A program made the position numbers and the translations under genes. 42,010 bases of DNA. Origin: Moorena sp. SIO3I8. Its GTDB lineage: Bacteria > Cyanobacteriota > Cyanobacteriia > Cyanobacteriales > Coleofasciculaceae. The DNA is taken from assembly GCF_010692325.1 (NCBI RefSeq), contig NZ_JAAHHW010000052.1:1-42010 (forward strand), read 5' to 3'. Position 1 is the first letter of the stretch. Every line of letters begins with the position of its first letter. Positions 1 through 42,010 of this stretch are shown piece after piece. The notes under the pieces were generated by a model, which ran no database searches, had not been told where the DNA came from, and was given only the letters and a program-made list of their open reading frames with translations.

Positions 1-18
1 AACCCGAACTACTGTCTT

Positions 19-399
19 ATGCCAAGACGAAAGAAAACATTCCCGTGTGGCCACAAGGGGTATGGTAAAACATGCCACCGATGTGATCAAAAAAACCGAG
101 CACGGGAAGAGAAAAAACAGCAAAAACGGCAGTGGGAGTCTAGTTTTCAAGATGATCCCATTGACTTAAAAAACCTTCCTACCCATGTGGTGGTCAAAGC
201 CCGTGGGATAATCGCTGGTTTGGAAAATCACCAGGATTACAGAGAATTTGGTGGCAAGCGGCTGCGCCACAACCGCTGGATCATCAGTATTCCTGTAACG
301 CGCAACTACCGAATGATTTGTCACGACCAGGGTAGCTTATTAGTTCCTCACGCGGTTTTGTCCCACGAGGACTATAATGTTGGTAAACCAGGTGGTTAG
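19..399 (+). CDS. Small conserved protein: zinc-knuckle-like N-terminus plus RelE/ParE-like C-terminus
   Basis: A 126-residue basic protein. Near the N-terminus C10, H12, C19 and C22 (PCGHKGYGKTCHRC) form a likely zinc-binding knuckle, followed by a charged, Lys/Arg/Gln-rich linker to about residue 42. Residues 55-120 (THVVVKARGI, then NRWIISIPVTRNYRMICHD) have the hydrophobic-strand pattern and the Arg/Tyr placement of RelE/ParE-type toxin folds, but I cannot align a full active site. No antitoxin-like partner is visible, although the gene sits 18 bases from the window edge, so one could lie upstream. I believe such small zinc-motif proteins are common in cyanobacteria, but the function is not known to me. 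The toxin-like reading is inference. Confidence 0.65.
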   Translation: MPRRKKTFPCGHKGYGKTCHRCDQKNRAREEKKQQKRQWESSFQDDPIDLKNLPTHVVVKARGIIAGLENHQDYREFGGKRLRHNRWIISIPVTRNYRMICHDQGSLLVPHAVLSHEDYNVGKPGG

Positions 400-449
400 T
401 TATTAGTCACTACTTATTAGTTTTAAGTTATTAGTCACTACTTATTAGT
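398..449. repeat. 24-bp direct repeat, two copies
   Basis: Two identical 24-bp copies (398-421 and 426-449) built on TTAGTCACTACTTATTAGT follow directly on the stop codon of the first gene, spaced by four bases. This is a simple local duplication with no evident coding or hairpin potential. Confidence 0.7.
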
Positions 450-531
450 CTTCAGTTATTATTCATCAGTTGGAGAGAGACCTGGAAAGGTTATATGCTG
501 AAGGTAGAGATAGCTGGTTGCCTGAAAACCC

Positions 532-1695
532 ATGCAAATTTATCTGGACTATAGCGCCAACACACCACCAAGCCCAGAAGTGATTACAACTATGCAAGAA
601 GTGCTTACCCAGCAGTGGGGTAATCCTTCCAGCTTACACCAGTGGGGTCAGCGAGCGGCCATTGTACTGGAACGAGCTAGAATACAGGTAGCTAGGTTAA
701 TCAATGCACCAGCAGAATCGATTATATTTACCTCTGGCGGTACTGAAGCCGATAACTTGGCAGTGATGGGGGTTGCCCAAGGCTACAAAAAACCCCAGCA
801 TATGATTATTTCTAGTGTAGAGCATTCTGCGATCGCTCAACCAGTAGCCTGGTTGGAACAGTGGGGTTGGCAAGTGACTAGGCTACCAGTGGATTCACTG
901 GGACGGGTCAATCCCAGTGATTTAAAAGCTGCCCTACAGGCAAATACAGTTTTAGTCTCCGTCATCTACGGTCAAAGTGAAGTAGGTACGCTCCAACCTA
1001 TTGATGAACTCGGACAAATTGCTCGTCAACAGGGTGTCCTGTTTCATACCGATGCAGTTCAAGTAGCCGGACGGCTACCTATCGATGTTCAACAACTACC
1101 GGTGGATTTGCTGTCGATTTCCAGTCACAAAATTTATGGTCCGATGGGAGCAGGGGCACTGTATATCCGCCCTGGTGTGGAGTTAGTTCCCCTGATCTCC
1201 GGTGGTGGACAAGAATCCCGATTGAGGTCTGGAACCCAGGCGGTGCCAGTAATTGCTGGGTTTGGCATGGCAGCAGAACTAGCAGCAGCGCAAATGCTAA
1301 CAGAGACACCTCGGTTAATTCGATTACGCGATCGCATGTTTGACCAACTCGCTGATACTCCCAATCTCATTCCCACTGGTTCTCGAGACTATCGCTTACC
1401 CCATCACGTTAGTTTCTGTGTGACTTCCCCTGGTGAGGGTGTCACTGGAAAAACTCTAGTGCGCCAGTTTAATCAGGCTGGTATTGGGATTAGTGCAGGT
1501 TCCGCTTGCCACAGTGGTAAACTGAGTCCGAGTCCGATCTTGTTAGCAATGGGTTACAGTGATACAGCTGCTTTGGCTGGAATTCGGTTGACACTGGGGC
1601 GAGATACCACAGAATCTGATGTAGATTGGACGGTGATGGTACTCAAGCAAATTTTAGAACGACTGATGCCACAACCAACATTATCCACGGTCTAA
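532..1695 (+). CDS. Cysteine desulfurase, NifS/IscS-like (class V aminotransferase fold)
   Basis: A 387-residue PLP enzyme that removes sulfur from L-cysteine to give alanine and an enzyme persulfide, feeding Fe-S cluster and thiocofactor assembly. Seen in the sequence: the N-terminal YLDYSANTP motif, the cofactor-binding SGGTEADN segment, HTDAVQ, the PLP-lysine in SISSHKIYGP (K200), and the catalytic cysteine in SAGSACHSG (C326). Length and motif order are those of group I NifS/IscS enzymes. The ATG start directly precedes the conserved YLDYSANTP. Several paralogues are usual in cyanobacteria, so I cannot say which pathway this copy serves. There is no nif or isc gene next to it. The DUF1995 gene follows after 139 bases on the same strand. 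Confidence 0.93.
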   Translation: MQIYLDYSANTPPSPEVITTMQEVLTQQWGNPSSLHQWGQRAAIVLERARIQVARLINAPAESIIFTSGGTEADNLAVMGVAQGYKKPQHMIISSVEHSAIAQPVAWLEQWGWQVTRLPVDSLGRVNPSDLKAALQANTVLVSVIYGQSEVGTLQPIDELGQIARQQGVLFHTDAVQVAGRLPIDVQQLPVDLLSISSHKIYGPMGAGALYIRPGVELVPLISGGGQESRLRSGTQAVPVIAGFGMAAELAAAQMLTETPRLIRLRDRMFDQLADTPNLIPTGSRDYRLPHHVSFCVTSPGEGVTGKTLVRQFNQAGIGISAGSACHSGKLSPSPILLAMGYSDTAALAGIRLTLGRDTTESDVDWTVMVLKQILERLMPQPTLSTV

Positions 1696-1834
1696 GTTAA
1701 AGTCTAACTTTGCTCAAAAAAGGCTCAATTGCTCCTATGGGTAGGGTTGATTGGGTGGGATTAGTGTGGCGAGACATTTATATTTGAAGCCATTAATATT
1801 AAAGTCTTTGATAAAGACACATACGGACAGACTC

Positions 1835-2590
1835 ATGAGTGAACTTCCTTTGAGCTTAGAAGATGCGATCGCTCAAGCTAAACAAGCGACCAAAGCCGCC
1901 CTAGATGACGGTCAAACCAGGGTACAAGTGGAGTTGGTCTTTCCAGAAATTGCCCTACAAGCCCAGTCAATCGCCCAAGCATTTATTCCGATATTTGAGC
2001 AGTATGGCTCCGGACTGAAAATCTTCTTTCCTGATACCGGTGCTTCAGCCCTTGCCCATCGTGACTGGGGAGAGGTACCGTTTAAAATTACTGATGTTGG
2101 CACCAGTCGCTCCCCAGCAGAAACTAGAATTGATGATGATGACCAGCTTTTCTTGCTAGTGGGTCCGTCTGCCGTGGAAGTAGCCCAAGTGGAAAAGATT
2201 TGCAATTTGGCTGGGGATCGCCCTTGTGTGATCCTAAATCCTCAGCTCGAAGATGTCTCGATTGTAGGGATTGGCTATGCCGCACGTCAGTTACGCGATC
2301 GCTTCCTGAAAACCCTGGAGTCTTGTTATTATCTGCGACCCTTTCCAGGAGGGGCTCTATGGCGTTGTTACCCTTCTGTGTGGCAAGTATGGCTAGAAAT
2401 CGATCATGAGTATCAGTTGGTGACTGAAGAACCCAGCAAACCGACAGCAGAGGCTATTGAGCAAATTATACTTAAGGCAAGTCTAGTTAACACAACTAGC
2501 CCAGAAGATTCTCAAAGTATACCATCTGCCCAAAAAAAACAGTCGTTATTCTCAGGTATCCAGAAATTCTTAAATGCTCTGAGTCGTTGA
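1835..2590 (+). CDS. DUF1995 family protein (LPA3-like)
   Basis: A 251-residue soluble protein beginning MSELPLSLEDAIAQAKQAT. Features typical of DUF1995 are visible: an amphipathic N-terminal helix, a V-E-L-x-F-P-E-I motif near residue 38, and a later patch with FPGGALWRCYPSVWQVW. The family occurs in cyanobacteria and plastids; the Arabidopsis member LPA3 assists photosystem II assembly, and a related role here is inference. I chose the ATG at 1835 because the family consensus starts here; the frame stays open to a TTG at 1751, but those 28 extra residues look non-coding. The last 30 residues are low-complexity and polar. It may be co-transcribed with the upstream desulfurase. Confidence 0.82.
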   Translation: MSELPLSLEDAIAQAKQATKAALDDGQTRVQVELVFPEIALQAQSIAQAFIPIFEQYGSGLKIFFPDTGASALAHRDWGEVPFKITDVGTSRSPAETRIDDDDQLFLLVGPSAVEVAQVEKICNLAGDRPCVILNPQLEDVSIVGIGYAARQLRDRFLKTLESCYYLRPFPGGALWRCYPSVWQVWLEIDHEYQLVTEEPSKPTAEAIEQIILKASLVNTTSPEDSQSIPSAQKKQSLFSGIQKFLNALSR

Positions 2591-2797
2591 ACTTACAGTT
2601 GAACTGAGATCAGAAAAACGTTATTAGAAATCTAGCTAGCGAGGCCAGAAAACCTCGTCTGTATAGATCCGGGAGTGTTAAGCTACCTCTTGGCTAGTTA
2701 GTGGGATGAAATTTTAGAACTATCATGGAGGGAACCGGCGAACTGGCCAAGGCAAAAGGTCAAAAATGTGCGCGTATGTGGAATTAATGCTTTCCGA

Positions 2798-5700
2798 ATG
2801 TCTAACAACCTAGATGCTCAGCCACCAGAAGTAATCAAAGACGAATTTAACCTAGATAACTTCCTAGAAGATATACCTGATATAGAGGAAGTGGAAAAAG
2901 CAACTACTGATATCATCCCATACCAGACCGATGATGCTGGAGAACCGAAAGTTGGCATGGAAGAACTAAATAGCTTAGCTGATATCTTTGAAGGTCAGAC
3001 CCCTGATTTGGATCAAACCTGGCAAGAAGAAGAAATTATCGCTCCAGATAACCAGCAGTTGTCTAGCCAATCAGACAATTCTATCACTACAGACGAACCA
3101 CAGGATTTATCTGACCTGATTAAAGAACTTGATGAGTTGGACATTCCGGAGGCAGCAGAGTCTACCGAGGAAGATTTACTCAGTTTGTTCGATGAGGAAT
3201 TTCCAGAAGAAGCAGCCTTTGAGTTACTACAGTCAAGGGAGTCAACTCGAAAGGATAGTCAACCTAACCTTACTCCAAGCCTGACAGATAAAGACCTTGA
3301 AGAATTACTTTCTTTTGGGAGTAGTGAGGGAAGCCTAACTCAAAAAACTAACCCAGCGGACGAATTAAGTAGTTTATTTGATGATACCTTTTTTGAAGAA
3401 AATAGCTCAAGCTCGGAAAGTACTCCTCCCACCAAATTAGATAGTTATGGGATGGGCAAACAGCAGCCTATCCCACCAAGCACCCCACACCCGGACCCCA
3501 CCCACACCGACCTGAATGAAGATTTCAATCTGGTCAATGACTTGGAGCTGATTCCAAATCACCCCCCTGCAAACCATGAACAGCCAGCAATTAATTCCCC
3601 ATCAACCACAGGGTCTCCAAAGCCCACCTCGACTTCAGATCGACCCAGTGAGCCGTCTACACCCACTCGTAGTCCAACTGTCAAAGGAAAAAATAGAAAA
3701 TCCCATCCCATAAAATCAAACAAATTACCAGATTCATCACCAAAACCATTACCAACAACCCAAGATCAATGGCAGCAATTAGAGCAGCTGTTGGCAGAAG
3801 CTACCGCACATTACCAAAACGTTGATTTTGACAGTATAAAACCTCTGGATGTGACCTTACCCACTGCTGAGGTGGGATCAGAGCAGAAAAGAATATTTGA
3901 TGAACTAGAACTCCTATTAAATGAAACTAGTAGCCCTGAACCTAACCACTCCCTAGACCAAGAAACCCCGAAAACCAATCAGGTGGATTCAGTAGAGGAT
4001 GACTTTAAAGAAATCGAGCACTTGCTAGAGCAGGCAAATCAAAGCATCTCTGCTATCCCAGGAGGGATGAACCAGGATCTGTCTCGCCAAACAAGGCGTC
4101 CGAGGTCTAAGCTATTTGAACAAACCATGCGGGTACCGGTTAAACAACTGGACACCCTGAGCAATTTAGTGGGAGAACTGGTGGTTGGTCGCAATAGCTT
4201 AGAGCAAGATCAAGAACGGCTGCGGCAATTCTTAGATAATTTATCCCATCAGGTATCGAGCCTCAACGATGTGGGTTTGAAAATGCGGGACTTGTATGAG
4301 CGAACCCTGCTGGAAAATTCCCTATTGTCTAGTAGTAGGATTTACCGCACTACAAGCATCCAAGAACGGGAACAAGGAAACCAGAATTGCACCAGCAAAG
4401 AAGACTATCACCCCCTGGAAATGGACCGCTTTACAGGCTTCCATTTGCTATCCCAAGAGATCATTGAGCTGATTGTCCGGGTTAAGGAGTCGGCATCTGA
4501 CATTGAGTTTTTGGTGGATGAAACCGACCAAGTAACTCGTACCCTCAGACAGGTAACTAATCAACTCCAAGAAGGACTGACGCGATCGCGTATGGTGCCC
4601 TTTGCCCAGGCAGCAGACCGCATGCCCCGTGCAGTCAGGGAAATTTCCTTGCAGGAAGGCAAGGAAGCCGAGCTACACGTTGAGGGGCGGGAAACCTTGA
4701 TTGATAAAATGATCTTGGAACACCTCTATGATCCTATGACCCACCTGGTCAACAATGCCATTACCCACGGGATTGAGCTACCAGAGGAACGGCTGGCTGC
4801 GGGGAAGCCTAGGGCGGGTAAAATCACCCTCGGGGCATTCTACCAGGGAAATCAGACGGTGATTTCCATCTCGGATAATGGGGGGGGCATTGATCCAGAT
4901 CGAATTAGAGCTAAAGCCCTTGAAAAGAATCTCATTTCCCCAACTGAGGCAAAAACCCTGAGCGACTTGGAGTTGTTCAATTTTATCTTCCACCCTGGGT
5001 TCACCACTGCTGAGAAAGTGACTGATACCAAAGGTCGAGGGGTAGGCATGGATGTGGTGCGCACCTGCTTAAGTGAAATTCGGGGAACTATTACTATCGA
5101 CTCTACTCTCGGGCAAGGAACCACCTTTACCATTCGCTTACCCCTGACCCTGAGTATTTGTAAAGCCCTCTGCTGTGTAAGCGATCGCGCCAGAATTGCT
5201 TTTCCCATGGATGGGGTGGAAGACATGCAGGATGTCTCCCCTGACTGCATTCAGACCAATTCCCAAGGTCAAGCCTTTCTTCAATGGCGGGACACCCAGA
5301 TCCCATTCAAGCCCCTCTCAGAGTTGCTGACCTACCATAGCCAACTCAGCCGGGCTAGTGTCTATGGCAGCCAACGGGAAGACAACCTGATTTCTGTGGT
5401 GGTACTGCGCAGTACAGGTAACATGCTCGCCGTAGAGGTTGATCAGGTATTAGGGGAGCAAGAAATTGTTATTAAGCAAATCGAAGGCCCTGCACCCAAG
5501 CCAGTAGGCATTACCGGGGCGACCGTCTTAGGGGATGGTCGAGTGATGCCCATTGCTGACGTTCTAGAACTGATTGACCTTGCTATGGGTCGGATTCGTA
5601 AAGATGGTGGTGTTGCGATCTGGCAAAGGATGGAAACTCCAACCGCCAGCGGAGCCGAGGTCAATCTGATCAAATCTGATCCCATGGTGTTGATTGTGGA

Positions 5701-6073
5701 TGATTCAATCACAGTCCGTGAACTCCTTTCTATGACCTTCAGTAAAGCTGGTTATCGGGTAGAACAAGCCCGTGATGGTCAAGAAGCCTGGGATAAACTC
5801 CGGTCTGGTTTGCCTTGCGAGATCGTATTCTGTGACATTGAAATGCCCAGAATGGATGGTCTAGAACTGCTATCTCGCCTTCAAAAAGACCCAGATTTGT
5901 GCGAAATCCCCCTGGCCATGCTCACCTCTCGTGGTGCTGATCGACACCGGAAAGTAGCTGCTGATCTCGGTGCTAGAGGCTATTTTACCAAACCCTATCT
6001 AGAAGACGTGTTACTAGATGCTGCCCAACGAATCAGGCAAGGGGAAGTATTGTTAGCTCGAAGTAATCAATAG
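2798..6073 (+). CDS. CheA-type hybrid histidine kinase with CheW and receiver domains, PilL-C-like (no Hpt)
   Basis: A 1,091-residue chemotaxis-family kinase, cytoplasmic. Order of parts: an acidic, low-complexity region (1 to about 430) with repeated short leucine/acidic helices (DELSSLFDD, EQLLAEA, LELLLNE, IEHLLEQA); a CheA dimerisation/P3 segment from about 437 (VPVKQLDTLSNLVGELVVGR); a HATPase with N-box VNNAITHG (about 652), SDNGGGID (about 691) and KGRGVGMDVV (about 745); a CheW-like domain (about 787-925); and a C-terminal receiver from about 963 with phospho-acceptor D1013 in CDIEMPRMDG and TKPY downstream. No phospho-accepting Hpt histidine domain is present at the N-terminus. Synechocystis splits its type IV pilus CheA into PilL-N (Slr0073, Hpt) and PilL-C (Slr0322), and this protein has the PilL-C layout. 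The start is the ATG at 2798; an upstream GTG at 2768 is in frame. A pilus-motility role is inference. Confidence 0.9.
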   Translation: MSNNLDAQPPEVIKDEFNLDNFLEDIPDIEEVEKATTDIIPYQTDDAGEPKVGMEELNSLADIFEGQTPDLDQTWQEEEIIAPDNQQLSSQSDNSITTDEPQDLSDLIKELDELDIPEAAESTEEDLLSLFDEEFPEEAAFELLQSRESTRKDSQPNLTPSLTDKDLEELLSFGSSEGSLTQKTNPADELSSLFDDTFFEENSSSSESTPPTKLDSYGMGKQQPIPPSTPHPDPTHTDLNEDFNLVNDLELIPNHPPANHEQPAINSPSTTGSPKPTSTSDRPSEPSTPTRSPTVKGKNRKSHPIKSNKLPDSSPKPLPTTQDQWQQLEQLLAEATAHYQNVDFDSIKPLDVTLPTAEVGSEQKRIFDELELLLNETSSPEPNHSLDQETPKTNQVDSVEDDFKEIEHLLEQANQSISAIPGGMNQDLSRQTRRPRSKLFEQTMRVPVKQLDTLSNLVGELVVGRNSLEQDQERLRQFLDNLSHQVSSLNDVGLKMRDLYERTLLENSLLSSSRIYRTTSIQEREQGNQNCTSKEDYHPLEMDRFTGFHLLSQEIIELIVRVKESASDIEFLVDETDQVTRTLRQVTNQLQEGLTRSRMVPFAQAADRMPRAVREISLQEGKEAELHVEGRETLIDKMILEHLYDPMTHLVNNAITHGIELPEERLAAGKPRAGKITLGAFYQGNQTVISISDNGGGIDPDRIRAKALEKNLISPTEAKTLSDLELFNFIFHPGFTTAEKVTDTKGRGVGMDVVRTCLSEIRGTITIDSTLGQGTTFTIRLPLTLSICKALCCVSDRARIAFPMDGVEDMQDVSPDCIQTNSQGQAFLQWRDTQIPFKPLSELLTYHSQLSRASVYGSQREDNLISVVVLRSTGNMLAVEVDQVLGEQEIVIKQIEGPAPKPVGITGATVLGDGRVMPIADVLELIDLAMGRIRKDGGVAIWQRMETPTASGAEVNLIKSDPMVLIVDDSITVRELLSMTFSKAGYRVEQARDGQEAWDKLRSGLPCEIVFCDIEMPRMDGLELLSRLQKDPDLCEIPLAMLTSRGADRHRKVAADLGARGYFTKPYLEDVLLDAAQRIRQGEVLLARSNQ

Positions 6074-6247
6074 AGGTAATCCCAACAGGTAACTGCGGGC
6101 AGCATCTTCAACCAAATCATCCCAATGCCAAAGCAAAGACCATGACCAGACCTGGTTAGGGTAACAATACCTGTGGAGGATCGTACTTTTCGGGATCTAG
6201 AATCGGGGAATGGGAATTATGGATTGGGTACTTTAAAAACTAAGCTA

Positions 6248-7981
6248 ATGACAATAAAAGCGTTTGACTTGAATTCGCATCAAAATACGGCATCGGGTAA
6301 GACAGGTCGGTTTCGCAATTGGATAGTGGGGTTCACGAAAAAACCGATCTCTCTCAATTCCCCAGCTTCCAATCCCCATTTCCTCATACCGTTGATGACA
6401 CTATCGTTGTGGGGACTACCTATCCTATCAGGGTTAGCTGCCAAAGCCTCAGATATCCCACTAAAAGTGGGAGTTGTGCAGCGCTTTGGAGATGAACCAA
6501 CTGACAAGCTCACCCTGAAAGCTGCCCCGGACGATCAGCTAACCGTCAAATTTTTAGGCGGTGATATGCAACCGAAAACCAAGCAGCTTAGCAGCCTTAA
6601 GCTGGAAATAGTCAATAAACCGTTACAGCAGCCCCAGATCGAAGAGTACGTGGTCTTGAGTAACCATGGGACCTTTGAAACTGCAGAAGATAGTGCCAAT
6701 AAATGGCGGGAAAAGGGGATTGAGGTGGAAGTTGCCAAGCCTGACCGCTGGCAGGTGTGGGCAAAACGGAGTGTTTATCAAACGCCTTTATTGCGACGTC
6801 TACTGCTAGCAAGTATCAAAGCCAAAGGTGATACTACTGCCTATATTGATACTAATGTTGTCACCGAGGTGCCCCATGCTTCCTTTGTGATTGGTAACTA
6901 TCGCTACCATCGACGGGAAATCGATATTACTGCTGGTAAAAATCTGATCTGGGTTAGCAAAGGAGAAAATAACCGTAGGACAAGACTTTATCCTGGTAGT
7001 CTACGCATCCAGCCCAATGCCTATGGTGACTATACTTTAGTAAATCAGGTACCTCTAGAAAGCTACTTGCGGGGTGTGGTACCTCATGAAATTGGAGCTG
7101 GAGCACGCTATTCAACCGTAGCTGCTCAGAGCATTATTGCTCGCACCTACGCCTTGCGGAACCGACGCCGATTTAATGTTGACGGTTACGAACTCTGTGC
7201 GGATACTCACTGCCAGGTTTATTTCGGAATAAATCAAACCAATCCAGTGGCTGACCGTGCGATCGCAGCCACTAAAGGTCTAGTGCTGACCTACAACAAT
7301 GAGTTAGTAGATGCCCTGTATTCCGCTGCAACTGGTGGAATCAGTGCGCCTTTCAGTGATGTTTGGAATGGGTCAGAACGTCCTTACTTAAAAGCAGTGG
7401 TAGACTCCCCATACTCCCTCTGGAATTTGTCACAAAAATCCTTAGCAGACGAACAAAATTTCCGTGAGTTCATGAACTTGAAGCAAGGATTTAATGAGAC
7501 TGACAATAGTTACTTATTCCGCTGGAAGTACAACAATAGCTTAAAACAAGTCACCAGCCATTTACAACGCTATCTCAAAAAAACCAAACATCCCCTTGCC
7601 AACTTCACTACCATTGAGCATATGGAAGTGGTAGAGCGTTCACCAGCAGGACGAGTGCTGAAAATGGCGGTAACAACGGATCGGGGTATCCTGGAGCTGA
7701 GTAAAAATGAAGCCCGCAGCGCCTTTGGTCCTCCCCGCAGCACCCTCTTCTACGTAGACCCGATTTATGACAAAGCCAACCAAACCCTCAAAGGCTTCGT
7801 GTTCGTAGGTGGCGGCTTTGGACATGGGGTTGGCTTCAGCCAACACGGTTCCCAAAATTTAGCTAAACTCGGTTGGTCCGCAGAAAAAATTCTCAGCTTC
7901 TATTATCCTGGTACTCAAATTCAGCCTTTGAACAATTCTATTATCTTCTGGCAAAATGCCAGCGCACTAGTAACACCCTAG
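6248..7981 (+). CDS. SpoIID/LytB-domain exported protein (lytic-transglycosylase-like amidase enhancer)
   Basis: A 577-residue protein. Near residue 45-75 lies a hydrophobic stretch (LIPLMTLSLWGLPILSGLAA) after basic residues, consistent with an export signal or membrane anchor. The middle part (about 90-230) contains strand-rich, SPOR-like sequence. The SpoIID domain occupies the second half: VPLESYLRGVVPHEIG, AAQSIIARTYAL, CADTHCQVYFG, ALYSAATGGI and the C-terminal GFGHGVGFSQHGSQNLA plus FYYPGTQI. SpoIID proteins of sporulating bacteria cut glycan strands denuded of peptide stems; cyanobacterial members are long and presumably act on the periplasmic wall. The Glu in PHEIG is the probable catalytic acid. 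I preferred the ATG at 6248; an in-frame GTG at 6173 would add 25 residues. The gene is not linked to other wall genes here. Confidence 0.88.
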   Translation: MTIKAFDLNSHQNTASGKTGRFRNWIVGFTKKPISLNSPASNPHFLIPLMTLSLWGLPILSGLAAKASDIPLKVGVVQRFGDEPTDKLTLKAAPDDQLTVKFLGGDMQPKTKQLSSLKLEIVNKPLQQPQIEEYVVLSNHGTFETAEDSANKWREKGIEVEVAKPDRWQVWAKRSVYQTPLLRRLLLASIKAKGDTTAYIDTNVVTEVPHASFVIGNYRYHRREIDITAGKNLIWVSKGENNRRTRLYPGSLRIQPNAYGDYTLVNQVPLESYLRGVVPHEIGAGARYSTVAAQSIIARTYALRNRRRFNVDGYELCADTHCQVYFGINQTNPVADRAIAATKGLVLTYNNELVDALYSAATGGISAPFSDVWNGSERPYLKAVVDSPYSLWNLSQKSLADEQNFREFMNLKQGFNETDNSYLFRWKYNNSLKQVTSHLQRYLKKTKHPLANFTTIEHMEVVERSPAGRVLKMAVTTDRGILELSKNEARSAFGPPRSTLFYVDPIYDKANQTLKGFVFVGGGFGHGVGFSQHGSQNLAKLGWSAEKILSFYYPGTQIQPLNNSIIFWQNASALVTP

Positions 7982-8212
7982 TCTAATCAAGGGTAAAAGG
8001 GGGGAGAAGGGGAAGATACGGAAGAATTTCAGGAAAATTACCTCCTTCTCCTCCTTGATTTAGCAATAAGCGCGTGATTTCTCCATCACCCTATTACCTA
8101 ATCATCTCATCACCCGATTTTCGGCGATGGGGAAGTAAAGAGCTCAAAGAGTAAAACACCCAACTTGTAAGCTCTGTTACTTCCCCTCTGTTATTAGTAC
8201 TTATAGTAGTAC

Positions 8213-8998
<786 letters not shown>

Positions 8999-9994
8999 AT
9001 GGCTCAGATGTATTACGATACCGACGCTAACCTAGACCTACTGGCGGATAAAACTATAGCTATCATCGGCTATGGTTCTCAAGGTCACGCCCACGCCCTT
9101 AATCTTAAAGAAAGTGGTATGAATGTGATCGTGGGACTGTATCCAGGTAGTAAGTCTAAGACGAAAGCTGAAGAAGCAGGCTTAACCGTCCACACAGTGG
9201 CTGATGCTGCTAAAGCGGCTGACTTGGTGATGATCCTGCTGCCCGATGAAGTGCAAAAAACCATTTATCAGGCAGAAATTGAGCCAAATCTGACCGAGGG
9301 TAATGTTATTGCCTTTGCCCACGGCTTCAATATTCATTTTGGTCAAATTGTTCCCCCAGAGTTCGTAGATGTGATCATGGTTGCTCCCAAAGGTCCAGGA
9401 CATTTGGTGCGGCGCACCTATGAACAGGGAGAAGGGGTACCTTGTCTATTTGCTGTTTACCAGGATGCCACAGGCCAAGCACGCGATCGCGCCATGGCTT
9501 ACGCCAAAGGAATTGGTGGTACCCGTGCCGGGATTCTTGAAACTACCTTCCGGGAAGAAACAGAAACTGACCTATTTGGTGAGCAAGTCGTATTGTGTGG
9601 CGGCTTGAGTGAATTGATTAAATCCGGATTTGAGACCCTAGTCGCTGCTGGTTATCAACCAGAATTGGCCTATTTTGAATGCCTTCATGAAGTCAAACTG
9701 ATTGTTGACCTAGTGGTGGAAGGTGGTTTAGCTAACATGCGGGATAGCATCTCCAACACTGCTGAATATGGTGACTATACCCGTGGGCCAAGGATTGTTA
9801 CTGATGAAACTCGCGCCGAGATGCGTAAAATCCTCAAAGAAATTCAATCAGGTCAATTCGCCCGTGAATTTGTCTTGGAAAATCAGGGAGGTAAACCGGT
9901 CTTCACTGCTATGCGCCGTCAGAATAAAGAACATCCCGTCGAGGAAGTTGGTAAAGACTTACGCGCTATGTTTAGCTGGTTGAAAAAAGTCTAA
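8999..9994 (+). CDS. ilvC: Ketol-acid reductoisomerase (class I)
   Basis: A 331-residue enzyme of branched-chain amino-acid synthesis: it isomerises and NADPH-reduces acetolactate or acetohydroxybutyrate, with Mg2+. The Rossmann motif [17 protein letters not shown], the LLPDEVQ segment, the HGFNIHFG loop and [16 protein letters not shown] are in place, followed by the metal-binding ETDLFGEQ and [12 protein letters not shown] helices. Length matches the short class I form and the C-terminus MFSWLKKV is typical. [20 protein letters not shown] is the conserved family start, so I begin at 8999 although the frame opens to 8900. Monocistronic by appearance: a spacer with repeats follows. Confidence 0.96.
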
Positions 9995-10050
9995 GCATTC
10001 TTGACCGTTGACGGTTTACTATTAACCTTTTAAATCAAGACCTCTTAAAT

Positions 10051-10131
10051 CAGGACTTACTTATAATCAGGACTTACGCTATGACTCTACTTGTCGGATG
10101 GAGAAATAACTCATATGTGGCGTAAGTCCTG
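10051..10131. repeat. MITE-like palindromic element with 12-bp terminal inverted repeats
   Basis: CAGGACTTACGC at 10068-10079 is matched by its exact complement GCGTAAGTCCTG at 10120-10131, bounding a 64-bp unit with no ORF. A partial extra copy of the end (CAGGACTTAC) lies at 10051-10060. Short units ending in this motif resemble miniature, transposase-less IS derivatives. No clear target-site duplication is visible, so the family assignment is open. Confidence 0.6.
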
Positions 10132-10233
10132 TAAATTCTAGATTTTATAGCAGTCGAAGTCAAGGTTCAGACATATTTCTGTTCCCTGTTCCCTATTCCC
10201 TGTTCCCTTTAAAGCAAAATAGTATGTCCTAAA

Positions 10234-11646
10234 CTATACTTCCGTTGCTATAGTGGGAAGATTATTAATCCAAGGGTTTGCTGCTTCCAACTGAGCCGCT
10301 AATGCCAATAGTGTTGCTTCTGATGCTGGAGGTCCCACTAACTGAATTCCTACAGGTAAACCCTTGTCATCAAAACCAGCAGGAATTGCGATCGCAGGAA
10401 GTCCAGTAGCATTAAATGGTGGACACGGTCCAATCCAATTAATAATATTCTCCAAGGTTTCTTCATAACTCAAATCGTCCCATTCTCCTACCCGAATCGG
10501 TGGATGTAAATAAGTAGGCAACACTAGCACATCATAAGTGTTAAAGAATCCCACAATTTGACGGGCTATAATTTGTAGCTTAGTCACCGCTTGTAAGTAT
10601 TCCCCAGCAGTACCGGATTGTTCAGCAATCCAGCGATTAATCGGACTTAAGGCTTCTAGGGGAATTCCTGCTGACGTTACCCCAGCTTGCCATACTGTCT
10701 TAAACGGTTCTACTATGTCACTGAAATCTGGACAACCCCGTTCAACCAGATGTCCCATCCCTTCCAGTCGCTGCACCGTTTCCAGCACAATCTTTTCACA
10801 TACAGCTGACGCTTCTCCCATTGGTTTAATCGATGTGGCAAAACTAATCCGCAAATTATCCAGTTGTTGATGGGTAGCCTCTAGAAACGATATCTCTGGG
10901 TCAGGTAACCAGTAAGGGTCTCCAGTAATATAGCCAGACATCACATCCAGTAAAGCAGCTGCATCAGCTACCGTCCGTGCCATCGGACCAATACTAGCAA
11001 TACCACTTTGAAAGTCTCCTACTGGAGCGGAAGAAATACGACCTCGTGTCGGTTTAATCGCCACCAAACCACAGCAAAAGGCTGGACCGCGTAGGGAACC
11101 GCCACCATCGGAACCTTGGGCAATGGGAGATAAGCCAGCTGCTACTGCTGCAGCTGAACCGCCACTAGACCCCCCTGGTGTGTAGTCCAGATTCCAGGGA
11201 TTGCGAGCCGGTGGAAATCCTGGGGGTTCGGTATAGGGTAAGGAACCCAGTTCAGAGGTAGCGGTTTTACCTAAAATAATGAATCCAGCTTGCTTGATGC
11301 GGGTGATTACCCCATCATCATAGTTAGCAATATTGTCTTTGAGGGCAGCAACACCAAAGCTACAAGGGAGTCCTTCTACAGCCCTGAGGTCTTTAATCGC
11401 AATCGGTACACCAAAAAATGGAGGGAGTTTAGAGGTATCGGTAGTTTGGGCAAGTTGTTCGGTTTTGGCTTTAGCATCCGCAAGTGCCATCTCAGACGCC
11501 ACAGTGAAGTAACTCCCTAGTTGGGGATTTAATGCTTCGATCCGTTCAAGGTAGAGTTGGACTAATTCCAGGGGTGATATCTCACCCTTGCGGATCAGTT
11601 GGGCTTGGTCTAGAGCTGGAGTAAAGGCTAGGTCAACTTGATTCAT
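10234..11646 (-). CDS. Amidase signature-family hydrolase
   Basis: A 470-residue amidase of the GatA/FAAH fold. The Ser-cisSer-Lys triad can be read: K85 in PIAIKDL, S160 in the [14 protein letters not shown] loop and the nucleophile S184 in [11 protein letters not shown], with the same 24-residue S-S spacing as in other family members. It hydrolyses an amide bond of unknown substrate. It is a stand-alone enzyme rather than the tRNA amidotransferase subunit: no gatB or gatC is nearby, and the C-terminal half ([36 protein letters not shown]) resembles broad-range aryl/acyl amidases. The start ATG is at the beginning of the open frame. It is flanked by long spacers on both sides, so probably monocistronic. 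Confidence 0.9.
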
Positions 11647-12046
11647 AATGGTTCTTTGCTATCAAGGGATGCTAATTTCTCAAAAAAAATGCCTAAGAGT
11701 ATTGCTAGGCAAAACTTTTAGGCATTCAGATGCTAGTTAGTAAAAACTGAATTATTAAAATCTCAAAGCTATACAGAGTAAGACTTTGAGAGACTTTTTG
11801 TTAAACGTTGCTTAAATCCTAAGGATATAGCAGCTTAGGGGGTTAACCCAGACCCTAGCTGTCTTAAGATTAATTTTATTTAGACGCTATTATACCACTT
11901 AATTTTATAAATTGGTATAACACATCGTCAAATCCTGGTGATTTTCCGGAAGTTTCCGAAAAATACTGGCCAGGTTGCAGCTACCAAAGAGCCAGACTTC
12001 TTCGTTAATCTAGGAATTATACCACTTCACCGCCTCAATACACAAT
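11647..12046. other. Intergenic spacer with three small hairpins
   Basis: No gene is seen between the divergent amidase and DUF4058 genes. Three inverted repeats stand out: ATGCCTAA/TTAGGCAT at 11689-11725, CTCAAAG/CTTTGAG at 11762-11790, and AGCTTAGGG/CCCTAGCT at 11832-11860. None is followed by a convincing T-run. They may be remnants of small mobile repeats or lie in the 5' leader of the amidase. Confidence 0.4.
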
Positions 12047-12841
12047 ATGCCTTCACCCTTTCCTGGGATGAATCCCTACCTGGAAAAACCTGAATATTGG
12101 TCACAAGTCCACAAGTGGCTAATTGTCCTGATTGCCCAAAGCCTGAACCCCCAACTACGTCCGAAGTATCGGGTAGCAATTGAGGAAAGAGTCTACAACG
12201 CTACTGGTGATGATTCGATGCTAGGTAGAGTGGGCATCCTGCCCGCCCGAAAAGATCATGTAGTCGTTCAAAGTTCTCAAAGCAACCACCAAGAACCCTC
12301 AGCTCTGGTTACCGTTGCTGCTCCTAGGGTCAAACCAATGAAGATTGCTCTACCGATGACTGAAACGGTTAGGGAGTGGTATTTAGAAGTGCGAAAGGTA
12401 GAAACTGGCAAAGTAATTACTGTTATCGAAATTCTTTCTCCCAAAAACAAACGGTCTGCAGAAGGGCGCAGCACTTATGAAACCAAACGGCAAAAAATCT
12501 TAGATAGCTTAACCCATTTAGTGGAAATTGATTTACTGCGTCAAGGAAAACCGATGGCTATGAATACTCAAGCCTTCCAGAGCCACTATCGCATCGTAGT
12601 CAGCCGTTCTCAAGAACGTCCCCAAGCGGATTTATATGCCTTCAATCTCCCCCAAGCAATCCCTTCGTTTCCTTTACCTCTCCAACCAGGCGATCGAGAA
12701 CCTACCGTTAATTTACAACAATTATTACATAATCTATACGACCAAGGGAGTTATGATTTAGCGATTGATTATAGTCAAGATCCGCCACCACCTTTATCGA
12801 CCGCAGATGTAGCTTGGGTAAAGCAAGTCTTGATTGAATAG
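12047..12841 (+). CDS. DUF4058 family protein
   Basis: A 264-residue protein with the family's N-terminal signature PSPFPGMNPYLEKPEYW and the later VIEILSPKNKRSAEGRSTYETKRQ segment. That charged block with E and K residues recalls PD-(D/E)XK-like Uma2 folds, but this is a resemblance only. DUF4058 genes occur in multiple copies in filamentous cyanobacteria and their function is unknown. ATG start; the C-terminus (LSTADVAWVKQVLIE) is intact. Upstream and downstream spacers carry repeats, so it appears to be a lone gene. Confidence 0.85.
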   Translation: MPSPFPGMNPYLEKPEYWSQVHKWLIVLIAQSLNPQLRPKYRVAIEERVYNATGDDSMLGRVGILPARKDHVVVQSSQSNHQEPSALVTVAAPRVKPMKIALPMTETVREWYLEVRKVETGKVITVIEILSPKNKRSAEGRSTYETKRQKILDSLTHLVEIDLLRQGKPMAMNTQAFQSHYRIVVSRSQERPQADLYAFNLPQAIPSFPLPLQPGDREPTVNLQQLLHNLYDQGSYDLAIDYSQDPPPPLSTADVAWVKQVLIE

Positions 12842-13044
12842 TAGCCTGCAGCTGGTTCTAGATTTGAGTAATATCCAGTCCGGTTAATCCCTTACGAAAT
12901 AATCCCTAATCTTAAACTACCAATTACTAATTATATAGTACCCATTAGTAGGCAAAGTATAGAATAATTAGTCAACCGGACATGATATAATGTTATCATG
13001 CCACCTTAGAGGATATCTGAAAAGTTTTTTTATACTGGATTTTG

Positions 13045-13125
13045 CCCCCCTAGCCCCCCAACTTTGGGGGGAAAAAGAGTCAATTTTATTCTAAAAGTCC
13101 CCCAAAATTGGGGGATTTAGGGGGC
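13045..13125. repeat. GC-rich imperfect palindrome (cyanobacterial dispersed repeat type)
   Basis: A left half starting GCCCCCCTAGCCCCCCAACT is mirrored by a right half ending in GGGGGATTTAGGGGGC, about 27 nt per arm around an AT-rich centre; each half also contains its own small hairpin (CCCCCCAACTTTGGGGGG, CCCCCAAAATTGGGGG). It stands in otherwise AT-rich DNA between DUF4058 and the next gene. Repeats of this look are frequent between cyanobacterial genes and probably move in trans. Confidence 0.6.
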
Positions 13126-13196
13126 TTGGATGTAGCAAATGAGACTTCTCAGACAACCTCTTAGTTATATATTATTGGTAATAGATACTAATAACT

Positions 13197-13964
13197 ATGC
13201 AGTTTCGGACTCATAACAACTATGAAATTACTGAGCTAATAGCTCAACAACCTTCGTCGTCACCTGCACCGCAAATAAATAAAAGCACTAGAACAAACGT
13301 GCAGTCAGACGATCCTATTACCATTATCATTGCTTTATTTAGTTTACTTGTATCTATAGCTGTAGCTTATACATCAAATTTCAGGAAAGCTAACCTTAAG
13401 CTGTCTTTGGGAAGAAACATTATATTTTTTCCTACATACATTACTGTCCCAACTGGTAATAAAAATATTGTCGGATTAGGCTTCAATCTTCCCATAACTT
13501 TCTACAATTGGAGTCCTCAAGGAGGAACCATTCAACGGATTCGTTTAGTTGTTGGCAGAAAAGATAATGACAATTTTTACGACATGGCATGGACTACTTT
13601 CGTTAAAATCGAGAGTGCCGGAAATTTTCAAGATGAAAATCTAGCTCAACCGATTCCAGTACAAGCACGTTCTTCAGTAAATAAAATAGTTCGGTTCGAT
13701 TGGAGTCCTGAATTAGGAGGAAAAGAATTTGATTTACAAGTTGGCAACTACGAGTTGAGGATTTATGGATGGACACAGAATACACAAAAACCTGACTTGA
13801 AGTACATGGCTTCTTTTAACCTTAAGGATCAACATTATCAACAATATAAAGACAACATAGCTGCTAACCTGACTGAATCGATCTGGGTGTCCCTAGACGA
13901 AAACGAAAAACCCAATCAGTTTGTGTCTAAACACACGATTGGTGTGCTTTACTCTAAAAAGTAA
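13197..13964 (+). CDS. Unrecognised membrane-anchored protein
   Basis: A 255-residue protein I do not recognise. Residues 1-38 are polar and low-complexity; residues 40-60 (PITIIIALFSLLVSIAVAYT) form one clear transmembrane helix. The remaining 190 residues are beta-rich with many aromatic and Asn/Gly residues (GLGFNLPITFYNWSPQGG, IRLVVGRKDNDNFYDMAW, YELRIYGWTQN), suggesting an immunoglobulin-like or other all-beta domain. No catalytic motif is evident. It is followed after 31 bases by a small helical protein with its own strong ribosome-binding site, so the two likely form one unit. A sensor or effector anchor role is possible but unsupported. Confidence 0.6.
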   Translation: MQFRTHNNYEITELIAQQPSSSPAPQINKSTRTNVQSDDPITIIIALFSLLVSIAVAYTSNFRKANLKLSLGRNIIFFPTYITVPTGNKNIVGLGFNLPITFYNWSPQGGTIQRIRLVVGRKDNDNFYDMAWTTFVKIESAGNFQDENLAQPIPVQARSSVNKIVRFDWSPELGGKEFDLQVGNYELRIYGWTQNTQKPDLKYMASFNLKDQHYQQYKDNIAANLTESIWVSLDENEKPNQFVSKHTIGVLYSKK

Positions 13965-13995
13965 GTGTTTCATTAATCAAGGAGAACATTTTATT

Positions 13996-14379
13996 ATGCC
14001 TGGAGATAGCAAGATATTCGGTTTCAATAATCTTAGTAAGAGTGTTTATAACGCTGGAAATATAGGAGGCATAGCTGAAAATTCTGTAACTGCTGATCTA
14101 TCAATAGCCAACGAGCATAAGCAAACCCTAGTTGAAGCAGCAGAAGAAATCCAACAACTTCTAGACCAAGTCTCCCAGACTAATCCCACTACAACAAACA
14201 AAGAGAAGATTATAGTTGTAGGTGAAGTTGTTGACAAAATTGAGAATAACCCAACACTAAAAGTTAAGGTAATCAATTCCCTGAAATCTGGACGAGTAGA
14301 TGCATTCAAGGAATCGATTGACCATCCGCTAGTGAATATTCTGATGGCGACTATTGAAGGGTTGGGGGAGGTAGAGTAA
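13996..14379 (+). CDS. Small conserved helical protein (cyanobacterial repeat-associated domain)
   Basis: A 127-residue protein. The first 30 residues are Asn/Gly-rich (FGFNNLSKSVYNAGNIGG), then helices follow: HKQTLVEAAEEIQQLLDQVS, a TNPTTTNKEK turn, KIIVVGEVVDKIENNPTLKV, and FKESIDHPLVNILMATIEGL. As far as I recall, this helix-turn pattern recurs as a module in cyanobacterial proteins, often at the end of pentapeptide, GUN4 or NTPase proteins; its function is not established. The ATG at 13996 is chosen because AAGGAG lies about 10 bases upstream; the frame is open to 13921 inside the preceding gene. It is probably translated with the membrane protein upstream. Confidence 0.7.
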   Translation: MPGDSKIFGFNNLSKSVYNAGNIGGIAENSVTADLSIANEHKQTLVEAAEEIQQLLDQVSQTNPTTTNKEKIIVVGEVVDKIENNPTLKVKVINSLKSGRVDAFKESIDHPLVNILMATIEGLGEVE

Positions 14380-14633
14380 CAGCTTAGGATTGTTGCAACA
14401 CTCTACCATAGTAGACCTTAGCGGGGAATTAGGATAGGGTAGCGATCGCCTCAATAATTCCCCATTATCTCAATGAGTATTAGACAAAGTAGACTGGTCT
14501 GGTGGACAGTGATAGTATAATTAAAATTGCTTCGTATCCTGTCAGTAAGCTTCAGAATCCTTATAGTTTTTGCAAGCAAGAGGTTTACTTCAAGGTATGT
14601 CCTGATCAACCCTCAAACTTTTAGTGTTGAATC

Positions 14634-15797
14634 TTAATAATTATATCCTTCAGGTATATCTTCCTCTTCCTTGATTAATTTCATGCCAGCAGTTTTAGGG
14701 TCAAAACCTTCAGGAAATATGGTGGGACAAGGATAGGTAATGTAAAGTCTTTCACATGCAGCTTCCGATGTTGTTTTGTCTGAATAAAGTGCGTCTTGTA
14801 AATTAGCTGCCGATAAATCAGTTCCTTGTAAATTAGCTGCCGATAAATCAGCTTCCTTTAAATTAGTTCTAGATAAACGAGCTTGCTGTAAATTAGCTCC
14901 TGATAAATCAGCTCCTGATAAATTAGCTTTAAATAAAATAGCTTTCTGTAAGTTAGCTTCCTCTAAATAAGATTGCTGTAAATTAGTTACTAATAAACTA
15001 GCGTTATGTAAATTAGCTGCATCTAAAATAGCTTGTTGGAAATTAGCTCTATATAAACGAGCTTTCTGTAACTGAGCTTCAGATAAACTAGCTCCCTGTA
15101 AATTAGCTCTATATAGACGAGCGTCTTGTAAATTAGCTTTAGATAAATAAGCTTTCTGTAAATTAGCTTTATATAAATAAGCTTTCTGTAAATTAGCTTC
15201 AGATAAATTAGCGTCTTGTAAAATAGCGTTAGCTAGGTTTGCACCAGAGAGCTTGACTCCTCTCAAATAAGCCTTTGGAGCCTCTAAACCCTCTAAGCTC
15301 TGTCTCCGCCAGGTCAACCAAAACCAGGGAATACGCCTTGGTCTTGAGTTTAGGAATTCCAAAGCTTCTATTCTGCCGCCACTGCCAGCTTGGTCATAGG
15401 CTGCTGTAACTACTTGCCATGCCTGATAAACTTCAGCATTTCGTCTATCCTGCTCACCACCAATAAAGACAATCACACCAACAAGTAGAGATAGATTACC
15501 AATTAGTCCTAAAATTTCTAGCAATGCTAATCTATTCAGATAATCCAGAACAGGCTCTAAAAACTTTTTTTCTATGCTGATGAAAGTTTGATGGCACTTG
15601 AACAAGGCTAACGTCAAAGGATTTTTAACAATTTGCTCAGCTTTATCCCAGTCTTGCTCCGCATCCCCTTCCCCTTTTACGAGTAGGCGATTTTGGTAAA
15701 GTTTATAGGCTATTTCTTCAACCTTTTGGTAATGATTTTTAGTTGACGAAGGGGTTAGAGAGACTTTGATTTGATTAAGAATTTGATTCAGCTTCAT
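14634..15797 (-). CDS. Pentapeptide-repeat protein with a membrane segment
   Basis: A 387-residue protein. The N-terminal 85 residues are polar and helical, followed by a transmembrane helix at about 90-113 (LALLEILGLIGNLSLLVGVI). A linker with WQVVTAAYDQAGSGGRIEAL and WFWLTWRRQSLEG follows, typical of cyanobacterial membrane-linked pentapeptide proteins. From about residue 185 come some 14 to 15 decapeptide units of A(N/D/Y)LxxANLQx, predicting a right-handed quadrilateral beta helix. The last 45 residues (ERLYITYPCPTIFPEGFDP) form a cap. The role is unknown. The ATG at 15797 is preferred over a TTG three codons upstream. The repeat is also visible in the DNA as a 30-bp tandem array. Confidence 0.85.
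   Translation of the reverse strand: MKLNQILNQIKVSLTPSSTKNHYQKVEEIAYKLYQNRLLVKGEGDAEQDWDKAEQIVKNPLTLALFKCHQTFISIEKKFLEPVLDYLNRLALLEILGLIGNLSLLVGVIVFIGGEQDRRNAEVYQAWQVVTAAYDQAGSGGRIEALEFLNSRPRRIPWFWLTWRRQSLEGLEAPKAYLRGVKLSGANLANAILQDANLSEANLQKAYLYKANLQKAYLSKANLQDARLYRANLQGASLSEAQLQKARLYRANFQQAILDAANLHNASLLVTNLQQSYLEEANLQKAILFKANLSGADLSGANLQQARLSRTNLKEADLSAANLQGTDLSAANLQDALYSDKTTSEAACERLYITYPCPTIFPEGFDPKTAGMKLIKEEEDIPEGYNY
14791..15240. repeat. 30-bp tandem array inside the pentapeptide gene
   Basis: Fifteen 30-bp units in register, each carrying a close variant of TGTAAATTAGCT followed by GATAAAT. The DNA similarity is higher than needed to encode the peptide pattern, which suggests recent expansion by slippage or recombination. 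Confidence 0.75.
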
Positions 15798-16053
15798 GAT
15801 TGCCAACTCGGGGAAAACCCTATATATTTGGCTTATTCGTGGGCTTCTAAATCAACCCAATTGTCTGCTCCACAAATTACTAGACAAAGCGTAATGCTAA
15901 TAATAGCAAGCACTAACAGTATTTTGGTTCGGTTTATTTTATCCCGTTTCCTAGTAAGCGTGAAGCACACTTCAATTTTATTCCCTGCTCCCTACTCCCT
16001 GCTCCCTAAAACCCACTCCTACTGAGTACCTCATCCAATTCAGAACTGCTATC

Positions 16054-16854
16054 ATGACACAACCTTACCTTAAAGCTATCTATATCTACCCGATTAAATC
16101 CCTAGATCGGATTGAACTCGAAACCGCCACTCTTCTCAAAAGTGGTGCCCTAAACCATGACCGGGAATTTGCCCTATTCGATCAGCAAGGTAAATTTGTC
16201 AATGGTAAGCGCAATGCCAAAGTCCACTTGCTGCGGTCGGTCTTCGATATCCAATCCCAATTGCTATCGCTACAGATTCAGGGCACAAACCAAAACATTA
16301 CCTTTCATATTGATCACGGGCGAACTGCTCTGGAAGCTTGGTTAAAGGATTACTTCGATTTTCCAGTTAAAGTAGTGCAGAACACCAGCACTGGTTTCCC
16401 AGACGATACCAATGCTCTTGGTCCTACTATTATTAGTAGCGCTACCATTGAAACCGTTGCTTCTTGGTTTCCTCAGATAAGTCCTGAAGACATACGACGT
16501 CGGGTTCGAGCCAATCTAGAAATTGGAGGAGTTCCCGCTTTCTGGGAAGACCAATTGTTTACCGAATCAGGAAAATCTATTCAGTTTAAAGTAGGGGAGG
16601 CTTTGATAGAAGGAATTAATCCCTGTCAACGTTGTATTGTTTTAGCACGAGACCCTCAGACCGGAGAAGCTACTGGTAATTTCCAAAAGACTTTCATGGC
16701 GAGACGCAAGGAAACCCTACCATCCTGGACAACCAGCGCTCGTTTCAATCATTTCTACAAATTAAGCGTGAATACAAACGTGCCTGTTTCAGAAGCCGGT
16801 AAAGTGTTGCACCAAGGGGATCCCATCGAAATCCTGAAGGTTAGTCAAGGTTGA
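16054..16854 (+). CDS. MOSC-domain protein (YcbX/mARC-like)
   Basis: A 266-residue protein with the MOSC N-terminal beta-barrel (IYIYPIKSLDRIELETATLL, DREFALFDQQGKFVNGKRN) followed by the MOSC domain (RVRANLEIGGVPAFWEDQLF, VGEALIEGINPCQRCIVLAR). C194 in PCQRC is the likely molybdenum-ligating cysteine by comparison with mARC enzymes; C191 is next to it. YcbX/mARC proteins reduce N-hydroxylated compounds using electrons from a [2Fe-2S] partner. No fused ferredoxin domain is present here, so a separate partner would be needed. The start ATG is well placed ahead of the barrel. No operon partners. Confidence 0.87.
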   Translation: MTQPYLKAIYIYPIKSLDRIELETATLLKSGALNHDREFALFDQQGKFVNGKRNAKVHLLRSVFDIQSQLLSLQIQGTNQNITFHIDHGRTALEAWLKDYFDFPVKVVQNTSTGFPDDTNALGPTIISSATIETVASWFPQISPEDIRRRVRANLEIGGVPAFWEDQLFTESGKSIQFKVGEALIEGINPCQRCIVLARDPQTGEATGNFQKTFMARRKETLPSWTTSARFNHFYKLSVNTNVPVSEAGKVLHQGDPIEILKVSQG

Positions 16855-17163
16855 CTAGGCTTTTTGCAGAAGTCAGTAGAATTGACGCAAACGGTGTCTT
16901 GATGCAGCGCTATAATCCCAAATTGGGTTCAAATCCCAAAAAGCGATCGCTTATAAACAAAGTGGTTAACCTAAAGTGATATCAACTGTCAACCCTAAAC
17001 CGTGAACTTTCAACACCAATCAATATGGGAAATTTTATTAAATAAAACTTTTTGACTTTTTTGCGGATTCGTCGCTCTGGAATTGAAGTAGAGATTTAGG
17101 TACATCTGAACAAACAGAAGCCAGACAAAACCTCTACCTACCAAATGTTTAAACCTCAGAGCA
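16855..17163. other. Spacer without a recognised gene
   Basis: About 310 bases between the MOSC gene and a small ORF. A short self-complementary run (TCCCAAATTGGG, about 16917-16928) and one HIP1 site are the only structures noted. Confidence 0.3.
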
Positions 17164-17358
17164 ATGAATCATCAGTGGAACAATGTATTTGTGAAAGTCA
17201 GCACCTGGCTAGTGGCTGAGATCATCCTAAATTTGATTGGTCTAGATGACCTCGCCGATTACAGCGAATTCGTCTTCGATAAAGAGGTTTTAATCTCAAC
17301 ATCTCACCATCAAGTCTCACGGGTTTTCCCCCCTCGTCACTCCCAAGGCTTGTTTTAA
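17164..17358 (+). CDS. Possible small membrane-associated protein
   Basis: A 64-residue frame with a plausible amphipathic/hydrophobic helix (WLVAEIILNLIGLDDLADYS) preceded by a short basic start. The first 43 residues look like a small conserved cyanobacterial protein (the LIGLDDLADYSEFVF pattern seems familiar), while the last 20 do not. No obvious ribosome-binding site is seen. It lies next to IS debris, so it could be a fragment. Kept at moderate confidence. Confidence 0.45.
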   Translation: MNHQWNNVFVKVSTWLVAEIILNLIGLDDLADYSEFVFDKEVLISTSHHQVSRVFPPRHSQGLF

Positions 17359-17582
17359 GAGTTTCCCCTCAACCGTCAAGCGTCAACAAATTCTAACCTT
17401 ATAGCACTACCCATTAAAGTTAGGACATTAAAGTTAGGACATTGATACAAGCTTAAACGCTAATGCACGTAAACTTTTGCCTCTTGTCTCTTGCCTCTTG
17501 CCCTTGCGCGTAGGGCTATATTACTGAAGACTGATCGCCAAGCAACCCTACGGCAACCCCTCAGGCTAAAAGACTTCAGCCT
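17359..17582. other. Spacer of repeats beside the miniature element
   Basis: Contains a tandem TTAAAGTTAGGACA pair near 17415-17442 and a run of CTCTTGCC units near 17480-17500, both simple repeats. No gene is supported. Confidence 0.3.
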
Positions 17583-17601
17583 GTGAAGTACCCCAACCTG
17601 C

Positions 17602-17627
17602 TTGACCTTTGGTCACGCTACGCGAAC
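17602..17627. repeat. Small dispersed repeat inside the right-end hairpin loop
   Basis: The core CACGCTACGCGAAC (17614-17627) preceded by a small GACC/GGTC hairpin is the same repeat seen at 24139, 33983 and 34023. Here it lies between the two arms of the miniature element's right-end hairpin. Confidence 0.7.
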
Positions 17628-17872
17628 GCTGAGGTTGGGGCTTCCAATTCTCAGGTCAACTCAGGGACGGTTTTATTCGTCTTTTGGGCTTCCCGCGCGC
17701 GTCCCCGACGCCTCAACCAGAGGCGCGCGCCTGCTGGAATTGGTCTTACTCAGCGTCCACAGGCAGACATCCGCCTTCTATCGACGTATAACTTTTACGA
17801 CAGACTCACCTTGGAATTACAGCACTATGGCCAACCAGCCGGGGTTTGTCTCTTCCCGGAGACGAAACCTTA

Positions 17873-17946
17873 GTAGAGTGGAGCCTTTATGGTTGGTCGG
17901 CTATGCATAAAAGGGTTAAAACTGTTTGATTAAGGCTCCACTCTAC
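17873..17946 (-). ncRNA. Conserved 74-nt hairpin, second copy of the omega-RNA-like stem
   Basis: Fifteen-bp perfect arms (GTAGAGTGGAGCCTT / AAGGCTCCACTCTAC) enclose a 44-nt loop that is 41/44 identical to the loop at 24373-24416. The arms differ from the other copy at three positions, each compensated on the opposite arm. This indicates selection for base pairing. Confidence 0.6.
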
Positions 17947-18067
17947 TTACGGTAACTTCAAACCCTGAGCTCTGAAGCGTACTTTTACACCTTGAAGGTA
18001 GCCTTTTAGTCAGTCAGGCGGGTCATCGACCAACATTATTTTAGCACGAATCGTCATAAGTTGTCGT

Positions 18068-18114
18068 CTCGCTATCCATCCCCACCGTGAAAGACGGTGG
18101 GGATGGATAGCGAG
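18068..18114 (+). terminator. Perfect 21-bp hairpin followed by TTTTGTT
   Basis: Arms at 18068-18088 and 18094-18114 pair without mismatch around a GAAAG loop; the plus strand continues with TTTTGTT, giving terminator form. It also sits where the left-end hairpin of the miniature IS should be. IS200-type left-end hairpins are known to act as terminators, so both readings may be true. Confidence 0.55.
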
Positions 18115-18140
18115 TTTTGTTAATCAATATTTAATCATTA

Positions 18141-18213
18141 TGGAGCTAAGCGGATTCGAACCGCTGACCCCCTCAATGCCATTGAGGTGCTCTACCAACT
18201 GAGCTATAACCCC
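18141..18213 (-). tRNA. tRNA-Ala (anticodon GGC)
   Basis: A 73-nt cloverleaf: acceptor GGGGTTA/TAGCTCC with discriminator A, D-arm AGCTCAGTTGGTAGAGC, anticodon stem CCTCA/TGAGG with loop ATGGCAT giving anticodon GGC, and T-arm with GGTTCGAATCC. It decodes GCC (and GCU). CCA is not encoded. A lone gene between the miniature IS and a small membrane protein gene; tRNA genes are common insertion neighbours. Confidence 0.95.
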
Positions 18214-18290
18214 GCAATTTTATAGTCCATCAACTAGTATACCTTGATAGCTCAGCTAAGTCAAGTGGTTTGAGAATGAAATTATCTCGA

Positions 18291-18503
18291 TCAGTAGAAT
18301 ACGCTGGGAGACTGAGCCATTTGGGTAATATACCCCATACAGCTGTTCATCAGAAAATAAACTACTAACATAGCTGCTGCTGACATGGCTACTAAGGTAC
18401 CAGCCAGCATCAGAGAGAACTCTTGGGTATCAAAGGCTTCCTGCATCAGGTGCAGTGACCAAGCCACCAAGGCGACATCAAATATTAGAATTATCACCAG
18501 CAT
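18291..18503 (-). CDS. Small two-helix membrane protein
   Basis: A 70-residue frame with two predicted transmembrane helices: residues 2-18 (LVIILIFDVALVAWSLH) and about 31-52 (LMLAGTLVAMSAAAMLVVYF), then a short tail. The composition and ATG start make it a plausible real gene; I do not recognise the family. It lies upstream of the tRNA on the same strand, and downstream of hisF with 126 bases between. Confidence 0.55.
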   Translation of the reverse strand: MLVIILIFDVALVAWSLHLMQEAFDTQEFSLMLAGTLVAMSAAAMLVVYFLMNSCMGYITQMAQSPSVFY

Positions 18504-18629
18504 TTTTTACAAAAATTAATATTGCATCCATATTTAGTTTAGCAGCTATAAAAATCGCTGCAAACCATTAAACTACTTAATACTACACAACAAAACTTAA
18601 ATATTTCGGAAGAATAATCGATTAAGCTA

Positions 18630-19400
18630 CTATGGCAATCGCACCGGAACTTGGTGCTGGTTCAAATAGGTTTTAATTTCAGATACACTCAGTTGCCCGT
18701 AATGCAACAGGGAAGCTAGTAACGCTGCTTCGGCTTTGCCCTCAGTCAGAGCCTGATAAATATGATCGCAGTTGCCAGCACCACCGGAGGCAATCACAGG
18801 AATTTCCACCTGTTCAGCCATAGTGCGGGTTAGCTCTAAGTCATACCCAGCCTGGGTTCCATCCGCATCCATACTAGTAACCAGAAGTTCCCCAGCTCCC
18901 CGTTGTGCCACCTCTTTTGCCCATGCGATCGCATCAATACCAGTGTTCTCACGCCCTCCTCGCACGTAAACATTCCAACCAGGATTATCAGGATCTTCCC
19001 GACGACGAGCATCAATAGCAACTACAATGCACTGATTACCAAAGCGATCGCTGGCTTGATTAATAAAGTCTCGATTGCGTACAGCAGCCGAATTAATACT
19101 CACTTTATCGGCTCCTGCTCTTAATAATAATTTAATATTTTCTAGGGATTGGATCCCACCCCCCACCGTCAAGGGAATAAACACTTGTTCAGCTGTACGG
19201 TAGACTACATCAATAATAATGTCTCGGTCTTCATGGGTAGCAGTTATATCCAAAAACACCAGCTCATCTGCACCAGCATCATTGTAAACTTGTGCTAATT
19301 CCACTGGATCACCAGCGTCCTTAAGATTAACAAAGTTGACCCCTTTAACAACTCGCCCAGCTTTTACATCCAGGCACGGTAAGATTCTCTTAGCCAGCAT
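18630..19400 (-). CDS. hisF: Imidazole glycerol phosphate synthase subunit HisF
   Basis: A 256-residue (beta/alpha)8 barrel: the cyclase subunit that converts PRFAR and ammonia from HisH to imidazole glycerol phosphate and AICAR in histidine synthesis. Visible signatures: the N-terminal [18 protein letters not shown] (catalytic D11), [28 protein letters not shown] (second catalytic Asp), [13 protein letters not shown] and [10 protein letters not shown] phosphate loop. Length is standard. No other his gene is adjacent, as is usual in cyanobacteria. It is divergent from ruvB, with a 41-bp gap made of short ATGAAGT-type repeats. Confidence 0.97.
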
Positions 19401-19441
19401 AAGTAAACTAAGTATGAAGTATGAAGGATGAAGTATGACCC

Positions 19442-20533
19442 ATGGCCATAACGTCTTTTAGACAACAGTACCAAAACCCAGATAGAGAACCCAAATCTAG
19501 CAAGAAGCGAAAAGGTCGCAGTAAACCCCGTCAGACGCAAAGCGATGGAGACCTACTGCTAGCAACGGCTACCGCTGAGGAAATTGGTCATCAGGAAGAG
19601 AGTATTAGACCGCAACGCTTAGCCGACTACATCGGACAAAAAGAACTCAAAGGAGTTTTGGAAATTGGCATTCAAGCCGCCAAAGCCAGAAATGAGGCCA
19701 TGGATCACCTGCTGTTGTATGGACCACCAGGATTAGGGAAAACAACCATGTCGCTAATTTTGGCAACTGAGATGGAGGTGAATTGTAAAATTACTGCTGC
19801 ACCTGCCTTAGAGCGTCCACGAGATATTGTGGGGCTTCTGGTTAATCTCAAGCCTGGGGATATCTTATTTATAGACGAAATCCATCGTTTATCGCGCATG
19901 ACAGAGGAATTACTATATCCAGCCATGGAAGACTATCGATTGGATATCACTATTGGTAAGGGTCAGAGTGCCAAAACCCGTAGTATTCCTCTGCCGCAGT
20001 TTACCTTAGTGGGGGCAACCACCAGAGTAGGTTCCTTAACCTCACCCCTACGCGATCGCTTTGGTATGATCCAACGCTTACGCTTCTATGAGATCGATGA
20101 ATTGAGTTTAATTGTAACGAGGACAGCTCAACTGCTCAAGGCAGCAGTAACGGAAGATGGTGCTGAGGAAATTGCCCGTCGGTCTCGTGGCACACCTCGA
20201 ATTGCTAACCGACTCCTGAGGCGAGTGCGAGACTATGCTCAAGTCAAAGGCATTGAGCAAATTAACCAGGATGTAGCAGCTCAAGCCATGGAAATCTTTA
20301 ATGTAGACCCGATGGGCTTAGATTGGACAGACCGACTGGTGCTCAAGGTAATGATTGAACAGTTCAATGGTGGACCAGTTGGTTTAGAAGCAGTGGCAGC
20401 CTCTACTGGAGAAGATGCTCAAACCATTGAAGAGGTTTATGAACCTTATCTGTTACAAATTGGTTTCCTGCACCGCACGCCTCGGGGTCGTGTCGCCACA
20501 TCAGCGGCTCGGAAACATTTGGGCTATGAGTAG
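19442..20533 (+). CDS. ruvB: Holliday junction branch-migration ATPase RuvB
   Basis: A 363-residue AAA+ motor that with RuvA drives branch migration of Holliday junctions. Walker [10 protein letters not shown], Walker B IDEIHRL, sensor 1 VGATTRVG, arginine finger PLRDRFGM, sensor 2 [13 protein letters not shown] and the C-terminal winged helix ending [20 protein letters not shown] are all present. A roughly 55-residue basic N-terminal extension ([13 protein letters not shown]) precedes the conserved [11 protein letters not shown], common in cyanobacteria. The IS with the split tnpB starts only tens of bases after the stop codon. Confidence 0.97.
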
Positions 20534-20571
20534 TTGTTAGTAGTTAGTAATTAGCTTCCGGCAAAAGAAGC

Positions 20572-20603
20572 CCCACAACGAACATGCGCAGCATGAGTGT
20601 GGG
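20572..20603. repeat. Left-end subterminal hairpin of the IS
   Basis: Outer arms CCCACA (20572-20577) and TGTGGG (20598-20603), inner arms CATGC/GCATG around GCA, with unpaired bases between them. Imperfect palindromes of this kind are what Y1 transposases recognise in the IS200/IS605 group. Confidence 0.55.
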
Positions 20604-20765
20604 ATGAATTTTGCACAGGGTCTCTTGGATTCGGCAAAGCCGACGCGGGGCGCGTTCGGGGAAACGAGCTATCAAGCTGTCTTAAAACTCAGACGAGGTC
20701 ATCCCTCTTCGATTGGCATCTTGCTCCAGTTGTCTTTTTTCAAAATCGGTAATCCTAACATATAG

Positions 20766-20796
20766 TATAATATTACTAGGTCGATATACGAGAGGA
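20766..20796 (+). promoter_or_regulatory. tnpB leader: -10 element and ribosome-binding site
   Basis: A perfect TATAAT at 20766-20771 (no convincing -35) and AGAGGA at 20791-20796, eight bases before the tnpB ATG. A related AT-rich/GGTCGAT leader occurs in the miniature copy on the other strand. Confidence 0.5.
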
Positions 20797-20804
20797 CAAG
20801 TCAA

Positions 20805-21063
20805 ATGAGAATCGCGTATCAGTACAGGCTAAAACCGACAAGAGATCAGCAAACCAAGATTGATCATTGGTTGTCAATGTTGTGTGCTCAATATAACTAT
20901 TTGCTGGCCGATCGGTTCAGGTGGTATGAAGAAAATCGCTGTTCAATTAATACTTGTCCGCTTGTATGTTACCTCCCGGAATTAAGGGATAATCCCGATT
21001 ACTACAGTCAAAAAAAGACTCTTCCAAGTTTAAAAAAGACTCGCCCATGGTATAAAGACATCC
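20805..21063 (+). CDS. tnpB: tnpB exon 1 (N-terminal 86 codons plus first base of codon 87)
   Basis: Encodes the OrfB/TnpB N-terminus: [20 protein letters not shown], the [20 protein letters not shown] helix, and [14 protein letters not shown]. Translation then runs into the intron and would stop at 21098 after 11 foreign residues. The break falls exactly where GTGCG begins; joining to 23435 gives [14 protein letters not shown], which is the normal TnpB sequence at this point. The spliced frame is 1,188 bases, 395 residues. The exon alone covers only the leading RNA/DNA-binding wedge region, with no catalytic residue. It is therefore not functional unless the intron is removed. Confidence 0.85.
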
Positions 21064-21399
21064 GTGCGATTCGTTGGCTAGAAATCATACCTAAATAAGG
21101 TTTGGGGGATTAGCCGCTTGGTCTACTGAACCATGACAACTTGATAACCATGATGGTGTAAATCCATCCCTCGCGAAATCCGAGTGAAAGCCCTACCCTG
21201 ATTTATGGACATAACAAACCCATGGATTGATGCAAGGGTTGAACAGCGAAGCATCCTTAACCTGACCGATGTTAGTAGCAGGCAGAGAACTCATGGGTAC
21301 GAGAGAAAGGTATGTTTGAATCATCGTCATTGTAGTGTAGCGAAAGAAGGTTTGATACGCTACAGACAAAAAAGTCAACGGAGTTAGGATTACAAAGTT

Positions 21400-21406
21400 G
21401 GATGTC
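21400..21406 (+). other. EBS1 of the group II intron
   Basis: GGATGTC lies in the loop of a TTACAA/TTGTAA stem-loop and is the exact complement of GACATCC (21057-21063), the last seven bases of tnpB exon 1 (IBS1). This pairing positions the 5' splice site and target DNA. EBS2 was not confidently located. Confidence 0.8.
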
Positions 21407-21628
21407 CTTGTAACGATTTCCCACATAACTCCCGGTGAATAGTACCACCCTAAAAGTTCACAGAATGGTTATCAGGAACGAAGTAACCTCACATGCACTC
21501 TCAGTAAGGTCGATTATTGAGTAGGTAGTTAGCCGCAAGTCATGTGTAGGAAAGATAGAGTCAAAAGCTAACGTCTAGGGTAATGCCTAGGATATGCTGA
21601 CAGACTCACGTTACAGGAAGAGATATAG

Positions 21629-23326
21629 TTGCCAGTAGTAATGAATATGTCTAAAACTCGGGGGTTCGCCCCACAGTCGGAATGGAAGAAAGTCAACTGG
21701 CGTAAGCTAGAAATGACTGTCTTTAAGTTACAAAAACGAATATATCGAGCCTCAAGCCGTGGTGATGTCCGCGTGGTGCGAAAGCTGCAAAAAACCCTGA
21801 TGAAATCCTGGTCAGCTAAAATGATTGCGGTTAGAAGGGTAACCCAACAGAACAAAGGCAAAAAGACTGCCGGAATAGACGGGGTTAAATCCCTAACACC
21901 AAAACAACGCCTCGCCTTAGTAGCCAGCCTTAAAGTTCAAAGAAAGGCCAAACCAACCAGAAGGGTATGGATTCCCAAACCTGGACGAACGGAAAAACGC
22001 CCATTGGGGATTCCCACCATGTATGACCGCGCCTTACAAGCACTTGCGTGCGCGGCTCTAGAACCGGAATGGGAAGCAAAATTTGAACCCAATTCCTACG
22101 GATTTAGACCAGGACGCTCATGTCACGATGCAATCGAAGCAATATTTAAAAGTATCAAGCAAAAACCCAAATGGGTACTAGATGCCGATATAGCAAAATG
22201 TTTCGACAAAATCAACCATGATGCACTTCTGACAAAATTAAATACATATCCGTCACTAAGACGATTAATCAAATCATGGTTAAAAGCCGGTGTGATAGAT
22301 AACGGAACATTCTCATCTATAAAAGAGGGTACTCCCCAAGGTGGAGTTATATCCCCACTCTTGGCAAATATAGCCCTTCACGGAATGGAGGAACGAATCA
22401 AACAATATGCCAAATCTATGAAAGGAGATAAAAAAAGAAACAAAAAGGCATTAAATTTGATTCGATATGCTGATGACTTTGTCATCCTGCATAAAGAACA
22501 AACTGTGGTAGAAGAATGTCAAAGAATCATCAACGAATGGTTGAATGACATGGGATTGGAATTAAAACCAAGTAAGACCAAAATTACCCACACTCTTGAC
22601 GGATTTGATTTCTTAGGATTTACTATCCGTCAATACCAAGTAGGTAAACACCAGTCAAAACAAGGTTTTAAAACCATCATCAAACCATCTAAGGAAAAAG
22701 TTCAAGAGCATTATAGGCAGCTCTCAAAATCTATCGACAAACACAGAGCTGCCCCTCAGGAGGCACTAATACGCCACCTAAAACCAATTATACGTGGATG
22801 GTGTAATTACTACAAGAGTGTTTGTAGTCAAGAAACTTTCGACGAATTAGGAAACATGCTTTGGAATAAACTCCAAAGATGGGGATACAGGAGACATCCA
22901 AAGAAATCAAAAACCTGGGTAAACGATAAATACTGGGGAACCATCGAAGGTGATAACTGGACATTTATGACAGGGAAAGATAATTATCTCCCCAAACATG
23001 CCAAAACAAAAATTGTAAGGCACACAAAAATCCAGGATACCAGAAGTCCCTATGATGGAGACCTAATCTATTGGAATACCAGAATGAGAAAGCATCCTGA
23101 GATGACCACTCAGAAGGGAAAACTTTTAGAACGGCAAGAAGGGAAATGCACTCATTGTGGTCTTACCTTTAGGGATGGAGATTTAATGGAAAAACATCAC
23201 ATAATACCACGCGCACTAGGGGGAAATAATTCAGACAAAAATCTCGAATTATTACACCTACATTGTCACGATGTCAAACACGGAAAGAGAATCAACTCCA
23301 ATGAGTTAGATGAAAACCCGTTCTAG
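21629..23326 (+). CDS. ltrA: Group II intron-encoded protein: reverse transcriptase-maturase with HNH endonuclease
   Basis: A 565-residue protein. The RT domain runs from about residue 70: RRVWIPKPGRTEKRPLGIP, YGFRPGRSCHDAI, the KWVLDADIAKCFDKI block, EGTPQGGVISPLLANIALH and the catalytic YADD at 280-283. The thumb/maturase (X) domain follows (LIRHLKPIIRGWCNYYKSV). The C-terminal HNH endonuclease has C507 and C510 in CTHCG, HHIIPRALGGNNSDKN at about 523-538, and HLHCHDVKH. It should bind its own intron RNA, promote splicing and catalyse target-primed reverse transcription. The initiating codon is uncertain: TTG at 21629 (AGGAAG nine bases upstream) or ATG at 21641/21647. No truncation or missing catalytic residue. 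Confidence 0.93.
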   Translation: MPVVMNMSKTRGFAPQSEWKKVNWRKLEMTVFKLQKRIYRASSRGDVRVVRKLQKTLMKSWSAKMIAVRRVTQQNKGKKTAGIDGVKSLTPKQRLALVASLKVQRKAKPTRRVWIPKPGRTEKRPLGIPTMYDRALQALACAALEPEWEAKFEPNSYGFRPGRSCHDAIEAIFKSIKQKPKWVLDADIAKCFDKINHDALLTKLNTYPSLRRLIKSWLKAGVIDNGTFSSIKEGTPQGGVISPLLANIALHGMEERIKQYAKSMKGDKKRNKKALNLIRYADDFVILHKEQTVVEECQRIINEWLNDMGLELKPSKTKITHTLDGFDFLGFTIRQYQVGKHQSKQGFKTIIKPSKEKVQEHYRQLSKSIDKHRAAPQEALIRHLKPIIRGWCNYYKSVCSQETFDELGNMLWNKLQRWGYRRHPKKSKTWVNDKYWGTIEGDNWTFMTGKDNYLPKHAKTKIVRHTKIQDTRSPYDGDLIYWNTRMRKHPEMTTQKGKLLERQEGKCTHCGLTFRDGDLMEKHHIIPRALGGNNSDKNLELLHLHCHDVKHGKRINSNELDENPF

Positions 23327-23359
23327 AGGAGCCACTGTCAAGGATTGTACTGTAATGAG

Positions 23360-23434
23360 GAGCCGTATGATATGAAAGTGTCACGTACGGTTTTGGAGAC
23401 GAGTCGGTGAGGCGACTCACCGGCTTAGTTTAAT
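23360..23434 (+). ncRNA. Intron domains V and VI
   Basis: Domain V is a 34-nt hairpin with the AGC catalytic triad at 23361-23363, a GAAA loop and the two-base bulge region. Domain VI pairs GAGTCGGTGAG with CTCACCGGCTT; A23427 is left unpaired as the branch-point, and seven bases follow it before the 3' splice site. Confidence 0.88.
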
Positions 23435-24363
23435 ATTCTCAGGTACTTCAGGATACAGTAAAGAGAGTAAAGCTAGCTTTTGACAGGTTTATCAAAGGAG
23501 ATAGTAGCGGAAAACGAAGTGGACGACCTAGGTTCAAAAAGCTACACCGCTACCGTACCTTTACCTATCCCCAAATGAAAGAAGGGTGTCTGGAAAGAAA
23601 TTTGATCAACCTTCCAAAAATAGGCAAAGTTAAGGTTGTACTCCATCGGACTATTCCTTCTGGATTTAATATCAAGACAGCTTCTATCACCAAAAAATGT
23701 GATGGCTATTATTTGGTTTTATCTCTAGAGGACAAGACCATTCCTGAAATTAAGCCCAATATTAATCCAGATTCAATAGTTGGGATTGATGTTGGTCTTA
23801 AAGATTTTTTTACTACCTCTGAGGGTGAAGTCGTTGAAATTCCTCAGTATTATCGAAAAGCTCAAAAACGTTTAAGAGTGATTCAAAAGCGAGTATCCCG
23901 GAGAAAGAAAGGGGGTAATAACAGGCTAAAGGCGATCAAGCAGCTCGGAAAACAGCATAAAAAGGGATCAGACAAAAGAAAAGATTTTCATTTCAAAACA
24001 GCAAACCACCTACTATCAAAGTATGATGTAATCGCTCATGAAAAACTAAATGTTAAAGGACTGGCTAAGTCCCGATTGGCTAAATCTGTGTTGGATGCGG
24101 GATGGTCAAGCTTCTTGACAATCCTAGCAAGCAAAGCCGTTCGCGTAGCGTGGCCTACGGCCTTGAATGCTGGCTTGTTAACGGTTCCAGTAAGCCCCAA
24201 AAATACTTCACAGAATTGCTCCAATTGTGGCAATAAAGTCCCCAAGAAGTTGCATGTCCGGTGGCATGATTGTCCCCATTGTGGATGCAGTCTTGACCGC
24301 GATCATAATGCAGCTATCAATATACGAAATAGAGCGGCAGGGTTTGAAGTTACCGTAAGATAG
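23435..24363 (+). CDS. tnpB: tnpB exon 2 (RuvC nuclease and zinc-finger part)
   Basis: Continues codon 87 (C|AT) and runs 309 codons to TAG. In the spliced 395-residue protein the RuvC residues are D205 ([10 protein letters not shown]), E289 ([11 protein letters not shown]) and the Asp in [11 protein letters not shown] (374/376); the zinc finger CSNCG...CPHCG lies between. These are the catalytic parts of TnpB, an RNA-guided DNA nuclease related to Cas12. Residues 322-330 (VRVAWPTAL) are an insertion not found in relatives, caused by a dispersed repeat. An internal ATG at 23575 could give a 262-residue RuvC-only product. The C-terminus is short after [12 protein letters not shown], ending FEVTVR. 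Confidence 0.88.
24139..24162. repeat. Small dispersed repeat inserted in frame in tnpB
   Basis: GTTCGCGTAGCGTG (24139-24152) plus GGCCTACGGCC is the reverse complement of the repeat at 17614, 33983 and 34023. It adds about nine residues between the end of a helix (ILASKA) and [11 protein letters not shown] without shifting the frame or adding a stop. Confidence 0.8.
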
Positions 24364-24543
24364 TGGAGCCTTAATCAAAAAGTTTTAACCCTTTTATGCA
24401 TAGCCGACTAACAATAAAGGCTCCACTATCTAAGGTTTCGTCTCTCGGCAGTCCGTTCTTAAAGCCCAGCGCCTCCTAAGGGATGCCCGGATTGGCGCTT
24501 GTTGCCTACACTGAACCTGTAAGGTCAGTGTAGGAGCTGTCAC
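24358..24543 (+). ncRNA. Structured right end, omega-RNA (reRNA) candidate
   Basis: Overlaps the last two tnpB codons and continues to the inferred IS end. Three stems are visible: 24358-24431 (15-bp arms AGATAGTGGAGCCTT/AAGGCTCCACTATCT, 44-nt loop), 24468-24499 (AGCGCC/GGCGCT) and 24505-24534 (12 bp with bulged A24515). Covarying arm changes in the copy at 17873-17946 support the first stem. TnpB guide RNAs are known to arise from this position, with the guide read from DNA just past the element, here starting at about 24544 (TAGTTAATAGTCAGTAGCA). Expression is not shown. Confidence 0.65.
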
Positions 24544-24599
24544 TAGTTAATAGTCAGTAGCAAGGAATATCAAGATTGCGGTGTGAGTTGAAATAATAT

Positions 24600-25421
24600 A
24601 TGAAACGCTTGATTCGAATTTTACTGATTTTACTGCTTGTCGTTGTATCGGCTCCTACGATCATCACACCCCCAGCAATGGCGCAAACCCAATTCCCAGA
24701 ATTGACTAAGGCTCAGATCAAACAAATTAACCAGTTAAGGAAAAAGGCATTTGCTGCTACGAATCAGGGGAAATTCCCCACTGCTGAAAATTACTGGACT
24801 CAGCTAATTGAGCTGTTGCCAGATAATCCCGTGGGTTGGAGTAATCGGGGTAACCTTAGAGTCAGCCAGAATAAATTAGAAGATGCGATCGCAGACTTTA
24901 CTCACGCCATTGAGTTAGCACCAGAAGCCACTGACCCTTATCTAAATCGCGGTGCTGCCTATGAAGGACAAGGGCGATGGCAAGATGCCATTGCTGACTA
25001 TGAGCGATTGCTAAAACTTGATCCCAATGATGCCATGGCTTACAACAACTTAGGGAATGCCAAGGCAGGACTAGGCCAATGGACAGAAGCGATCGCAAAT
25101 TACCAAAAATCCATCGAGTTAGCGCCCAAGTTTGCCTTTGCCTATGCTAACTATGCTCTGGCCCTATATCAAATTGGTGAAACCAAAGAAGCCATGGGCA
25201 TCATGCGCAATACCATCCGAAAATACTCCCAATTTGCCGATCTGCGAGCTGCTTTAACAGCCGTTTTGTGGGCTAACGGAAAACGGGGGGAAGCTGAGAG
25301 TAACTGGGTGGCAGCCGTTGGTCTCGACAAGCGCTACCAAGACTTGGACTGGGTAGAGCATGTCCGCCGTTGGCCACCAATGATGGTTGAGGCGTTAGCA
25401 AATTTCTTAAACCTTAAGTGA
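24600..25421 (+). CDS. Secreted tetratricopeptide-repeat protein
   Basis: A 273-residue protein. Residues 1-29 form a Sec signal peptide (KRLIRILLILLLVVVSAPTI ... AMAQ) with cleavage likely after AMA. At about 60-200 there are four TPR units with consensus positions (WSNRGNLRVSQNKLEDAIAD, YLNRGAAYEGQGRWQDAIAD, YNNLGNAKAGLGQWTEAIAN, YANYALALYQIGETKEAMG). The C-terminal 70 residues (VLWANGKRGEAESNWVAAVG, HVRRWPPMMVEAL) are helical. It would act as a protein-interaction scaffold in the periplasm or thylakoid lumen; similar proteins are widespread in cyanobacteria without assigned role. ATG start. It begins only 57 bases after the IS right end, so its promoter lies in or next to the element. Confidence 0.85.
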   Translation: MKRLIRILLILLLVVVSAPTIITPPAMAQTQFPELTKAQIKQINQLRKKAFAATNQGKFPTAENYWTQLIELLPDNPVGWSNRGNLRVSQNKLEDAIADFTHAIELAPEATDPYLNRGAAYEGQGRWQDAIADYERLLKLDPNDAMAYNNLGNAKAGLGQWTEAIANYQKSIELAPKFAFAYANYALALYQIGETKEAMGIMRNTIRKYSQFADLRAALTAVLWANGKRGEAESNWVAAVGLDKRYQDLDWVEHVRRWPPMMVEALANFLNLK

Positions 25422-25754
25422 AATTAACGTAAGGATTCAGCCGTCAGCCGTCAGCCGTCAGCCGTCAGCTAAAAGCTCACGCTACTTGAGGTGCCGCCAG
25501 CCGTCAGTCATTCGCTACTTGAGGTGCTGACGTAACAGAGATTAAACCAATTTTTACCTATTTTATTAAAAAGCTGATAACTGATAACTGATAGCTGAAT
25601 GCTTACAAATTAACTTAAGTGAAATTAACCTGATCAACCTTAGCTTTTCTCAAGAGTCAATACTTTAGGAGTTACCCAATAACGTTAAGTCTTAACCTAC
25701 GTTTAGGGTGCGTTCGCACCCTAAACTCATAACTCTTGACTAAACTATTGATTC
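25422..25754. repeat. Repeat-rich spacer
   Basis: Holds four tandem CCGTCAG heptamers (25441-25468), two copies of CGCTACTTGAGGTGC (25480-25494, 25513-25527) and an AGCTGATAACTGATAACTGATAG-type short tandem run near 25571-25595. No gene is seen between the convergent TPR and MFS genes. No clean terminator was identified. Confidence 0.55.
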
Positions 25755-27200
25755 TCAAGCACGCTTACCAACAAGCAGTTGTTTGAGGTTCCGACCCCGT
25801 GGCTCCTGGACAAATACCAAAGGTAAAAGGGTAGCCAATCGCAGGGCTGCTGAGAGGGCAAATAATGTTGGCAAACCACCGAAGTGAGGTAACTCGGCTA
25901 AAAAGCCACCAAATGTACTACCTATAGCACCACCTAATCCAGCTGATGCTGCAGCCGCCGCAAAATATGTGGAGGGTTTGTGGACTGGTGAGATCTCCAC
26001 TTGGATGTTATTGGCACACAGGTCAATGGCTGCCACAGATGAACCTGTCGCGAAGAATAAAAGGGGTAGCCAAACCCAAAGAGCGAGAGTTGTTGGGCTG
26101 CTGATGCCAAGCCAAAGTAAGGGAATCACAGATAGCATGATCACAACAATCATTAGTACTGGGCGATTCCCGATCAGGTCAGACAACTTACCCCAGTACA
26201 TCAGTGTCAATAAACTTGCTCCAGCCATCAGACTCGTATAGAGGGTTACCCAACCAACATCTAAGCCCAAATTGTCGAGCAGATAAACATTGAAAAACGG
26301 ATTGCTGAGGGTGAAGGAAAAAACCCACAATCCAAAGAAGAGTACAAAGATTAGGAAGTTTGTATCTTTCAATAAGGCAACATAATCAGAAGGTGTGGGT
26401 TGATCCTCAGACTCTAAGGTTTCACCAGTAGTCTCATCAGTCTTCGCAGTCTTTTTTGAAGGTATCTGAGGAGTGACATCTACCATGAAGAACTGAAAAA
26501 GTAAACTGAGTATTCCAGCTATGATAGCCAAAATCAAGATTACGCCGTAGCCTTGAACTTGGCCACCTCCCCAGGTAGAAACAATATATCCGAGTAGGGG
26601 AACACACAGTAGGTTGGTTAAATGATTAAAGCTATTGCGCAGTGCAAAATATCGCCCTCGCAGGCGAACAGGAACTAACACCGCCATCCAGCTAGCCCAA
26701 GAGGGACTACCCAAAGCTCCAAAAATGTGAGTGATCAGGTTAATCGCCAGTGTACACAACACCAGATGATGAGCTGGAGCCAGACCAGTGCAGAACATCC
26801 CAATTCCTGCTAGGACAAATAACCACAGTAGTCGTGAAGGAACGAAGGTTTTCAGGATAAACCAGTGGCGACTGTAGGATCGATCAGATAAATAAGCACC
26901 AATAGGCTGTAGAAAATTCGCGAGTAGAGGTATTCCTGTGAGAATACCGATTTCAAAGTTGCTAGCCCCCAGTTGCAGCAAGAAGTTAGTCAGCAAAACC
27001 TCAGCCGTGACACAGCCAAAGAAGGTGGAAAACACACCGTCAATGTTGGCAGCCCTTAAGCTAGAGCGAATCTCTCCCTTGGGAATTTTTTCAGTAGGGC
27101 TAAGCGGCGGTCGTGCTTCCTTGTTTAGGGACTTGAGCAAATCTGGCAATCGCGGCAAAGACGGAGCTTCTGGGGCGACATCGGATATGAGTCTGAGCAT
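25755..27200 (-). CDS. Major facilitator superfamily transporter
   Basis: A 481-residue integral membrane protein with 11 to 12 hydrophobic helices. After a roughly 50-residue cytoplasmic lead come GVFSTFFGCVTAEVLLTNFL and IGILTGIPLLANFLQPIGAY with the loop-2/3 motif YLSDRSYSRHW. The central loop (about 245-275) is polar and acidic (TAKTDETTGETLESEDQ). The second half has LLTLMYWGKLSDLIGNRPVL, the repeated loop motif, and GGAIGSTFGGFLAEL. The substrate cannot be told from sequence. ATG start at the frame's beginning. Flanked by repeat-rich spacers, so it is a single-gene unit. Confidence 0.88.
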   Translation of the reverse strand: MLRLISDVAPEAPSLPRLPDLLKSLNKEARPPLSPTEKIPKGEIRSSLRAANIDGVFSTFFGCVTAEVLLTNFLLQLGASNFEIGILTGIPLLANFLQPIGAYLSDRSYSRHWFILKTFVPSRLLWLFVLAGIGMFCTGLAPAHHLVLCTLAINLITHIFGALGSPSWASWMAVLVPVRLRGRYFALRNSFNHLTNLLCVPLLGYIVSTWGGGQVQGYGVILILAIIAGILSLLFQFFMVDVTPQIPSKKTAKTDETTGETLESEDQPTPSDYVALLKDTNFLIFVLFFGLWVFSFTLSNPFFNVYLLDNLGLDVGWVTLYTSLMAGASLLTLMYWGKLSDLIGNRPVLMIVVIMLSVIPLLWLGISSPTTLALWVWLPLLFFATGSSVAAIDLCANNIQVEISPVHKPSTYFAAAAASAGLGGAIGSTFGGFLAELPHFGGLPTLFALSAALRLATLLPLVFVQEPRGRNLKQLLVGKRA

Positions 27201-27857
27201 AGCGGTTCAGGTAGCTAGATAGAGAGGACTTAAATGGCGAAATGGAGACGAGTAAATCGTATTGGTTCAGGTAGCACCTGTACTGGATCGGCAGGCAGGT
27301 CGAAACTCCTATGCCATATCCTCCCTACAGCATCCCCCTTCTTGATGGGCGTAGCGTGCCCATAGCGTAACCCTCTTGGCTTGCTCTTAAATCCCCCCTA
27401 TACCCTCTTTTAAAACCCCCTTCGGCTAAAAGGGGTTTTAAAAGAGGAGTCTATGCCATTTAAATCACGAGGGAAGTAAGACTTGCTTACTCTCGCAGAA
27501 GACCTACCATAGCCTTCCGTACTCTTGGTAGAGTCCGGCAAGGTCTAGCTCCTGCGACATCTGCTATACACTCCGGTAACCCTTACTTTTCGAGAAGGGC
27601 TACCTTTCAATAACACTTATTCTCTAGCCTTCACCCAACCCCTTAGAAATACGAAAAGTATTACTCTTCGAGCATCCCTAAGGGTTACTTCCTAAGGGCT
27701 ATGCCCTACGGGGAGAGCTATGGTCATGACGGGGTATAGCAGCGGAGGCTACGCTATTCAATTAACGGGGGAGCAAGGGGGCTAGACATGGATCATGAGG
27801 AAAAATCACGCCAATGCCTTATTCCCTTGTTTAGGAATCCCGATGTAGCCAGAATCG

Positions 27858-27899
27858 ATATCTACATATCAATATCTACATATCAATATCTACATATCA
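27858..27899. repeat. 14-bp tandem repeat, three copies
   Basis: Three exact copies of ATATCTACATATCA, followed by a partial unit. The 14-bp period does not preserve a reading frame, arguing against coding constraint. Confidence 0.85.
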
Positions 27900-28286
27900 A
27901 TACTGACCGAGGTACAGCTGTTGCCTTTTTTATCCCTGGGGCAACAGGGTACCTTATACATAATATCTCAAAAAAATTAAAATATTGCAACAAAAATACA
28001 ATTAAGTATATTGACGGAAATCTTTCATCTGACAGATCGTGCGCAAGAGCTCCCACTACCTTGCTACGGACAAAAAAAAGGCGGGATCGCCTTCATAGTC
28101 TTGATCTCCGGTTTGCGTAGTTGAGTCAGTCAAGAGTGTAGCCCTGATGGGGATCATGGTTAATCATAATTAAAGCTAAAGATAAGTGGTGGTATAATAA
28201 GGATAAGCAATAATAAAGTTGGCTACTAACAGCTAGCTTTACCCCAATAAATATGGCTAGTAACAGCTTTACACCTTAAGAAATAA

Positions 28287-28358
28287 GGACACCTTAAGAA
28301 ATAAGCTGTAGAAAGCCATCTTGGACACCTTAAGAAATAAGCTGTAGAAAGCCATCTT
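28287..28358. repeat. 36-bp tandem repeat, two copies, upstream of the ABC operon
   Basis: Two identical 36-bp units (28287-28322, 28323-28358), each holding ACCTTAAGAAATAAG and GTAGAAAGCCATCTT. A third partial copy (ACACCTTAAGAAATAAGG) starts at 28271. They end about 125 bases before the binding-protein gene. They could be duplicated operator DNA or a neutral expansion. Confidence 0.75.
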
Positions 28359-28484
28359 GGATGTCGAGTTATCTCAAGAACCATATCTTCATCTGTATTT
28401 ACTAAATATTTCTAGGTATATAGCCACCTCCTCAGACGGGAAATAAGTTTTCCAGGGGAGGTGCCCTTGCCGTCCTTACTTATC

Positions 28485-29747
28485 ATGAAGCAAATCCTTT
28501 CGAGATGTCTAATTTTACTATCTCTAATTCTGTTCCTAACTGGCTGTAGCCGCAGTATCGCCAGTGACATTTCTACTGTGACCCTCAGCGGCTGGCAGAG
28601 CAGCCCGAAGGAAAAACAGCTCCTTGAGCAGGTACTGAGGGAGTTTGAAGCATCACATCCTGGCAGAAAAGTCAAGTTTGAAGTGATCACTGACCAATAT
28701 ATGGATGTCATTAAGACTCGGTTGATTGGTGATGCTGCTCCTGATGTCTTCTATGTAGACGCCCTAGATGCTCCCTTACTCATGACTCATGGCGTTTTGG
28801 AGCCTCTTGATGATTACATCACTGAGGACCAGGACCTAGATTTAGATGACTTGGCTCCCCATCTCTCGGAAGCCTTCCAATCCGATGGCAAAACCTACGG
28901 ATTGCCTAAGGATTTTACAACCCTTGCCCTTTTCTACAATCAAAAATATTTCGATCAACTCAGTATAAGCAACCCTCCCCAAACCTGGGAAGAGTTAGAG
29001 GACTATGCCAAAAAATTGACCAGGGATACAACTCACAATGGCAGGGTTGACATATATGGATTAGGGATCACGCCAGAACTCTCTCGTCACTACTTCATGA
29101 TCAAAGCCTTTGGCGGTGAGTTAGTTGACCAAAAAGGCGAGGCTGTCTTCGCGACTCGGCAAAGTCTATCAGGTCTAACACCTTTGATGGATATGTATCG
29201 AGAAAACCATTCTGCTGCCATACCGTCAGACGTTGGAGCTAGTTCTGGGAGCGAAATGTTTGGCCAAGGGAAGGCAGCAATGGTTATTGAAGGTAGCTAT
29301 GCGATTCCTTACCTACAACAGACATTTCCCAAAATTGAGTTTGCCACTGCGGAAGTTCCCAGTATTGGTAACCACAAAGGCAGCATGGTTTATACCGTTG
29401 CTTATGTCATGAACAAGCAAGCTAAAAATAAAGAGGCTGCCTGGGAACTGATTTCTTATTTGACTGGCAAGGAAGGAATGAAAGCTTGGGCGAACGGAGG
29501 ATTGGCAATCCCGGCTCGGAAATCAGTCATATCAGAACTTGGCTATGAACAAAATCCTCTTTACACCCCCTTTATTGCTGGTGCTGACTACGCCACGATT
29601 TGGCAAGAGGATGAAAAATTGCCAATATTTATGACCCATTTCGACAATCAGTTTCTTAGTGCTTTACTGGGTGAGCAATCCTTGAAGTCAGCCATGAAAA
29701 AAGCACAACAAACTGCTAACAAAGAAATTCAAGCGAGTAACTACTAA
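28485..29747 (+). CDS. Sugar ABC transporter substrate-binding lipoprotein (family 1)
   Basis: A 420-residue periplasmic binding protein with a lipoprotein signal: MKQILSRC, a hydrophobic core and lipobox LTGC (C21 lipidated). The mature part shows the family 1 pattern: VTLSGWQSSPKEKQLLEQVL, DVFYVDALDAPLLMTHGVLE, YGLPKDFTTLALFYNQKYFD, AWELISYLTGKEGMKAWAN. It would capture an oligosaccharide or polyol outside the membrane. I chose the ATG at 28485; a GTG at 28461 directly after AGGGGAG is possible but would add eight residues before the signal peptide. It leads an operon with the two permeases, three bases away from the next gene. Confidence 0.92.
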   Translation: MKQILSRCLILLSLILFLTGCSRSIASDISTVTLSGWQSSPKEKQLLEQVLREFEASHPGRKVKFEVITDQYMDVIKTRLIGDAAPDVFYVDALDAPLLMTHGVLEPLDDYITEDQDLDLDDLAPHLSEAFQSDGKTYGLPKDFTTLALFYNQKYFDQLSISNPPQTWEELEDYAKKLTRDTTHNGRVDIYGLGITPELSRHYFMIKAFGGELVDQKGEAVFATRQSLSGLTPLMDMYRENHSAAIPSDVGASSGSEMFGQGKAAMVIEGSYAIPYLQQTFPKIEFATAEVPSIGNHKGSMVYTVAYVMNKQAKNKEAAWELISYLTGKEGMKAWANGGLAIPARKSVISELGYEQNPLYTPFIAGADYATIWQEDEKLPIFMTHFDNQFLSALLGEQSLKSAMKKAQQTANKEIQASNY

Positions 29748-29750
29748 CAA

Positions 29751-30707
29751 ATGTCACTAGCTAAAGCTAAACTTGGAGTTGACCAAAACGTCAAATCGAG
29801 GGATGTCATATTGAAGAGATTTTGGCAGAAAGCCAAAGTTAGGGAAGCTATATCTGGCTACCTCTTCATGGCTCCTACTATTCTAGTTTTAGGAACCTTT
29901 TTGATTGCACCAATTATCTATGCAATCTTCCTTTCATTCCATAAGGTTGAAATTTTAGGAGGGCTGAGTTATCGATTTGTTGAGTTAAAAAATTTCCTTC
30001 GTACCTTTGACGATGAGCGAGTTTGGATTGCGCTAAAAAATACAATTGAGTATGTCATTATTGTTGTTCCTTGTCAAACAATCCTGGCTCTGGTTTTAGC
30101 TCTAGTCCTAAATAAAGAAATTAAAGGAAAAAAATGGTTTAGGATTATTTTCTTTCTCCCCACTGTCACTTCTTCAGCAGTTTTAACCCTAATATTTATC
30201 TGGATTTATAATTCTAATGGTCTACTTAATGGATTACTAGACTTTTTTGGTTTACCAACCTACAACTGGCTAGGAGACCCAAGCGTGGCTCTCAAATCCA
30301 TTATGATTATGAATATTTGGTCTACAGCACCGTTTTTCATGGTGATTTACCTGGCTGCGCTACAAGATATACCTAGATCCGTTTATGAGGCGGCAAAACT
30401 CGATGGTGCCAATGAGTTCGATCAGTTCATAAATATTACCGTGCCTTTACTCAAACCAGTTACATTTTTCGTTATGGTTATGGGTATCATTGGCACGTTT
30501 CAGTTATTCGACCAGTCTTACATCTTCTCGGGTGGCACCGGTGGTCCAAACAACTCAACCCTGACGGTTGTGCTTCTGATCTACCAGTATGCGTTTAGAA
30601 GTCTGGATATGGGTTACGCCGCTGCACTGGCATTAATGTTAGCTGGTGTAATTCTAGTGACAACACTGATTCAACGCGGCTTCTTTAGAGAAGAAAAAGC
30701 GAATTAG
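29751..30707 (+). CDS. Sugar ABC transporter permease, MalF/UgpA type
   Basis: A 318-residue inner-membrane protein with six predicted helices, starting after a basic N-terminal 35 residues (GYLFMAPTILVLGTFLIAPI). The EAA loop that contacts the ATPase is YEAAKLDGANEFDQFINITV followed by PLLKP. It pairs with the next gene's product to form the translocation channel. The ATG is three bases after the stop of the binding-protein gene, indicating coupled translation. Confidence 0.92.
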   Translation: MSLAKAKLGVDQNVKSRDVILKRFWQKAKVREAISGYLFMAPTILVLGTFLIAPIIYAIFLSFHKVEILGGLSYRFVELKNFLRTFDDERVWIALKNTIEYVIIVVPCQTILALVLALVLNKEIKGKKWFRIIFFLPTVTSSAVLTLIFIWIYNSNGLLNGLLDFFGLPTYNWLGDPSVALKSIMIMNIWSTAPFFMVIYLAALQDIPRSVYEAAKLDGANEFDQFINITVPLLKPVTFFVMVMGIIGTFQLFDQSYIFSGGTGGPNNSTLTVVLLIYQYAFRSLDMGYAAALALMLAGVILVTTLIQRGFFREEKAN

Positions 30708-30721
30708 GAGATCAAAGAAGA

Positions 30722-31549
30722 GTGAATAATTTTCGTTGGATCAGAGGGATATTTTATGGCATTCTTATCCTCTATGCCATTATTACGTTTTTACCTTTTG
30801 CTTGGGCTTTATCAGCCTCCTTTAAACCCCTTGAGGAAATTATCGCTGGCGGGTTGAATTTTATACCCCATGATTTTACCTTCGATAACTACCGCAATAT
30901 TTTCATTGAATCCCCTTTGTTTGGGCGCTGGTTTTTAAACAGTGTCTTGGTTGGTGTTTGTGTAACAGGCTTGAATATTATATTTAACTCAATGGCAGGT
31001 TATGCCTTAGCCAGAGTTAAGTTTCCAGGTAATTCATTATTGTTGGGAATAATCTTGGCAGTTTTGATGATTCCTGGACAAGTCACCCTAATTCCTGGTT
31101 ATTTAATCTTAAAGTCTTTGGGATGGCTGAATACCTACCAAGGATTGATTGTACCGAGTGCAGTGAATGCCACCTTTATTTTTATGATGCGGCAGTTCTT
31201 TATCAATTTTCCTAAGGAACTTGAAGAGGCTGCTGCCTTGGATGGATTAAGTCGCTGGGAAACCTTTTGGCAGGTTGTCCTGCCTTTAGCCAAGCCAGCT
31301 TTGGCAGCACAAGCGATCTTTATTTTTATGGGGTCTTGGAATAATTTCTTAATGCCCCTAATGATTACCTCTGACCCAGGAATGTTTACGCTTCCCTTAG
31401 GTTTAAATACCTTTAAGGGGCAATACATTAGTTATTGGAACTACATTATGGCAGCCTCAATGGTCTTTACTATACCGGCTTTGGGGATTTACGCCTTCTT
31501 CAATCGTTACTTTATCTCTGGGGTAACATTTACTGGCTCTAAAGGATGA
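30722..31549 (+). CDS. Sugar ABC transporter permease, MalG/UgpE type
   Basis: A 275-residue permease with six helices, beginning with a GTG codon preceded by GGAGATCAAAGAA. EAA motif EEAAALDGLSRWETFWQVVL followed by PLAKP; other family signs are FLPFAWALSASFKPLEEI and the C-terminal FNRYFISGVTFTGSKG. It completes the transporter pair. No ATP-binding subunit gene follows: a terminator comes 90 bases downstream. The ATPase must be encoded elsewhere, as is known for MsmK/GgtA-type shared subunits. Confidence 0.92.
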   Translation: MNNFRWIRGIFYGILILYAIITFLPFAWALSASFKPLEEIIAGGLNFIPHDFTFDNYRNIFIESPLFGRWFLNSVLVGVCVTGLNIIFNSMAGYALARVKFPGNSLLLGIILAVLMIPGQVTLIPGYLILKSLGWLNTYQGLIVPSAVNATFIFMMRQFFINFPKELEEAAALDGLSRWETFWQVVLPLAKPALAAQAIFIFMGSWNNFLMPLMITSDPGMFTLPLGLNTFKGQYISYWNYIMAASMVFTIPALGIYAFFNRYFISGVTFTGSKG

Positions 31550-31638
31550 GCTGGTGAAAGGGTAAAGGGTCAAGTCCCACTACACACAGAGAAACGGATA
31601 TGCCAATGGCAAGGTCAAGAGCTTCCCGCTTTTAATGC

Positions 31639-31680
31639 AGCGAGGTCTTGGGGGTAACCCCAAGACCTCGCTTTTGTTTT
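31639..31680 (+). terminator. Rho-independent terminator of the sugar ABC operon
   Basis: Perfect 15-bp arms AGCGAGGTCTTGGGG/CCCCAAGACCTCGCT with a GTAA loop, followed by TTTGTTTT. It lies 90 bases after the last permease stop codon. The downstream HAD gene is on the opposite strand. Confidence 0.9.
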
Positions 31681-31790
31681 CGTCAACCTGTGAATTTTTG
31701 GAAGATTGACTATTGACTTTGACTTTTAACCTCAAGGACTCTCAACCTTGGCCTTTTGGCCACGGGTGCGCGTTCAACTATTAACAACCA

Positions 31791-32612
31791 TTAACCCTGA
31801 TGTAGTATTTCCTGAATCTGTTCAGGAGTCAGCTGCTCAACATTATCAAAAACCACTGTTGCACCAGCAGCTTTTAGCCTCTCTCCATAAGCCTCCCGGT
31901 GTTGTGGTATCTCCTGCACATGAGGGGGTAAAATACCTACCCCAACCCAAACTCGTTCTGGATGAGAGTCTCTGGCTTTTTCAACAGTGTACATGTCAGC
32001 AACTGTGTCACCAACGTAGATAACTGGCAATTCCACCTTAACTTGATGCTCCTGTTCTAGCTGTAGAACTACGGCAAACAGTCCTGTAGGGTCAGGCTTA
32101 CCAGGGGCATCCTCCATCGCAATTAGGACAGGCCGTTCGAGACCGAGTCGTCCTTCTAGGGCATAGTTCGCTTCCTGTCGTGTTGCGCCACTGAAAAAAC
32201 CCCAAGGAATCCCTGCTGTGGTCAAACTCTCTAAATAACTGGGTTGTAACAATAACGGTTCGTCACAAATGTACCCAGTCCAATGGTTGGGATCTGTTCC
32301 TCGATAGCGAGAATTGAAAAAATCAACAAGGGCTTCATAGTCGAGAGAAAAATGGGATCTCGTTTTTCCTTGAGCCTCAAAGTACCGATAAATTAATTCT
32401 CGCGATGCCTCCCAGTCGTTATTCCATAGCCCTTCTGATTTGAGTTGGTCAATCTCTACCATCGTGGGTCGATAGGCACCACCAGTGTAATGGTCTACCG
32501 TATCTGCGATCGCTCTACGGTAAGAACCACTAACGTCACGCACCACGCCGTCAATGTCGAACACCACTATGGCATTAAAGTTAGGAATAAATGTTTCTGA
32601 ACTAGGCATCAT
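31791..32612 (-). CDS. HAD-superfamily (subfamily IA) phosphatase
   Basis: A 273-residue hydrolase. Motif I is VVFDIDGVVRD with the nucleophile and acid/base Asp pair, motif II is at FFSGATR, motif III is the Lys in EDAPGKPDP, and motif IV is VIYVGDTVADMYTV. The cap between motifs I and II is helical (SYRRAIADTVDHYTGG). It resembles a HAD-IA group of unknown substrate found mainly in cyanobacteria. Starts: ATG at 32612 or 32609; a TTG at 32636 is also in frame. No operon partner. Confidence 0.85.
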   Translation of the reverse strand: MMPSSETFIPNFNAIVVFDIDGVVRDVSGSYRRAIADTVDHYTGGAYRPTMVEIDQLKSEGLWNNDWEASRELIYRYFEAQGKTRSHFSLDYEALVDFFNSRYRGTDPNHWTGYICDEPLLLQPSYLESLTTAGIPWGFFSGATRQEANYALEGRLGLERPVLIAMEDAPGKPDPTGLFAVVLQLEQEHQVKVELPVIYVGDTVADMYTVEKARDSHPERVWVGVGILPPHVQEIPQHREAYGERLKAAGATVVFDNVEQLTPEQIQEILHQG

Positions 32613-32783
32613 GCACGCTTGGGCTAGTTGAGCCAATATTGCTGATCAGCACCAATACTACCAACTATTTAACTACAAACCTATCCCTGAATCTTGATCA
32701 AGAACAGTCTTCTTGCGCTAAAATCATCAATTGTACAATAGATTATAGTTAAAGATAACCTGGGATATCTGAGGGAGGCCTGA

Positions 32784-33083
32784 TTGTCAAAATTTCTATT
32801 AAAAGTTCTCTGGCTAGATGAGAATGTAGCCCTGGCAGTTGATCAAATTGTCGGCAAAGGCACCAGCCCATTAACTTGTTACTTTTTCTGGCCCCGGAAC
32901 GATGCCTGGGAACAGCTCAAGGATGAGATGGAAGCCAAACACTGGATTACTGAAGCTGATCGCATTGAAATCCTCAACAAAGCCACTGAAGTAATTAACT
33001 ACTGGCAAGAGGAAGGTAGGCGTAGACCTATGTCTGAGGCTCAGGCTAAGTTCCCGGAAGTCGTTTTTACTGGTAGTGCTTAA
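32784..33083 (+). CDS. PSRP-3/Ycf65 family small-subunit ribosomal protein
   Basis: A 99-residue protein: [53 protein letters not shown] and [10 protein letters not shown] are the hallmark segments of PSRP-3 (Ycf65, also cS23), a 30S subunit protein confined to cyanobacteria and plastids. The start is TTG with a GAGGGAGG ribosome-binding site at about 7 bases; there is no upstream ATG in frame. It stands alone between the HAD gene and the atp operon. Confidence 0.92.
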
Positions 33084-33239
33084 TCCAGCCTTGCTGATTA
33101 ATCTAATGATTGAGGGGAATTGGTAACTGACCAATCATCTGACCTTAGTTGAGATGATTCCTTAGTTGAAGAACGTCCTTAATTCAACCCCCTTAATCCA
33201 AGTAACAGACTGACCGTGACCAACTCCAGAAGCTCCCCT

Positions 33240-33259
33240 ACCCCCCTGTTTCGGGGGGT
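33240..33259 (-). terminator. GC-rich hairpin downstream of atpC
   Basis: ACCCCCC/GGGGGGT arms with a 6-base loop, about 75 bases beyond the atpC stop codon, with further CTCC/GGAG pairing outside. There is no T-run on either side, so termination is only a guess. Confidence 0.35.
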
Positions 33260-33335
33260 GTGGAGAGCGCGGAGCTTATAGGGTTTAAATCCCTTGCTTA
33301 CTTCGTTTACGGGGTTAGAAGTTACCGTTGCGTTA

Positions 33336-33746
33336 CTACACCATGCCACCAGCAGCTTGAAAGCGAGCACGGGCTTTCTTATAGGCTTGAGTTGCTTGGA
33401 TTTTTTCTTGGGTATTCTCCTCGTTTTGAAGTTCTTCTAGACGAGCTTTTGCTTCGTTGAACTCAACACCTGCAGCATCCTTGTCAATTTCATCTTTGGA
33501 CTCAGCACCATTGACAAGAATCGTCACTTCATTATCTTCAACTTCCACAAATCCACCCATAAGAGCAATTGGTATCCACTCTTTGTCTGAACGAATTCGC
33601 ATCACACCAGTATCCAGCGCTGATAACAGAGGAGCATGATCACTCAATATCCCAAGCTGACCGGTGGTGCTGGGTAAAATTATTTCCTGTGCTTGGTCAT
33701 CCCAGACGGTTTTGTCGGGAGCAATAATACGAACAGTTAAAGCCAT
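33336..33746 (-). CDS. atpC: ATP synthase epsilon subunit
   Basis: A 136-residue F1 central-stalk subunit: [58 protein letters not shown] and the C-terminal two-helix part ([20 protein letters not shown]) that can inhibit ATP hydrolysis. The family start is MALTV at 33746; four extra codons upstream are in frame. Transcribed after atpD as in other cyanobacteria (called atpE in older cyanobacterial use). Unusually, 461 bases of repeats separate the two genes. Confidence 0.95.
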
Positions 33747-34207
33747 CAGCAGAATCAATTGTGTTTGTTGGACTTTGGCAGTTTAGCAGGTTGAAAGTTA
33801 CAGGTTACAGGTTAACTGGTTGAAGGTTAATTGTTACAGGTTAATTGTTACAGGTTAATTGTTACAGGTTACAGGTTAACTGGTTGAAGGTTACTAGGTT
33901 GCTGGTTACTGGTTACTGGTTACTGGTTACTGGTTACTGGTTACTAGGTTGCTGTTTAAATACCAAACCTTGGCCTTTCGGCCACGCTACGCGAACAACC
34001 TTGATAACCTTGGCCTTTCGGCCACGCTACGCGAACAACCTTGATAACCTTCAACCTTCAACCTTGATAACCTTCAACCTTCAACCTTGATAACCTTCAA
34101 CCTTCAACCTTGATAACCTTCAACCTTCAACCTTGATAACCTTCAACCTTCAACCTTGATAACCTTCAACCTTCAACCTTGATAACCTTATTAGCATCAA
34201 ACCTGAC
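33747..34207. repeat. Inverted tandem-repeat arrays filling the atpD-atpC spacer
   Basis: Three blocks: (1) 33786-33955, heptamer-like GGTTACT/GGTTACA/GGTTAAT runs including GGTTGAAGGTTA twice (33818, 33882); (2) 33968-34047, two exact 40-bp copies, each with GGCCTTTCGGCC and CACGCTACGCGAAC; (3) from 34039, seven 23-bp units containing CCTTGATAACCTTCAACC. Blocks 1 and 3 are complementary (GGTTGAAGGTTA against TAACCTTCAACC), so the transcript could fold into a long stem between atpD and atpC. The small frame at 33845-34090 is made of these repeats. Confidence 0.85.
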
Positions 34208-35974
<1,767 letters not shown>

Positions 35975-36289
35975 TTACTCTTCTTCGTCTTGAGTGAAGC
36001 GTTGGTATTCTTCCTTTAGTAGTTTTTCCTTAACTCGTCGGATGGGTAGATTAGCAATTAGTGCTGTTGCCCGTTGGTTGCTTTCTAAGGAAAACTCTGA
36101 CCCATCGGGATCAATCTCAACGTAGCGAGAGACCACCTCCAGGATGTCTTGCCGCATCGACTCCACCATTTTAGGACTCAGGTCAGAGCGATCGTGGGCA
36201 ATTACCAGTTGGAGGCGGCGCTTAGCCTCCTCACGGCTGCTTTGAGCACTCCTCCAGGAAAAAAGTTGTTCTAGAATTTCGATAATCAT
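35975..36289 (-). CDS. minE: Cell-division topological specificity factor MinE
   Basis: A 104-residue protein. The N-terminus [13 protein letters not shown] is the membrane-binding amphipathic helix, followed by [15 protein letters not shown], the MinD-contact strand/helix, and the dimerisation domain ([19 protein letters not shown]). It stimulates MinD ATPase and restricts MinCD away from midcell. It follows minD by 91 bases in the same direction, completing a minC-minD-minE order. Confidence 0.95.
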
Positions 36290-36380
36290 GGGGCTTTTTG
36301 GAGTAGTGAATAATCACACAGGGGGAGAAGGAAGAGGCTCTTTGGCAAAACTAGTTGTTGGCAATTCACAATGTAAAACC

Positions 36381-37175
36381 TTATCTGAACAGGCGGCGTA
36401 AGCGGCTGATTAGGTTGTCGTGTTCTGCCATCAGGTCGAGGAAGGAAATATTTGCACCTTCTAAGCGTGCAGCAATGTTTTCAATGGCAATTCCAGGCAG
36501 GGTTTTCTTTTCTGATAAGATCAAGGGTTCTCCCTGATTACTGGAGACAATCACCCGTTCGTCATCAGGGATAACACCAATTAGGGGAATAGCAAGAATT
36601 TCTTGGACATCTTGAACTGACATCATTTGATCCGCTTTTACCATTGTGGCTTTCAGGCGGTTGACAATTAAGCGGGTCTGCTTGATTCCTTCCGCTTCCA
36701 GTAAGCCAATAACTCGGTCAGCATCCCGCACTGAGGTAATCTCTGGTGTAGCAACGATTAGGGCTTCAGTAGCTGCCGTAACTGCATTTTTAAACCCACT
36801 TTCGATTCCTGCTGGAGAGTCCACCAAGATGTACTCGTAATTCTTGGCTAACACCCCCAACAACTTTTTCATTTGGTTGGGGTTAACGGCTTCTTTGTTA
36901 CGACTTTGGGCTGCCGGTAACAGGACTAGTCCTTCCTGCCGTTTGTCTTTGACCAAAGCCTGGTCTAAGCGGCACTGACCTGTTAATACTTCAATAGCCG
37001 TGTAGACTACGCGATTTTCTAGTCCCAACAGCAGGTCTAAGTTTCTCAAACCAAAATCTGCATCCACTAAGGCAACTCGACGACCCAGACGAGCTAGGGC
37101 TAAACCTAGATTGGCGGTAATGGTAGTTTTACCCACCCCTCCTTTGCCAGAGGTGACAACAATAATTCGACTCAT
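36381..37175 (-). CDS. minD: Septum site-determining ATPase MinD
   Basis: A 264-residue deviant-Walker ATPase: SGKGGVGKTT with signature K11 and K16, VDADFGLRNLDLL, ILVDSPAGIE and ATPEITSVRDADRVIGLLE. The C-terminal amphipathic helix (DNLISRLRRLFR) is the membrane-targeting sequence. It recruits MinC to the membrane and is displaced by MinE. The ATG overlaps the stop codon of minC by four bases (ATGA), so the two are translationally coupled. Confidence 0.97.
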   Translation of the reverse strand: MSRIIVVTSGKGGVGKTTITANLGLALARLGRRVALVDADFGLRNLDLLLGLENRVVYTAIEVLTGQCRLDQALVKDKRQEGLVLLPAAQSRNKEAVNPNQMKKLLGVLAKNYEYILVDSPAGIESGFKNAVTAATEALIVATPEITSVRDADRVIGLLEAEGIKQTRLIVNRLKATMVKADQMMSVQDVQEILAIPLIGVIPDDERVIVSSNQGEPLILSEKKTLPGIAIENIAARLEGANISFLDLMAEHDNLISRLRRLFR

Positions 37176-37966
37176 GAATTCAACGACAAGTGGGTTTTAG
37201 CAACATCAGCAGCTCTAGCAATACGAATTCCAAGGGAAGTCACGTAAGCTACTTCAGGATAGTACTGAAGTGGCGGTGTCTCCGGTGCCCTAGCTACAGC
37301 ATCAGCAATCCGCAACTGGGTGGGTTCCATTTTTAATGCCATAATCCGACATTTTCGATTACCATTCGCACCGGCGTGGGCAATGCCTCGTAGATGCCCC
37401 CAAACTAAGATATCCCCAGCTGCAATCAATGCACCACCAGGGTTCAAGTCTCCTATTATAACAATAGTGCCAGGGTGACGAATCTCTATACCAGAACGCA
37501 CGGTCATTTGTAAGTACAGAGGTTCTGCGAGTAATTCAGTAGGTTGATCAATCTTTTGATTCAAAGAGTACTTAGGGGTTTCTTGTTCTACTGAGTACCC
37601 AGCAGCTGCAGCAGCCACAGCAGTTTGTCGGCGCGTGGTGTAGACTCGCTTTAGCCTTAACTGGACTTCCCCAAGGGCATCAGCGATCGCTTGTAGCTTC
37701 ATCCCATCCAGCAATTGATCCCCAGCCATCATATGGACACTGGATTCAGGCTGCCAAAAGCGCTCTCCAGCATTGAGGCGATGCTTGAATTGTTCCCATA
37801 GGTCCGACCAATTGGCAGTACTAGGGTTTTTAGTGGCTGGTGGCAAGATCAACAACAGCCGTTTCCCCTCACTTTTTAAGCGAACTTGCCCTTGGCAGTT
37901 AACTACCGAGTTGCGGTCGTCGGAAACCGTTGAAACTGGTGATGGTTGGGCAGAATCAGAAGTCAT
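37172..37966 (-). CDS. minC: Septum site-determining protein MinC
   Basis: The division inhibitor that antagonises FtsZ polymerisation. N-terminal domain: GQVRLKSEGKRLLLILPP followed by WSDLWEQFKHRLNAGERFW. A variable linker of about 50 residues follows, then the C-terminal beta-helix MinD-binding domain (VRSGIEIRHPGTIVIIGDLN, GGALIAAGDILVWGHLRGIA, RKCRIMALKMEPTQLRIAD). I take the ATG at 37966 (264 residues); an ATG at 38020 and a TTG at 38092 are in frame, but the extra residues look unconserved. First gene of minCDE; its end overlaps minD. Confidence 0.9.
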   Translation of the reverse strand: MTSDSAQPSPVSTVSDDRNSVVNCQGQVRLKSEGKRLLLILPPATKNPSTANWSDLWEQFKHRLNAGERFWQPESSVHMMAGDQLLDGMKLQAIADALGEVQLRLKRVYTTRRQTAVAAAAAGYSVEQETPKYSLNQKIDQPTELLAEPLYLQMTVRSGIEIRHPGTIVIIGDLNPGGALIAAGDILVWGHLRGIAHAGANGNRKCRIMALKMEPTQLRIADAVARAPETPPLQYYPEVAYVTSLGIRIARAADVAKTHLSLNS

Positions 37967-38156
37967 GCAACAAGGAGCTAGATTAGTTAACGCACCGAAG
38001 ATAGATTCTTCCGTGATCATACCTTCTTCAGCAAGTTCTGCTGGATAACTGTTGAGAATTTTAGCTAATGGTGGTGTAGGGCAAAAGGGCAAGATACTTA
38101 AATAGTGCTATTGCTCTGTCACCCCAGACCCACACTCGATATCCTGTCAAGCATTA

Positions 38157-39479
38157 TTACTCTCCACTCAATCGACGGTAAACCGTGACCAAGCCATTCA
38201 CATCTCCCACATTGCCAGGAAATAGCACTACAGGTAAATTAGGAAACTGGGGATGGTCAGCAGAGGTTCGCACCATTGAGCATCCAGGAAGGATCTGACC
38301 CAATAGTCGTGCTGACCTCAAAGCCAGACCAGTACTTAAGACATCATTGGAGGTAATACCCCCTTTACTGATTAAAAACCCAATATCTTTAGGTAATCCC
38401 CTCACGATATCCATCAATAAGCCTGAAACTACTGCTCCAAAGGCCAGCCGTTTCTGCACATCCTCAAAAACCAATTCCTGACGAGAGGTATAAACTACCG
38501 GTGTCTTACCAGCACTGTGAATTTCCTGAACCCGCTCGAGAATACTTGCCAAAAGTTTTGCCCGTTGCTGTTCGGATTCATCTAGTAAATTGGCAACATT
38601 TACCTCAATCCCCCCAATCCCAGATGCTCCCAATAGCTGCTCCAGCTGCTGGGTAGTCTTTTTAACGTGGGAACCCACAATCACAACTCCTGGTTTCCCC
38701 TCTCGGACATACTGAGCCATATCCATAGCGGCCACGGGTTGGGGGCCAAGACTAGCAAGGGAGGTTAAAATACTAGCAGCAGAGCGAAACAGAAAGCGTT
38801 TCCCTTGGGCAGCAGCCTTCAGGACATCTGCCGCAAATTGATCTAAATCCCCTTGGGTTTCCCCATCCACAACGCCACACTGGTTATTGGTAAGTTTGAG
38901 AAGGCGCTCCAAGCTACCGTTACGAATATCTGCTAGTAAAAACCGCTCGACCGCATCAGCCTTGATCTGACCTTTGGTCTTTTCTTGGACATAGTCGGGT
39001 AAATAACTATGGCGATATCCAAATACCGAGTCACGGGCAAACTCGGTCTCATGCACTGGGGTTCTAATACCATCAATGATTAGGTAATGGACACTATCGA
39101 TAGTGACTCGTCCGCCCTCAAAGAATGCAGGGACTAAGAAATGGGCATCAAATGGTCCGACTTCCTGGGCGATTACATCAGTTTCCACAGGATAATGCCC
39201 CCGCAAGGTGGAGTCAGAGCGACTGACTACCATAAAATCTTTAATTCCTTCAGCGTCTATGGCAATTTTGAGGTTATGGCAAACTTCCCGAGTCACAGTT
39301 GCTGCTTGCTCTGGGTTAAGAGCTCTGGTATTAGTAAGAATAAAAAAGATTGGGGAGTTATCCCTTAGTCCCAGCCGCAATGTATCCACATCCCAGTGCA
39401 TCAGCAACAAGCAGCTGTGAACAGTCTGGGAGCCAGTCGGGTCATCATCGAGGACAATAATTTTTGGTTTTTTGGTCAT
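38157..39479 (-). CDS. Four-carbon acid sugar kinase family protein (DUF1537/OtnK-like)
   Basis: A 440-residue protein with the N-terminal sugar-binding domain beginning KIIVLDDDPTGSQTVHSCLL, then FILTNTRALNPEQA, SRSDSTLRGHYPVETDVI and VPAFFEGGRVTIDSVHY, and the C-terminal nucleotide-binding domain with VIVGSHVKKTTQQLEQLL, FLISKGGITSNDVLSTGL and VLFPGNVGDVNGL. OtnK-type members phosphorylate four-carbon acid sugars such as threonate or erythronate; the substrate here is unknown. The usual dehydrogenase/aldolase partners are not adjacent. It lies upstream of minC on the same strand with 190 bases between. Confidence 0.88.
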   Translation of the reverse strand: MTKKPKIIVLDDDPTGSQTVHSCLLLMHWDVDTLRLGLRDNSPIFFILTNTRALNPEQAATVTREVCHNLKIAIDAEGIKDFMVVSRSDSTLRGHYPVETDVIAQEVGPFDAHFLVPAFFEGGRVTIDSVHYLIIDGIRTPVHETEFARDSVFGYRHSYLPDYVQEKTKGQIKADAVERFLLADIRNGSLERLLKLTNNQCGVVDGETQGDLDQFAADVLKAAAQGKRFLFRSAASILTSLASLGPQPVAAMDMAQYVREGKPGVVIVGSHVKKTTQQLEQLLGASGIGGIEVNVANLLDESEQQRAKLLASILERVQEIHSAGKTPVVYTSRQELVFEDVQKRLAFGAVVSGLLMDIVRGLPKDIGFLISKGGITSNDVLSTGLALRSARLLGQILPGCSMVRTSADHPQFPNLPVVLFPGNVGDVNGLVTVYRRLSGE

Positions 39480-39997
39480 TTCCCAAGCTTGTCATTAAAG
39501 TCAGTTATTTACCATAGTAATCGGGAAGGGGTAATCGGGAATGGGTAATTGGTGATTGTTATAGCAAGGCTCATAATTATTATAACATAAAATTAAATTG
39601 ATAGGGAGCTTGATAGCAGATAATCTATAACAATAATATCCCCAATCAAGTCAGTAAATTTTAGAGCATGTAATCGGAAGCATTAATGGAATCATCGTTA
39701 TGATAACTGACAGATTAATTATGATGATAAACTACTAATTATTAAAATTATCTATAAAAATAGTTATATTTGATCAGGTTTAAAAAATCAGCTATAATTA
39801 TAGTTATAGAGCAGTGCTAACTGATTATTGATAACTTCTTGATAACTAGTTATACTTCCCTTATGTTCCCCGTTACCTATGTTAACGAGGATGTTAACGT
39901 TTAACTTATAAATTGCTATATAATAAGGGGTCACCAGGCAGCACTAACTTACAGTTTATCCACTATTTGTCCACTAGCTAGATTGTCGCTATAAATT
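39480..39997. promoter_or_regulatory. AT-rich divergent region upstream of lysS
   Basis: A 518-bp spacer, very AT-rich at about 39576-39840. A TATAAT at 39919-39924 could be the lysS -10 (no clear -35). Two DnaA-box-like 9-mers, TTATCCACT (39956-39964) and TTGTCCACT (39967-39975), sit in the lysS leader. No ORF or RNA gene recognised. Confidence 0.45.
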
Positions 39998-41716
39998 ATG
40001 TCAGACCAATCCCGTCCAGAACCACAAAGCACTTCAACTCTAGAAGAAATTCGCACCACACGGCTTGAAAAAGTTGAACAACTCAAAGCAGAAGGATTAA
40101 TCCCCTATGCCTATAATTGGGAATCTACAGCTCAGGCTGCCGAATTGCAGCAAAACTATGCTGACCTAGGCAATGGCGAAGAAGTAGATGTCGAAGTTGC
40201 TGTTGCTGGTCGGATTATAGCTCGTCGTGTCTTTGGTAAATTAGCTTTCTTCAACATTCAGGATGAGACCGGTACAATTCAGCTTTACCTGGATAAAAAG
40301 AGAATCACTGCTAAAATGGCAGACCTTCCTAATGCTTTCAATATTCTCAAAAAACTCACTGATACTGGAGATATTATTGGGGCAAAAGGAACCATCAAGC
40401 GCACGGAGAAAGGGGAACTCTCGATCTATGTCAAGGAGTATGATATCCTGACCAAATCTCTGTTACCTTTACCAGATAAGTGGCATGGTTTGACGGATAC
40501 AGAAAAGCGCTATCGTCAACGTTATGTTGACCTAATTGTTAATCCTGATGTCCGGGAAACCTTTCGTCGTCGTGCCAAAATCACTGCTTCTATTCGGCAC
40601 TATTTAAACCAACAGGATTTTATTGAAATTGAAACTCCGGTACTTCAGAGTGAGGCTGGTGGTGCAGATGCCCGTCCTTTTATTACCTACCACAACACCT
40701 TACAAATGGACTTGTATCTGCGTATTGCTACCGAGTTACATCTGAAGCGACTAATTGTTGGTGGTTTTGAAAAGGTGTATGAGTTGGGGCGTGTCTTCCG
40801 CAATGAAGGAATTTCGACTCGTCACAATCCGGAATTCACCATGATTGAAATCTATCAGGCTTACGCCGATTATAATCAGATGATGGTGTTGACGGAAAAT
40901 CTAATCAGTAATGCTGCTAAGGAAGTGTTAGGTACACTAACTATTAACTACCAAGGTGAAGTAATTGATCTAACTCCCCCTTGGCGTAAAGTAACGATGC
41001 ACGAGTTAGTCAAAGACCAAACTGGTTTAGATTTTGATAAATTCACCAACATTGAGCAGGCAAAAGCAGCAGCAAAAGATGCTGGTGTGGAGGTTCCCAA
41101 TGATTGCTATTCTATTGGCAAATTGCTCAATGAAGCCTTTGAGCAGAAGGTAGAAGAAACGTTAATCCAACCGACTTTTGTTCTGGATTATCCTGTGGAA
41201 ATCTCTCCCCTTACTAAACCCCATCGCTCAAAATCAGGTTTAGTGGAACGGTTTGAATTGTTTATAGTGGGAAGAGAAACAGCAAACAGTTATTCTGAGT
41301 TAACTGATCCTATAGATCAACGGCAACGACTAGAAGCACAAGCAGCCAAGAAAGCAGCAGGAGATTTGGAAGCTCAAGATGTTGATGAAGACTTTCTCGC
41401 TGCCCTGGAGTATGGTATGCCTCCCACTGGTGGTTTAGGTATTGGTATTGACCGTTTAGTGATGCTACTGACTAATTCACCGAGTATTCGGGATGTGATT
41501 GCTTTCCCATTGCTGAAAAGTACCAGTGCTGTGATTAAATCCTTCGACTACGATGTAGACAAAAAAATTCTTCGGCTTGAATTTAATAATGGTAGTATCT
41601 ACAAGTATCGAGATGTACCAGAGGAGATCTACAATGGTTTGAAAGATAATCCTTCTATCGGTCAGTATTTTAATACCCATATCCGCGAAAAATATGGCTT
41701 CGACCGAGAAATTTAG
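39998..41716 (+). CDS. lysS: Lysyl-tRNA synthetase (class II) with C-terminal KTSC domain
   Basis: A 572-residue enzyme charging tRNA-Lys. Residues 60-150 form the OB-fold anticodon-binding domain ([20 protein letters not shown]). The class II core has motif 1 in the [20 protein letters not shown] region, motif 2 [20 protein letters not shown] and motif 3 [14 protein letters not shown]. Residues about 510-572 add the KTSC domain ([37 protein letters not shown]), a small domain known from the end of some lysyl-tRNA synthetases and as a stand-alone protein, of uncertain role. The start ATG lies ahead of the conserved [15 protein letters not shown]. Monocistronic. Confidence 0.96.
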
Positions 41717-41929
41717 TGTCAGGATTCAGCCCAAGGCTCATTAGCTATAACCTAGTGACTTGCTGTTGGATTATAAGTTTAGCGGTCAGATGAAAATTTA
41801 GTTCTTAATCAGCGATTAGCTAACCCTGTGCAAAGCTAATCGCTTGTAGGTTAGATAGATTAAAGTAAAGCATTGACAAATAAACCCACATTCCGCAGGT
41901 GTGATTCCAAAATCCGGTATTTTTAAAAG
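41717..41929. other. Spacer between lysS and the edge transposase
   Basis: No gene seen. The stretch from about 41884 (CCCACATTCCGCAGGTGTGA) to the ATG at 41930 probably contains the left terminal repeat of the IS that starts here; its other end is outside the window. Confidence 0.35.
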
Positions 41930-42010
41930 ATGAGTAAAATTGAAGCGTCTAATATCAGAGTACAGGATCTTGACCACTGTGGAATAGTGGCTGGAATTTG
42001 TGATGAAATC
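41930..42010 (+). CDS. IS1634-like transposase (DUF4277 N-terminus), partial
   Basis: The first 27 codons of a frame cut by the window end: MSKIEASNIRVQDLDHCGIV followed by AGICDEI. This matches the N-terminal DUF4277 pattern of IS1634-type DDE transposases (V-x-N/D-L-D-H-x-G-I/L-V/I-A-G). The ATG lies at 41930. Intactness cannot be judged. Confidence 0.75.
   Translation, partial: MSKIEASNIRVQDLDHCGIVAGICDEI

Follow-up and report, generated by a model that had tools for sequence, protein, structure and literature searches.

How can a tnpB gene that is split by a group II intron still provide for a full-length TnpB, and how did the intron come to lie there? We analyzed these questions in a window of 42,010 nucleotides, which is the whole of contig C459 of the 8.0-Mb Moorena genome G000; the relatives nearest to this genome among the genomes compared include Moorena bouillonii PNG5-198. 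We infer, and consider very probable, that a mobile group II intron like those of Thermosynechococcus elongatus (T. elongatus) reached the tnpB gene of an IS200/IS605-type element by retrohoming and that it is spliced out by its own maturase; the restored TnpB may be active. The features on which this reading is built are collected in Table 1.

Alignment of related elements revealed a conserved left end (TTAGC...) and a conserved right end (...GTGTAGGAGCTGTCAC) of the host element. The joined exons (20805-21063 and 23435-24363) gave a stop-free open reading frame (ORF) for a TnpB of 395 aa, with Pfam matches to HTH_OrfB_IS605, OrfB_IS605 and Cas12f1-like_TNB. The catalytic residues D205 and E289 and the DRD motif at 374-376 were all present, giving the RuvC D-E-D set along with the zinc ribbon, and the closest solved structures were the TnpB entries 8h1j and 8bf8, which we take to be ISDra2 TnpB. 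No tnpA candidate was found among ORFs of at least 90 aa within 20551-24543; tnpB-only elements are common. At the right end of the element, no omega RNA family was matched in Rfam, and the conserved hairpin just inside this end is possibly part of an omega RNA scaffold. The comparison with omega RNA and TAM features was limited to the element ends, namely the conserved termini and the hairpin, with an insert of ~105 bp close by.

Table 1. Features of the split tnpB element in the window
Feature	Coordinates	Strand	Evidence
IS200/IS605-type tnpB-only element, whole	20551..24543	+	Range over which intronless C58 aligns; ends of related elements in alignment
tnpB exon 1, HTH part, residues 1-86 and first base of codon 87	20805..21063	+	Pfam PF12323; gapless alignment over the junction with the intronless copy
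IBS2 in exon 1 (TATAA)	21051..21055	+	Second block of the unguided covariation scan
IBS1 in exon 1 (GACATCC)	21057..21063	+	Pairs with EBS1 at 7/7
Group II intron, 2371 nt	21064..23434	+	Rfam, empty sites, EBS/IBS pairing
EBS2 (TTGTA)	21330..21334	+	Unguided covariation scan
EBS1 (GGATGTC)	21400..21406	+	Pairing test and unguided scan
Intron-encoded protein (IEP): reverse transcriptase, maturase, HNH endonuclease	21629..23326	+	Pfam; 6me0_C
Domains V and VI of the intron, with an A left unpaired at 23427, 8 nt from the 3' end	23358..23434	+	Rfam, folding, covariation
tnpB exon 2, RuvC and zinc-binding parts	23435..24363	+	Pfam; PDB 8h1j/8bf8; alignment to C58
Short palindromic repeat unit, 24-27 nt, in frame inside TnpB	24139..24162	+	Absent from C58; 88 genome copies at <=1 mismatch, 44 exact
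MITE-like repeat, ~105 bp, replacing the C-terminus found in C58	about 24343..24447, limits approximate	+	Absent from C58
Conserved hairpin just inside the right end	24506..24533	+	Compensated stem changes among related elements, by eye

We compared the junction with intronless tnpB genes. C58, an intronless paralogue in G000 with 88% protein identity, aligned across the junction base for base with no gap. The empty element L332 of genome G001 matched an occupied M. bouillonii copy up to base 1759 (the last of exon 1) and again from base 1760 (the first of exon 2), with nothing gained or lost and 99% identity over 1152 columns. The empty element L320, also of G001, abutted likewise with the M. 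bouillonii halves 3260100 and 4454498, with 100% identity to the exon 1 of 3260100 over 259 columns. The matches of L332 and L320 end at the IS ends, indicating that these are close copies of the element elsewhere in the genome and not the same locus. Occupied copies of the same site and empty copies were thus both found, as for an IS-resident intron. In the plasmid collection, no record among the best 20 of 55 had a single place covering 80% of the element; the same 20 included numerous relatives of the intron and, from Oscillatoria nigro-viridis (H10, L027), a tnpB relative that lacks it.

These comparisons bear directly on the initial annotation, which had proposed a split of tnpB by a complete-looking group II intron, with the frame restored on exact removal of the intron. 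The junctions of C58, L332 and L320, the EBS/IBS pairing and an unguided scan all upheld this proposal, and the boundaries 21063/23435 and the 395-residue product with its catalytic residues were confirmed to the base. An uninterrupted homologue contradicting the junction had been set beforehand as refutation, and all three homologues fit the junction. The further claim that full-length TnpB would be obtained only by splicing follows from the sequence.

The intron begins with GTGCG at 21064 and ends with TTTAAT, in agreement with the 5' GUGCG and 3' AY termini of group II introns. Rfam Intron_gpII was matched at 23358-23434 across the full model length; this D5/D6 region folded with z = -5.7 and showed two-sided changes at 9 of 30 consensus pairs among 13 copies. 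The IEP frame is open and encodes 565 aa with RVT_N, RVT_1, GIIM and HNH domains (Pfam), that is, reverse transcriptase, maturase (X) and endonuclease (En) parts. Its best solved relative was 6me0_C, the maturase of entry 6me0 (E 7.4e-107, residues 16-553), an entry that is presumably T. elongatus TeI4h. The dN/dS of the IEP was 0.12-0.16 against eight relatives, three of them with shortened ORFs. These features suggest a mobile group II intron, putatively of the IIB CL-type, the subclass being read from IEP similarity.

We examined target recognition by setting the bases aligned to 21400-21406 against the exon bases preceding each intron in 22 related introns, among which two pairs have an intron type in common. 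EBS1 and IBS1 paired at 126 of 132 positions, compared with a mean of 60 (SD 5.7, maximum 88) in 20,000 shuffles. An unguided covariation scan of 20 introns ranked EBS1/IBS1 first, with EBS2/IBS2 (21330-21334 against 21051-21055) as the second block. The M. bouillonii target carries one IBS1 mismatch, leaving 5 of 6 positions paired. We then scored 38 intronless tnpB copies of four congeneric genomes, one row (an occupied exon 2) having been dropped: EBS1 pairing was kept at 6/6 positions in 9 copies, at 5 in 18, at 4 in 9 and at 3 in 2. Many homing sites may thus remain open. Two introns (G000:C246:44315-46737 and G002:C1:630564-632963) lie inside or beside tandem GGGGAGATGG-type repeats, and their EBS1 is complementary to the repeat.

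Under the retrohoming explanation, the intron RNA would find its target through EBS1/IBS1 and EBS2/IBS2 base pairs formed with codons in a stretch common to a large tnpB family (here WYKDI/HSQVL), and the reverse transcriptase would copy the intron into it. One EBS sequence could reach many IS copies, so the intron could spread among them and also between species. The maturase of the IEP should then splice the intron out and restore the TnpB frame, and because of this restoration the insertion would cost the IS little. Related introns, whose EBS sequences are altered, occupy other sites in tnpB and also further group II introns.

We surveyed four Moorena genomes for intron 5' ends and found 48, one of which was a scaffold duplicate, leaving 47; the 5' pattern tolerates one mismatch and misses more diverged introns, such as L130, which lies in tnpB and is outside the counts that follow. 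Twenty of the 47 5' ends fell in tnpB genes or remnants, at seven sites and all in the sense orientation (site A, that of the window, 4; B, 4; C, 5; D, 1; E, 3; F, 2; G, 1). By genome, the tnpB insertions made up 6 of 13 ends in G000, 14 of 27 in G002 and none of the 5 in G001 or the 2 in G003, and no occupied site-A copy was present in G001 or G003 among the matches listed. Thirteen insertions (the window and twelve others) were supported by protein matches at most 10 nt from the junction and seven by frame reading and Pfam; G000:C500 is among those counted but may not mark a genuine intron end. We also fetched 79 loci chosen by similarity to the window IEP, 11 of them from Moorena; of the other 68, a usable boundary was obtained for 66, which are cyanobacterial loci. 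With a small TnpB panel of few subfamilies, TnpB was found in the sense orientation at most 10 nt from the junction in 9 of these 66 loci and in antisense in 1 (L195); many of the 66 yielded a single boundary, in some cases by extrapolation, and L140 is the least certain. TnpB cover of flanks more than 1.5 kb away was 1.5% sense and 1.1% antisense.

The rival explanation that fares best is that the intron splices poorly or not at all and is parked in a dispensable IS gene, with tnpB inactive, only omega RNA and a truncated protein (from ATG 23575) produced, and survival of the intron by retrohoming alone. We regard this as possible but doubtful. It draws on the multicopy state of tnpB (102 PF07282 matches in the G000 genome), which would make the loss of one copy cheap, and on the ORF of 262 aa that exon 2 holds on its own. 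It also draws on the condition of the genes. Of the 20 tnpB genes that are occupied in the genus, at least 8 (3 of 3 at site E, 3 of 4 at site B, C496 and the site-F gene 5862288) carry stops, frameshifts or inserted sequence that disrupt the 5' part no more than ~370 nt from the junction, so splicing there cannot give normal TnpB. The window copy is altered as well: the ~105-bp repeat replaces the last residues found in C58, and its C-terminus is therefore not native. In addition, the described parts of PMC4238363 report very inefficient splicing in vivo for RmInt1 in ISRm2011-2 of Sinorhizobium meliloti, with <1% of exons correctly ligated, so that exact anatomy is no guarantee of much TnpB. 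Against a poor splicer stand the intact and conserved IEP, EBS/IBS and D5/D6 with its unpaired A, the open frames of those site-A exons that have been read, in both the window and M. bouillonii, and the sense orientation of all 20 tnpB insertions counted in the genus. Splicing by the intron's own maturase remains the reading that we prefer.

The two inserts within the window copy are themselves repeats. The 24-nt palindromic unit has the sequence GTTCGCGTAGCGTGGCCTACGGCC, and the M. bouillonii tnpB at 7194274 carries the GTTCGCGTAGCGTGGCCTACGGCC unit at the same place and at a second one. The ~105-bp MITE-like repeat had at least 55 genome matches, partial ones included (40 of 124 candidates scored), with two copies in the window, at 17859-17965 and 24340-24450. 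The copy in tnpB ends about 100 bp short of the right end of the element and may disturb the omega RNA scaffold. The dN/dS of TnpB against C58 was 0.04, a low value that mostly reflects the time before insertion.

We next asked whether the intron owes its spread chiefly to transposition of the IS that carries it (hitch-hiking) and not to its own homing. The intron does sit in a mobile element, every copy of which would carry it along. At least three tnpB copies of M. bouillonii (3260100, 5892445 and 7194274) are interrupted at this codon by an intron whose 5' end is the same; of these, the 5892445 copy belongs to another tnpB subfamily in the tree. Just 51-54 intron bases were readable before a gap in two of the three, and these were identical to those of the window; the intron that could be read through (7194274), on a scaffold shown to be faulty by its gaps and repeated stretches, was 99.8% identical to the window intron, whereas the tnpB exons that align were about 77-82% identical to the window exons. 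This difference argues that the intron homed into diverged tnpB copies. On a tnpB tree of 43 rows, two of them 22% filled, the five occupied rows required 5 changes, each forced by well supported branches, and occupancy was unclustered (500 of 500 shuffles were as low); two occupied rows are probably halves of one gene, which makes four loci. Occupied copies are thus scattered over the tree, and two occupied elements have close empty relatives. Both the tree and the divergence pattern fit repeated homing better than descent with the IS, and spread mainly by hitch-hiking appears very improbable. An assembly artefact or chance juxtaposition is scarcely credible: the M. bouillonii copy spans scaffold gaps with repeated stretches and many G000 intron pieces end at contig ends, but the window is one contig with the entire insert, misassembly does not yield exact empty sites together with EBS/IBS pairing, and a second species shows the same junction.

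Introns of this lineage were also seen beside other introns and in another gene. By eye, seven other Moorena introns adjoin the domain V of a different group II intron, and more of them were placed within or close to other intron sequences. Four introns of G001 (C3:1298903, C4:13502, C4:81615 and C5:1074422; L112-L115), of equal identity to the window intron, lie just 3' of another intron's domain V, a position that by eye is a recurrent putative twintron site. In L316 (M. bouillonii 1606080), the intron 5' end lies inside the IEP of another intron, between its maturase and HNH parts (by eye against the window IEP). A Fic-family gene is interrupted by a related intron immediately behind its HPFSDRNGR motif (L126, 4426-6848; M. 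bouillonii 5691027-5693449), and the joined flanks form one open frame of 351 aa with a Fic domain. The M. bouillonii scaffold at L107 (7189520-7194600) contains a gap and overlapping repeated stretches joined by a single N inside the intron, and this locus looks misassembled. A candidate twintron in M. bouillonii, suggested by another intron start 155 nt downstream of the first, was rejected, as a run of N and single-N joins make the repeats look like scaffold artefacts.

The locus offers a base-resolved case of a retroelement inside an RNA-guided nuclease gene, with empty and occupied close elements in sister species. The repeated occurrence of such introns in tnpB suggests that the homing sites offered by large IS families do not become saturated, and the arrangement would place intron splicing upstream of TnpB activity. 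A more far-reaching idea, which we consider unlikely as a whole, is that tnpB genes of these cyanobacteria are a renewable landing ground for specialised group II introns, in which splicing gates full-length TnpB while omega RNA, whose sequence lies at the 3' end, can come from any transcript, giving the intron control over the activity of its carrier IS. Genome annotation may well record such a tnpB gene as separate pieces or as a pseudogene.

The IS of IStrons carry TnpB, and their intron is placed outside the ORF. IStrons resemble the present case in combining a self-splicing intron with an IS, but as described in the passages of PMC4227781 compared here they consist of a group I intron and an IS that are joined into a single unit. 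The window has a group II intron with its own reverse transcriptase inside the ORF; identity with an IStron was rejected, and the distinction drawn by the initial annotation holds. Its description of the arrangement as unusual was overstated, given at least three further occupied M. bouillonii copies of the same site, six other tnpB sites in the genus and the IS-resident group II introns already published (parts of PMC2882425 and PMC4238363).

Twintrons are described for T. elongatus and Trichodesmium in the passages compared (PMC2882425; PMC4649490). Moorena introns of the window lineage resemble them in adjoining, by eye, domain V of other group II introns; the window intron differs in sitting in an IS protein gene. 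RmInt1, going by the same parts of PMC4238363, is likewise a group II intron within an IS transposase gene, whose splicing is required for the IS protein. It is a IIB3/class D intron in a transposase gene, with splicing that was measured, whereas in the window the host protein is an RNA-guided nuclease and splicing is predicted.

The nearest parallel is found in T. elongatus, where three F4 introns occupy one conserved site of the IS200-family element ISEL1, and where introns are retargeted by EBS change and insert into other introns and insertion elements (PMC2882425, passages compared). The likeness to the TeI introns extends to the cyanobacterial host, the related IEP (6me0_C as best match), EBS retargeting, a shared IS site and insertion into introns. 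The F4 introns are ORF-less according to the same passages (PMC2882425), whereas the window intron encodes its own IEP; the passages do not name the ISEL1 gene that is interrupted, whereas in Moorena seven tnpB sites in several tnpB subfamilies are involved. No earlier description of a group II intron inside tnpB was found in the portions of the open-licence literature consulted. Retargeted introns in insertion elements are already known from T. elongatus F4 and RmInt1 (PMC2882425, PMC4238363, in the parts compared), and the tnpB insertion extends this known intron habit and is not a new kind of thing. Beyond these passages, in which the ISEL1 gene is unnamed, the present case contributes a host gene that encodes an RNA-guided nuclease, seven insertion sites within it, and elements with and without the intron that match one another.
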